Source: Streptococcus massiliensis DSM 18628 (GTDB lineage: Bacteria; Bacillota; Bacilli; Lactobacillales; Streptococcaceae). From it: DNA of 44,920 nucleotides. The notes under the pieces are model-generated. The model was not told where the DNA came from. It worked only from the letters and a program-made list of their open reading frames with translations, and did no database searches. A program made the translations under genes and the position numbers. Numbering within the stretch: the first letter of the stretch is position 1; each line of letters begins with the position of its first letter. Positions 1 to 44,920 of this stretch are shown here, one piece after another. The stretch lies in the NCBI RefSeq assembly GCF_000380065.1, contig NZ_KB904431.1, positions 2,900 to 47,819 of the forward strand. Reading direction: 5' to 3'.

Positions 1-36
1 GTTTTACAGTTACTTAAATCTTGAGAGTACAAAAAC
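1..36 (-). CRISPR. First (leader-proximal) repeat of a II-A CRISPR array
   Basis: The first 36 bases are the reverse complement of a repeat beginning GTTTTTGTACTCTC and ending AGTAACTGTAAAAC, almost identical to the repeat of S. thermophilus CRISPR1. It lies after the leader that follows csn2, so it is the leader-proximal repeat, and spacers continue past the left edge. An 18-base block (CAAGATTTAAGTAACTGT, minus strand) is repeated exactly at 2467-2484, in the tracrRNA anti-repeat, which ties the array to this cas locus. Confidence 0.93.
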
Positions 37-104
37 CTCAAATGAAACTTTTTTGGTTTTTGTACTCGTATATTCATTATAAATTCTTCGAGAGCGAATG
101 TCAA
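37..104 (-). promoter_or_regulatory. CRISPR leader with pre-crRNA promoter
   Basis: On the minus strand there is a consensus promoter, TTGACA at 104-99 and TATAAT at 81-76 with a 17-base spacer. Transcription would start near 69 and run into the array. The -35 box overlaps the csn2 stop codon (103-101). The leader ends in ATTTGAG directly against the repeat, the leader-anchoring sequence known from type II-A spacer integration. Bases 55-67 are a perfect 13-base complement of 25-37, so the start of the transcript can pair with the start of the first repeat. Confidence 0.88.
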
Positions 105-1150
105 TGACTGTCCTCCAGAAAGTTAATTAAAAGCTGATTAGGACGATGATACTGAAAATCTATTTTCTTATCATAATGGTACAAATGATTGATAATCTTT
201 ATTGCAACCATATCAGAGATAGATAAACTTACATGGTCGATATCTGTCGTGAATAAATAGCCTGCATTCTTTTGCAAAGAATGCAAAAACTCTTCCTCAC
301 TAAGTATATCATTAGAAGGATATTGCCCAATAAATCTTTCATACATAAAAGGAAATTCATATAAATGCTCAAGCAAGTCAGAAAAAATATTCACATTTTC
401 AATATTTTCTTTATTAACATAAAGATAGCCCTCATTAGAAGGAAAAATAATAATATTCAGATTAGGAAAAATTTCGCATAATTCTTGTAATTTTTGACAA
501 CAAATCCTAAAAGAAGAATAGGTCAAATAGTCATCCATATTCCTTAGTAGCAATATGGTCTTATCTGTTTCTTTTTCTAAAACCACTGCTAACATTTCTA
601 AGAACATCAAAAATTTTGTTTCATTATCAACAAATTCAAAAGAAATGTTTTGCTGTTTCACTCCAAAATAGGGTAAAAAGTTCTTAAGAATGAGTTGTTC
701 TGTATTAAAATAAACGCTCTCTATATGGTAAGCGACTTCTCCAATCTCTAATTCTAATCCTTGATTTACAATATCAGAAATTTTTTCTAACTTATCGTTG
801 ATAGAATCAATTTGCTCTACAATATCCAGATGGCTCATTTTGATTTTTAAATAGTCAAAAGCAATCGTACCTTTTTTATAAACCATTTGTTCAATTAAAT
901 CTTGAATATTGGCAATTGACAAAACTTTATATTCCGTTCTCTTCAGTTCTTTTTCATCTAGCATAATTTTAGGCTCTTCTTGTTCAAACAATGACAAGTC
1001 TTCTACTTTGTACTTTTTGCCTTCAAAATACCAAATCAGTAACTGCCAGATATAATACTTCAACTGTTGCTCTTGTCCCACCACTTGAGTAAATTGCCCA
1101 AAACTGATAGAAACATTTTCTTTATAAGGATGCGTAAAACTCATTTTCAT
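101..1150 (-). CDS. csn2: CRISPR-associated protein Csn2, long form
   Basis: Adaptation protein of type II-A systems; family members form ring-shaped multimers that bind DNA ends and act with Cas1-Cas2 and Cas9 in spacer acquisition. At 349 residues it matches the long Csn2 of S. thermophilus CRISPR1 rather than the roughly 220-residue S. pyogenes form, with an added C-terminal part. A core strand pattern is visible (ILLLRNMDDYL near 199-209, LNIIIFPSNEGYLYV near 230-244). The start overlaps the cas2 stop as ATGA, implying translational coupling. The stop codon lies inside the -35 box of the array promoter. Assignment rests on position and recognisable sequence. Confidence 0.93.
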   Translation of the reverse strand: MKMSFTHPYKENVSISFGQFTQVVGQEQQLKYYIWQLLIWYFEGKKYKVEDLSLFEQEEPKIMLDEKELKRTEYKVLSIANIQDLIEQMVYKKGTIAFDYLKIKMSHLDIVEQIDSINDKLEKISDIVNQGLELEIGEVAYHIESVYFNTEQLILKNFLPYFGVKQQNISFEFVDNETKFLMFLEMLAVVLEKETDKTILLLRNMDDYLTYSSFRICCQKLQELCEIFPNLNIIIFPSNEGYLYVNKENIENVNIFSDLLEHLYEFPFMYERFIGQYPSNDILSEEEFLHSLQKNAGYLFTTDIDHVSLSISDMVAIKIINHLYHYDKKIDFQYHRPNQLLINFLEDSH

Positions 1151-1479
1151 ATAATCACCAACTTGTTATCACTAATCACTTCTTCTTGTTTCGTTTTTCC
1201 GCCAATGATCAACACCATTTCAGAAAATTGTTTTTCTGTGACGGCTAACAACCGCACATTGCCACTTGGTAAGTGGCTTTGCTGTAATTTTTTATAAAAT
1301 TTACTAGCAAAACTTCGATTGGGGCAAGTGCGATAATAAACAGAGAATTGAAGCATTTCAAATCCATTAGCAATTAGTTCCTTTCGGAAATTTCTATAAA
1401 CTCTTTTTTCTTGATTGGTTTCCATTGGTAAATCAAAAAAACAAAGTAATCTCATAGCCTCATACCTCAACCTGCTCAC
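1147..1479 (-). CDS. cas2: CRISPR-associated endonuclease Cas2
   Basis: Small ferredoxin-fold protein that forms the Cas1-Cas2 integrase core. The first strand reads RLLCFFDLPM, with the conserved aspartate of the family, followed by the typical EKRVYRNFRKELIANGF and LQFSVYYR segments; 110 residues is normal. The longest reading starts at a GTG that overlaps the end of cas1 by about 20 bases. A TTG at 1470 and an ATG at 1455 are in-frame alternatives. GTG is preferred because it gives an N-terminus (MSRLRYEAMRLL) like other II-A Cas2 proteins; the exact start remains uncertain. It overlaps csn2 by four bases. Confidence 0.93.
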   Translation of the reverse strand: MSRLRYEAMRLLCFFDLPMETNQEKRVYRNFRKELIANGFEMLQFSVYYRTCPNRSFASKFYKKLQQSHLPSGNVRLLAVTEKQFSEMVLIIGGKTKQEEVISDNKLVII

Positions 1480-2383
1480 TCCATTCTACACTCGAAACAA
1501 CGGGACAATAGAATTTTGTCGTATCTTTGTCATCAATACACTTGATAAATCCCTTGACATATTTATCCATAGCAACAGTAACCGAGCATGTTTCTTTTCC
1601 ATATCTGATTTTAGCATTTAATAAATTTGTTAGGCTGAGCCGCGACTCATATTTTAGATATTCTTCTTCTCTAAGGTGTTTATATACCCACACATCTACA
1701 ATTTGCCGAAACGGCTCCATTAAATCATCTACTAAATTAAACTGATTGTATTCATTTTTATGAAAAATTCCAATTAAAGGATTTAAACCATACCCTGCCA
1801 CTATTCGTGCTAGCTGAGCTCGCATGATTGCATAACCATAATTTAACCCCGCGTTGATTACATCCGCTTCTTGCTGGGTTACTCGAGTAAACTTCTTTCC
1901 AAATAATTCGTTGAAATACACTTTAGCCGCGTGCCCTTCACGATTTGTTTTATCTCCTAGTTCGATATGATCCTTGTAATCCGCTAACTTCTGAATACAA
2001 TCAATATTCTTTTCAAGCATAGCCAAAACATCTTGTTGATTGTTAATTTTAAAGTAAGTGACTATCTGCCATAGTTTATCCTTTTGCTCTTGGCTCCACA
2101 TCAACTGATTTTGAAGACGCTTATAAGCTCTAAAATGGTTGTTTTGAGCATGATAAATGCCCGTTGGCAAATGCTCATTATCACAAACAATTAAAATAAT
2201 ATTATATTTGCTCAAAGCACTCAGCAAGCGTAAAGTTACAACTGTGTCCCCGCCTTCTGCTACAATAATTGAAATGTCGCTCAAAGGTATGGTGTATTCT
2301 TCACCTAATTTTTTAATCAAGAGATTATCCAATTTCAATCTCATTTTCTCACTTTGGCAGATGTGTACAATTCTCCAAGTCAT
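1460..2383 (-). CDS. cas1: CRISPR-associated endonuclease Cas1
   Basis: Metal-dependent integrase that inserts new spacers at the leader end of the array as a complex with Cas2. The start at 2383 (MTWRIVHICQSEKMRLKLDN) follows AAAGGGG and gives 307 residues, the usual II-A size. An in-frame ORF extends up to 2536, but that stretch is the tracrRNA gene and is not part of the protein. The segments NAGLNYGYAIMRAQLARIVAGYGLNPLIGIFH and LVDDLMEPFRQIVDVWV hold the conserved Glu/His/Asp metal-binding region of Cas1. Only about 20 bases separate the tracrRNA terminator from the start codon. Confidence 0.95.
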   Translation of the reverse strand: MTWRIVHICQSEKMRLKLDNLLIKKLGEEYTIPLSDISIIVAEGGDTVVTLRLLSALSKYNIILIVCDNEHLPTGIYHAQNNHFRAYKRLQNQLMWSQEQKDKLWQIVTYFKINNQQDVLAMLEKNIDCIQKLADYKDHIELGDKTNREGHAAKVYFNELFGKKFTRVTQQEADVINAGLNYGYAIMRAQLARIVAGYGLNPLIGIFHKNEYNQFNLVDDLMEPFRQIVDVWVYKHLREEEYLKYESRLSLTNLLNAKIRYGKETCSVTVAMDKYVKGFIKCIDDKDTTKFYCPVVSSVEWSEQVEV

Positions 2384-2403
2384 AATTTCCCCTTTATAAC
2401 ACG

Positions 2404-2502
2404 AAAAACACCCTGTTAAAACAGGGTGTTTGTTTTCGGCATGAAGCCTTATCTTTGTAGCTTCTGCAAGATTTAAGTAACTGTGTAAGGCGTCCCTCAC
2501 AT
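2404..2502 (-). ncRNA. tracrRNA of the II-A CRISPR system
   Basis: Lies between cas9 and cas1 and reads on the minus strand. The anti-repeat (2467-2484) is an exact 18-base complement of the 3' half of the CRISPR repeat, and a second block near 2451-2461 (GCTACAAAGAT) can pair with the repeat's 5' end across a bulge. Next come the nexus hairpin (GGC/GCC at 2438-2448) and a strong terminator stem ACACCCTG/CAGGGTGT followed by T residues. This is the same order as the S. thermophilus CRISPR1 tracrRNA. The ends are inferred from the promoter and terminator. Confidence 0.93.
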
Positions 2503-2507
2503 TTACT

Positions 2508-2536
2508 ATTATAAACCTTTGCAGAGCTATTTGCAA
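2508..2536 (-). promoter_or_regulatory. tracrRNA promoter
   Basis: On the minus strand TTGCAA at 2536-2531 and a perfect TATAAT at 2513-2508 are 17 bases apart, so transcription should start near 2501, just ahead of the anti-repeat. Confidence 0.8.
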
Positions 2537-2554
2537 TTCTTTTTTAAAAATTTT

Positions 2555-5500
2555 TTAAAAATCGAGTTTTGCTTGCTCACCCTCTTTTTTGATGAAATGT
2601 TTGTCACCGAGAACATCGGTTTTTACTTTATAGATTGAGAGATTGGATTTGTTTAAACCTTTCAAACATTGTCCTCCTTTCGCCACTGAGCCGAAAATCT
2701 TCATCAATTTTTGATCACCTTCAAATTTAGCTTTGTCATATGGTTTCAATTCAACATAATGTTTTTGGTTGGGCATTGTTCTAGATAAAAATCTAAACAA
2801 CTGCTGCTCCCCGCTTTCGGTATCCTTGATTAAAATCAAATCATTCTTATGTAAAGTAAACTTAAATTCTGAATGTTCCGCTACGCCTTCTCGACATTTG
2901 ATTTCCTTATATTTTTCTAAGGAAAGTCCATAGCCACCACCTTGTTTAAATTGCAAATCTGCATACTTCAATCCTAACAACTCATATTTTCCAGTTTGAC
3001 CATTAAAGTAAACATCTGTCCTCCAAGGTTTTAGAGATTGCAAAACGACCCTGTTTTGACTATTATTCGGTGTAATATCAATATGATTACCTAATTTGTT
3101 ATCATAGTACTTCAAGCTCTTAATTTCTGGTCCTTTTCCTTTTTTACTATACTTTCTGATAGGACCATTTTCTTTACGATATTTGTCAAAAGGATTGCAG
3201 GGCACTTCTTTATTTTTTTCATTAAGCTCTTTATCCGGATAAACCTCCAATATCTTTTCGATGACTTTCTCAAAAGTGACTGGATCCTTATGATACATAA
3301 GAAACTGAGTTTTATCTTTATGATAACGCTTAATAAAATCGTCATAACCGGACTGACTATAAATATCTTTTATCTTGCCTAAGACATAAGTTTCTTCTGA
3401 TTTATCTTTTCCAAGTTGGGCTTGGCGTGTCGCATAGATAGTCGCATCAGAAATTTTCCGATTGTATTTTGAATCTACCTGATAAGAGAACAAGATACTA
3501 TTCTCAAATTTTTTGCTTTTCAATGTCTCTACAAAATGTTCATAGGGCGGCTGGAAAACAAGTTCCTTGTATTCGTCATTTGTTAGAGATAGAATTTCAC
3601 CTGTTTCAGGATCAACAAACTGTCCATCTTTATATGAAATGAGTGGATTGCCCTGTTTTTTCCATAGTCTCAGTTGAGAAGATGCCGCAATAATAAGGGC
3701 ATCTACAGCATGGTGGTGATAGGTGTCACGTGTCTTGTCTATCTTCCATTTTCTTCTGAGTTGCGAAGTAAATTGTCCACGAACAACAGAAATCTTGGTA
3801 TCAAAATCATTCTGTCTATAAAAGTCTTGCAAACTATTCAAAACCACTCGTGACGCATAGCGAGTATCAACTAGATTACGCTCAATAAATCTCTGTTTGA
3901 CCTCAATTTTACTAATATCTTCTTCCGTTAGTAAATATTCTTTCTTCTTTTTACTGAAGTTTTTCAAACCATTCACATAAGCTTTCATTTCTCGAAATGA
4001 CCAAGCATCATCCATAGTATCTATAGCTTGAAAAGGTGTCCTCTGTCCTTTTTCCTGATTAGCAGTCGCTAAAACCAAAACTTTATTGGCAAGACTATCA
4101 TCGAACGAAAGAGACAAAGGCAAAATATGATCTATTTCATACATATGCTGATTGTGAATTAGATTTTGAATATCAATCTTCTTTCCAGTGTAAAGACATC
4201 TTTCCTCCTGTTGGTACCAAAGACGAATTTTAGTAGCTAATTCCTTGTGCCCATGAAAAATACTGTCAGGCAGCTCAACTTTGCCGTTATAGAGAGTTGC
4301 GGCTTTTTTCATTGCTGCTGATTTTTCATCTTCGTTGGCTTTTTGCCTCTTCTGAATTTCTTTTTTCTCGTCTTCTTCATTCTTATCGCGTGCCATTTCA
4401 ATGACAATATGATCAAAAATACCGTATTTTTTGGTTGCAAGATTGATAATCTTAATGGCTTGGCGGACAGCTTTGGCAGCAACTGGATTATAAATCTCTC
4501 CCGTCAATTCTTTTTCATCAATATATTTGGTTCGCTTGGATGTCTCTTTCGCCTTTTGTTTCCCTAAACGTGTCAGAATGGTCATTTGTTCTTCTGAAGT
4601 CGTGTACAATTCAGGAATTAACTCCTTCATCAACTTAATTGAAAAACTGTGCCACCCTTTAGCAAATAAAGAACTATTCTTCTTTCTGAATTGAACAAGT
4701 TCAAGAATTTGCTGCTCACTAAATTGATTCAGAAACTCTTTCTTTATCGCTTCTTCAATTCCTTCGCGCTCTGTATTTAAAGTCAAAATATGAGCAAGTT
4801 CGTCCATAGTTTCGCGCGGTAAAATTGCCACATCAATGGTTTCTATTGTTTGCATTTTTCGATAGACTTCAAAGGTATGGATGTCGGGTTTATCGCTCTT
4901 ATCAATCCGATACCCTTTAATATCATCAAATGTTCCATTTGTGAGCTTGGCAATATACTGTAACAACTTTTTCGCACCCAGAGTCTTTTCCGTTTTAGCA
5001 TATTCAACAATTTGGTGCTTTTGCTCCTCACTTAATTTCTTCGTTTCGGTTGGAACAGTTAGATTATTTAAGTCATTCAACAAATTATATTCCTGCGCAG
5101 TGTAAGAAGCTTTAGGCGCTCTATACTCTTCGGGATAAAAGCTACATTTTCCAATGAGAATGCCAAATAAATTATCTGCTATTTTTTCTGTTTTCCCGTT
5201 AATTTTTCTATAAAGACCATAATCCGTTGGTGATTTTTCACTTCCTGGTCCGTGATAATATTTTCTTTTTCCTGTTAAAACTTTGATATAGCTTTCTATA
5301 AATTCATCTGTAATGGCTGCGTTAAGTTCCTGTTGCTTTCTTAAAATTCTCTCCGCCTCTTTTTTATATGCTGAGGTAGAAAAAACATTGATTAGCCGAT
5401 GATTTTCTCCATTTTCATCTATAATTGTAAAATCACCACGAATTTGTCCATATTTTTCAAAACGCTCTAACTGAATTTGTCCCGGCGTTTTATCTTCAAG

Positions 5501-5935
5501 CAATTTACGATTTTCTTCAACCGCTTTTCCATATTCACTAGAGGAATTGTTGTCATCTTCTGCCGCATCGTCTAGATAACTAATTCCGCGATGCTTTACG
5601 ATATTTTTCAACACAATGAATAATTCCTCATTGGTCAATTTCTCTCTCATCCCCTTAACACGTAATTGGTAGGGATTAAGATTAAGAGAAAGGTTAGAAA
5701 AATCAGTTAAAAGCTGGTATTCCTCAAATAAATCAAGTAGCCGTTTTCCGCGGTGCTTCTTGCGACGTGACAATCTTCTTGCTTGCCTAAATCCGCGACG
5801 CTCCACATTGCTATCAGCTGTCGCCGCTGGAAAAATCCTAGAATTAGCATGCTTAATTTCACCTGTTTTCTTATCTAAAATTCCCACTCCAACAGATGCT
5901 ACACCAATATCTAAACCAAGAACTAAACCGTTCAT
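2555..5935 (-). CDS. cas9: Cas9, compact S. thermophilus CRISPR1 type (II-A)
   Basis: RNA-guided DNA endonuclease of 1126 residues, close to the 1121 of St1Cas9. Domains in order: RuvC-I with catalytic Asp9 (LVLGLDIGVASVGVGIL); arginine-rich bridge helix about 46-66; REC lobe about 70-500; RuvC-II with Glu513 (IVIEMARDK); HNH with His603 (YEIDHILPLS); RuvC-III with HHAVDAL around 741-747, containing Asp745; C-terminal wedge and PAM-interacting region to the end. All catalytic residues are intact. AAAAAGGAGACAAATAT precedes the ATG. The family prefers NNAGAAW-like PAMs, but the C-terminal domain diverges quickly and the PAM here is unknown. Upstream lies only AT-rich DNA (a weak TTGAAT/GTTAAT pair) and an IS remnant. 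Confidence 0.97.
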   Translation of the reverse strand: MNGLVLGLDIGVASVGVGILDKKTGEIKHANSRIFPAATADSNVERRGFRQARRLSRRKKHRGKRLLDLFEEYQLLTDFSNLSLNLNPYQLRVKGMREKLTNEELFIVLKNIVKHRGISYLDDAAEDDNNSSSEYGKAVEENRKLLEDKTPGQIQLERFEKYGQIRGDFTIIDENGENHRLINVFSTSAYKKEAERILRKQQELNAAITDEFIESYIKVLTGKRKYYHGPGSEKSPTDYGLYRKINGKTEKIADNLFGILIGKCSFYPEEYRAPKASYTAQEYNLLNDLNNLTVPTETKKLSEEQKHQIVEYAKTEKTLGAKKLLQYIAKLTNGTFDDIKGYRIDKSDKPDIHTFEVYRKMQTIETIDVAILPRETMDELAHILTLNTEREGIEEAIKKEFLNQFSEQQILELVQFRKKNSSLFAKGWHSFSIKLMKELIPELYTTSEEQMTILTRLGKQKAKETSKRTKYIDEKELTGEIYNPVAAKAVRQAIKIINLATKKYGIFDHIVIEMARDKNEEDEKKEIQKRQKANEDEKSAAMKKAATLYNGKVELPDSIFHGHKELATKIRLWYQQEERCLYTGKKIDIQNLIHNQHMYEIDHILPLSLSFDDSLANKVLVLATANQEKGQRTPFQAIDTMDDAWSFREMKAYVNGLKNFSKKKKEYLLTEEDISKIEVKQRFIERNLVDTRYASRVVLNSLQDFYRQNDFDTKISVVRGQFTSQLRRKWKIDKTRDTYHHHAVDALIIAASSQLRLWKKQGNPLISYKDGQFVDPETGEILSLTNDEYKELVFQPPYEHFVETLKSKKFENSILFSYQVDSKYNRKISDATIYATRQAQLGKDKSEETYVLGKIKDIYSQSGYDDFIKRYHKDKTQFLMYHKDPVTFEKVIEKILEVYPDKELNEKNKEVPCNPFDKYRKENGPIRKYSKKGKGPEIKSLKYYDNKLGNHIDITPNNSQNRVVLQSLKPWRTDVYFNGQTGKYELLGLKYADLQFKQGGGYGLSLEKYKEIKCREGVAEHSEFKFTLHKNDLILIKDTESGEQQLFRFLSRTMPNQKHYVELKPYDKAKFEGDQKLMKIFGSVAKGGQCLKGLNKSNLSIYKVKTDVLGDKHFIKKEGEQAKLDF

Positions 5936-6054
5936 ATATTTGTCTCCTTTTTATTATTATATGCTTAAGATAAGTATATACCTATTGTTTAAAAAATAAA
6001 AATATTAACATAATGATTTTAAAAATATTCAATTCATGATATAGTTTTTTTAGA

Positions 6055-6075
6055 TTGATAATGTTACATTATCAA
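6055..6075. repeat. Perfect 9-3-9 inverted repeat upstream of cas9
   Basis: TTGATAATG, three bases, then CATTATCAA: a perfect palindrome about 120-140 bases upstream of the cas9 start. It is not followed by a T-run, so it looks more like a protein-binding dyad than a terminator. The binding protein is not recognised. The rest of 5936-6111 is AT-rich and holds no gene. Confidence 0.6.
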
Positions 6076-6108
6076 CTTTCGCAAAAGAAAAGCACTCTAA
6101 AGTGTACT

Positions 6109-6152
6109 CCCCCCCCAAAAAAAGTTAGACGAAAAATCTAACGATTGGGGGG
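6109..6152 (-). terminator. Hairpin at the end of the IS remnant
   Basis: GTTAGA (6124-6129) pairs with TCTAAC (6137-6142) and on the minus strand is followed by seven T. A C-run (6109-6116) and a G-run (6147-6152) outside it can extend the stem. It probably ends transcription of the insertion sequence and would shield cas9 from read-through. Confidence 0.6.
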
Positions 6153-6188
6153 ACAAGTCAAGAAAAAATAGACACAAAATTAAGAGAA

Positions 6189-6535
6189 TTAATGGTTCTT
6201 TCTTTCAAATTCTAAAGGCGATTGATACCCTAAAGCTGAATGGAGACATTTAGGGTTAGGGTATTTATATTTATGGCGACTTCCTTTGGCATAGAGACAA
6301 AGCTCATGAAGCCGTCTGCCGATACGTTTATGATTAACATGAGTCGTTCCTGAGTAATTCGTACACTCTCGTAGCGTTCTTTATGTTCATAGAAAATTGC
6401 TTTAATCATTTCCTTCAAGGTCTCATTCTCAACCTGTCTTGAAGATGAGATGGGCGATGCTTTAAATAAGCATAGAAGCCTGAACAGAATACTTAGAGTG
6501 TTTGACAAGCATGATGAATAGTTAGGCTAGCGCTA
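6189..6535 (-). pseudogene. IS3-family transposase orfB remnant
   Basis: Across frames one reads pieces such as IKAIFYEHKERYESVRI (the N-terminal HTH_21 region) and then YAKGSRHKYKYPNP joined directly to CLHSALGYQSPLEFERKNH and a stop. The first part is from before the catalytic core and the last is the usual C-terminal end, so the DDE core is deleted. Frameshifts and stops also interrupt the rest. It cannot encode an active transposase. Confidence 0.8.
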
Positions 6536-6549
6536 TTCTTCTTTAGAAA

Positions 6550-6839
6550 TTGGAACTTTATTTTCGGCTTGGCTTCTCAAGACCTGGAACTTTTCTTAGA
6601 AGCTCAAGCTCCTCCTTTAACAATCTATTTCTTTTACAAACTTCTTTATCTCAAATTGAGCATGACAAAGTGCACTTCCATGACCTGGAAATGCACTTTC
6701 ACCATATTTTTCGTATTTTTGAAGCTAGCGATATAAGCTATTAGGATGAGCTCCTAAAGTTTCTCCCACGATTTTTACAGCTCAAGAATAAGCTTAACAG
6801 CAGCTAAGAAAAAGCTTTATCAAATGTTTTTCTTGGCAT
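6550..6839 (-). pseudogene. IS3-family orfA remnant
   Basis: Begins with MPRKTFDKAF at 6839 and continues across several frames with AAVKLIL, AHPNSLYR, LQKYEKYGESAFPGHGSA and a lysine/glutamate-rich leucine-zipper end. This is the helix-turn-helix protein of IS150-like elements. At least three stops or frame changes disrupt it, so it is inactive. Confidence 0.75.
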
Positions 6840-6914
6840 AATTCTTTTCCTCGTTTTCACTTAATTGCGTGTTCACTTTATTATACCAAGTCCAGTGAAG
6901 ATAAAGTTCAAATT

Positions 6915-7094
6915 TCATTCATCTTTCTTTTCATCGGACTTTTCTTCTGTTTGATTCATTGATTTTTTAAACTCAGAAAACATTTTTCCGATTGCTTGAC
7001 CAAGCTCTGGCAAGCGTTTAGGTCCAAAGATCAAAAGTGCTCCTAGAATCAAGATAATCAAGCCTGGTGCACCAATATCTCGTAAAATTCCCAT
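6915..7094 (-). CDS. tatA: Sec-independent translocase subunit TatA
   Basis: A 59-residue protein. The sequence MGILRDIGAPGLIILILGAL forms the short N-terminal transmembrane segment, followed by the FGPKRLPELGQAIGKMF hinge and amphipathic helix typical of TatA, and a charged tail. TatA multimers form the pore for folded proteins carrying twin-arginine signals. It starts one base after the tatC stop, with an AGAGGAAAT ribosome site inside the end of tatC, so it is the last gene of the operon. No tatB is present; low-GC Gram-positives use minimal TatA-TatC systems. The IS remnant begins right after it. Confidence 0.92.
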   Translation of the reverse strand: MGILRDIGAPGLIILILGALLIFGPKRLPELGQAIGKMFSEFKKSMNQTEEKSDEKKDE

Positions 7095-7095
7095 T

Positions 7096-7809
7096 TTATT
7101 TCCTCTTTTCTTTTTTATGAAAAATGTGCTTACTAATCAAAATACTCAACTCAAAAATTAAAAGCAGAGGTACCGTCATAGTTAAATCGCTGATAAAGTC
7201 AGCGGGAGTGATGACCACTGCTATGACTAGCAAAACAAAGTAAGCATACCGTCTATATTTTACCAAATAATTAGGATTTAGCAAGCCTATGGAGGTCAAA
7301 AAAGCAACTAAAACAGGTAATTCAAATAAAATAGCGATCGGAAGACTTGTATGGAGTAAAAAAGTCAGATAGTTTTGCGCGGTCAACTGCGTATCAAACA
7401 GACCCTGTCCTAGAGAAAGCAAAACTTGTAAAATCGCTGGACTGACAAAATAATAACCAAAGGCAAGACCTGCAACAAAGCAGAAAAAAGTTGCAGGAAT
7501 ATAGCCTGACACAGCACGTGCTTCACTCGCTTTCAAGGCTGGACGGATAAAAGCCCAGATTTGATAAACTGTAAACGGCAGGGTCAAGCTAAAAGCCATC
7601 AAACTTGCTAGACTAATGTAAATCCATAAAATATCATTTGGCCCAAGTACAATTAATTTTTGCTGAAAACCTGCTGTCAAATAGCGATAAAGGCTATCTG
7701 AAAAAAGCAGACTCAGACAAAAAACTACAAAAAACCAAGCTAAAACCCAAATAAAACGTCTTCTAAACTCAGTCAGGTGCTCCACTACCGTTTGTTCTTT
7801 TTTATCCAT
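7096..7809 (-). CDS. tatC: Sec-independent translocase subunit TatC
   Basis: Polytopic membrane protein of 237 residues with about six hydrophobic segments. It is the receptor for twin-arginine signal peptides and works with TatA. The N-terminal VVEHLTEFRRRFIWV matches the conserved cytoplasmic start of TatC (consensus HLxELRxR), and FIRPALKASEAR is the conserved first cytoplasmic loop. It overlaps the end of efeU by eight bases and is followed at once by tatA. The only clear client in the window is EfeB, two genes upstream, so this is probably a dedicated Tat system. Confidence 0.95.
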   Translation of the reverse strand: MDKKEQTVVEHLTEFRRRFIWVLAWFFVVFCLSLLFSDSLYRYLTAGFQQKLIVLGPNDILWIYISLASLMAFSLTLPFTVYQIWAFIRPALKASEARAVSGYIPATFFCFVAGLAFGYYFVSPAILQVLLSLGQGLFDTQLTAQNYLTFLLHTSLPIAILFELPVLVAFLTSIGLLNPNYLVKYRRYAYFVLLVIAVVITPADFISDLTMTVPLLLIFELSILISKHIFHKKEKRK

Positions 7810-9490
7810 GTTGACGATTCCTTACAGTTGCATAAATAATGATAGCAACAAAAATTATCTGACAAAGTATCGTCTCTAGACTTGGGTAGAATCCAATGAA
7901 ATCAATGGTTGGCACACCTTTCACAAGATGATTTGGCAATAGATTGGTCAACTGAAGAGCATGAATGCTGACCCCTAGCATTTTAAAGGCAAGGGCATAG
8001 ATGAGCCAAGTCAGCCAAAAGAAAATCTTATAAGGCTTAAATTGATTGGTCATAAAGGTCATCGCAACCGCAATGGCAATCAAAACAAGAATGGCAAGGG
8101 TAATTCCAAGTAAAAATTGTCCCAAAGTAATCCGAGGTAGAATCCCTACATAAAAGAGGACTGTTTCTGCCCCCTCACGGAAAACAGCTAAAAAGCTGAG
8201 GGCAAACATCGAAATAAACGATCCTGTCGCAGTTACCGTTTTCATCTGTTGCTCCATGAAGTCATTCCACTTCTTGACTGATGATTTTGAGTGAAGCCAA
8301 ATTCCAATCACAATCATCATGATAACGGCCACAATCCCTACCGCACCTTCAATGATTTCGCGGTTGGAGCCAGAAGCCATTGTTGGAAAGAGCGTTTGAA
8401 GAAGGTAAGCAATCAATAGACTTGCCAGAATCCCTAAACCTGCACCAGCATAAACCCAAGTTAGACCTTTCTTTTGTTTGCTAGCTTTCAGAGTGGAGAC
8501 GAGTGCCATGATAATAAGGAGCGCCTCAATACCTTCCCGCAAGAGGATTAACATAGCATCGAAGAAATTATAGCTCGCAGACGTATCAATAGCTGATAAA
8601 TCATCAATCAAGGCTTGGAGTTTTGTCTGGTATTCTGCTTCAGACCCTCGCACCATGATAACAGGACTTTCACTCTCTACACGAGTATAAAGGCTAGAAT
8701 TGCGCGTGGAAACATCTCCTTCAATCGTCGGCCAAATCGTGATAAATTCCTTCATCGTCGCTGCTGCCTTGCTCTTATCTCCATTTTTGAATTGCTCCTG
8801 TGCTTTTTTTAATAAATCAATCCCATCTTTAAGAGTGAGGTTTTCATTTGTAGCAGCAATTTTCTCACCTGAAACAAAACTTTGAATTGCATTTTTTAAG
8901 TCATCAAAAGAGCTTTGAATAGCTTCAAAATCTGTCGGTTCTGTTTCAATGCTGGAACGTAAAAATGAAATCGCTGTCTCGATTTTTCCATAGTGAGCAG
9001 AACTATTGCTGCGGACAATTGCTTCATTAGTCGTCCAAGTACTGTTCATATTTTTAAAAGCTTTTTGAGTCGCTTGGAGATTTTTTGAGCTAATAGCTTC
9101 TTGCAAATGATTAAATGTCGGTGACATTTTATCTTGCAACTTTTTCTTCTCAGCATTGACATCAACAGGATTTTGTTCTTTTTCAAAATCTAGCAAACGA
9201 GCTGAAATCGTTGTTAGTTTTTCCTCTGTTACCTCGCCAGTCATTTCCAAGGCTTGACTAACCTTTTTGCCAGCTTTTGAGTCATGATTAGTCGTCTCTG
9301 AAAACTCTGTCTTTAGTTCAGAAACAAGCTCTTTAGCTCTTGCTTGATCTCCATTTTTGACTGCAGTTGTCGCATCTGTTATTTTGATAAATAGCGAACT
9401 ATAAGACTCTGCTGCAAAAGCAGGGCTAGCAAACATAAAAATAATGACTAATAAGGAAAAAATATATTTATTCAAACAAGGCTTGACCAA
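7802..9490 (-). CDS. efeU: FTR1/EfeU family iron permease with long extracellular domain
   Basis: Ferrous/ferric iron permease of the oxidase-dependent iron transporter family. Residues 1-27 look like a signal peptide ending AFA-A. Residues 28-305 form an alpha-helical extracytoplasmic domain, and about 308-560 carry seven hydrophobic segments. Both iron-binding REGxE motifs are present: REGIE (318-322) and REGAE (438-442). The start is a TTG inside the end of efeB, chosen because AAAAAAGGAGAATATC precedes it directly; no upstream ATG fits as well. In the efe system EfeO and EfeB are thought to feed iron to this permease. Confidence 0.9.
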   Translation of the reverse strand: MVKPCLNKYIFSLLVIIFMFASPAFAAESYSSLFIKITDATTAVKNGDQARAKELVSELKTEFSETTNHDSKAGKKVSQALEMTGEVTEEKLTTISARLLDFEKEQNPVDVNAEKKKLQDKMSPTFNHLQEAISSKNLQATQKAFKNMNSTWTTNEAIVRSNSSAHYGKIETAISFLRSSIETEPTDFEAIQSSFDDLKNAIQSFVSGEKIAATNENLTLKDGIDLLKKAQEQFKNGDKSKAAATMKEFITIWPTIEGDVSTRNSSLYTRVESESPVIMVRGSEAEYQTKLQALIDDLSAIDTSASYNFFDAMLILLREGIEALLIIMALVSTLKASKQKKGLTWVYAGAGLGILASLLIAYLLQTLFPTMASGSNREIIEGAVGIVAVIMMIVIGIWLHSKSSVKKWNDFMEQQMKTVTATGSFISMFALSFLAVFREGAETVLFYVGILPRITLGQFLLGITLAILVLIAIAVAMTFMTNQFKPYKIFFWLTWLIYALAFKMLGVSIHALQLTNLLPNHLVKGVPTIDFIGFYPSLETILCQIIFVAIIIYATVRNRQHG

Positions 9491-10700
9491 GATATTCTCC
9501 TTTTTTTACACCTGCAAAACAAGCGAAAAGACCGCTACCGATGTGGGTAATATATTCATTCATCTTATCATCATTTCCGAGATTCGTCTGAATCTTGATA
9601 AACTGCTCAGGATCTTTTTGAAATGCAATAAAGAGAAGACCTGTATCAAACTGTCCTGTCACGTCATCAATTCCACTCGAATAGGAATAGGAACGTCGGT
9701 AAATCGGCACACCTGCTTCTTTCGCTAAACGAACATGGGCATCAACTGGGATAAAGAGCTCGCCATTTTCATCGCGTAAATTCAGATCAACAGGGTCAAA
9801 CTCATTTTTTTGTCCAAGCGGTGCACCGCTTTCCTTGTAGCGTCCAAAGGTGTTTTCTTGTTCTTTTAGACTTGTTCGATCCCAGGTATCTAAAAACATC
9901 TGAATCCTACGAACAGCCATATAAGAGCCACCTTTCATCCAGCCTGCCTCATCGGTCCAAATCACTTCATTAAAACGTTTTTCAGTCGTATCATTTGCTG
10001 TTCCATCTTTGAAACCAAAAAGGTTACGCGGAGTTTCCATGCGGTCTCCAATTGCCGCAAAACCTGACTGACTCCATTTCATAGCTACAATACGGCGACT
10101 TGTTCGAATTAGATTGCGCACAGCATGAAAAGCAACTTGCTCATCATCGGCACAAGCCTGGATTACGATGTCTCCACCTGTGTATTTTTCTCGTAAAATT
10201 TCCCTTGGAAATGGAGGTAAATCTCGAAAAGCTTTGGGTCTTTTCTTTTCCAATCCCATTTTTTTGAGAAAAGAATTTGAAACTCCAAAAGTCAAGGTTA
10301 GACGATGAGGATTGAGCCCAACGACTTCACCAGTGTCATTGGGTGGTAAATAAACGTTGTCTGAATCCTTTTCTACTAATTCGCCGTCCACCAAACATTG
10401 ACTATGCTTGGTCCATTCTTTAAACATAGCAATCACTTCGTCTCTGTCCGTTGATATTAGGTCTAGAACTACAAAGTAAATATTTTTCTGCATGGGCGTG
10501 ATAATCCCCGCCTGATGTTCACCATAAAAAGAAATTTTTTCGTCACCAACAACTAACTTTCTTTCATCAGCCGCTTGTTTACCGAAAAAAGCAGACGCAC
10601 CAGAGAGACCCAGTGCCAATCCAGCTCCTCCAATACCTGCTTTTTTCAGAAATTCGCGACGATCCATTTTCTTTTCAGTCCATTTTTCGTCATTTGTCAT
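9468..10700 (-). CDS. efeB: EfeB, Tat-exported DyP-type heme peroxidase
   Basis: Dye-decolorizing-type peroxidase of the EfeB branch, 410 residues. The N-terminus has a twin-arginine signal, DRREFLKK (Arg14-Arg15), then a hydrophobic stretch to about residue 40, so it is exported folded with heme by TatAC. The DyP signature is present: GFKDGTAN (229-236) with catalytic Asp232, and a candidate heme-ligand histidine in DAHVRLA (His322). In EfeUOB systems EfeB is proposed to oxidise ferrous iron or act on heme. It starts one base after the efeO stop with GGAGAAAAATAAG as ribosome site; Met12 is an alternative start that would keep the Tat motif. Confidence 0.95.
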   Translation of the reverse strand: MTNDEKWTEKKMDRREFLKKAGIGGAGLALGLSGASAFFGKQAADERKLVVGDEKISFYGEHQAGIITPMQKNIYFVVLDLISTDRDEVIAMFKEWTKHSQCLVDGELVEKDSDNVYLPPNDTGEVVGLNPHRLTLTFGVSNSFLKKMGLEKKRPKAFRDLPPFPREILREKYTGGDIVIQACADDEQVAFHAVRNLIRTSRRIVAMKWSQSGFAAIGDRMETPRNLFGFKDGTANDTTEKRFNEVIWTDEAGWMKGGSYMAVRRIQMFLDTWDRTSLKEQENTFGRYKESGAPLGQKNEFDPVDLNLRDENGELFIPVDAHVRLAKEAGVPIYRRSYSYSSGIDDVTGQFDTGLLFIAFQKDPEQFIKIQTNLGNDDKMNEYITHIGSGLFACFAGVKKGEYLGQALFE

Positions 10701-10701
10701 C

Positions 10702-11577
10702 TTATTTTTCTCCGTTTAAAATAACACCCATTTTACCTAGCGACTCACCTAAATTATGCACAGAAGTTGAAAGAGATTTTGTATCTTTTTCGGTCAATTC
10801 TGTGTAGAATTTATAATTTTCAGAGTCAGTCATGTAAGAGTCAAGTTTTGTATTGACTTCTTTAAAATCTTTGGTCAATTCTTCAGCGAGTTTACTATCT
10901 TTTTTCTCAATCAATGGTTTGAAAAGTTCAAAAATCTTTTCTGCACCTTCAATGTTTGCTCGGAAATCATACAAGTCTGTGTGAGAATAAAACTCTTCTT
11001 CACCAGTAATCTTTGTATCTGCCACTTCATTTAAAAGGTCAACAGCACCTGTCAACATAATCTCAGGAGTGACCTCAACTGTTGCAATTTTGGCTTTCAA
11101 CTCCTTGATATCATCTACCAGCTGATCTGCGTATTTTTCTGTACCTTCGGTGGTGTTTTGTTCCCACATAATACGTTCTAAACGATGGTAGCCTGACCAA
11201 CCTTCCTCGGTTTTATGCTCTTCTTTATAATCTACCAAACGAAGATCGATTTTTTCATCAGATTCTTTGAAGGTCTCAGCAATCGGCTCTGAACGCTCAT
11301 AAGCCATACGAATCAAAGGATAGACTTTCTTAGCTTCGTCCAATTTCCCAGCTTTCAAAAGATCGCGAAAACCTTCTGTATCGGTCAAAAGTTTATCAAT
11401 TTGCTCTTGAACAAATGCTTTATAATCAACTGTTGCTTGGTCAAGTTGTTTCTTTTCCGCTGATGACAGAGTGATCTTAGCATCGCTTGAAGAAGAACCG
11501 GTTGTCTTGCTATTATTTGCAGCACAGGCTGTTAATAGCAATAAAGACGAACAAATAAGAATAGCTGATTTTTTCAT
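10702..11577 (-). CDS. efeO: EfeO/EfeM-type iron-binding lipoprotein (M75 domain)
   Basis: Surface lipoprotein of 291 residues: signal peptide with lipobox LLTAC (Cys18), a serine-rich linker, then a helical imelysin-like M75 domain. The family HxxE metal-binding motif is HRLE at 131-134 (GYHRLERIMW). EfeO proteins bind iron outside the cell and pass it to EfeU. The N-terminal cupredoxin domain of E. coli EfeO is absent, so this is the short EfeM-like form. First gene of the efeO-efeB-efeU-tatC-tatA operon, with a clear promoter upstream. Confidence 0.92.
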   Translation of the reverse strand: MKKSAILICSSLLLLTACAANNSKTTGSSSSDAKITLSSAEKKQLDQATVDYKAFVQEQIDKLLTDTEGFRDLLKAGKLDEAKKVYPLIRMAYERSEPIAETFKESDEKIDLRLVDYKEEHKTEEGWSGYHRLERIMWEQNTTEGTEKYADQLVDDIKELKAKIATVEVTPEIMLTGAVDLLNEVADTKITGEEEFYSHTDLYDFRANIEGAEKIFELFKPLIEKKDSKLAEELTKDFKEVNTKLDSYMTDSENYKFYTELTEKDTKSLSTSVHNLGESLGKMGVILNGEK

Positions 11578-11638
11578 ATAATCTCCTAACTAGAAATGAG
11601 AGCTTCCCTCAATTTCCTAAAAAGTTTCTAACTTAGAT

Positions 11639-11667
11639 ATTTTACCAAAAATTTTATTAAATAGCAA
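11639..11667 (-). promoter_or_regulatory. Promoter of the efe-tat operon
   Basis: On the minus strand TTGCTA at 11667-11662 and TAAAAT at 11644-11639 are 17 bases apart, and the -10 is extended (TGGTAAAAT). The area is AT-rich; no iron-regulator box could be named with confidence. Confidence 0.65.
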
Positions 11668-11699
11668 TAATTATCTGAAAATTTAATACTGTTTTTTTA

Positions 11700-11730
11700 T
11701 AAAAGAAAAAGCACTCTAAACCGAGTGCTT
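11700..11730 (-). terminator. Terminator of the ClC gene
   Basis: AAGCACTC (11709-11716) pairs with GAGTGCTT (11723-11730). On the minus strand the stem is followed by TTTTTCTTTT. The hairpin overlaps the stop codon of the ClC gene. Confidence 0.85.
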
Positions 11731-13276
11731 AATTATCTAGTAAAAGCTCTTTTACTTGGGCAATTCGATTTTTCTTGACCACAAGTAAAATCGTATCTCC
11801 CAAATAAAGTCTGGTGCTGCCATTGACAGTCTGTTCTTTATCACCATGTATTTGTGTTGTAATGAGAATATCATGTGGCAACTCAAGTTCATGAACCTGA
11901 CGTCCTGCAATCTTTTCTGATACAGGAATTTCAATTAAAGTTGTTTCTCCTTCATCAACTAGATTTTCAGGGAGCATTTGCTCAAGCAAAGCCTCGTAAA
12001 CAGGAGCCCCGTGAAGCAAATCCATCACTGTATATGCAACTAAGGTTACTATGCCTAAAGGCATCAGACTACGGATATCTCCTACCATTTCGGTTACTAG
12101 AATCATCGCGGTCAACGGCGCCTTAGAAACAGCACCAAAGTAACCGCTCATTCCCAAAATAATGAAAAGTGGAAATTGTGCATCAGTCACCCAGTCCAAT
12201 CCTACAAATAAATGTCCCAGTACTGCTCCAAGTAGTGAACCTAATGCCAAAAGAGGGAGAAAAATCCCTCCTGGAAGTCCACTACCATAACTGATCATAC
12301 TAAAAATAAAACGGAGAAAAAAATAAATAACGAGTACACTAAATGTTAAACGATGGATTGGGAGTGACAAAATCAACTCATTTCCTCCACCTAAAAGTTG
12401 CGGCGAAAAATAACCTAAGGGTAAGATAAGGACAAAAGCAAGGAGGCTGTACCAATTTGGACTCAGATGCAATTTATCACCCAGCCAATGATAGACTTTG
12501 CCTATTCGTAAAATAGCCCATTCATAGACATAACCCGCTAAACCTAAGACCACTCCTAATAGCAAGTAAATCCAATAACGAGTCAAATCTAGGTGTGCGA
12601 CAACATCAGGCATACCCAGTACTGGTTTAAGCCCAAACATGGTTTGAGATACAAAATTCGCTGTTAAACTAGCCGCTAGTGTTGTTACCCAGACAAAACG
12701 AGTAAAATGGTGATAAACTTCCTCAACAACAAATAAGAGACCCGCAATCGGTGCATTAAAAGCCGCGGCTAATCCTGCTCCAGCTCCAGCGGCGATTAAT
12801 GTCCGTTGTTCTAGTGGACTAAGTTTAAAATATTTTCCCAGTCCTTTTCCTGCGGCAGCGCCTAGTTGAATACTTGGGCCTTCACGCCCTAACATCAAAC
12901 CACTTGAGATGGCTAGAACACCTGCAAGAAACTTTTTCCAAAGAATGTCCCACCAATCCATGCCCATAAGACCTTTAAGTTCTGCTTCAACATTGGGAAT
13001 TCCAGATCCTTTAATATCTTTGTCTGATTGAATCAGTTTTGCGTTGATCCAAGCTATGAACAAATAAGCCAGCCCGATCACACCTAACCAAATAAACTGG
13101 CTATGACTGTCTTGATATGCATTGAAAAAGAACTTAAAAATTTCACTAATCAGAAGTCGAAAACTTCCAACTACAATCCCTGCAAAGATACCTACAGCTA
13201 TTCCACGTAAAACTTGGATAAGAATGGAACTAGCAGCAAATTCATACTCTTTCTTTTGATCAGATGACTTCGTCAT
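11729..13276 (-). CDS. ClC-type chloride channel/antiporter with C-terminal TrkA_C domain
   Basis: Membrane protein of 515 residues of the voltage-gated chloride channel family. The selectivity-filter signatures are GSGIP (90-94), GREGP (130-134, gating Glu132) and GSGLPGGIFLP (331-341). A glutamate pair in FVVEEVYHH (about 185-186) fits the internal proton glutamate of H+/Cl- antiporters. The last 80 or so residues (EIPVSEKIAGRQVHELELP and onward) form a TrkA_C-like regulatory domain. Probably exchanges chloride for protons, as in acid resistance, though fluoride/proton exchange cannot be excluded by eye. Single gene with its own terminator. Confidence 0.92.
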   Translation of the reverse strand: MTKSSDQKKEYEFAASSILIQVLRGIAVGIFAGIVVGSFRLLISEIFKFFFNAYQDSHSQFIWLGVIGLAYLFIAWINAKLIQSDKDIKGSGIPNVEAELKGLMGMDWWDILWKKFLAGVLAISSGLMLGREGPSIQLGAAAGKGLGKYFKLSPLEQRTLIAAGAGAGLAAAFNAPIAGLLFVVEEVYHHFTRFVWVTTLAASLTANFVSQTMFGLKPVLGMPDVVAHLDLTRYWIYLLLGVVLGLAGYVYEWAILRIGKVYHWLGDKLHLSPNWYSLLAFVLILPLGYFSPQLLGGGNELILSLPIHRLTFSVLVIYFFLRFIFSMISYGSGLPGGIFLPLLALGSLLGAVLGHLFVGLDWVTDAQFPLFIILGMSGYFGAVSKAPLTAMILVTEMVGDIRSLMPLGIVTLVAYTVMDLLHGAPVYEALLEQMLPENLVDEGETTLIEIPVSEKIAGRQVHELELPHDILITTQIHGDKEQTVNGSTRLYLGDTILLVVKKNRIAQVKELLLDN

Positions 13277-13330
13277 CCCGTCTCCTCCTCTATCATAATC
13301 TTCCTATTTATTTTACCACATTTTGCAATA

Positions 13331-13353
13331 AGAAAAAACAGCTATTCAGCTGC
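13331..13353 (-). terminator. Terminator of the glucosaminidase gene
   Basis: CAGCT-ATTC-AGCTG at 13339-13352, followed on the minus strand by six T. Lies a dozen bases after the stop codon. Confidence 0.75.
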
Positions 13354-13364
13354 TTTCTTGACTT

Positions 13365-14063
13365 TTAGTGGTTAAAACGATTTGCCCACGCAAGATCCTC
13401 ATCTAAGATTTCCTGACTTGTGTATCTACCGCGGTAACTATTCCAGACACCAGATCCAGTTTGTGTAGCTTGACTGTCGTTATTATCATAAGCAGTCAAA
13501 CCGTATGCTTCAATGTAATAATTTAACTTTTGTGCATAGCTGGTATCTGTCGCATAAGTACCTGTCAATGCTGCTGTTGCATCTTGATAAGTAGAGGTAT
13601 TACTACGGTGCACCCCTGCATAACGATTCCATTGAAGAAGACGGGCATAATCTTGTAACGACTCTGCCCAAGATGGATAAACTCGGAAATTATCCATAAT
13701 CTTATAAGCATTTCCTTGACCATCATCTTCCCATGTCTCTAAGGATACAGCATTTCCATTGTATGCACCTTTAATTCCAAAAAGGTTGCCATAACGTGCA
13801 GCTAAACCTGACTGACCAGAGTTAGACTCGTGCATGGCCTGTGCAATCATAACACTTGGGTAGAGGTCGTTTGCATTAGCTATTTCAACCGCACTTGGCG
13901 CAATAGCTTGGATAAATTCTTGCTGACTGTTAACCTGAGGTGTTTCAGCCACTACTTTCGGTTCACGATGTTGGCTCAAACCATAAATTCCAATAAGGGC
14001 TGGCGCTAAAAAAAGTGTTGCAACAGCAATTCTCTTAAGACTCTTCTTCATTCTTCTTTTCAT
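13365..14063 (-). CDS. Secreted N-acetylglucosaminidase (LytG/FlgJ-like muramidase family)
   Basis: Peptidoglycan hydrolase of 232 residues. The start at 14063 (MKRRMKKSLKRIAVATLFLAP) follows AAGGATAAAGAG; a longer in-frame ORF upstream to 14153 has no ribosome site. Residues 1-30 are a positively charged signal peptide or anchor. The glucosaminidase domain (about 45-195) contains QAMHESNSGQSGLAARYGNLFGIKG, with the catalytic glutamate at about residue 79 (HES), and WNRYAGVH further on. A short tail follows, with no cell-wall binding repeats. Single gene; a promoter and a VicR-like box lie upstream. Confidence 0.88.
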   Translation of the reverse strand: MKRRMKKSLKRIAVATLFLAPALIGIYGLSQHREPKVVAETPQVNSQQEFIQAIAPSAVEIANANDLYPSVMIAQAMHESNSGQSGLAARYGNLFGIKGAYNGNAVSLETWEDDGQGNAYKIMDNFRVYPSWAESLQDYARLLQWNRYAGVHRSNTSTYQDATAALTGTYATDTSYAQKLNYYIEAYGLTAYDNNDSQATQTGSGVWNSYRGRYTSQEILDEDLAWANRFNH

Positions 14064-14114
14064 AATCTCTTTATCCTTCTGAATAATTATTACTTTGTGC
14101 ATATTCTTAAGACT

Positions 14115-14175
14115 AGGATAACAGAAAAAATAAAGATAGACAAGTTCTTCCAAATATTTTAATATAATCTTAACA
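14115..14175 (-). promoter_or_regulatory. Promoter of the glucosaminidase gene with WalR/VicR-like box
   Basis: Minus strand: TTGTCT at 14143-14138 and TATCCT at 14120-14115, 17 bases apart. About 16 bases upstream of the -35, at 14175-14159, is TGTTAA-N5-TATTAA, one mismatch from the two-hexamer box of the WalR (VicR) regulator, which controls murein hydrolases in streptococci. Confidence 0.4.
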
Positions 14176-14225
14176 TTTGTCCAACATTTTGTAAAAATAC
14201 GAGCAGAGGGTTTCTTATAGTTTAG

Positions 14226-14257
14226 AAAAAAATAACTGGGTTAAAGTTAAACCCAGC
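14226..14257 (-). terminator. Terminator of nox
   Basis: CTGGGTT (14236-14242) pairs with AACCCAG (14250-14256). On the minus strand TTATTTTTTT follows. Lies about 12 bases after the nox stop. Confidence 0.85.
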
Positions 14258-14267
14258 TACTTTTAAT

Positions 14268-15641
14268 TTATTCTGCACTCAAAGCTGCCATCGTTATATA
14301 GTTATATGGTTTATTGAAGTGCGGTAGGAAGAAAATATCTGTCAATGCCAATTTGTCAATCGTCACTTGTTCTTGAATAGCCAGTGAGAACATATGAATT
14401 CCCATTGAGATATTTTCATAAGATACCATTTGTGCACCCAAGATAACACGTGTGTCCTTATCGTAAACGATCTTAATCGCTACTTCGTAGTTGTCGTGCT
14501 TGATAAATTCTGGCTTTTGCAAATCGTTAAAGCCTGTTTCAACAGCATTATAACCAACCTCTTTAGCTTTTTCAAGAGTCAAGCCGGTTGAAACCATATG
14601 AAGTCCGTAGATAGAAATACCGTTTGAACCTTGCACACCGATTCCTTCTAATTCATGACCCGTTGCATTATAGGCGCCAACGATACCAGAACGAACGGCA
14701 TTTGAAGCAAGAGCGATATAGTTCATATCTTGACGAGCATTATCATAAATAGTTGCACAGTCACCAACTGCGTAAACGTCCGGCATTGATGTTTCTTGTT
14801 TCTTATTAACCAAGAAAGCACCATTACGGAAGAGTTCAATTTTACCATCAGCTAAGGCAGTGTTTGGACGGAAACCGACCGCAAGAATAACCATATCCAC
14901 ATCAAAAGTGGCTTTGTCAGTTACTAAGCGCTCAACTTTGCCATCTCCTTCGACTGCTTGTACTGTTTGACCAAGAGCCAATTCAATACCGTGGTCTTCC
15001 AAGTTCTTAGCCATTACATCTGTAAAGTCTTTGTCATAGTAGCCATTTAGAACAGTATCAACAATATCAACAAGAACAACTTTCTTGCCAAGGCGTTCGA
15101 AAGCTTCTGCCAATTCGACGCCAATATAGCCCGCACCAACTACTGCCACACGTTCGATATGCTTGCTCTTATCTTGAAGTTTTTCAATCACTTCTTCAGC
15201 ATTTTGGTATAATTTTACAAATTGCAGATTTTCCAAAGTTGCTTTAAATTCACGATTTCCTTCGACCAGCTCAACTCCCTTAATTGGTGGGACGATCGGT
15301 GTAGAACCTGTCGCAAAGATCAATTTTTCGTACGGCTCAACATGCTCTTGACCATTGACCAAGGCATGCACTTCTTTTTTATCATAATCAACAGAAAGAA
15401 CTGGACTTTCCATGTAGACTTTGGCACCTTTTGCTTCTAACTTTTCTTTGTCAGAATAGAACAAACCTTCTGGACCATCAATTTGCTTACCAATCCAAAG
15501 TGCCATTCCACAGCCAAGAAAAGAAATGTTAGAGTTTTGATCAAAAACAACGATTTCGTTTTCTGAACCAAAATTATCTAACATGGTATTAATGCATGCC
15601 GTACCAGCGTGATTCGCACCAATAACTACAATTTTACTCAT
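14268..15641 (-). CDS. nox: NADH oxidase, H2O-forming
   Basis: FAD-dependent enzyme of 457 residues that reduces oxygen to water with NADH, regenerating NAD+ and lowering oxygen stress. The N-terminal FAD-binding GANHAG motif (8-13) with His10, and the redox-active Cys44 in [11 protein letters not shown], mark the Nox-2 subgroup of the disulfide reductase family. A second dinucleotide motif [17 protein letters not shown] lies near 165-180, and AVGDC near 290 is the second FAD motif. Single gene with its own promoter, terminator and a cre site, divergent from apbE. Confidence 0.95.
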
Positions 15642-15677
15642 AAGAAAATTCCTACCTTCAAATAAATTTACTTATCA

Positions 15678-15706
15678 AGTATATCATAGGGTGGTAACGT
15701 TTACAA
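15678..15706 (-). promoter_or_regulatory. nox promoter with overlapping cre (CcpA) site
   Basis: Minus strand: TTGTAA at 15706-15701 and TATACT at 15683-15678, 17 bases apart, with an extended -10 (TGATATACT). The sequence TTGTAAACGTTACCA at 15706-15692 matches the cre consensus WTGNAANCGNWNNCW at every position and covers the -35 box, so CcpA binding would be expected to repress. Confidence 0.75.
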
Positions 15707-15846
15707 GAAATATGCTCACGATTTGAAAAAATATAAATTTCTTTCAGATTTTTATCGAAAGAACAGAAAAATTTTCTCATTTTTTACTTTCATACTTATT
15801 CTAGTGAACTTTTTAATTATACAAACATTTTCCCTTTCAGAAAAAG

Positions 15847-15875
15847 TTGTGAAAACGTTATCTATTTGGTATAAT
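15847..15875 (+). promoter_or_regulatory. apbE operon promoter with cre-like site
   Basis: TTGTGA at 15847-15852 and a perfect TATAAT at 15870-15875, 17 bases apart. GTGAAAACGTTATCT at 15849-15863 fits the cre consensus at all but the first position and overlaps the -35 and spacer. Confidence 0.7.
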
Positions 15876-15906
15876 AGTAAGAAGAGACAAGAAAGGTTGT
15901 ATTCTG

Positions 15907-16830
15907 ATGCTGGCTTCTCGCTCGATTCGTTTAATGGGAACAACGATTACTATTTCTTTAGTGCATCAAAAAGCTGAGAGTCTGCTGGAGCAAATGCTCT
16001 CTCTGCTTGTACTTTATGAAAGGCGCTTCAGCGCCAATGATGACCGTTCTGAATTGATGCAAATCAATCATGGGGCGGGAAGAGAAAAGATTTGCGTTCA
16101 TCCAGACTTGTTTGAGCTGATTGAGCTGGGGAAAAAGCATAGCATAGCTCCCCAAAGTCATCTCAATATTAGCATCGGCCCTTTGGTTCAGACTTGGCGG
16201 ATTGGCTTTGCTGACGCAAGAGTGCCCAGCCAGGCTGAGATTGAGCAAGCGCTAGCCTTGACAGACCCGCATTTGATTGACTTAGATGCGGAGCAACAAA
16301 GCGTTTACTTGCAAAAAGAGGGCATGAAAATCGACCTCGGTGCTTTAGCAAAAGGCTATATCGCTGACAAAATCATTGATTTTCTCAAGCGGGAAGGCGT
16401 CACTTCTGCCCTTATCAATCTGGGTGGAAATGTGCTGACACTGGGAATAAACGAAGACAGCGGGCGTCCATGGCGGATTGGCATTCAAAATCCCCAGCTG
16501 CCGCGCGGGCATAATCTAGCCATTCTCACCGTTCAAAATCAGTCGGTGGTAACCTCGGGCGTTTATGAGCGCAGCCTTGATTTTCAAGGAAAAAGCTATC
16601 ATCACATCCTTGACCCAAGGACTGGCTATCCTATGGAAACCTCTGTCGCTAGCTTGACCATTGTATCTGACAAGTCGGTGGACGGCGAAATCTGGACGAC
16701 GCGTTTGTTCGGAGCAGAACCTGCTGCTATTTTACAGCAAATTGAGGCGCAAAAGGGACTGGAAGTCTTTATCATCACAGACGACAACCACTACTTCTAC
16801 AGCTCTGGCTTGCAGTCACAGCTACTCTAA
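15907..16830 (+). CDS. apbE: ApbE, FAD:protein FMN transferase (cytoplasmic form)
   Basis: Transfers FMN from FAD onto a Ser/Thr of a target protein through a phosphoester bond. The 307 residues show RLMGTT at the N-terminus (8-13), DLGALAKGYIADKI (143-156), LINLGGNV (169-176) and HHILDPRTGYP (232-242), all ApbE hallmarks. The late metal-site motif, usually ADxxxT, reads GEIWTT (260-265), with Glu for Asp. No signal peptide or lipobox is visible, so it should act in the cytoplasm. Start at the ATG after GAAAGG; first gene of a three-gene operon whose last product ends in two candidate flavinylation motifs. Confidence 0.93.
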   Translation: MLASRSIRLMGTTITISLVHQKAESLLEQMLSLLVLYERRFSANDDRSELMQINHGAGREKICVHPDLFELIELGKKHSIAPQSHLNISIGPLVQTWRIGFADARVPSQAEIEQALALTDPHLIDLDAEQQSVYLQKEGMKIDLGALAKGYIADKIIDFLKREGVTSALINLGGNVLTLGINEDSGRPWRIGIQNPQLPRGHNLAILTVQNQSVVTSGVYERSLDFQGKSYHHILDPRTGYPMETSVASLTIVSDKSVDGEIWTTRLFGAEPAAILQQIEAQKGLEVFIITDDNHYFYSSGLQSQLL

Positions 16831-16850
16831 ACAAAGAAAGGATATTTATT

Positions 16851-17459
16851 ATGTTAAAACTTATCGGTTTAGTTGGAACAAATTCCAAACAATCGACCAA
16901 TCGGAAACTCTTGCAGTATATGCAAAAGCATTTTGCAAACAAGGCGGAAATCGAACTCGTCGAAATTAAAGATATTCCGACTTTCAACAAGCCTGCCGAC
17001 AAAAAGGTTCCTGAAATCGTACTGGACATCGCAGCAAAAATTGATGAGGCTGACGGCGTCATCATTGGAACGCCTGAATACGACCACTCAATTCCTGCCG
17101 TGCTTATGAGCGCTCTGGCTTGGCTTTCTTATGGTATTTATCCCATGCTCAACAAGCCAGTCATGATTACCGGCGCTTCTTACGGCACACTCGGATCTTC
17201 ACGGGCGCAGCTTCAACTGCGGCAAATTCTCGATTCGCCCGAATTGAAAGCAACAGTCATGCCGGGTTCTGAATTTCTGCTTTCTCATTCCCTCCAAGCA
17301 TTTGACAAGGACGGTGACTTGATTGATTTAGATACAATCAAAAAATTGGATGCCCTCTTTGACGACTTCCGACTCTTTGTCAAAATCACGGAAAAATTGT
17401 CCAGCGCACAAGAGCTTTTGCACAAGGAAGCGGAAGATTTTGACTGGGAAAGTTTATAG
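16851..17459 (+). CDS. NAD(P)H-dependent FMN reductase family protein
   Basis: Flavodoxin-fold protein of 202 residues. It begins with the phosphate-binding LIGLVGTNSKQSTNRKLL and has the flavin-contact segment GTPEYDHSIPAVLMSAL (about 74-90) and GASYGTLGSSRAQLQLRQIL. Members reduce free or bound flavin with NAD(P)H. The start follows AAGAAAGGATATTTATT, 20 bases after apbE. It is a clear paralogue of the N-terminal half of the next gene, so the pair arose by tandem duplication. It lacks the C-terminal extension of its neighbour. Substrate not predictable. Confidence 0.9.
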   Translation: MLKLIGLVGTNSKQSTNRKLLQYMQKHFANKAEIELVEIKDIPTFNKPADKKVPEIVLDIAAKIDEADGVIIGTPEYDHSIPAVLMSALAWLSYGIYPMLNKPVMITGASYGTLGSSRAQLQLRQILDSPELKATVMPGSEFLLSHSLQAFDKDGDLIDLDTIKKLDALFDDFRLFVKITEKLSSAQELLHKEAEDFDWESL

Positions 17460-17477
17460 GAAAGAAAGGAAACAAAC

Positions 17478-18716
17478 ATGAAATTTGTAGGACTTGTCGG
17501 CTCAAACTATGAGCAATCGTATAATCGTAAATTATTAGAATTTATTCGCAAGCAATTCAAGCTAAAATTTGAACTGGAAGTGTTGGAAATTGACGATGTT
17601 CCAATGTTCAATCAGGACGAGAAATGGGACGAAAGTTTCCAGTTGCGTCTCTTGTACAATAAAATCACTCGGGCTGACGGAGTGATTATCGCAACGCCTG
17701 AGCACAATCACACCATTACCGCTTCCCTCAAGAGCGTTCTCGAATGGCTGTCTTACGAGGTGCACCCTTTTGAAAATAAGCCAGTCATGATTGTCGGTGC
17801 TTCTTACTACGATCAAGGGACTTCGCGCGCCCAAGTTCATCTGCGCAAAATCCTCGATGCACCGGGCGTAAATGCCTACACGCTTCCAGGGAATGAATTT
17901 TTGCTTGGAAAAGCCAAGGAAGCCTTTGACGACCAAGGCAATATCACCAACGAAGGCACGGTAAACTTCCTTGAAACTTGTTTGGATAACTTTGTTAAAT
18001 ATGTAGAGGTGGTTTCAAAATTGAAAAAACCAAAACCAATCGAACCAGAAGACTTGGATGTCACGCGTCCAATCGCTACGACTATTACAGGTGTTGACCC
18101 TGACGACCCAGACTGGGTTGAAAAAGCTGCCGAATTGGTCGGTGCCGTCTCTGGCGATACTTATGTCAAGCTAGACCACGGTATTCTCACGGTCAACCAA
18201 ATCGATATGTTCCTCAAGTCCATGCCGTTTGAGCTGACTTATGCCGATGACAACAACCAATTCCTCTACTATAATAACGCTCATCAAGACCCAGACACCA
18301 TGTTTGCCAAACGTGTGCCATCACAATCTGGCAGCCGCTTGTCAACGGTGCATAATTCTCTGCCTGCCGCTCGCATGAAAAATGTCGAATGGGTAGTCGG
18401 AAGCCTTCGCAATGGGAACGAAGAATATGTCCGAACGCTTGTTCCAGGCTCACCAGACGGTGTCATTAACACCCACAACTACCAAGCTATGTATTATCCA
18501 GACGGTTCTTACGCTGGTATCAATGAAATAGTCTTTAACTTCAAGCCTTGGTTGGACTGGTATCTTCAAACAACCGGACAACGCTTAGTTGGCGGCGCTG
18601 CTTCTACTGCTTACAATCCACATGGTGGAGCAGATGCCACATCAGGTGCTTCAGATGCTGGCGGAGCTCCAGCTAATGCACCTGCCGACGCTACATCAGG
18701 TGCTTCAAGCCATTAA
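17478..18716 (+). CDS. FMN reductase fused to a PAS-like domain and a tail with two flavinylation motifs
   Basis: Three-part protein of 412 residues. Residues 1-180 are an NAD(P)H:FMN reductase domain (ATPEHNHTITASLKSVLEWL). About 195-365 is a PAS-like sensor/flavin fold (MPFELTYADDNNQFLYYNN and SYAGINEIVFNFKPWLDWYL). Residues 366-412 are a Gly/Ala/Ser-rich tail with DATSGAS twice (386-392 and 404-410), which fits the ApbE target consensus DxxS/TGAS/T. FMN would be attached at Ser392 and Ser410 by the ApbE encoded two genes upstream. No signal peptide, so probably cytoplasmic. Likely a multi-flavin electron-transfer enzyme; the final acceptor is unknown. Confidence 0.88.
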   Translation: MKFVGLVGSNYEQSYNRKLLEFIRKQFKLKFELEVLEIDDVPMFNQDEKWDESFQLRLLYNKITRADGVIIATPEHNHTITASLKSVLEWLSYEVHPFENKPVMIVGASYYDQGTSRAQVHLRKILDAPGVNAYTLPGNEFLLGKAKEAFDDQGNITNEGTVNFLETCLDNFVKYVEVVSKLKKPKPIEPEDLDVTRPIATTITGVDPDDPDWVEKAAELVGAVSGDTYVKLDHGILTVNQIDMFLKSMPFELTYADDNNQFLYYNNAHQDPDTMFAKRVPSQSGSRLSTVHNSLPAARMKNVEWVVGSLRNGNEEYVRTLVPGSPDGVINTHNYQAMYYPDGSYAGINEIVFNFKPWLDWYLQTTGQRLVGGAASTAYNPHGGADATSGASDAGGAPANAPADATSGASSH

Positions 18717-18724
18717 ATTATTAC

Positions 18725-18752
18725 AAAAGCCAAGATTTTTATCTTGGCTTTT
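18725..18752. terminator. Bidirectional terminator between the apbE operon and etrx1
   Basis: AAAAGCCAAGA (18725-18735) pairs with TCTTGGCTTTT (18742-18752); A-run and T-run flank it, so it can act on both strands. Confidence 0.85.
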
Positions 18753-18819
18753 AATATATACTAAAATCAATTCATTTAAATAAAATAATATTTGAGTACA
18801 AAAACTGTTTTGTCACATA

Positions 18820-19356
18820 CTATTTTATCTTTGAGATATCCTTTTCAACAACTTTATTTGAAACAGCTCCAATATAACGTTTGGCTACTTTACCTTGGCT
18901 GTCAATCAGGTATTCTGTTGGATAGGCCTGAACTTGATAGGCTCTGAGTGTATCTGCGTTCTTATTGTCAAAAAGGACTGGAATATGTGAGTATCCTTGT
19001 TGAGCAAACCAACTTTTAAAATCATCCACTGATTTTTCTTGATTGAATTCAGGTGCTACAATTGTCAATACTTCTATTTTTTTGTCTTTCTTAGCCGCTA
19101 ATTCTTCAACTTCAGATAAACTCTTGATACAAGGTGGACACCAACTCGCCCAAAATTTTAAATAAACCTTTTTTCCTTTGTAGTCCGATAATTTAACAAT
19201 ATTGCCATTTAAATCTTGCAACTCAAAATCTGGTGCAGCTTTCCCCACTAGCCCAGTTTGAGTTTGGTCATTGCTATTAGACTGACTGGCACTTTCACAA
19301 GCACTCAACACAAAAATAGCCAAAAAAGCTATAAGTACACCTTTAAGATATTTCAT
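18820..19356 (-). CDS. etrx1: Surface thioredoxin-like lipoprotein (Etrx1-like)
   Basis: TlpA/ResA-type thiol-disulfide protein of 178 residues. Lipobox LSAC (Cys20) anchors it to the outer face of the membrane. The thioredoxin domain has the active site FWASWCPPCIKS (Cys73/Cys76). In S. pneumoniae, Etrx1 receives electrons from CcdA and keeps exported methionine sulfoxide reductase reduced. Directly downstream of its partner ccdA1 (12-base gap). Name given by similarity to the pneumococcal pair. Confidence 0.88.
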   Translation of the reverse strand: MKYLKGVLIAFLAIFVLSACESASQSNSNDQTQTGLVGKAAPDFELQDLNGNIVKLSDYKGKKVYLKFWASWCPPCIKSLSEVEELAAKKDKKIEVLTIVAPEFNQEKSVDDFKSWFAQQGYSHIPVLFDNKNADTLRAYQVQAYPTEYLIDSQGKVAKRYIGAVSNKVVEKDISKIK

Positions 19357-19368
19357 AACATTCCTCCA

Positions 19369-20076
19369 TTATCCAAACAATCCCGATAAGCTATTTACTT
19401 GACCTAAGAGTAATAAAATTCCCATTAAAACAATGAGTGCTCCTCCTATCTTTTTAAGAATACCCATATATGGCTTGATTTTTGAAAAATAACGCATAAC
19501 CAAACTAGAAGCTAGAGCCAAAATAAGAAAAGGCAGAGCCATACCCGCAGTGTAAATTAAGGTTAAAAGAGAGCCTTGGATAGCCCCACTAGAACCAGAC
19601 GCTGCAATTCCAAGGACGCTACTTAAAACTGGACCAATACATGGTGTCCAACCAAAACTAAAGGTAATTCCCAGTAAAAAAGCTGTCCAAAAATCATTTC
19701 GTTGAGCATTTCTCTTAAGATTAACTGTTTTTTGATACTGTAAAAATTGAAAATGAAGGATTTCCATCTGATGCAGCCCTAAGAGAATAATGATAATTCC
19801 CATCATATAGCGAAACCATGTTGCATAGAAAAAGCTTCCAATAGCTCCTGCTCCAAAGCCCAATATGAAAAAAACAGTTGAAAGTCCCATAATAAAGCAA
19901 AGGGTCTTAACTAAGCCATACCAAACAAATTCCTGTCCCAAAATCCGAATACTTCGTGGCTCGTCTGTATCCAACAACAATCCTATATAAACAGGCAAAA
20001 GCGGAAAGATGCAAGGCGAGAAGAAAGACAAGATACCTGCCAAAAATACTGATATAAAAAAGAAATTTCCTTCCAT
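19369..20076 (-). CDS. ccdA1: CcdA-type thiol-disulfide transmembrane electron carrier
   Basis: Membrane protein of 235 residues with six hydrophobic segments that passes electrons from cytoplasmic thioredoxin to surface thioredoxins. The paired cysteines are in FFSPCIFPLLPVY and FGWTPCIGPVLSS. The start at 20076 (MEGNFFFISVFLAG) follows CGAAAGGATACAG and matches the paralogue ccdA2; an in-frame ORF reaches 20112 without a ribosome site. Operon with etrx1. Confidence 0.92.
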   Translation of the reverse strand: MEGNFFFISVFLAGILSFFSPCIFPLLPVYIGLLLDTDEPRSIRILGQEFVWYGLVKTLCFIMGLSTVFFILGFGAGAIGSFFYATWFRYMMGIIIILLGLHQMEILHFQFLQYQKTVNLKRNAQRNDFWTAFLLGITFSFGWTPCIGPVLSSVLGIAASGSSGAIQGSLLTLIYTAGMALPFLILALASSLVMRYFSKIKPYMGILKKIGGALIVLMGILLLLGQVNSLSGLFG

Positions 20077-20121
20077 CTGTATCCTTTCGTCAAAAATATA
20101 GTCGTTTTTCACTATAAAACT

Positions 20122-20130
20122 ATTATATCA
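20122..20130 (-). promoter_or_regulatory. Extended -10 promoter of ccdA1-etrx1
   Basis: Minus-strand TGATATAAT (20130-20122) is a perfect extended -10. There is no good -35. About 45 bases separate it from the ccdA1 start. Confidence 0.6.
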
Positions 20131-20182
20131 TTATTCTAAATAATTGATATAAATTTTGTTTGAAAATAAAATTATAAATCAG

Positions 20183-20217
20183 CAAAAAATTCCTCTAAAA
20201 TTAACAGAGGAATTTTT
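20183..20217 (-). terminator. Terminator of the histidine kinase gene
   Basis: AAAAATTCCTCT (20185-20196) and AGAGGAATTTTT (20206-20217) form a 12-base stem; T residues follow on the minus strand, just after the kinase stop. Confidence 0.85.
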
Positions 20218-20220
20218 CCT

Positions 20221-21912
20221 TTATTTGATTTCTTTTGGCAGAAATAGTTTTATATTTGTAAAATGATTTTCTTTTGACTCAATTTCCATATGGTAGGCTT
20301 CACCAAATTGCAGCCGTAATCTCTGATCCACGTTGCTCAAACCAACTCCACCTAAACGTAATCCATTTTTCTCACTGGCAAGACTTGGCATTCCCTTACC
20401 ATTATCATAGACAGATAAAACTAAATGATTTTTCTCTTCAGTAACCATAACTTTGATCTGTCCTAGATGTGCTACTTCTTTGATTCCGTGATAAATAGCA
20501 TTTTCCACCAAAGGTTGCAACACCAACTTAGGCAACTGATAGTCAGCAAAAGCCCCTGCTTCCGCTACTTCATAGTTCAATTTATCGCCATAGCGTTGTT
20601 GTTGGATAAAAAGATATTGACGAACATGTTCTAATTCATCTTTTAACTTAATCTGCTCCTGCCCTTGATTGAGAGCAAGTCGAAAATAAGTTGCCAATGA
20701 TTTGGTTACATCAACCACACGTCTGCTATCGTGAAACTCAGCCATCCAGACAATAGTATCCAAAGTATTGTATAAAAAATGCGGATTAATCTGGCTGGCT
20801 AGAGCCTTCAATTCATATTCACGTGCTTTTTGCTCTTTCTGTGTAACATCCAGCATAAGTTGATCAATAGTATCCAACATGCGGTTAAATTCACATGCTA
20901 AATCCAGCAACTCAGGTGCTCCTTGTTCTTTAGCACGAAGCCCTTTTTCACCACCAGCTATTTTCAAAATCAACTGTTGTAAATCTCTCAAAGGCTTTAT
21001 CCACCTCCGCAAAAGCAACCAGATGGCCAGAGCACAAAGCAGCGTAGCAAGAAGACCAATAGCAACAAAGGAGACCATCATCTGATTTTGTAATTGATGA
21101 AGACTTTCAAGTGAGGCAACGCCAATCAGGGTCCAATGACTATCAGGAATAACTCGCTGGTAGACAAATTGTGCTCTTTTTTTCGTGTAGCCATTAGTAA
21201 CTCCAAGATAAGGCTTCATGGCTGCCATCTCTTGACTCGATGAATAAACACTTTTCTTGGGATGATAAACAAACTGATGCTGACTATTGACAATAAAGCT
21301 AAAGCCATTTTTACCAAGTTTTAGTCGATCCAAATAGCCCGCAAGTGTATCGTAGCCAATATCCAAGCGTAATACACCAAGATTGTGTCCCGCACCATCC
21401 GTAACCTCTTGTGTAACGGATACGACCCAGTTTTTAGCAGTATTCTGTCTAGCAGGAGTTAGCTCAGGCATGCTGCTATTTTTAATCGCAAGTTGATACC
21501 AATTTTCTGCCATCATATCACTGGATGTCTGCATTGTAAGATTTGGGTCAGTAGAAACAGTTCGTCCATCCTTGGTCACAAGAGTTGCTGAAACCAAATC
21601 CTTGTCTGTTGACAAAACCGTCTTAAAAAGATTTACTACAGTATCTGATGTTATGTCTTGAGAATTACCTGCAAAAGCTTTAATCTGAGCATTTTCTGCC
21701 AAACTCGTGGTCGTTGTCTTAAGTTTATTAATATAAGCTGCAATAAACTGACTGGATTGCTCAATCGTATCGCGAGTCTTTTGCTCCGTCAATTGACTAA
21801 TGCTATTGGAACTCGTTTGATAGTAGAGTGCCCCAACTGCACCTATAAGCCCTAAGACAAGAAGAAAAAGATAGAGCACCAGTTGAATAAGGAGTGAGAA
21901 ACGTTTTTTCAC
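20221..21912 (-). CDS. LytS/YesM-type sensor histidine kinase
   Basis: Membrane sensor kinase of 563 residues. Residues about 8-30 are a transmembrane helix, 35-270 an extracellular dCache-type sensor, about 280-300 a second helix, then HAMP (LLLRRWIKPLRDLQQL), the His_kinase domain with ASQINPHFLYNTLDTIVW (phospho-His near 378), and a HATPase_c domain with VENAIYHGI and YDNGKGMP. The GTG start overlaps the regulator stop and has AGGAGGACAAAT before it. It resembles HK09/ZmpS, which in S. pneumoniae lies next to ccdA2-etrx2-msrAB2. Its partner regulator is frameshifted here. Confidence 0.9.
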   Translation of the reverse strand: MKKRFSLLIQLVLYLFLLVLGLIGAVGALYYQTSSNSISQLTEQKTRDTIEQSSQFIAAYINKLKTTTTSLAENAQIKAFAGNSQDITSDTVVNLFKTVLSTDKDLVSATLVTKDGRTVSTDPNLTMQTSSDMMAENWYQLAIKNSSMPELTPARQNTAKNWVVSVTQEVTDGAGHNLGVLRLDIGYDTLAGYLDRLKLGKNGFSFIVNSQHQFVYHPKKSVYSSSQEMAAMKPYLGVTNGYTKKRAQFVYQRVIPDSHWTLIGVASLESLHQLQNQMMVSFVAIGLLATLLCALAIWLLLRRWIKPLRDLQQLILKIAGGEKGLRAKEQGAPELLDLACEFNRMLDTIDQLMLDVTQKEQKAREYELKALASQINPHFLYNTLDTIVWMAEFHDSRRVVDVTKSLATYFRLALNQGQEQIKLKDELEHVRQYLFIQQQRYGDKLNYEVAEAGAFADYQLPKLVLQPLVENAIYHGIKEVAHLGQIKVMVTEEKNHLVLSVYDNGKGMPSLASEKNGLRLGGVGLSNVDQRLRLQFGEAYHMEIESKENHFTNIKLFLPKEIK

Positions 21913-22642
21913 ATTTGTCCTCCTTTTTTATATTGACGTGGGGTTAGACCAACTATTTGTTTGAAGCGCTGTGAAAAATAATTCATATCTTCAAAACCTA
22001 CTCTTTCAGCAATCTCATAGATTTTTAAATCCGTTGTCAAAAGTAATAGTTTCGCTTCGTTCATACGAATTTGGATCAAATAGTCTTGAAACGGCATTCC
22101 AAGATCTTTTTTAATTAAAACGCTAAGGTAAGATGGACTAAAGCCCAGCTCCTGTGCCAGTGATTTGAGTGTTAACTGACTATTTGATAACTGACTAGCG
22201 ATAGCCTCGGCTAAATCCGAATGCTCACTTTCTGACAACAACTCCTCCACTCGCTCCTGCTTTTGCTCTTTAACCAATTTCTTTTGGATTTTTTTCAGCA
22301 TTTCCTCAATATCATCTTTTGAAAATGGTTTGAGGAGGTAATCGTCTGCTCCTAATTGACGGCTGAAAGAGCGTAGTCAAATTCATCATAACCTGTCAGA
22401 AAAACAATATGAGTCTGCGGATAAGATTCATGCACCAAGCGTGCTAATTCAATTCCGTTCATGATGGGCATATTGATATCAGTCAGGAGAATATCAACAG
22501 GTTCTTCCTGAATAATTTTCCAAGCTTCTCGACCATTTTCTGCTTGTGAAGTAAGTTGCATGTCAAAAGCCGCAAAATCCACCAGAGAAACAATTCCCTG
22601 GCGGACTAAATATTCATCCTCAACGATCATAATCTTATACAT
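21909..22642 (-). pseudogene. AraC-type response regulator, frameshifted
   Basis: The receiver half (22642-22355) reads MYKIMIVEDEYLVRQGI with the phospho-acceptor aspartate in LLTDINMPIMNG, then stops right after YALSAVN. In the next frame the protein continues as LGADDYLLKPFSKDDIEEMLKKIQKK into an AraC-type DNA-binding domain (FGFEDMNYFSQRFKQIVG-like end). One A appears to be missing from CAA-TTA at about 22353-22358; adding a base restores a single protein of about 244 residues. Either a real recent mutation or a sequencing error. The kinase downstream is intact. Confidence 0.9.
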
Positions 22643-22674
22643 GGTTAATTTCCTCTCTGACTTGTCCTATTGTC

Positions 22675-22683
22675 ATTATACCA
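22675..22683 (-). promoter_or_regulatory. Extended -10 promoter of the two-component operon
   Basis: Minus-strand TGGTATAAT (22683-22675) with GAGAGGAAATTAACC as ribosome site before the regulator start at 22642. The regulator-kinase pair can therefore be transcribed separately from msrAB. Confidence 0.6.
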
Positions 22684-22701
22684 AATTTTACGATAATAGG
22701 T

Positions 22702-23829
22702 TTATTTCACATAGTCTAAGAGATAGCCGTATCCTTTTTCTTCCATTTCTTCTTTTGGAATAAAACGAATGGACAGGCTATTAATACAGTAGCGTAGTCC
22801 TCCTTTATTTTTTGGACCATCTGTAAAGACATGACCTAAATGAGAATTACCCACACGACTACGAACTTCTGTCCGCTTCATATTGAAACTATTATCCTCT
22901 TTGTAACTGACAACATCTGGACTAATAGGCTGAGTGAAACTAGGCCATCCGCAGCCTGAATCAAATTTGTCCTTAGAAGAGAAGAGCGGTTCACCGGTCG
23001 CTATATCTACATAAATACCGGGTTTAAATTGATCCCAATAACGGTTTGAAAAAGCACGCTCGGTTTCATTCTTTTGAGTAACAGCATACTCTTCGGCAGA
23101 TAGTTTTTTCTTGAGTTCCTCATCGCTCGGTTTACTATATTTTCCTGCATCAATGACAGGATAAGAAGCTTGGTTTACATTGATATGGCAGTACCCATTT
23201 GGATTCTTTTTAAGATAATCTTGATGATGCTCTTCTGCTAAAATATATTTATTTAATGCAGCTGTTTCAACTGCCAATGGCTTATCATATTTTTTAGCTA
23301 CCTCTGCCATAACTTGATCAATAACTTCTTTATCTGCTGCGTTCGTATAATAAATTCCTGTCCGATACTGGCTTCCTTGATCATTTCCTTGTTTATTCTT
23401 ACTGGTTGGATCAATAATTCTAAAATAGTGAAGTAAAAGCTCGCGGAGAAAGGTTTCCTTACTGTTATAAGTAACATGTGCAGTCTCAGCATGTCCGGTT
23501 TGTGAAAGCAACTCATATTTAGTTGTATCACTACGACCATTAGCATAACCTACGGTCACATCAGTAACCCCCTTAACACGAGAAAAATATTCTTCCACTC
23601 CCCAGAAGCAACCACCTGCTAAATAAATTTCCCGCAGGTCTTCTTTATTTGCAACAGGAGTTTTCTTTTCTTTTTGGGTAGATTTGGCACCTTGGCTAAC
23701 GGATGCTTCCTTAATCTGCTTTACTGTTGCGCTGTCACCTAAAATTCGACCGCCCCCAAATTTAAGAAAAACAATACCCAAAACAAAGACGAGTAAGAGG
23801 ATCAAGAGCCAGAATTTTTTGCTTTCCAT
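22702..23829 (-). CDS. msrAB: Exported methionine sulfoxide reductase MsrA-MsrB fusion
   Basis: Membrane-anchored enzyme of 375 residues that repairs both S and R forms of methionine sulfoxide in surface proteins. N-terminal anchor ([17 protein letters not shown], 6-22), then MsrA with active-site [10 protein letters not shown] (Cys74), then MsrB with [14 protein letters not shown] and the catalytic cysteine in LRYCINS (about Cys348). Corresponds to MsrAB2 of S. pneumoniae, which is recycled by Etrx1/Etrx2 and CcdA. Twelve bases after the etrx2 stop, in the ccdA2 operon. Confidence 0.95.
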
Positions 23830-23841
23830 GATATCACCTCT

Positions 23842-24408
23842 CTATTTTATGCTTTTCAGTGTTTTCTCAATTTCTGATTTTTCTGAAAAACCTACGTGAG
23901 TTTTAGCTATAGTGCCATCTGTTCCAATGTAAACCCCTGTTGGATAAGAGCGCACCCCATATTCCTTAAGAAGTTTTCCTTCTGGGTCAATGAGAACAGG
24001 TAAAGACTTATAATTAAGACCTTTATACCATTTTTTAAAGTCTTCCTCCGACTTTTCACCCTTGTGTTTTGGTGAAACGACTGATAACACTACAGTATCA
24101 GGGTCAGCTTTAGCGGCTAGTTCGTTTGCATCTGGTAAGCTTGCTAAACAGATAGAACACCATGATGCCCAAAATTTAAGATATACTTTCTTACCTTTTA
24201 ACTTGGATAATTGATAAGTCTTACCATTTACATCCTTCAAGGTAAAGTCATTTGCTTTTTGTCCTTGACTAAGTTGTTTTACACTTGTTTTTTCGGCTGC
24301 TTTTGTATTACTACTGCTGTTTGTAGTATTATTTTTTCCACAGGCAGCAAGTAGAGACAAACAAGCCAACCCCACCAACAGGTGGGGAATACTTTTCCTA
24401 GCTTTCAT
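23842..24408 (-). CDS. etrx2: Surface thioredoxin-like lipoprotein (Etrx2-like)
   Basis: TlpA-type thiol-disulfide lipoprotein of 188 residues: lipobox LAAC (Cys23), a Ser/Asn/Lys linker, and a thioredoxin fold with active site FWASWCSICLAS (Cys84/Cys87). The CSIC pair differs from the CPPC of Etrx1, which usually shifts redox potential. In S. pneumoniae Etrx2 receives electrons from CcdA2 and reduces MsrAB2. Its ATG directly follows the stop of the Met-repeat lipoprotein (TAAATG), so translation is coupled. Confidence 0.9.
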   Translation of the reverse strand: MKARKSIPHLLVGLACLSLLAACGKNNTTNSSSNTKAAEKTSVKQLSQGQKANDFTLKDVNGKTYQLSKLKGKKVYLKFWASWCSICLASLPDANELAAKADPDTVVLSVVSPKHKGEKSEEDFKKWYKGLNYKSLPVLIDPEGKLLKEYGVRSYPTGVYIGTDGTIAKTHVGFSEKSEIEKTLKSIK

Positions 24409-24723
24409 TTAGTTTCCTTCTTTCGTTTTTTTATCGTCTTTCATGTTTTTGTCATCTTTCATATTTTTATCATCCTTCATGTTTTTATCGTCTTTCATAT
24501 TCTTGTCATCTTTCATGTTTTTATCGTCCTTCATATTCTTGTCATCTTTCATATCCTTCTTGTCGTCTTTCATGTTCTTTTCACTTTTCACTTCATCTTT
24601 CTTGGTCACACTAGACTTTGAATCATGCATTTTATCCATCTTTTTTTCTTGACTAGAGCAGGCTCCAAGCAAGCCTAGGCTGAGTAAAAGTGCGATTGTT
24701 ACAGTTGTTTTTTTCATTTGCAT
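24409..24723 (-). CDS. Methionine-rich KDDKNM-repeat lipoprotein
   Basis: Lipoprotein of 104 residues. The start at 24723 (MQMKKTTVTIALLLSLGLLGAC) has GGAGG eight bases before it; an in-frame ATG at 24738 would place the ribosome site inside the gene. Lipobox LGAC, Cys22. The mature part of about 83 residues is almost all Lys, Asp, Asn and Met: eight evenly spaced methionines in a tandem MKDDKN-type repeat plus two earlier ones. It resembles 'MXKDX repeat' proteins of unknown function. It sits between ccdA2 and etrx2-msrAB, so the methionines may be substrates of MsrAB; this is inference. Metal binding by Asp/Met is an alternative. Confidence 0.85.
   Translation of the reverse strand: MQMKKTTVTIALLLSLGLLGACSSQEKKMDKMHDSKSSVTKKDEVKSEKNMKDDKKDMKDDKNMKDDKNMKDDKNMKDDKNMKDDKNMKDDKNMKDDKKTKEGN
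24436..24575 (-). repeat. 18-base coding tandem repeat (KDDKNM)
   Basis: Seven to eight units of an 18-base repeat in the Met-repeat lipoprotein gene. Units alternate in synonymous positions (GTTTTT/ATTTTT/ATTCTT and GTC/ATC on the plus strand), so the repeat has been kept at the protein level. The copy number may vary between strains by slippage. Confidence 0.85.
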
Positions 24724-24727
24724 GGTA

Positions 24728-25432
24728 TTAACCTCCAAAAATTTGTGCGAGGAAATTCACATTTCCTAAGAGTAAGAGAATGCCCATAAGGACAATCAAC
24801 AGTCCACCGATTTTTTTAATAATACCCATATAGGGTTTTAGTTTACTAAATTGTTTGAGTACAAAAGAAGATGCCAATGCTAGAAGCAAGAAAGGTAAGC
24901 TGAGACCGATTGTATAAACTATCATGTAAAGACCGCCTGTCAGTGAGCCAGAACCTCCTGATGCTGCTAAGGCTAATACTGAACTTAGAACCGGTCCTAC
25001 ACAAGGAGTCCAACCAAAACTAAAGGTCAATCCTAACAGAAATGCATTAAAATAAGCATTGCGATTCTTATCTTGTTTATAGGTCAAGCTCTTTTGCTTT
25101 TGTAGTTGATGAAAATTGAATATTCCCATCTGATGCAAACCTAAAACGATGACAATCGTTCCCATCAAATAACGGAACCAATCTGCGTTGATTGTTTCCC
25201 CTAAAAATCCTGCTCCAAAGCCTAAAATGACAAAAATTGTAGATAGACCTAGAATAAAGGATAAGGTTTGTAGAAGACTGGTCCAAGGGATATGCCACTT
25301 TCCTTCCTTTTCTTCTTCCTTTCTGTCAACCAGCACTCCTGCATAAACAGGTAAGAGCGGTAAGATACAAGGGGAAAAGAAAGAAAAAATTCCTGCTAAA
25401 AAGACTGAAATCATAAATAGAGCACTTGTCAT
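24728..25432 (-). CDS. ccdA2: CcdA-type thiol-disulfide transmembrane electron carrier, second copy
   Basis: Paralogue of ccdA1, 234 residues, six hydrophobic segments, with the redox cysteines in FFSPCILPLLPVY and FGWTPCVGPVLSS. First gene of the operon ccdA2, Met-repeat lipoprotein, etrx2, msrAB. The next gene starts inside the last bases' ribosome-site context, so the operon is tightly coupled. It should import reducing power for the Etrx2/MsrAB repair system. Confidence 0.93.
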   Translation of the reverse strand: MTSALFMISVFLAGIFSFFSPCILPLLPVYAGVLVDRKEEEKEGKWHIPWTSLLQTLSFILGLSTIFVILGFGAGFLGETINADWFRYLMGTIVIVLGLHQMGIFNFHQLQKQKSLTYKQDKNRNAYFNAFLLGLTFSFGWTPCVGPVLSSVLALAASGGSGSLTGGLYMIVYTIGLSLPFLLLALASSFVLKQFSKLKPYMGIIKKIGGLLIVLMGILLLLGNVNFLAQIFGG

Positions 25433-25500
25433 GTCTGTTCCTCCATTGAAAGATAAGGGTTTGAAGTAGACCTTTATTGATTTTTACATTCTTAGTATAG

Positions 25501-25529
25501 AAAAAAATCTCCCCTAAAACTAGGGGAGA
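25501..25529 (-). terminator. Terminator of brnQ
   Basis: TCTCCCCT (25508-25515) pairs with AGGGGAGA (25522-25529), followed by seven T on the minus strand. Separates brnQ from the ccdA2 operon. Confidence 0.85.
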
Positions 25530-25559
25530 CGATTTTAAAAAACTTGATTTTAATATGAT

Positions 25560-26936
25560 TTAGTCCAAATCAAACAAGTCATGACCCTCTGCTGTGTCTT
25601 CTTCAAAAATTTCTTGGTCAGCATCTTCACTGGTCATCTTATCTGGTAAAAAGATTGATAAAACAAGCCCAACAACAGCAGGAACAAGCCAAGGTAAAGA
25701 CTCAGCAGCAAATGGCAAAGTGTTGATTAAATTTGTTAATAACCCCCATTTTAAAATTCCTGCAAAGGAAGTTGCAAGAGAAATTACAGTTACAAAACCA
25801 ATTGTTAGTTGCATCCCCATTTTTGACAAGGGCAATACCTTGTTTAGCATAAGAATAGCTACGAAAACAATAGTAACCGGATAGAGAATTTGTAAAACAG
25901 GAACTGAAAATTGGATAATATTATTGAGTCCCATATTTGCAATAGCAAAGCCGACTAAGGTGAATGCAGTTACACAGGGTTTATAAGTTACCCACTCAAA
26001 ACGTTCATGGAAAAATTCTGAAAGGGACACAATCAAGCCTACAGTGGTTGTAAAACAGGTCACCACAACCATAATCGCCAAGAAAAATTGACCCGCTGGA
26101 CCAAAAATCTGCTGGGTAGCTTGGGATATAATATAAACACCTTTGTTGACATCCGATGACATTACATCTGCTGGCACAGGAAAATGATTGCCTAGAAATC
26201 CTAGTCCTAAATAGAGTACACTGAAAAGCAGAGCCACTACTAAACCAACCAGCCAGACAATGGAGATGTACTCTTTCTTACTTGAAAATCCTAGTTGTCG
26301 CATACTATGAACAATCACGACTGAAAAAGCGACAGAAGCCAGAGCGTCAAGCGTATTATAACCTTCAAGAAAACCAGTTCCAAAGGGGTTACTTGCATAA
26401 GCAGCTACTGGAGTTTGGACATCTGTGCTACCGTAACGACTGATTCCAAGTACAACTAAAAGAACGATTAAACCAGCAAATATAGGCGTCAAAACACGTC
26501 CGATACGATCAAGAACCTTGGTTGGATTGAGAGAAATCAGGTAGGCCGCTAAAAAGTACAAACAAGTAAAGATTGGCAACCCAATTCCTGCCCATTCGGC
26601 GGGCAACAAAGGCTTGATTCCTACATCAAATGAGGTAGAAGCCGTCCGTGGAATAGCAAAGAAAGGGCCTATGGCCAAATAGAGCGCGACCAAAAAAACA
26701 GTTGCAAAGATTGGTGAAATCTTCTGCTCTAATTCGTAGCGGTAACCTTTGGGATTGAGAGCCCCAACAATCAAAGCCAAAACAGCAATTCCTACTCCTG
26801 AAAGGACAAAGCCGGCAATAGCTGGTAAATAGTTTGTTCCTGAAAGCGCCCCCAAGGCAGGTGGAAAGATAAGATTTCCCGCACCAAAGAAAAAACCAAA
26901 AATAAGCACTCCAATCAAGCTTCCCTTTTTAAACAT
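25560..26936 (-). CDS. brnQ: Branched-chain amino acid carrier BrnQ
   Basis: Sodium- or proton-coupled uptake of Ile, Leu and Val; 458 residues with about twelve hydrophobic segments (LIVCS family). The N-terminus FGFFFGAGNLIFPPALGALSG is the conserved first helix of BrnQ. The C-terminus is acidic (EDADQEIFEEDTAEGHDLFDLD). Single gene with its own terminator. A TATAAT lies about 45 bases upstream. The 219-base gap 26937-27155 to the divergent gene holds no other gene and no T-box was recognised. Confidence 0.93.
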   Translation of the reverse strand: MFKKGSLIGVLIFGFFFGAGNLIFPPALGALSGTNYLPAIAGFVLSGVGIAVLALIVGALNPKGYRYELEQKISPIFATVFLVALYLAIGPFFAIPRTASTSFDVGIKPLLPAEWAGIGLPIFTCLYFLAAYLISLNPTKVLDRIGRVLTPIFAGLIVLLVVLGISRYGSTDVQTPVAAYASNPFGTGFLEGYNTLDALASVAFSVVIVHSMRQLGFSSKKEYISIVWLVGLVVALLFSVLYLGLGFLGNHFPVPADVMSSDVNKGVYIISQATQQIFGPAGQFFLAIMVVVTCFTTTVGLIVSLSEFFHERFEWVTYKPCVTAFTLVGFAIANMGLNNIIQFSVPVLQILYPVTIVFVAILMLNKVLPLSKMGMQLTIGFVTVISLATSFAGILKWGLLTNLINTLPFAAESLPWLVPAVVGLVLSIFLPDKMTSEDADQEIFEEDTAEGHDLFDLD

Positions 26937-27155
26937 AGCATCTTCCTTTAATCATTAAGTTTCGTCTAAGTATTGAAATATTATAACATAAACTGGTTGA
27001 GAAAAATAGCTTAATTACTCTCTTTTGTAAATATATACAACTTTTTCATAAAATCTTGCAAATCAACTCAAAGATTGCTTTTATAGCTTCACTCTTTATG
27101 CTATACTTATAGGTACTATTAATCAAAAATAGTCTTTCATGGAAAAGGAGGTCTC

Positions 27156-28142
27156 ATGTTACTTCATCTCTTTTGGTTATTCCCACTAATTATTTTCTTC
27201 CTTTCCTTTTTATGGGAACCGCGGCGTATGATAAATGCCTATCTTTTTTCATTTGCCCTAGGGGCATTATTAGCTACAGCAACGGGCTTTTCGTTCATAA
27301 AGATCGGACAGTACAATACACAGCTTGCTATCTATTTTTTATTGGCTGTCGCCTCTCTCATTCCCCTCAGTTTCATCTTATCAATTCTTTATCTAATCTT
27401 CAACGGGAGCCAAATGATGGCTTTTGAAGGGCGAAGACTTGTCAATCTTCTGTCTCTTTTTTATGGTCTTATAATCCTGCTTGACTTTGGTCTTCATTTT
27501 CTCACATTAAACCATCATTTTAGAATTTATCTTGCTCCTTTAGATCTACTTCTACTCTACGGAACCGCTTTGTATTTATCGCATATACTTTATAGTGCAT
27601 TTTATAATAACTGGCCTATCCGAAATACTCCTAATTACATTGTCATTCTAGGTTCAGGGCTTATCGGAGAAAAGGTTCCACCACTCCTTGCTCAACGCTT
27701 AGATAAAGGACTTGCACTTTATAAAAAATTTGCAAAAAAACCAATGATTATTGTATCGGGCGGACAAGGCAAGGATGAACAAATTCCTGAAGCGGCTGCT
27801 ATGGCAGACTACCTTGTAGAAAAAGGAATGGTAGCAGAAAATATTCTGATTGAAGACCATTCTACCACTACATTTGAAAATCTCACATTCTCAAAGAAAC
27901 TGATGAAAAAAGATAGCACAGCACTCGTTGTAACCAATAGTTTCCATGCATTGCGAGCTGGCATTTACATGCGGCGTGTCGGAATTAAGGGACGTAGTAT
28001 CGGTTCTAAAACCGCTCTCTACTTTCTTCCTAGCGCACTTATTCGAGAAAATGTTGCACTTTTTATTATGTATTGGAAATGGCATATACTCATTCTATTT
28101 TTCTTGCTTACACCCTTTATCTTTAATATTATTCATCATTAA
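27156..28142 (+). CDS. YdcF/SanA-like DUF218 membrane protein
   Basis: 328 residues: four to five hydrophobic segments in the first 155 residues, then a DUF218 domain (about 160-305), then a C-terminal hydrophobic helix. The DUF218 signature is visible in YIVILGSGLIGEKVPPLLAQRL, MIIVSGGQGKDEQIPEAAAM, IEDHSTTTFENLTFSK and LVVTNSFHALRAGIYMRR. The family is linked to envelope and cell-wall processes but the reaction is not established. AAAAGGAGGTCTC precedes the start. May form a short operon with the LtrA-like pseudogene 28 bases later. Confidence 0.88.
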   Translation: MLLHLFWLFPLIIFFLSFLWEPRRMINAYLFSFALGALLATATGFSFIKIGQYNTQLAIYFLLAVASLIPLSFILSILYLIFNGSQMMAFEGRRLVNLLSLFYGLIILLDFGLHFLTLNHHFRIYLAPLDLLLLYGTALYLSHILYSAFYNNWPIRNTPNYIVILGSGLIGEKVPPLLAQRLDKGLALYKKFAKKPMIIVSGGQGKDEQIPEAAAMADYLVEKGMVAENILIEDHSTTTFENLTFSKKLMKKDSTALVVTNSFHALRAGIYMRRVGIKGRSIGSKTALYFLPSALIRENVALFIMYWKWHILILFFLLTPFIFNIIHH

Positions 28143-28170
28143 TTAATAATTTTTAAAAGGAAATAATTTC

Positions 28171-29289
28171 ATGCCAAATATCACCGCCAAACGCGTATCC
28201 AACTATGAGCTTTTTTATGATCTGGTCTTTGTTCTTGCTACATCAGGATTGACCGGACTTTTGCACAATGAGCATTTTACCTTGCAATCTTTGATTATCT
28301 TTATCTCTGCAAGTGTGGGTATTTTATCCATTTGGTACTATGAAACGGTCTACCTCAATAAATTTGGCGAGCGCGATAGAATTGACATCTATACGATTAT
28401 CGCCGGTATGTTTGTCATCGGACAAATGTCAGTCAATATGACTAGCAGACCAACTCAGGCAACCCTGACTCTTTTCCAGTTTCTCTATGCTCTCGCTTAC
28501 GGCATTATCCTGCTTCAATTTTATCTGCGTGGAAAAAAAGATGGCTTTAACTCAGATTTTCTCTTTCATGTGAAAAACTTGGTTGCTATTGTAATTTTCT
28601 ATCTTTTGACAACAGTGGGAGCTGCAACTAATCTGCTGAAAATAGGAAACTGGGCTATGTTTGTGACCTTTGTCCCTCTGCTTATCCCCTTCTTTTTGCG
28701 CAATGTGGACATGACCAAGAGCATCAACTTTCCTCATCTTTTAGAGCGCTGCTAGCTTATTACTATTATCACTTTTGGCGAAATGGTCATTGCTATCATC
28801 CGTTCTTATCCTTTTGTCAGCTATCCACTTGAAAGTATTTTGCTGTTTGTCGGCATGGCCTTTCTTTTTGTCCGCTATATTACACAAACTCACCTCAATA
28901 TTGATCATCATCAAGTGGCTCGCACTCAACCTTTGATCTATACTCATCTTTTTTTAGTTATGGGTCTCAATCTGTTTACTGTAGGCATTGAAATGTTGGC
29001 AAATCAACATCATGCAAACCTAGGTTTCATTTTCTTTATTGTAGGAATTCTTATTTATTATACTAGTATTCTACTCACCACTCGCTACAATAAACCGCTT
29101 TTCCGCTACGATAAAGAAGAAATTAGTCGCTACTTACTTCTACTTGCTGCTGGTATCTGCTTACTCTGGCTAAGCAAATTTTCTCTCTTACTTCTCAGTG
29201 CAGTCCTTGTCGTTTTCACTTGGACAATGATGTGGTTAGGTGCTATATTCCGTAGAAGAGCCCAACAAAAACAAGAAAAGCCCGATTAA
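28171..29289 (+). pseudogene. LtrA-like membrane protein, interrupted by an in-frame TAG
   Basis: One reading frame of 372 codons with a single TAG at codon 195 (28753-28755). The N-terminal half (ELFYDLVFVLATSGLTGLLH) and C-terminal half (LITIITFGEMVIAIIRSYPF) together match the low-temperature-requirement A family, multi-spanning membrane proteins of unclear function. The frame does not shift, so one base change is enough to explain it. Halves may be made separately from an internal ATG at 28783, but the stop splits a conserved stretch, so loss of function is more likely. Confidence 0.82.
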
Positions 29290-29300
29290 GGGCTTTTTTA
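29277..29300 (+). terminator. Terminator after the LtrA-like gene
   Basis: AAAAGCCC-GATTAA-GGGCTTTTTT; overlaps the stop codon and can also act on the minus strand for the ABC exporter operon. Confidence 0.8.
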
Positions 29301-31067
29301 GTCTTCTTTCTTAGCAAATTGGCTATTGTAGAGGTCGTAATAGAAACCTTGGTCGGCAAGAAAGCTCTGGTGGGTTCCTTGCTCGATGATTTGTCCGTCT
29401 TTGAGCACTAAAATCTTATCCGCCTCTTGAATAGTCGATAGTCGGTGAGCGATGACAAAGCTGGTCCGCCCTTGCATGAGGGTTTTCATGGCTTTTTGAA
29501 TGAGCAACTCCAGCCGCGTATCAACCGAGCTGGTCGCTTCGTCCAAAATCAGAATTTTCGGATTGGCTAAAAGCGCGCGCGCAATGGTTAAAAGCTGTTT
29601 CTGACCGAGAGAAATATTGCTTGATTCCTGGTTCATTTCCATATTGTAGCCACCTGGCAGGGTGCGGATAAAGTGGTCCACGTTTGCTGCCTTGGCCGCT
29701 GCGATGATTTCCTCATCAGTGGCAGATAGATTTCCAAAACGAAGATTATCCTTAATCGTCCCCTCATAAAGCCAAGCGTCTTGCAGCACCATACCAAACT
29801 GCCGCCGGTAATCCTGACGAGATAGGTTGCGAATATCGTGCCCGTCCACAGTGATGCTGCCCTCAGTCACATCATAAAAACGCATGAGCAAATTGATAAG
29901 CGTGGTCTTTCCCGCGCCGGTCGGACCGACAATCGCTATCATCTGCCCCGGCTCCACATCCAGCGTAAAATCACGAATTAAAGGCTTGTCCGCTACATAT
30001 TGGAAATCTACATGGTTGAAGCTAACCTGCCCTGTCAAATCGTGCTCTAGCTTTTCTGTCACATGATTTGGCTCATCTGCTTCGTCCAGCACTTGGAAAA
30101 TCCGCTCTAGCGAGGACTTGGCACTTTGCAGTTGTCCCGCAAGCTGGGTCAGAGTCTGGATTGGCTGACTGACCTGCCAGACATATTGGACAAAGGCCTG
30201 CATGTTTCCAATGGTTAATTTGCCAGCAATGACCTGCAAGCCGCCCAGCACCGCAACAATCAAATAAGTTGTATCTGAAATAGCATTGAGAACAGGCATC
30301 ATAATCCCAGAAATGAAACTAGCCTTAAAGCCGACTTCTCGAAGATTATCAATAATCACTCTAAAATCACGTTGGGAAGCCTCTTCCCGACCATAGAGTT
30401 TAAGCACGTTAAATCCCGTCAAATTTTCCTGAACAAAGCCGTTCATGGCTCCCAAAGCATTAGCTTGTTCTTTAAAATAAGGCTGGGATTTTTTCAAAAT
30501 AGCCGTAGCTGAAAAATAGGTCAAAGGGATAGAAATGATAACGACCATCGCCAGTCCTAGATTGAGATAGAGCACCATAGCGATCACCAGAATAAGCGTC
30601 ATAACTGCATTGACTAGCTGAAGAAAACTCTGCTGAAGGGCATTAGAGACGGTTTCCACATCACTCGTAAAGCGCCCCAGCATATCGCCAAATTGATGTT
30701 TATCAAAATAGGAAACAGGGATACCATTAATCTTGTGACTGAGCTCATTACGCAAGTCGCGCGTGGCACCTTGAACGGCATTGGTCATAAAATAATTGGA
30801 ATAATAAGCTCCTAACTCGTAACAAAGCCCTCGAATCAAATATAGTACCAAAATCCCAGAAATATAGCCGGTATTAAGACCAGCACCTGCTATGCCATTT
30901 GCCATATCCAACAAGTTTTTAGTCAACTCTGTGATAGCTAACCCAAGTACAAAAGGTTCTAAGACGCTAGCTATAACACTGACGATTTTTAGGACAATAG
31001 CCATATATACCGCGGTTTTATAGACTTTAAGATAAGTCCACATCCGCCCAAACGATGTCTGTTTCAT
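29298..31067 (-). CDS. ABC exporter half-transporter, subunit with canonical Walker B
   Basis: 589 residues: six-helix type 1 exporter domain (about 1-320) fused to an ATPase domain. Walker A is GPTGAGKTT; Walker B ILILDEATSSVD has the catalytic glutamate, but the signature motif is ISLGQ instead of LSGGQ. Together with the upstream gene this is the classic layout of a heterodimeric multidrug-type exporter with one dead and one active ATP site (as in LmrCD, BmrCD and PatAB). Starts one base after the upstream stop with GGAGGACTGAT. Substrate unknown. The 3' part is notably richer in GC than the 5' part. Confidence 0.92.
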   Translation of the reverse strand: MKQTSFGRMWTYLKVYKTAVYMAIVLKIVSVIASVLEPFVLGLAITELTKNLLDMANGIAGAGLNTGYISGILVLYLIRGLCYELGAYYSNYFMTNAVQGATRDLRNELSHKINGIPVSYFDKHQFGDMLGRFTSDVETVSNALQQSFLQLVNAVMTLILVIAMVLYLNLGLAMVVIISIPLTYFSATAILKKSQPYFKEQANALGAMNGFVQENLTGFNVLKLYGREEASQRDFRVIIDNLREVGFKASFISGIMMPVLNAISDTTYLIVAVLGGLQVIAGKLTIGNMQAFVQYVWQVSQPIQTLTQLAGQLQSAKSSLERIFQVLDEADEPNHVTEKLEHDLTGQVSFNHVDFQYVADKPLIRDFTLDVEPGQMIAIVGPTGAGKTTLINLLMRFYDVTEGSITVDGHDIRNLSRQDYRRQFGMVLQDAWLYEGTIKDNLRFGNLSATDEEIIAAAKAANVDHFIRTLPGGYNMEMNQESSNISLGQKQLLTIARALLANPKILILDEATSSVDTRLELLIQKAMKTLMQGRTSFVIAHRLSTIQEADKILVLKDGQIIEQGTHQSFLADQGFYYDLYNSQFAKKED

Positions 31068-31068
31068 A

Positions 31069-32808
31069 TCAGTCCTCCTCCGTCAGTGTTTGGCTGTTGA
31101 GTTGCGAATTGGCAATTTCACGGTAGATGTCATTATTCTTCATCAACTCTTCATGCTTGCCCCGACCGACAATTTCACCCTTATCCAGAACGATGATCTG
31201 GTCTGCATCCATAATTGTCCCCACACGCTGTGCGACAATAAGCACCGTTGCATTTTCCGTGACGTCTTTCAATCGCCGCCGCAAAGTTGCGTCCGTTTTG
31301 TAATCCAAGGCAGAAAATGAGTCATCAAAGATGAAAATATCTGGTCCTTTAACCACCGCCCTTGCAATAGACAAGCGTTGTTTTTGCCCACCAGAGAGAT
31401 TGCTTCCGCCTTCCGCCAAGTGAGTTTGGTATTTTTCTTCGCGGCTTTCAATAAATTCCCGTGCCTGCGCCACATCTGCTGCTTCCTGCAATTCAAGCGG
31501 CAAAGCATCTTCCTTACCGTACTTGAGATTTTCTTCGATAGTTCCGGTAAATAGCAGAGCTTTTTGTGGAATAAAACCAATTTTCTTACGGAGAGCTTTC
31601 AGATTGTAGTCACGCACATCTACGCCATCAACAAGAATTTTACCCAAAGTTACATCATAAAAACGCGGAATAAGGTGCACCAGAGATGATTTCCCCGATC
31701 CAGTTGACCCAATAAAAGCAATGGTCTGACCCGGCTTAGCAGAAAAGCTGATATTATGCAATACTGGGTTTTCTGTTTCGCCTGGATAAGCAAAGGTAAC
31801 ATTATCAAACTCCAAATAACCATGACTTTCAGTCTCGGTTACACCATTTTCGTTGGTATTGATAGAAATAGGCATATTCACGACTTCTTGTAGACGTTCA
31901 CTTGAAACAGCCATCCGTGGATACATGGTAAAAAGATTGGAGAAGAAAAGAAAGCTCAAGAGCGCATGAAAACTATATTCAATAAAAGCTACTAAATCCC
32001 CAATCTTAAGCTGACTGTTACGTAGTGGCTCTAAAGAAAACCAGACTATCAACACAATCATCGCTACAATAATCTGAACAAAAAGTGGCTCAGTCAAGCC
32101 TGTTAACTTAAAAAGACGAGTGGAATTCTCAGCATAAATATTATTTTCTTCTGAAAAACGTCCCTCTTGGAAATCTTCTCTTGCAAAAGCACGAATAACA
32201 CGAAGTCCTGTTAGATTTTCTCGCGCATATTGGTTAATCTTGTCCAAGGTCTTCTGCTGCTTTTCTGAAAGCGGACGAGTTCTGACTGCCACATACCATA
32301 CTACAATGAGAAGAAAAGGTACTGCCACAGCAACGATCCAAGCCAAAGATGGGCTTGTCAAAAAAATCATAGCAATCGAAAAGATCATCATCAACGGCGT
32401 CACAACCCCCATCCGTAGGGATTGTTCAGCAAATTGCATGAGGACAAAGGCGTCACTAGTTACTCGCGTTACGAGCGAAGAAACACCGATTTGTTCGTAC
32501 TCATGATGTGAATACTCTTGCAGTTTAGCATAAACATCTGCTCGAATATCCCGCACCATGGTTGTCGTTAACTTCCCTGAAGCATAAGACAGAACGATTC
32601 GCCCTAATACACCAAGAACAATAATGATAAACATAACACCAGCCCACATATAAAGACGGCTAGTGTCAGCTGTATTGATGCCCTCATCAATCATTCTTGC
32701 CAAAACCGTTGGCAAGCCAAGATTGACGACTACAAAAAACAAGGCACCTACGAGATCTAACAAAAGCCACTTAGGATAACGCTTCAAATAAGACCAGATA
32801 TATTTCAT
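31069..32808 (-). CDS. ABC exporter half-transporter, subunit with degenerate Walker B
   Basis: 579 residues: exporter membrane domain then ATPase domain with Walker A GSTGSGKSS, a canonical signature LSGGQKQR, and Walker B IFIFDDSFSALD, in which Asp replaces the catalytic glutamate. Its Walker motifs pair with the partner's degenerate ISLGQ to make the inactive site, while its LSGGQ pairs with the partner's intact Walker B. First gene of the two-gene operon. Probably exports drugs, peptides or lipids; not decidable by eye. Confidence 0.92.
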   Translation of the reverse strand: MKYIWSYLKRYPKWLLLDLVGALFFVVVNLGLPTVLARMIDEGINTADTSRLYMWAGVMFIIIVLGVLGRIVLSYASGKLTTTMVRDIRADVYAKLQEYSHHEYEQIGVSSLVTRVTSDAFVLMQFAEQSLRMGVVTPLMMIFSIAMIFLTSPSLAWIVAVAVPFLLIVVWYVAVRTRPLSEKQQKTLDKINQYARENLTGLRVIRAFAREDFQEGRFSEENNIYAENSTRLFKLTGLTEPLFVQIIVAMIVLIVWFSLEPLRNSQLKIGDLVAFIEYSFHALLSFLFFSNLFTMYPRMAVSSERLQEVVNMPISINTNENGVTETESHGYLEFDNVTFAYPGETENPVLHNISFSAKPGQTIAFIGSTGSGKSSLVHLIPRFYDVTLGKILVDGVDVRDYNLKALRKKIGFIPQKALLFTGTIEENLKYGKEDALPLELQEAADVAQAREFIESREEKYQTHLAEGGSNLSGGQKQRLSIARAVVKGPDIFIFDDSFSALDYKTDATLRRRLKDVTENATVLIVAQRVGTIMDADQIIVLDKGEIVGRGKHEELMKNNDIYREIANSQLNSQTLTEED

Positions 32809-32865
32809 AATTCTCCCTTCTAAACTTCTACTACTACTAGAAAAAGCACCTTGCAGTACTTTTTC

Positions 32866-33336
32866 TTATTCTAATACTTGCTCCATTTGCACATACTGCG
32901 CCTGCATGCCGAGGCGCTCATAAAAGCGCACTGCACCTGCATTGTCACTCCAGACATGCAAAGTCACACTCTTGCAGCCATTTTCTTTGGCAATCTTGAC
33001 AACATGCCGATAGAGGAGCTCACCTACGCCCTTGCCGCGCTGCGACGCGTCCACACACAAATCATCTATAAAGAGTTCCTTGCGAGCCACTAGATTAGGC
33101 TTGTCCTTGGTTTCGATATAATTGCAGAAAACATAGCCCTGCACAAGTCCCGCCTCGTCTTCGTAGACAAAAATAGGATGTTCTTTATCCTCAATCCGCT
33201 CTATAATCTCTTGGTCAGAGAACTTCTTTTCCCCTGGAACAAACAAATCCGGACGCAAATCCGCATGAATTGCATGTACCTGATACAAAAGCTCGCTAAG
33301 CCGCTGTGCATCTCTTGTCTCTACTAGTCGAATCAT
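32866..33336 (-). CDS. GNAT family N-acetyltransferase
   Basis: 156 residues with the acetyl-CoA loop visible in LFIDDLCVDASQRGKGVGELLYRHVVKIAKENG and the closing NAGAVRFYERLGM. Probably acetylates a small molecule or protein N-terminus; substrate unknown. Single gene with a weak downstream hairpin (AGAAAAAG/CTTTTTCT, 32839-32866). GC-rich compared with the ABC gene on its right-hand neighbour's start. Confidence 0.85.
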   Translation of the reverse strand: MIRLVETRDAQRLSELLYQVHAIHADLRPDLFVPGEKKFSDQEIIERIEDKEHPIFVYEDEAGLVQGYVFCNYIETKDKPNLVARKELFIDDLCVDASQRGKGVGELLYRHVVKIAKENGCKSVTLHVWSDNAGAVRFYERLGMQAQYVQMEQVLE

Positions 33337-33463
33337 TCTATCTTCCTTTCAATTTTACCTAATAAAAGTATAACAAAGAAAAAATATAAAGGCAAACTCG
33401 TTCAATAGATAAGTGAAATAAAAGAGGATTGCCCAAAGCCGCAAACCTCCTTGTTTTCAAATC

Positions 33464-33880
33464 TTAGTGACCAAACCAGATCCTGATTTCTCGCTCAGCT
33501 GACTCTGGTGAATCCGAGCCATGAACAATATTCTGAATTGCTTGTCCTGGAGCTGCCGCTTGGGCAAAATCACCACGGATCGTCCCCGGCAGTGCTTCTT
33601 CAGGACGAGTAGCTCCCATCATCGTACGCCAACCACTAATAGCTTGCTCTCCAGCAAGTACGCCGACAACAATTGGCCCATCAAGCATAAAATTACGGAC
33701 AGCTGGATAAAAAGGCTTATCCAGCAAAGCTTGGTAATGTAAATCAATCAGATCTTGATTTGGCTCAACCATTTTCATCTGCTCAATGTGAAAACCACGC
33801 TGTTCAATCCGCGATAAAATTTGTCCGATTATCCCCCGCTTTACACCATCAGGCTTAATAATAAATAATGTCCTTTCCAT
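33464..33880 (-). CDS. ndk: Nucleoside diphosphate kinase
   Basis: 138 residues. Transfers phosphate from ATP to NDPs through a phosphohistidine. [19 protein letters not shown] is the N-terminal signature and [16 protein letters not shown] holds the active-site His120. Length and sequence are typical. Single gene, AGGAGGATATCTT before the start. A mismatched hairpin with T residues (33424-33455) may be its terminator. Confidence 0.95.
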
Positions 33881-33908
33881 AAGATATCCTCCTTGTATAT
33901 GTTTAATC

Positions 33909-34544
33909 TTATTTTTTCTGCCTAGAAATTTCCAACCAACTAACGATATAAAGACCCGCTAAAGTTCCTTCAAATAGAAGAAAGAAAAGTATGAAAGTAT
34001 GCATGAAGAAATTTTCCGGCAAAATCCAAATCACTGGATCGACTGCTGGATCAAAAAGCCATGTGGAATCGCCTGCAAAAAGAATCTTGTGAAAGAGAAT
34101 GAAAAATTGATCAAAGCCAACTAAAAATGCCATTCCACCAAACAAAAGTGGCAAACAAATCAAAAAGAGCAGACCATGCCGAAAGAGATGTAAATATTTT
34201 TTAGCAATAATTGTTCGACAAAAATGAACAAATGCTGGCAAAGTAACAATAAAAATCGCCTGTGTAACATGAAAAAGATACTTCACCATTTGAAAATGAT
34301 GCAACCCATTTTGTGAAGATGGGAAATTCGGCATTTTCAAAGTCCAGTCAACAGGATTGGTCAGATAGTCCATCAGCACTTCAAAATTTCGTGAAATGGT
34401 TGTCGCAGGCAAGTGAACAACCTTTTCCAGCCCCAGCCAGCTAATTTCCAAAGGGTAGAAAATCCATGCTAGATAAATTGTAGCAAGAATAGCAGCTGAC
34501 AAGATCCACAGCATACTCAACCCAAATAATCCTTTAATCCGCAT
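33909..34544 (-). CDS. TIGR01906 family integral membrane protein
   Basis: 211 residues with five hydrophobic segments. It fits the family of small lactic-acid-bacterial membrane proteins (TIGR01906) that is usually found next to a NagD-like HAD phosphatase, as here, where it overlaps that gene by 11 bases. [25 protein letters not shown] is an extracellular loop with histidines. Function unknown. Last gene of the ung operon. Confidence 0.8.
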
Positions 34545-35307
34545 GAAAATTCCACTCCGATAAATTATTAACTACATGAGTTGGCTGAATTGGTAGGTCG
34601 GCCACTTCTTCTTTTTTGGTAAAGCCGGTCAATACCAAAAGCGTATCAATTCCATTATCAATCCCTGCATGGATATCTGTCAGATAATTGTCACCAATCA
34701 TGAGTGCTTCCTCACGTGCTACACCTAGGCGTTTCAATGCTTTTTCCATGATAATCGCCTCAGGTTTACCAATATAAACTGGCTCAACTCGCGTCGCTGC
34801 TTCCACCAACTGAGCTAGAGAACCCGCTCCCGGTAAAAGACCGCGCTCCGTTGGAATATTGAGGTCAGGATTGGTTCCGATAAAATGAGCCCCTTTTTGG
34901 ATAGCTAGTGTTGCTAAAACAAACTCTTCATAGGTCACTTGCGAATCTAAACCTACTACTACATAAGCAGGGTTTTCACTATCTTCTACATAACCTGCCT
35001 CACAAATGGCAGTTTTGAGCCCGCCTTCACCGATGATGTAGGCAGTTTTTCCCAATCCCTTGTCATTCATATAGTCAATAGTTGCATAGGTTGCTGTGTA
35101 AATAGTCTCAACTGGTGTAACAATATTAAACTTTTCAGCAAGCATGGACTGAACCGTTTCTGGGCGGCGGGTCGTATTATTGGTCACAAACAGATAAGGA
35201 AGACCGCGCTTTTGCAGCTCTGCGACAAAAGCTTCCGCTGTCGGAATCCGTTCTTTTCCTCGATAAACCGTTCCATCTAAATCAATTAAATATCCTTTAT
35301 AAGTCAT
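34534..35307 (-). CDS. HAD-IIA (NagD-like) phosphatase
   Basis: 257 residues of the HAD superfamily, TIGR01457 type. The nucleophile motif is [11 protein letters not shown] (Asp9 and Asp11), the cap follows [12 protein letters not shown], and the last motif is [29 protein letters not shown]. Such enzymes dephosphorylate sugar or nucleotide phosphates in the cytoplasm. Lies between mutX (nine bases) and the TIGR01906 gene (overlap). Confidence 0.92.
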
Positions 35308-35316
35308 ATATTCCTC

Positions 35317-35781
35317 TTATTCATAAAAATCAACATGTCTATCCAGCAACTTGTCTCCCTCGTAGGAGAATTTAGCTGAAAAGAAAGGCTTATCTTCCAA
35401 AAGCCAGGAAACGAAAGTATGGTCGCCCTCCCAAGTCGGCTTGGACAAGACCTGGTCATAGGGCACCCATTCCAGCGTCCCTTCGTCGCAGTCAATCAAC
35501 TGCCCCTCGAACTCCGTTACCTTAAATACATAGGTGTACCAATCGTGACCGACGGTGAATTCTGGAAAGGTGATAATCCCCTTGAGCACTGGCTTGGCGC
35601 GCAGCCCTGTTTCTTCCAAAATCTCGCGAGCCGCGCACTCTTGCGGCGTCTCACCCTTTTCTAGCTTACCACCCACGCCAATCCATTTGCCAGCGTGAAC
35701 ATCGTTCGGTTTTTTGTTGCGGTGGAGCATGAGAAATTCCCTGCCATTATCAATATAACAAATCGTTGCTAATTTTACCAT
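35317..35781 (-). CDS. mutX: MutX, 8-oxo-dGTP diphosphatase (Nudix)
   Basis: 154 residues. The Nudix box GKLEKGETPQECAAREILEETGL is complete (GX5EX7REUXEEXGU). Removes oxidised dGTP from the nucleotide pool and so prevents A:T to C:G mutation. Same operon as ung, another mutation-avoidance gene; this pairing is common in streptococci. Product assignment to MutX rests on neighbourhood and similarity. Confidence 0.9.
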   Translation of the reverse strand: MVKLATICYIDNGREFLMLHRNKKPNDVHAGKWIGVGGKLEKGETPQECAAREILEETGLRAKPVLKGIITFPEFTVGHDWYTYVFKVTEFEGQLIDCDEGTLEWVPYDQVLSKPTWEGDHTFVSWLLEDKPFFSAKFSYEGDKLLDRHVDFYE

Positions 35782-35793
35782 AGTACTTCCTTT

Positions 35794-36447
35794 TTATTGC
35801 AGCCAATCAATAGGCTTGAGCCCCTTGCTCACCAAGAAATCATTGGTTCGTGAGAAAGGCTTGCTACCAAAAAATCCACGATGTGCTGAGAGCGGGCTAG
35901 GGTGCGGCGACTCGATAATCAAATGCTTGGGATTGCTAATCAAAGCCTTTTTCTTGCGCGCATAAGCCCCCCAAAGGATAAAGACCACTGGGCTGTCCTT
36001 TTCATTAACCACCTTGATGACGGCGTCAGTAAAAGGCTCCCAAATCAGACCCGCATGAGCATTGGCTTGCCCAGCAGGCACGGTCAGACTGGCATTGAGC
36101 AGCAACACGCCCTGCTTTGCCCAAGCCGTCAAATCATGAGATTCCTTGACTCCCACATCGTCTGCGAGCTCTTTTAGGATATTTTGCAGAGACGGCGGAG
36201 CGGGAATGTCATCTGGCACCGAAAAACTCAAGCCCTGCGCTTGCCTTGGCCCATGGTAGGGATCTTGCCCCAAAATCACCACCCTGACATCAGACAAATC
36301 CGTGGTCTGAATAGCGTTGAAAACCTTGTCCCGCGGCGGATAAATAGTGCCTGAGCCATAGACATCGTCCAAAAAATGATTGATTTTAGCAAAGTAGCCT
36401 TCTGGTAACTGTTCCTTGATTAGGCTGTGCCATGCTGAATGTTGCAT
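35794..36447 (-). CDS. ung: Uracil-DNA glycosylase
   Basis: 217 residues, family 1 UDG that removes uracil from DNA. Water-activating motif [20 protein letters not shown] (Asp62) and DNA-intercalation motif [13 protein letters not shown] are intact. First gene of the ung-mutX-HAD-TIGR01906 operon. Start ATG at 36447 after GAGTGGAGTGAGGTC. Confidence 0.96.
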
Positions 36448-36486
36448 CTTGACCTCACTCCACTCTTATTCTTTCTTTTATTATAA

Positions 36487-36545
36487 CAAAAAAGGAAAGG
36501 AGACAAAAGTCAAATCCTAAAGAGAACTGACTTTTCGTCCTTTCC
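36487..36545 (-). terminator. Terminator of the TIGR03766-like gene
   Basis: GGAAAGGAGACAAAAGTCA (36494-36512) pairs with TGACTTTTCGTCCTTTCC (36528-36545) with one bulge, a long stem followed by TTTTTT on the minus strand. Confidence 0.85.
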
Positions 36546-38071
36546 TAGCTATTTTTTCTCTTGCTTCCTTGCCATTTGATAGGATAGTAGGTCAAGCCCA
36601 AGCTTGACAAAAGTAAAATCTGTGGTAAAAATTGAATCAGATAGCGCGTTTTCCCACCTTCAAAAATAGTTAGGAATAACAGACCTCCAAAAACTGCTAG
36701 ACTGAGGAAGTTCAGCTCTTTATCCTCTGGACGAAATTTCCAAAGTGCAAAGACCAAACCGACACTCATCAAAATCCAAACAAGCTGCTTCACCGCAGCA
36801 AAAGGAACATAATTAGAATCATCATAGCTGATAAAATGGCTACGAATGAAGTCAGTCACCGGATTTCCCTCAATCATGGGATAAAGTGGAGAAATATAAG
36901 GAGTCTTCTCTGCTTTGGCATTCTCGTAATAAATCCAATCTAGCGTTCCATCCATAACATTCCAACGTTGTTTGTATTCACTGTGAAGAAAAAAGGTCCA
37001 AGGAGTGTATTCTGACAAACGACGCTTAATTTCTTTAATCACATTTTCCGTTGCAAACATGCCATTATTATAAATTTTTCGCTGTTCAGGATCAATATAC
37101 TGGAGCAAGCCGTCTTTCATATCTTCCTGATCGGTTCCCGTATCTGTCAATCCCAAATTGATAAAAAGTAGCGGTCCCTTAGCCAAGCCTTTTCCCTCCA
37201 CCAAAGGAATCTCTGTTTGGTGCTTAACTGCATAACGAGCAACCCCATATGGAATTGTAAACGCTAGTCCCACTATTGCCATTGTCAACAAACATCGTTT
37301 CCAGGATTTGATAAAGAAAAGAATGACAAAAAGGGCGATGAGGACAATGAGAACAGTCGGACGAAAAATCATTGCTAAAGCTGTAACAAGACCCAAAAGA
37401 ACAGCTTTTGACAAATCCAATGTCTTCTCTTCTTTTAAAAGTGCAAGAGCTAAAAATAGTTGTGAGCTGACCAAAGGTAAAATCATAATGTCCGTGTACA
37501 TGGCCATGAAAAATGGGGAAAATCCTAAAAGTAGGATATAAAAGCTAAAAACTTTATTCGCTACTTGTTGATTAAAATACTTCCGCGTCCCCCAGTAAAG
37601 AATGCCTGCGGTTATATCCGCATAAAAAATATTGAGTCCTTGCATAACCCAAAGCCCTGTTGCACCAAAGAGCTTAAAAAAGAAACGCTCGTATAAAAAA
37701 AGAGGAATGTTATTTGGATTGCGGGTCAAATAACTGGAAATAGAACTTTCTTTAAGATAACCAAAAGCTCCTGTAAAGACGACTGCTGCATCACGTCTAA
37801 TCAAGAGCTCAGCCGACAACAAAACCGCCACTTGGAAAATAACTACCGCAAACATAAGACCTAATTTATGTCGCATTAGCCATTCATACGACTTTTTAAA
37901 GAAGGCCGGAAATTTCCAAAATAAAAGACATATTAGTAAAACTAGCAGTAAACTCCCTATAAAACTAACGATGTTGGAAAGTTGCCAAAAAGCTGAAAAG
38001 ACCCAATGAAGAGCTAAAATAAGCATGACTTTCTGAAGTACAGAAAAAGCAAACTGATACAATTTATTCAT
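36545..38071 (-). CDS. Large polytopic membrane protein (TIGR03766/PMT-like glycosyltransferase)
   Basis: 508 residues with about eleven to twelve hydrophobic segments and a large extracellular loop (about 295-405). The layout, and the segment RDAAVVFTGAFGYL followed by YLTRNPNNIPLFLYERFFFKLFG, fits lactic-acid-bacterial proteins of the TIGR03766 group, distantly like GT39/PMT enzymes that use lipid-linked sugars. A role in adding sugar to wall polymers or lipids is plausible but not shown. Single gene. Confidence 0.7.
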   Translation of the reverse strand: MNKLYQFAFSVLQKVMLILALHWVFSAFWQLSNIVSFIGSLLLVLLICLLFWKFPAFFKKSYEWLMRHKLGLMFAVVIFQVAVLLSAELLIRRDAAVVFTGAFGYLKESSISSYLTRNPNNIPLFLYERFFFKLFGATGLWVMQGLNIFYADITAGILYWGTRKYFNQQVANKVFSFYILLLGFSPFFMAMYTDIMILPLVSSQLFLALALLKEEKTLDLSKAVLLGLVTALAMIFRPTVLIVLIALFVILFFIKSWKRCLLTMAIVGLAFTIPYGVARYAVKHQTEIPLVEGKGLAKGPLLFINLGLTDTGTDQEDMKDGLLQYIDPEQRKIYNNGMFATENVIKEIKRRLSEYTPWTFFLHSEYKQRWNVMDGTLDWIYYENAKAEKTPYISPLYPMIEGNPVTDFIRSHFISYDDSNYVPFAAVKQLVWILMSVGLVFALWKFRPEDKELNFLSLAVFGGLLFLTIFEGGKTRYLIQFLPQILLLSSLGLTYYPIKWQGSKRKNS

Positions 38072-38111
38072 GAAACTATTATAACAAAAGACTGAGATTT
38101 TCGCGAATATT

Positions 38112-38137
38112 CAAAAAACAAGCCTCAAAAAGGCTTG
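38112..38137 (-). terminator. Terminator after the GNAT gene
   Basis: CAAGCCT (38119-38125) pairs with AGGCTTG (38131-38137); six T follow on the minus strand. The stem overlaps the GNAT stop codon. Confidence 0.8.
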
Positions 38138-38523
38138 CGTTTAATGATAAAGGCATTGTCGACTGTTTCAAAACCGATTTTGGGATAATAGTCCATAGCA
38201 TTTGGAGCTGAAAGGAGGATGAGAGCCACCTCTTCTCCAATTTGCTGACGCGTTTTTTCAACCAAAATTTTACCTATCCCCTGCTTTTGATAACTTTCAT
38301 CGACCGCTAAGTCAGATAGGTAGCAAGCATAGGAAAAATCTGTCAAAGAACGTGCCACACCGACTAGTCGCTCCCCGTCCCAAGCCGTCCAGAGAATATC
38401 CGCCTCGTCTAGCATCTTCTGCAAACGCGACAAATCCTTAGTCGGGCGGTGAATGCCTGATTGCTCCAAGACATGGGCAAACTGCTGAGCGGTGATTTTT
38501 TTCTGATTTGTATAATCAATCAC
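38125..38523 (-). CDS. GNAT family N-acetyltransferase
   Basis: 132 residues with the acetyl-CoA binding segment [28 protein letters not shown] and the typical ending YYPKIGFE. Substrate unknown. The ATG overlaps the pyrE stop by four bases, so it is translated with pyrE. Confidence 0.87.
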
Positions 38524-39158
38524 GACAAACCTTCCTGCCAGGTTTCTTGGTTTCCTTTGAAGCGTTCCAAGAGTGCCAAGCCCTCTGCGCTGACATAGCC
38601 TTCTTGCTCCGCCAGCTTAATCAATTCGCTGTAGTTGGACAAGGTCACGAGCTTGACTCCCGCTTCTTCAAAGCGTCGATCCGCTTTGGCGAGTTGATAG
38701 GTGAAAATCGCCACCACACCAAGGACATGAGCCCCTTCGCGCTTAGCCGCTGCTACGGCGTCTAGGACGGAACCACCTGTTGAAATCAAATCTTCCACAA
38801 CGACCATTTTTTGTCCCGCTGGCACACGCCCCTCAATCTGATTGCCAGCTCCGTGGTCTTTGGGTTTGCTGCGAATATAGGCAAATGGCAGCTGCATCTT
38901 GTCTGCGATAATGGCACCGTGAGGAATACCCGCTGTCGCCGTCCCCGCAATGACTTCCACTTCTGGAAATTCTGCCTTGATAGCCTCCACAAAACCGTCC
39001 TCAATCAGAGTGCGCGTCTCTGGATAAGCCAAGGTCACACGATTGTCCGTGTAAATCGGCGACTTGATGCCGCTAGCCCAAGTGAAAGGCTCCTCTGGTT
39101 TCAAATAAACCGCCTTAATTTTCAATAAATCGCGCGCAATATCTTTTGCTAAAGTCAT
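38520..39158 (-). CDS. pyrE: Orotate phosphoribosyltransferase
   Basis: 212 residues. Converts orotate and PRPP to OMP in pyrimidine synthesis. The PRPP-binding motif is [34 protein letters not shown] near the start binds orotate. ATG at 39158 follows AAAGGAGAAAAC. It lies 209 bases downstream of pyrF, from whose PyrR attenuator it is probably controlled; the gap contains a structured repeated element. Confidence 0.95.
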
Positions 39159-39205
39159 GTTTTCTCCTTTATATTATCAAATGTTATCTTCTATCGAACA
39201 AAATT

Positions 39206-39377
39206 CCCGTAGAAGTGCTGGCTCTTTAGAGTCGAGCAATTCTTAGCGGCACTTCCGACGATTTTTGGTCGATACCACCATTTCCTAAAATCTAGTGAAT
39301 AGCTTAGGGAGAGTCCGAAACATCGGAGCTCCCGTAGAAGCGCTAGCGCTTTAGAGCCTGGCACTTCTTAGCTATTC
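39206..39377 (-). repeat. Structured 42-base repeat pair in the pyrF-pyrE gap
   Basis: Two 42-base copies (39206-39247 and 39331-39372) agree at about 35 positions and both read CCCGTAGAAG...CTTTAGAG...TTCTTAGC on the plus strand. On the transcript (minus) strand, GAATAGCT (39377-39370) and AGCTATTC (39304-39297) close a stem around two hairpins: GAAGTGC/GCGCTTC (39367-39361 with 39343-39337) and GGGAG..TCCGA/TCGGA..CTCCC (39333-39307). The first strand of the closing stem includes the last codons of pyrF. I do not recognise the family. Confidence 0.7.
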
Positions 39378-40060
39378 CACTCTTCCTTAATCTTATGGTA
39401 CATATCAACTGGGTTTTCCGCCTGAATGATCGGACGACCGACCACTATATAATTACTGCCAATCTGATGAGCGTCATACGGTGTCATAACCCGCTTTTGG
39501 TCACCAGCTGCTGAACCTTTGGGACGAATTCCTGGTGTCAAGCAGATAAAGTCATTGCTAGTAGCTGTTTTGATGAGCTCCACTTCTTGCGCCGAACAAA
39601 CGACACCGTCAAGCCCCGCTTCTGCTGCACATTTAGCATAGTTCACTACAGACTCTTGCAAACTCGTTTGGATATTTTGCCAATCACGCATATTTTCCTC
39701 ACTGGTTGAGGTCAGCTGGGTCACCGCAATAATCTTTGCCGGCTTACTTAGCCCTGCTTTTGCTGCACGCATCATCTCCACACCACCAGCCGCATGTACC
39801 GTCATCATATCTACATCTAATGCTGACAGCATAGCCATAGCTGATTGGACTGTATTGGGAATATCATGAAGTTTCAAATCTAAAAAGATACTATGGCCGT
39901 GACTTTTCACATAATGAACAATTTCTGGACCATTTCCATAAAAAAGTTCCATGCCAATTTTGACATAAAGTTTTTCCTCTTCAGGGAAAAGTGCTAAAAA
40001 GCGCTTAATATCTTCAAAAGAGGGAAAATCTAGGGCAATAATAGGACGTTCTTCGCGCAT
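39368..40060 (-). CDS. pyrF: Orotidine 5'-phosphate decarboxylase
   Basis: 230 residues. Last step of UMP synthesis. Catalytic tetrad segment [13 protein letters not shown] (Asp61, Lys63, Asp66) and [18 protein letters not shown] with the phosphate-binding end YIVVGRPI are present. The leader upstream is a PyrR attenuator. pyrE follows after 209 bases. Confidence 0.96.
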
Positions 40061-40090
40061 GTTTTTCTAGTTCTCCTGTTAAAAATTGTA

Positions 40091-40195
40091 AAATAAAAAC
40101 CTTGCCAACTAGCAAGGTTTCACAAAAATTAGGCTCACTGAACCCTTTTTTATCTGTGCCCCTTGCCTGCCTCTCTGGACTTGCTTAAAGGTTTA
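40091..40195 (-). promoter_or_regulatory. PyrR-binding attenuator ahead of pyrF
   Basis: The transcript contains AAGTCCAGAGAGGC (40182-40169), the PyrR-binding loop consensus, and then a terminator AAACCTTGC-TAGTTG-GCAAGGTTT (40120-40097) followed by TTATTTT. With UMP/UTP, PyrR stabilises the binding hairpin and lets the terminator form; when pyrimidines are low the antiterminator forms. Known mechanism for Gram-positive pyr operons. Confidence 0.9.
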
Positions 40196-40210
40196 TTTAC
40201 TTCAATTTAT

Positions 40211-40239
40211 AGTTTATAGTTTGCAGACTTATTTGTCAA
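40211..40239 (-). promoter_or_regulatory. pyrF promoter
   Basis: Minus strand: perfect TTGACA at 40239-40234, TAAACT at 40216-40211, 17 bases apart, just upstream of the PyrR leader. Confidence 0.7.
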
Positions 40240-40288
40240 GGATTTACCAATAGATTTTCTTAATATTCCAAACACAAATACTTTTCAC

Positions 40289-40317
40289 TTGATAAAAGCA
40301 TTAATTATAGATATAAT
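40289..40317 (+). promoter_or_regulatory. Promoter of the Rrf2-DUF606 genes
   Basis: TTGATA at 40289-40294 and perfect TATAAT at 40312-40317, 17 bases apart, followed by GCGAGGAAATGAAAA as ribosome site. AATAACCGAATATT downstream of the -10 could be an operator. Confidence 0.75.
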
Positions 40318-40360
40318 GGGTAGGTAATAACCGAATATTTGAACAGCGAGGAAATGAAAA

Positions 40361-40744
40361 ATGGAATTTTCCAAAGGCTCTGACTATGCTCTTCACAGCT
40401 TGCAGTACTTGATTAAACATCAAGATAGACATCCTATTCGTGTCAGCGAAATTGCCGAATATCTGGATATCTCACCCACTTACCTTTCAAAAATATTAAC
40501 AAGCTTAACCAAGAGCGGCTACCTCTCTGCTGGCAGTGGGGCTAAGGGCGGTTATTCATTAATCCCAAATTGGGAAGAGATTAGTTTTTATGATGTCATA
40601 ACTGCCATTGAGGGAGATAAACATTCCCTATTTGACAGTTTTAACCATGGTTCACAATGCCAAATTTTCAAAATCTTTTCAAATGTCGAAAAAGAGATAG
40701 AAACTGTATTAAAAAAGCCAACACTCAAAGACTTAGTCAGATAA
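40361..40744 (+). CDS. Rrf2 family transcriptional regulator
   Basis: 127 residues: winged helix-turn-helix (SDYALHSLQYLIKHQDRHPIRVSEIAEYLDISPTYLSKILTSL) with the typical GAKGGYSL wing. Only one cysteine (Cys in SQCQIF), so it lacks the three-cysteine Fe-S site of IscR or NsrR. Probably represses itself and the DUF606 transporter 64 bases downstream. Effector unknown. Confidence 0.88.
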   Translation: MEFSKGSDYALHSLQYLIKHQDRHPIRVSEIAEYLDISPTYLSKILTSLTKSGYLSAGSGAKGGYSLIPNWEEISFYDVITAIEGDKHSLFDSFNHGSQCQIFKIFSNVEKEIETVLKKPTLKDLVR

Positions 40745-40808
40745 GTCTTTCTTCTTACTTTTAATTACAGATATTAAACATCTTTAATATATACGAAAGG
40801 AACTTTTT

Positions 40809-41723
40809 ATGATCTTTTTACTCGTTAGTACAATGGGATTTATTATCCCTTTTCAATCAGCTATTGCTGGCAGACTAGGACAACGCCTAAAGTCCTCATA
40901 CCTGTCTTCATTTCTTTCTTGCCTATGTGCTTCACTTACAGCCTTTGTTATCACTTTTATTAGTAAGGGAAGCGTTCTCATCCCAGATAATATACTCGTT
41001 CAATTTTCTTCATTACTGTGGACTGCAGGTGTTTTCTTTGCTATCGGGACAACCTTGCTGATTTATGTTATTCCCAAAATCGGTGGAATGCTCTGTGTTG
41101 TGCTCCCGCTGTTAGGTCAAATCATAACCAGCATTTTGATTGAACATTGGGGTCTGTTCTCCGTTCCTCGCAAAGCAATCACTAGTAGCACATTTATAAG
41201 TGTTCTCTGCTTACTCGTCGGTGTATTTCTAGTCATTTCTTCTAAAACAAAAACAAAACAGAAATCAGAAATACACAAAATAGATTACTTTTTAGCATTT
41301 ATCGCAGGTATCAGCATGGCGCTGCAATTTATTATTACTGGGAAAGTGGGGCAATTATTGCACTCTTCTCCTCATGCAGCTATGTTTACATTTATAGAGG
41401 CTAGCCTCTGCTTATTAGTATTTTTGGCTTTTCATTTTAGAAAAAAAGAGTCTGTTGCTCTGTTTTCAAAAGAAAAAATACCTAATTGGATGTATATAAG
41501 TGGAATTTTGCTGGCTTTCATTTTGCCAACAAACGCCCTAGCTTCTTCTCTGATCGGTCCCAACTTAACAGTCATTATTAGTTTATTATCACAGTTACTG
41601 GCTGGAGTTATCATTGATCATTTTGGACTTTTACATGTCAAAGTGAATAAGATAAATTGGCAACAGATAACCGGTCTGATGTTGGTAGTTGGCTCTATCT
41701 TTTTATTAAAATTTCTCTCTTAA
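40809..41723 (+). CDS. DMT-type transporter with two DUF606 (YdcZ) repeats
   Basis: 304 residues, about ten hydrophobic segments in two homologous halves (MIFLLVSTMGFIIPFQSAIAGRLG and DYFLAFIAGISMALQFIITGKVG). DUF606/YdcZ proteins are small drug/metabolite-type transporters of unknown substrate; two halves are fused here. GAAAGGAACTTTTT precedes the start. Paired with the Rrf2 regulator. Converges on pyrD without a clear terminator between. Confidence 0.82.
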   Translation: MIFLLVSTMGFIIPFQSAIAGRLGQRLKSSYLSSFLSCLCASLTAFVITFISKGSVLIPDNILVQFSSLLWTAGVFFAIGTTLLIYVIPKIGGMLCVVLPLLGQIITSILIEHWGLFSVPRKAITSSTFISVLCLLVGVFLVISSKTKTKQKSEIHKIDYFLAFIAGISMALQFIITGKVGQLLHSSPHAAMFTFIEASLCLLVFLAFHFRKKESVALFSKEKIPNWMYISGILLAFILPTNALASSLIGPNLTVIISLLSQLLAGVIIDHFGLLHVKVNKINWQQITGLMLVVGSIFLLKFLS

Positions 41724-41787
41724 ATATATCTGTGATGGTATGAACGAACATTTCCGTCAACTATTTTAAGAATCTTATATTGCCTTT

Positions 41788-43541
<1,754 letters not shown>

Positions 43542-43556
43542 ACTTTCTCCTATCAT

Positions 43557-43645
43557 AAAAGCCCTGTCCCAAGGACAAGGCTACACAAAAGCAGGCAGAA
43601 ACCACCATTTTATCTATGCCCTTGTAGCCTCTCTGGACTTCTTAA
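43557..43645 (-). promoter_or_regulatory. PyrR-binding attenuator ahead of pyrK
   Basis: The transcript has AGTCCAGAGAGGCT (43639-43626), a perfect PyrR-loop consensus, then the terminator AGCCTTGTCC-TTG-GGACAGGGCT followed by TTTTA (43582-43557), which ends 16 bases before the pyrK start. Confidence 0.92.
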
Positions 43646-43661
43646 AGGTTGAATTTTTAAT

Positions 43662-43690
43662 ATTTTACACCTTATCTACTTTTTTGTCAA
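43662..43690 (-). promoter_or_regulatory. pyrK promoter
   Basis: Minus strand: TTGACA at 43690-43685 and TAAAAT at 43667-43662, 17 bases apart. Its -35 lies just beside the divergent LysR promoter. Confidence 0.8.
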
Positions 43691-43699
43691 TGGTAAATA

Positions 43700-43708
43700 T
43701 GATAAAAT
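43700..43708 (+). promoter_or_regulatory. Extended -10 promoter of the LysR gene
   Basis: TGATAAAAT at 43700-43708 is an extended -10; the ATG of the LysR gene begins six bases after it, with no ribosome site. A leaderless transcript is suggested. Confidence 0.5.
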
Positions 43709-43714
43709 AGTCTT

Positions 43715-44623
43715 ATGAGAATTCAACAATTACATTATATTATCAAAATCGTGGAGACTGGCAGCATGAACGAAGCTGCCAAACAGCTCTTTATCACCCA
43801 GCCCAGCCTTTCCAACGCCGTGCGCGACTTGGAAAATGAAATGGGCATCGAGATTTTCATCCGCAATCCCAAGGGAATTACCCTGACCAAGGACGGCATG
43901 GAGTTTCTTTCCTATGCTCGGCAGGTGGTGGAGCAAACCCAGCTCCTTGAGGAACGCTATAAAAATCCTGTCGCTAATCGCGAACTTTTCAGCGTTTCGT
44001 CCCAGCACTATGCCTTTGTGGTCAATGCTTTCGTCTCTCTGCTCAAAAAAAGTGATATGGAAAAATACGAGCTTTTCCTACGCGAGACGCGGACTTGGGA
44101 GATTATTGATGATGTCAAAAATTTCCGCAGCGAAATTGGCGTTCTATTTCTCAACAGCTACAACCGCGATGTTCTCTCAAAAATGCTGGACGACAATCAT
44201 TTGATTGCTACGCATTTGTTTACAGCGCAGCCCCATATTTTTGTGAGTAAGAGCAATCCCCTAGCCAAAAAAGAGCTGGTGCAGTTGACTGATTTGGAAG
44301 CTTTTCCCTACCTCAGCTACGACCAAGGAACGCACAATTCTTTCTATTTTTCTGAGGAAATTCTGTCCCAAGAGCACCACAAAAAATCAATCGTGGTGAG
44401 TGACCGCGCCACTCTCTTCAATCTCTTGATTGGCTTGGACGGCTACACCATTGCCACAGGAATTCTCAACAGCAATCTCAACGGCGACAATATCGTCTCC
44501 ATTCCGCTTGATATTGACGACCCGATTGAGCTGGTTTACATCAAGCACGAAAAAGCCAGCCTTTCTAAAATGGGCGAGCGCTTTATTGATTATCTGATTG
44601 ACGAAGTAAAGTTTGATAAATAA
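43715..44623 (+). CDS. LysR-type regulator (CpsY/MtaR-like)
   Basis: 302 residues: N-terminal winged helix (RIQQLHYIIKIVETGSMNEAAKQLFITQPSLSNAVRDLE) and a C-terminal effector-binding domain (about 90-295). The sequence resembles streptococcal CpsY/MtaR, which control methionine uptake and surface properties; that identity is from memory and not certain. It is divergent from pyrK-pyrD with overlapping promoter regions. The lack of a ribosome site and the -10 position point to leaderless translation. Followed by a strong terminator. Confidence 0.85.
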   Translation: MRIQQLHYIIKIVETGSMNEAAKQLFITQPSLSNAVRDLENEMGIEIFIRNPKGITLTKDGMEFLSYARQVVEQTQLLEERYKNPVANRELFSVSSQHYAFVVNAFVSLLKKSDMEKYELFLRETRTWEIIDDVKNFRSEIGVLFLNSYNRDVLSKMLDDNHLIATHLFTAQPHIFVSKSNPLAKKELVQLTDLEAFPYLSYDQGTHNSFYFSEEILSQEHHKKSIVVSDRATLFNLLIGLDGYTIATGILNSNLNGDNIVSIPLDIDDPIELVYIKHEKASLSKMGERFIDYLIDEVKFDK

Positions 44624-44624
44624 A

Positions 44625-44646
44625 AGAGCCCAAAGGCTCTTTTTTT
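44625..44646 (+). terminator. Terminator of the LysR gene
   Basis: AGAGCC-CAAA-GGCTCT then TTTTTT, directly after the stop codon. Confidence 0.85.
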
Positions 44647-44659
44647 ATTATGTGACTTT

Positions 44660-44920
44660 AGTCCGTCTCGCTTCGAAGGTGCGAGACAAATAAACCACCC
44701 GCTATGCGGGTGCGCATCGCAGGTTATACCAAAAAACTCCAAACGCGATACAATAAAGGTGTTCAAGCCTATTGTAAAGCGAAAAGAGAAAAGTATGGCT
44801 CAAAAAGCACATAGTTTATCACACACAAAGTGGAATTGTAAATATCACATTGTGTTCACCCCTAAGTATAGACGAAAAATTATCTATAATCAATATAGAA
44901 GCAGCTTGGGTGAAATATTC
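44660..44920 (+). mobile_element. Left part of an IS200/IS605-family insertion sequence
   Basis: Two hairpins precede the transposase start: GTCTCGC/GCGAGAC (44665-44671 with 44681-44687) and CACCCGC-TAT-GCGGGTG (44696-44712), the subterminal palindrome type that single-strand TnpA transposases recognise. The element has no inverted terminal repeats and runs off the right edge. The left boundary is approximate. Confidence 0.8.
44795..44920 (+). CDS. tnpA: IS200-type transposase TnpA, N-terminal part
   Basis: Forty-two codons to the window end. MAQKAHSLSHTKWNCKYHIV followed by FTPKYRRKIIY is the hallmark start of the Y1-HUH transposase of IS200 elements, a small enzyme that moves single-stranded DNA. 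Cut off by the window edge, so completeness cannot be judged. Confidence 0.93.
   Translation, partial: MAQKAHSLSHTKWNCKYHIVFTPKYRRKIIYNQYRSSLGEIF

Follow-up and report, generated by a model that had tools for sequence, protein, structure and literature searches.

A predicted soluble flavin-carrying oxidoreductase with a PAS domain and a tail of ApbE flavinylation motifs in Streptococcus massiliensis and other Lactobacillales

The window analysed here, a whole stretch of 44,920 nucleotides from Streptococcus massiliensis DSM 18628, contains an operon of three genes, encoding an ApbE protein (FAD:protein FMN transferase), a stand-alone NAD(P)H:FMN reductase (FMN_red) and a protein, hereafter called the target, that combines an FMN_red domain, a PAS_10 domain and a C-terminal tail with two copies of the flavinylation motif DATSGAS. 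We consider it probable that the target is an NAD(P)H oxidoreductase that is soluble and carries covalent flavin, with tail FMNs that serve as swinging redox arms and dock on the PAS_10 domain. ApbE-dependent flavinylation has been studied mostly as a means of carrying electrons outside the cytosol; if our reading is true, soluble proteins that carry several flavins, at least two of them predicted to be tethered next to a PAS domain, form a large group in streptococci, enterococci and their kin. The arrangement of the genes, their domains, the motif and its conservation, and the association with apbE, as presented below, were computed in this work.

Results and Discussion

The operon and its products

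The apbE gene (15907..16830, plus strand) encodes a protein of 307 amino acids with a near full-length match to PF02424 (271.8 bits, cut-off 25.6; profile positions 1-265 of 266), the single ApbE match revealed by the profile search of this genome. It is followed on the plus strand by the gene of the stand-alone FMN_red protein (16851..17459, 202 aa; PF03358, 121.4 bits) and by the target gene (17478..18716, plus strand, 412 aa), whose product matches PF03358 at residues 1-147 (120.4 bits) and PF13596, the PAS_10 domain, at residues 242-355 (18201..18542, plus strand; 78.2 bits, cut-off 22.1). The two motifs span residues 386-392 (18633..18653) and 404-410 (18687..18707), likewise on the plus strand, with Ser392 and Ser410 as the predicted sites of FMN attachment. 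Upon re-examination, the coordinates and reading frames of all three genes were found to be correct, and both motif copies are present where the original prediction had located them. Its view that the motif sits on a free tail and does not belong to an FMN_bind domain agrees with the profile search, in which the target gave no match to PF04205 (FMN_bind) at E-values up to 1. The divergent neighbour on the minus strand (14268..15641) encodes what we take to be an NADH oxidase-like flavoprotein; its membership in the apbE unit is not implied.

The proposal that ApbE lacks an export signal and adjoins its likely target is upheld, as no such signal was seen and its N-terminus is not strongly hydrophobic. 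Within the first 45 residues, the best 15-residue hydropathy value is 1.15 for ApbE, 0.27 for the stand-alone FMN_red protein and 0.40 for the target, and a lipoprotein-type ApbE used as a control (L308) reached 2.85 on the same measure. The second control (L218) reached only 0.87, a value probably due to the choice of an upstream start for its frame.

The flavinylation motif

The occurrence of the motif is far beyond chance: 168 tails of relatives contain 325 strict motifs, compared to 1.66 expected from shuffles, and among 200,000 shuffles of the 42-residue tail of the target at least two motifs appeared in 0.0015%. It is true that the tail is of low complexity and that at least one copy arose in 0.8% of the shuffles, as would be expected if the DATSGAS copies were an unmodified by-product of a repetitive Ala/Gly/Asp/Ser segment, but the excess observed among the relatives, together with the flavinylation of the same tail arrangement in Lactococcus (PMC11334425), makes this explanation extremely improbable. 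In the whole genome, the corresponding DNA pattern, counted in any frame, occurs 7 times on the forward strand and 8 times on the reverse, versus 3 and 5 times, respectively, for a reversed-pattern control. Strict motifs read in frame comprise the two of the target tail, one (DAVSGAS) in a protein with OYE, FMN_bind and FAD_binding_2 domains (L220), one (DDTTGAT) in L230, an open frame of great length, and those of the short frames L221 and L233.

Of the 169 distinct proteins in which the PAS part is complete, 159 possess one or more strict motifs, 143 possess two or more, and 168 possess the relaxed motif; the sole motif-less protein (L286) has two PAS domains and no FMN_red domain. The module mostly carries two or three motifs, the gap between successive strict motifs being mostly 4 to 29 residues. 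The number of relaxed copies after the first PAS domain ranges from 1 to 7, hence the two tail sites originally proposed represent a lineage-specific number and not a general one. The motifs are kept while the linkers vary, and the conserved serines are encoded by both TCN and AGY codons, which indicates that it is the amino acid that is retained.

Homologs that keep the operon and lose the DxxSGAS residues had been named as evidence against flavinylation, and taken literally this is what we found in Streptococcus sp. DD10, whose tail reads DATASAS and DATSSAS and whose apbE frame is open. However, several further genomes with apbE retained in the operon, as well as an E. faecium plasmid, have DxxSSAS as their sole form, so it is probably a tolerated variant, which ApbE may accept; we therefore rejected DD10 as a sure case of motif loss. 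The several genomes that possess only DxxSSAS provide natural tests of the ApbE code.

In six relatives (G015, G077, G109, G125, G134 and G161), either the target or apbE was found to be broken; two of these, G161 and G077, enter the argument. G161 is the only genome of the genus sample that has a target match and lacks apbE, and its target is broken; G077 has a split apbE and a target that stops before the tail. Targets are broken also in G015, G109, G125 and G134, where apbE is present, thus broken targets alone are no evidence of co-loss. Some of the six genomes are incomplete (G109 83%, G077 93%, G015 95%), which makes assembly errors possible.

Distribution and linkage to apbE

The co-occurrence of this architecture with apbE was analysed in a sample of 295 Lactobacillales genomes from 74 genera, with counts that ignore kinship. 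The PAS_10-tail module was found in 42 of the 74 genera, and the PAS-tail half was matched in 135 of the 295 genomes. The apbE gene is present in all 135 of these genomes versus 127 of the 160 others, although it is frequent across the order regardless (262/295). When the comparison is restricted to distinct proteins for which 1.7 kb or more of DNA was available upstream (143 proteins), apbE lies within the retrieved stretch for 119 of them; it is absent from the stretch for the remaining 24, among which ApbE is encoded elsewhere in G023 (a 312-residue frame), G427 and G420. A stand-alone FMN_red homolog is located beside the target in 37 of 40 loci, and the three genes are clustered also on plasmids of Lactococcus lactis and Enterococcus faecium. 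Both the operon and the motif are therefore conserved among relatives, in line with the original prediction. A phylum-wide family, on the other hand, was considered and rejected: among 398 sampled genomes of Bacillota, a match was obtained in 2, which both belong to Streptococcus, though that sample is poor in Lactobacillales.

The L220 protein mentioned above is likely a second ApbE substrate in the genome of S. massiliensis, and as the genome has a single ApbE match, it might be argued that ApbE serves this cytosolic protein, which has its motif in the FMN_bind domain, and that the tail is modified incidentally or not at all. We regard this as very unlikely, given that apbE adjoins the PAS-tail gene whereas the L220 gene is on another contig, that the strict motif is kept in nearly all relatives, and that the three genes occur together on plasmids.

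The module exists also in other contexts. Stand-alone PAS-tail proteins devoid of FMN_red were identified (L277 and L278, with three motifs each, and a second copy in L279), and two proteins with three PAS domains (L268, L269) exhibit a motif cluster after each of them. In the stand-alone and three-PAS proteins, the motif clusters go with the PAS domain. Conversely, short forms from Lactococcus comprise FMN_red and the tail with no PAS domain, which suggests that PAS is not needed for flavinylation.

Relation to known flavinylated proteins

Contrary to the original statement that no characterised protein is known with this layout, the class is already in print: Huang, Meheust, Barquera and Light (mSystems 2024, PMC11334425) reported two Lactococcus FMN_red proteins to be flavinylated by ApbE, as judged from fluorescence on SDS-PAGE that was lost in alanine mutants. 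According to that report, such proteins occur mainly in Firmicutes and possess C-terminal extensions with one to two flavinylation motifs and apbE close by, the predicted sites being located on an extension that is unstructured and close to the flavin site of FMN_red. The target shares with this class the FMN_red domain, the C-terminal extension with motifs of the form Dxx[S/T]GA[S/T] and the adjacent apbE. Lactococcus has forms with and without a PAS domain, and the two tested proteins may be of either kind. The main text of PMC11334425 has no whole-word match for "PAS", and the available part of the article describes neither a separate FMN_red partner, nor proteins with PAS alone or with several PAS domains, nor the DxxSSAS variant. 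Among the matches listed by our literature search, which does not extend to most subscription papers or to any bioRxiv preprint, no title or abstract concerns a PAS-tail protein and only Huang et al. 2024 deals with a flavinylated FMN_red; the main text of the eLife 2021 survey (PMC8238504) has no match for FMN_red, FMN reductase, Streptococcus or Lactobacill. Hence, the PAS_10-tail module appears to be an undescribed variant of this class.

Other Streptococcaceae encode proteins composed of FMN_red, FMN_bind and FAD_binding_2 domains (six scanned: L126, L139, L160, L163, L165 and L169). Like the target, they are cytosolic by layout and have a stand-alone FMN_red gene beside the fused FMN_red, and their motif is e.g. 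DAISGAS or DAVSGAS (L139 has no strict motif). However, their second half consists of FMN_bind and the FAD_binding_2 catalytic domain, as opposed to PAS_10 and the free tail of the target. Beside genes of this type, apbE was detected in one of 16 stretches checked (L142, a fragment only), and in all five genomes in which it was placed (G061, G123, G139, G144, G165) it is located elsewhere. The cinnamate reductase CrdAB of Vibrio ruber also has a stand-alone FMN_red beside a fused FMN_red subunit, and its large subunit contains FMN_bind and FAD_binding_2. Genes 2 and 3 of the operon reproduce the former trait, but the latter two domains are missing from the target. The fumarate reductase of Klebsiella is cytosolic and carries its motif in an FMN_bind domain, with neither FMN_red nor PAS. 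It is an ApbE target, for which the mutational work has been summarised in section 8 of PMC12052999, and it shares with the target the status of a motif-bearing ApbE substrate, putative in the case of the latter.

The PAS domain

A profile built from the relatives matches the PAS_10 structures 2qkp (E-value 7.9e-31) and 3cax (6.5e-11) in the PDB, which indicates a shared fold. D257, N259 and Q261 are kept in 35 of 35 members of the target family, while 2qkp has N, D and I at these positions; however, these three residues occur also in a PAS copy of L286, the protein without motif, so this loop is not diagnostic. Residues 200-412 of the target contain no cysteine. The additional flavin that had been suggested for the PAS domain is unsupported, and LOV-type photochemistry is excluded, as the photoactive cysteine is missing. 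An engineered LOV protein (PMC10722498) does provide a PAS-superfamily domain with ApbE-attached FMN, as is predicted here, but as described there it is artificial and light-active, with the motif carved into the flavin site, whereas the target is natural, lacks the cysteine and has its motif outside the PAS fold.

Proposed mechanism

According to the mechanism we favour, cytosolic ApbE would use FAD as the donor of the FMN that it attaches to Ser392 and Ser410, both situated on a flexible tail rich in Ala and Gly. Electrons from NAD(P)H would enter at the FMN_red domain, which is probably paired with the product of the second gene, and the tail FMNs, as short swinging arms, would collect them at FMN_red and pass them on, docking against PAS_10. 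For this class, published work has demonstrated that FMN is attached to FMN_red tails in an ApbE-dependent manner (PMC11334425); we infer the use of both serines, the pairing of the two reductases (with the stand-alone protein as a probable partner subunit of the target), the swinging-arm role and the docking on PAS.

A different role has been put forward by Huang et al. for the Lactococcus proteins (PMC11334425), namely that the tail FMN is the FMN of the FMN_red active site, tethered against loss, in which case the role of PAS would be separate. The reported proximity of the predicted sites to the FMN_red flavin site and the forms composed of FMN_red and tail without PAS speak for it. Nonetheless, we find it rather unlikely for the target family, where at least two strict motifs are the rule, i.e. 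above one per reductase domain, where PAS-tail proteins exist without FMN_red, and where, in the three-PAS proteins, every PAS is followed by a motif cluster of its own.

PAS domains often serve as sensors, and the tail FMNs might instead buffer flavin or report the redox state via PAS, with no catalytic transfer. The number of motifs differs between lineages, and regulator genes are found nearby: one that resembles Rgg/XRE on visual inspection in 14 of the 51 loci examined, and a Crp/Fnr regulator that adjoins the operon on the L. lactis plasmid. Still, the PAS of the target has no attached output domain, and both FMN_red proteins are retained in 37 of 40 loci, an indication of catalysis driven by NAD(P)H; a store or sensor is therefore an improbable alternative to catalytic swinging arms.

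As a broader and more tentative suggestion, which we hold with somewhat less than even confidence, PAS_10 with its multi-motif tail may constitute a self-contained flavin-carrier module of Lactobacillales, in which PAS replaces FMN_bind as the docking partner of the ApbE-attached FMN. Lineages would then tune the number of redox arms, by varying the relaxed copies after the first PAS and by adding up to three PAS units, for cytosolic electron hand-over or storage, and ApbE would also accept DxxSSAS.

Flanking genes and an acidic residue of ApbE

The flanking genes (up to 5 kb) of 80 named loci, and the 51 loci examined for regulators, yielded no candidate for the electron acceptor. A homolog of the NADH oxidase-like protein (BLAST, E-value 1e-15) is present in 70 of these 80 loci, while TlpA-like and CcdA-like homologs are found in 31 each.

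The acidic residue that precedes the C-terminal [ST]T segment of ApbE has a metal-site role. Terms for metal-site residues of ApbE have no match in the available text of PMC4767422, and PMC7074142 and PMC12504390, in the parts available, deal with other ApbE matters. In our alignment this residue is Glu in 20 of 20 cytosolic-type ApbEs and Asp in two of the secreted type, as assigned from their sequences; the replacement of Asp by Glu in the cytosolic type is a conservative change.

A predicted cytoplasmic flavinylation operon

On this stretch of the streptococcal chromosome (G000:C68) three genes are arranged head to tail on the plus strand: apbE (15907-16830), a gene for a stand-alone FMN_red protein of 202 residues (16851-17459), and a gene for a 412-residue protein (17478-18716), the putative target of ApbE, in which FMN_red (residues 1-147) is combined with PAS_10 (residues 242-355) and a tail. 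The two DATSGAS copies reported in the original prediction are both present within the last 42 residues of this protein. None of the three proteins exhibits a strongly hydrophobic N-terminus, in agreement with the predicted lack of an export signal in ApbE and its target. In an aligned set, a Glu residue was found near the C-terminal [ST]T segment in 20/20 cytosolic-type ApbEs, and an Asp in 2/2 secreted-type ones. The operon's apbE is the single ApbE match in its own genome.

Two motifs appear in only 0.0015% of shuffled target tails, and 168 related tails contain 325 strict motifs (Dxx[S/T]GA[S/T]) versus 1.66 expected. Upstream of the tail, in the region that closes with the first PAS (62,373 residues over 169 proteins), the strict motif occurs 3 times. 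As the search patterns fix some of the motif letters, the conservation of those letters is not independent evidence; in a MAFFT alignment of 24 proteins, built without any motif pattern, five positions in the second copy are invariant (D404, A405, T406, A409 and S410), S407 is nearly so, and G408 is not. The conserved serines are encoded by TCN as well as AGY codons, and successive strict motifs are mostly separated by 4 to 29 residues. Among 389 matches to the relaxed motif, which also admits variants such as DxxSSAS, the fifth position is occupied by G (334), S (51) or A (4); according to section 8 of PMC12052999, a G-to-A change in the motif of another ApbE target leaves about half of the flavinylation. 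A very long open frame elsewhere in the genome (L230, G000:C46, around 49752), by eye resembling a repeat-rich surface protein, contains DDTTGAT, probably a chance motif.

Distribution and domain architectures

In Streptococcus, matches at E 1e-30 or better were found in 175/197 genomes, 13 of which, as counted from the match list, are reductase-only or fragments, leaving 162. The PAS-tail half used as a query retrieved 135/295 genomes and 42/74 genera of Lactobacillales, and 2/398 genomes across Bacillota, both of Streptococcus. In the 40 Lactobacillales loci whose tails were read, 33 of the 41 distinct proteins have the strict motif and 40 the relaxed one. All fetched loci, among which streptococci are over-represented, yield a Streptococcus-rich set of 169 distinct proteins with a complete PAS part, of which 159 contain one or more strict motifs and 168 one or more relaxed ones. 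The FMN_red part is detectable in 163; the other six comprise three PAS-tail proteins that stand alone, two fragments, and a two-PAS protein (L286) with neither motif nor FMN_red.

The architecture is variable. The proteins of L268 and L269 each comprise one FMN_red and three PAS copies (in L268, three PAS_10 stretches by profile) with nine motif-like sequences by a loose pattern, three and four of them strict, respectively; in L268, L269 and L270, with two to three PAS copies, motif-like clusters follow complete PAS copies. L277 and L278 encode PAS_10 with three motifs but without FMN_red, and some genomes of their genus (L312, L314) have a gene for FMN_red in the vicinity of apbE. In L279 (5973-6665) PAS_10 with a motif tail stands alone, with the reductase domain absent. 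Genomes of the Lactococcus family also encode PAS-less FMN_red proteins with tails, adjoining apbE. Where Streptococcaceae lack the PAS form, the stand-alone reductase adjoins a single protein combining FMN_red, FMN_bind and FAD_binding_2 (6/6 scanned); apbE was not found beside this pair at checkable Streptococcaceae loci, and one such protein (L139, genome G217) has no flavinylation motif by the strict pattern. These layouts indicate that the stand-alone reductase occurs with two kinds of large partner, the FMN_bind type and the PAS-tail type, and that ApbE occurs with bare tails as well as with PAS-tails.

Association with ApbE

A search for the co-occurrence of this architecture with apbE, as originally proposed, revealed ApbE in 135/135 PAS-tail-matching Lactobacillales genomes vs 127/160 others (Fisher p 3e-10, with kinship ignored), the 135 including at least one genome (G403, the source of L286) in which the motif is absent. 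Where 1.7 kb or more of upstream DNA was available (143 distinct proteins), apbE lies within the fetched stretch in 119 cases and is absent from it in 24; for the Lactobacillales loci it lies within the stretch in 31/40. The unit is also carried intact by plasmids: L. lactis pGdh442 (apbE, WP_011915230.1; reductase, WP_011915229.1; target with two DATSGAS, WP_011915228.1) and E. faecium E39 p1, where it is flanked by IS1216 on either side and its target (WP_002339142.1) exhibits DAVSSAS, DAVTSAS and DAVSSAS.

Four genomes in the Streptococcus sample are without ApbE: three of them give no match to the target, and in the remaining one (G161) the target is broken. G077 has a split apbE and a target that stops short of the tail. 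On the other hand, four further genomes (G015, G109, G125 and G134) have a broken target despite an apbE match, so that broken targets by themselves do not indicate co-loss. Besides, a 957-residue open frame (L220, G000:C2, around 5917) comprising OYE, FMN_bind and FAD_binding_2 with DAVSGAS is likely a second substrate of the genome's single ApbE, which therefore probably serves more than the PAS-tail target.

Proposed mechanism and relation to known proteins

In the most likely mechanism, ApbE would load FMN onto the tail serines and the reductase domain would oxidize NAD(P)H, likely paired with the product of the second gene in the manner of the CrdAB enzyme. The FMNs, tethered on a loose chain, could reach the reductase site and then pass electrons on, with PAS as their docking partner. 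Such an arm role and PAS docking are suggested by the motif staying with PAS in both stand-alone and multi-PAS proteins.

ApbE-flavinylated FMN_red proteins are an established class. Huang et al. 2024 (PMC11334425) described, mainly in Firmicutes, FMN_red proteins that are encoded near apbE and have a C-terminal extension bearing one to two motif-like sequences; flavinylation was demonstrated for one L. lactis and one L. taiwanensis protein and was lost in alanine mutants. A text search of the main text of that paper gave zero occurrences of the word PAS. Thus, the earlier statement that no characterized protein of such a layout was known fails for the flavinylated FMN_red with a motif tail; what is new, within the literature searched, is the PAS-tail form. 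The Lactococcus proteins tested in PMC11334425 could be either form.

Genomic neighborhood

The named loci with matches come from Streptococcus (78/80) and Enterococcus cecorum (2/80). A neighboring gene, which we take to be NADH oxidase-like, has a homolog in 70/80 of them, which suggests a redox-balance setting and no more. The operon is followed on the minus strand (18820-20112) by presumably TlpA/ResA-like and CcdA-like genes, with homologs in 31/80 named loci each. A helix-turn-helix regulator, Rgg/XRE-like by eye, was found in 14/51 loci examined (L236, L273, L274, L276, L289-L291, L296 and L298-L303), and a Crp/Fnr regulator is located upstream of the unit in L. lactis pGdh442.
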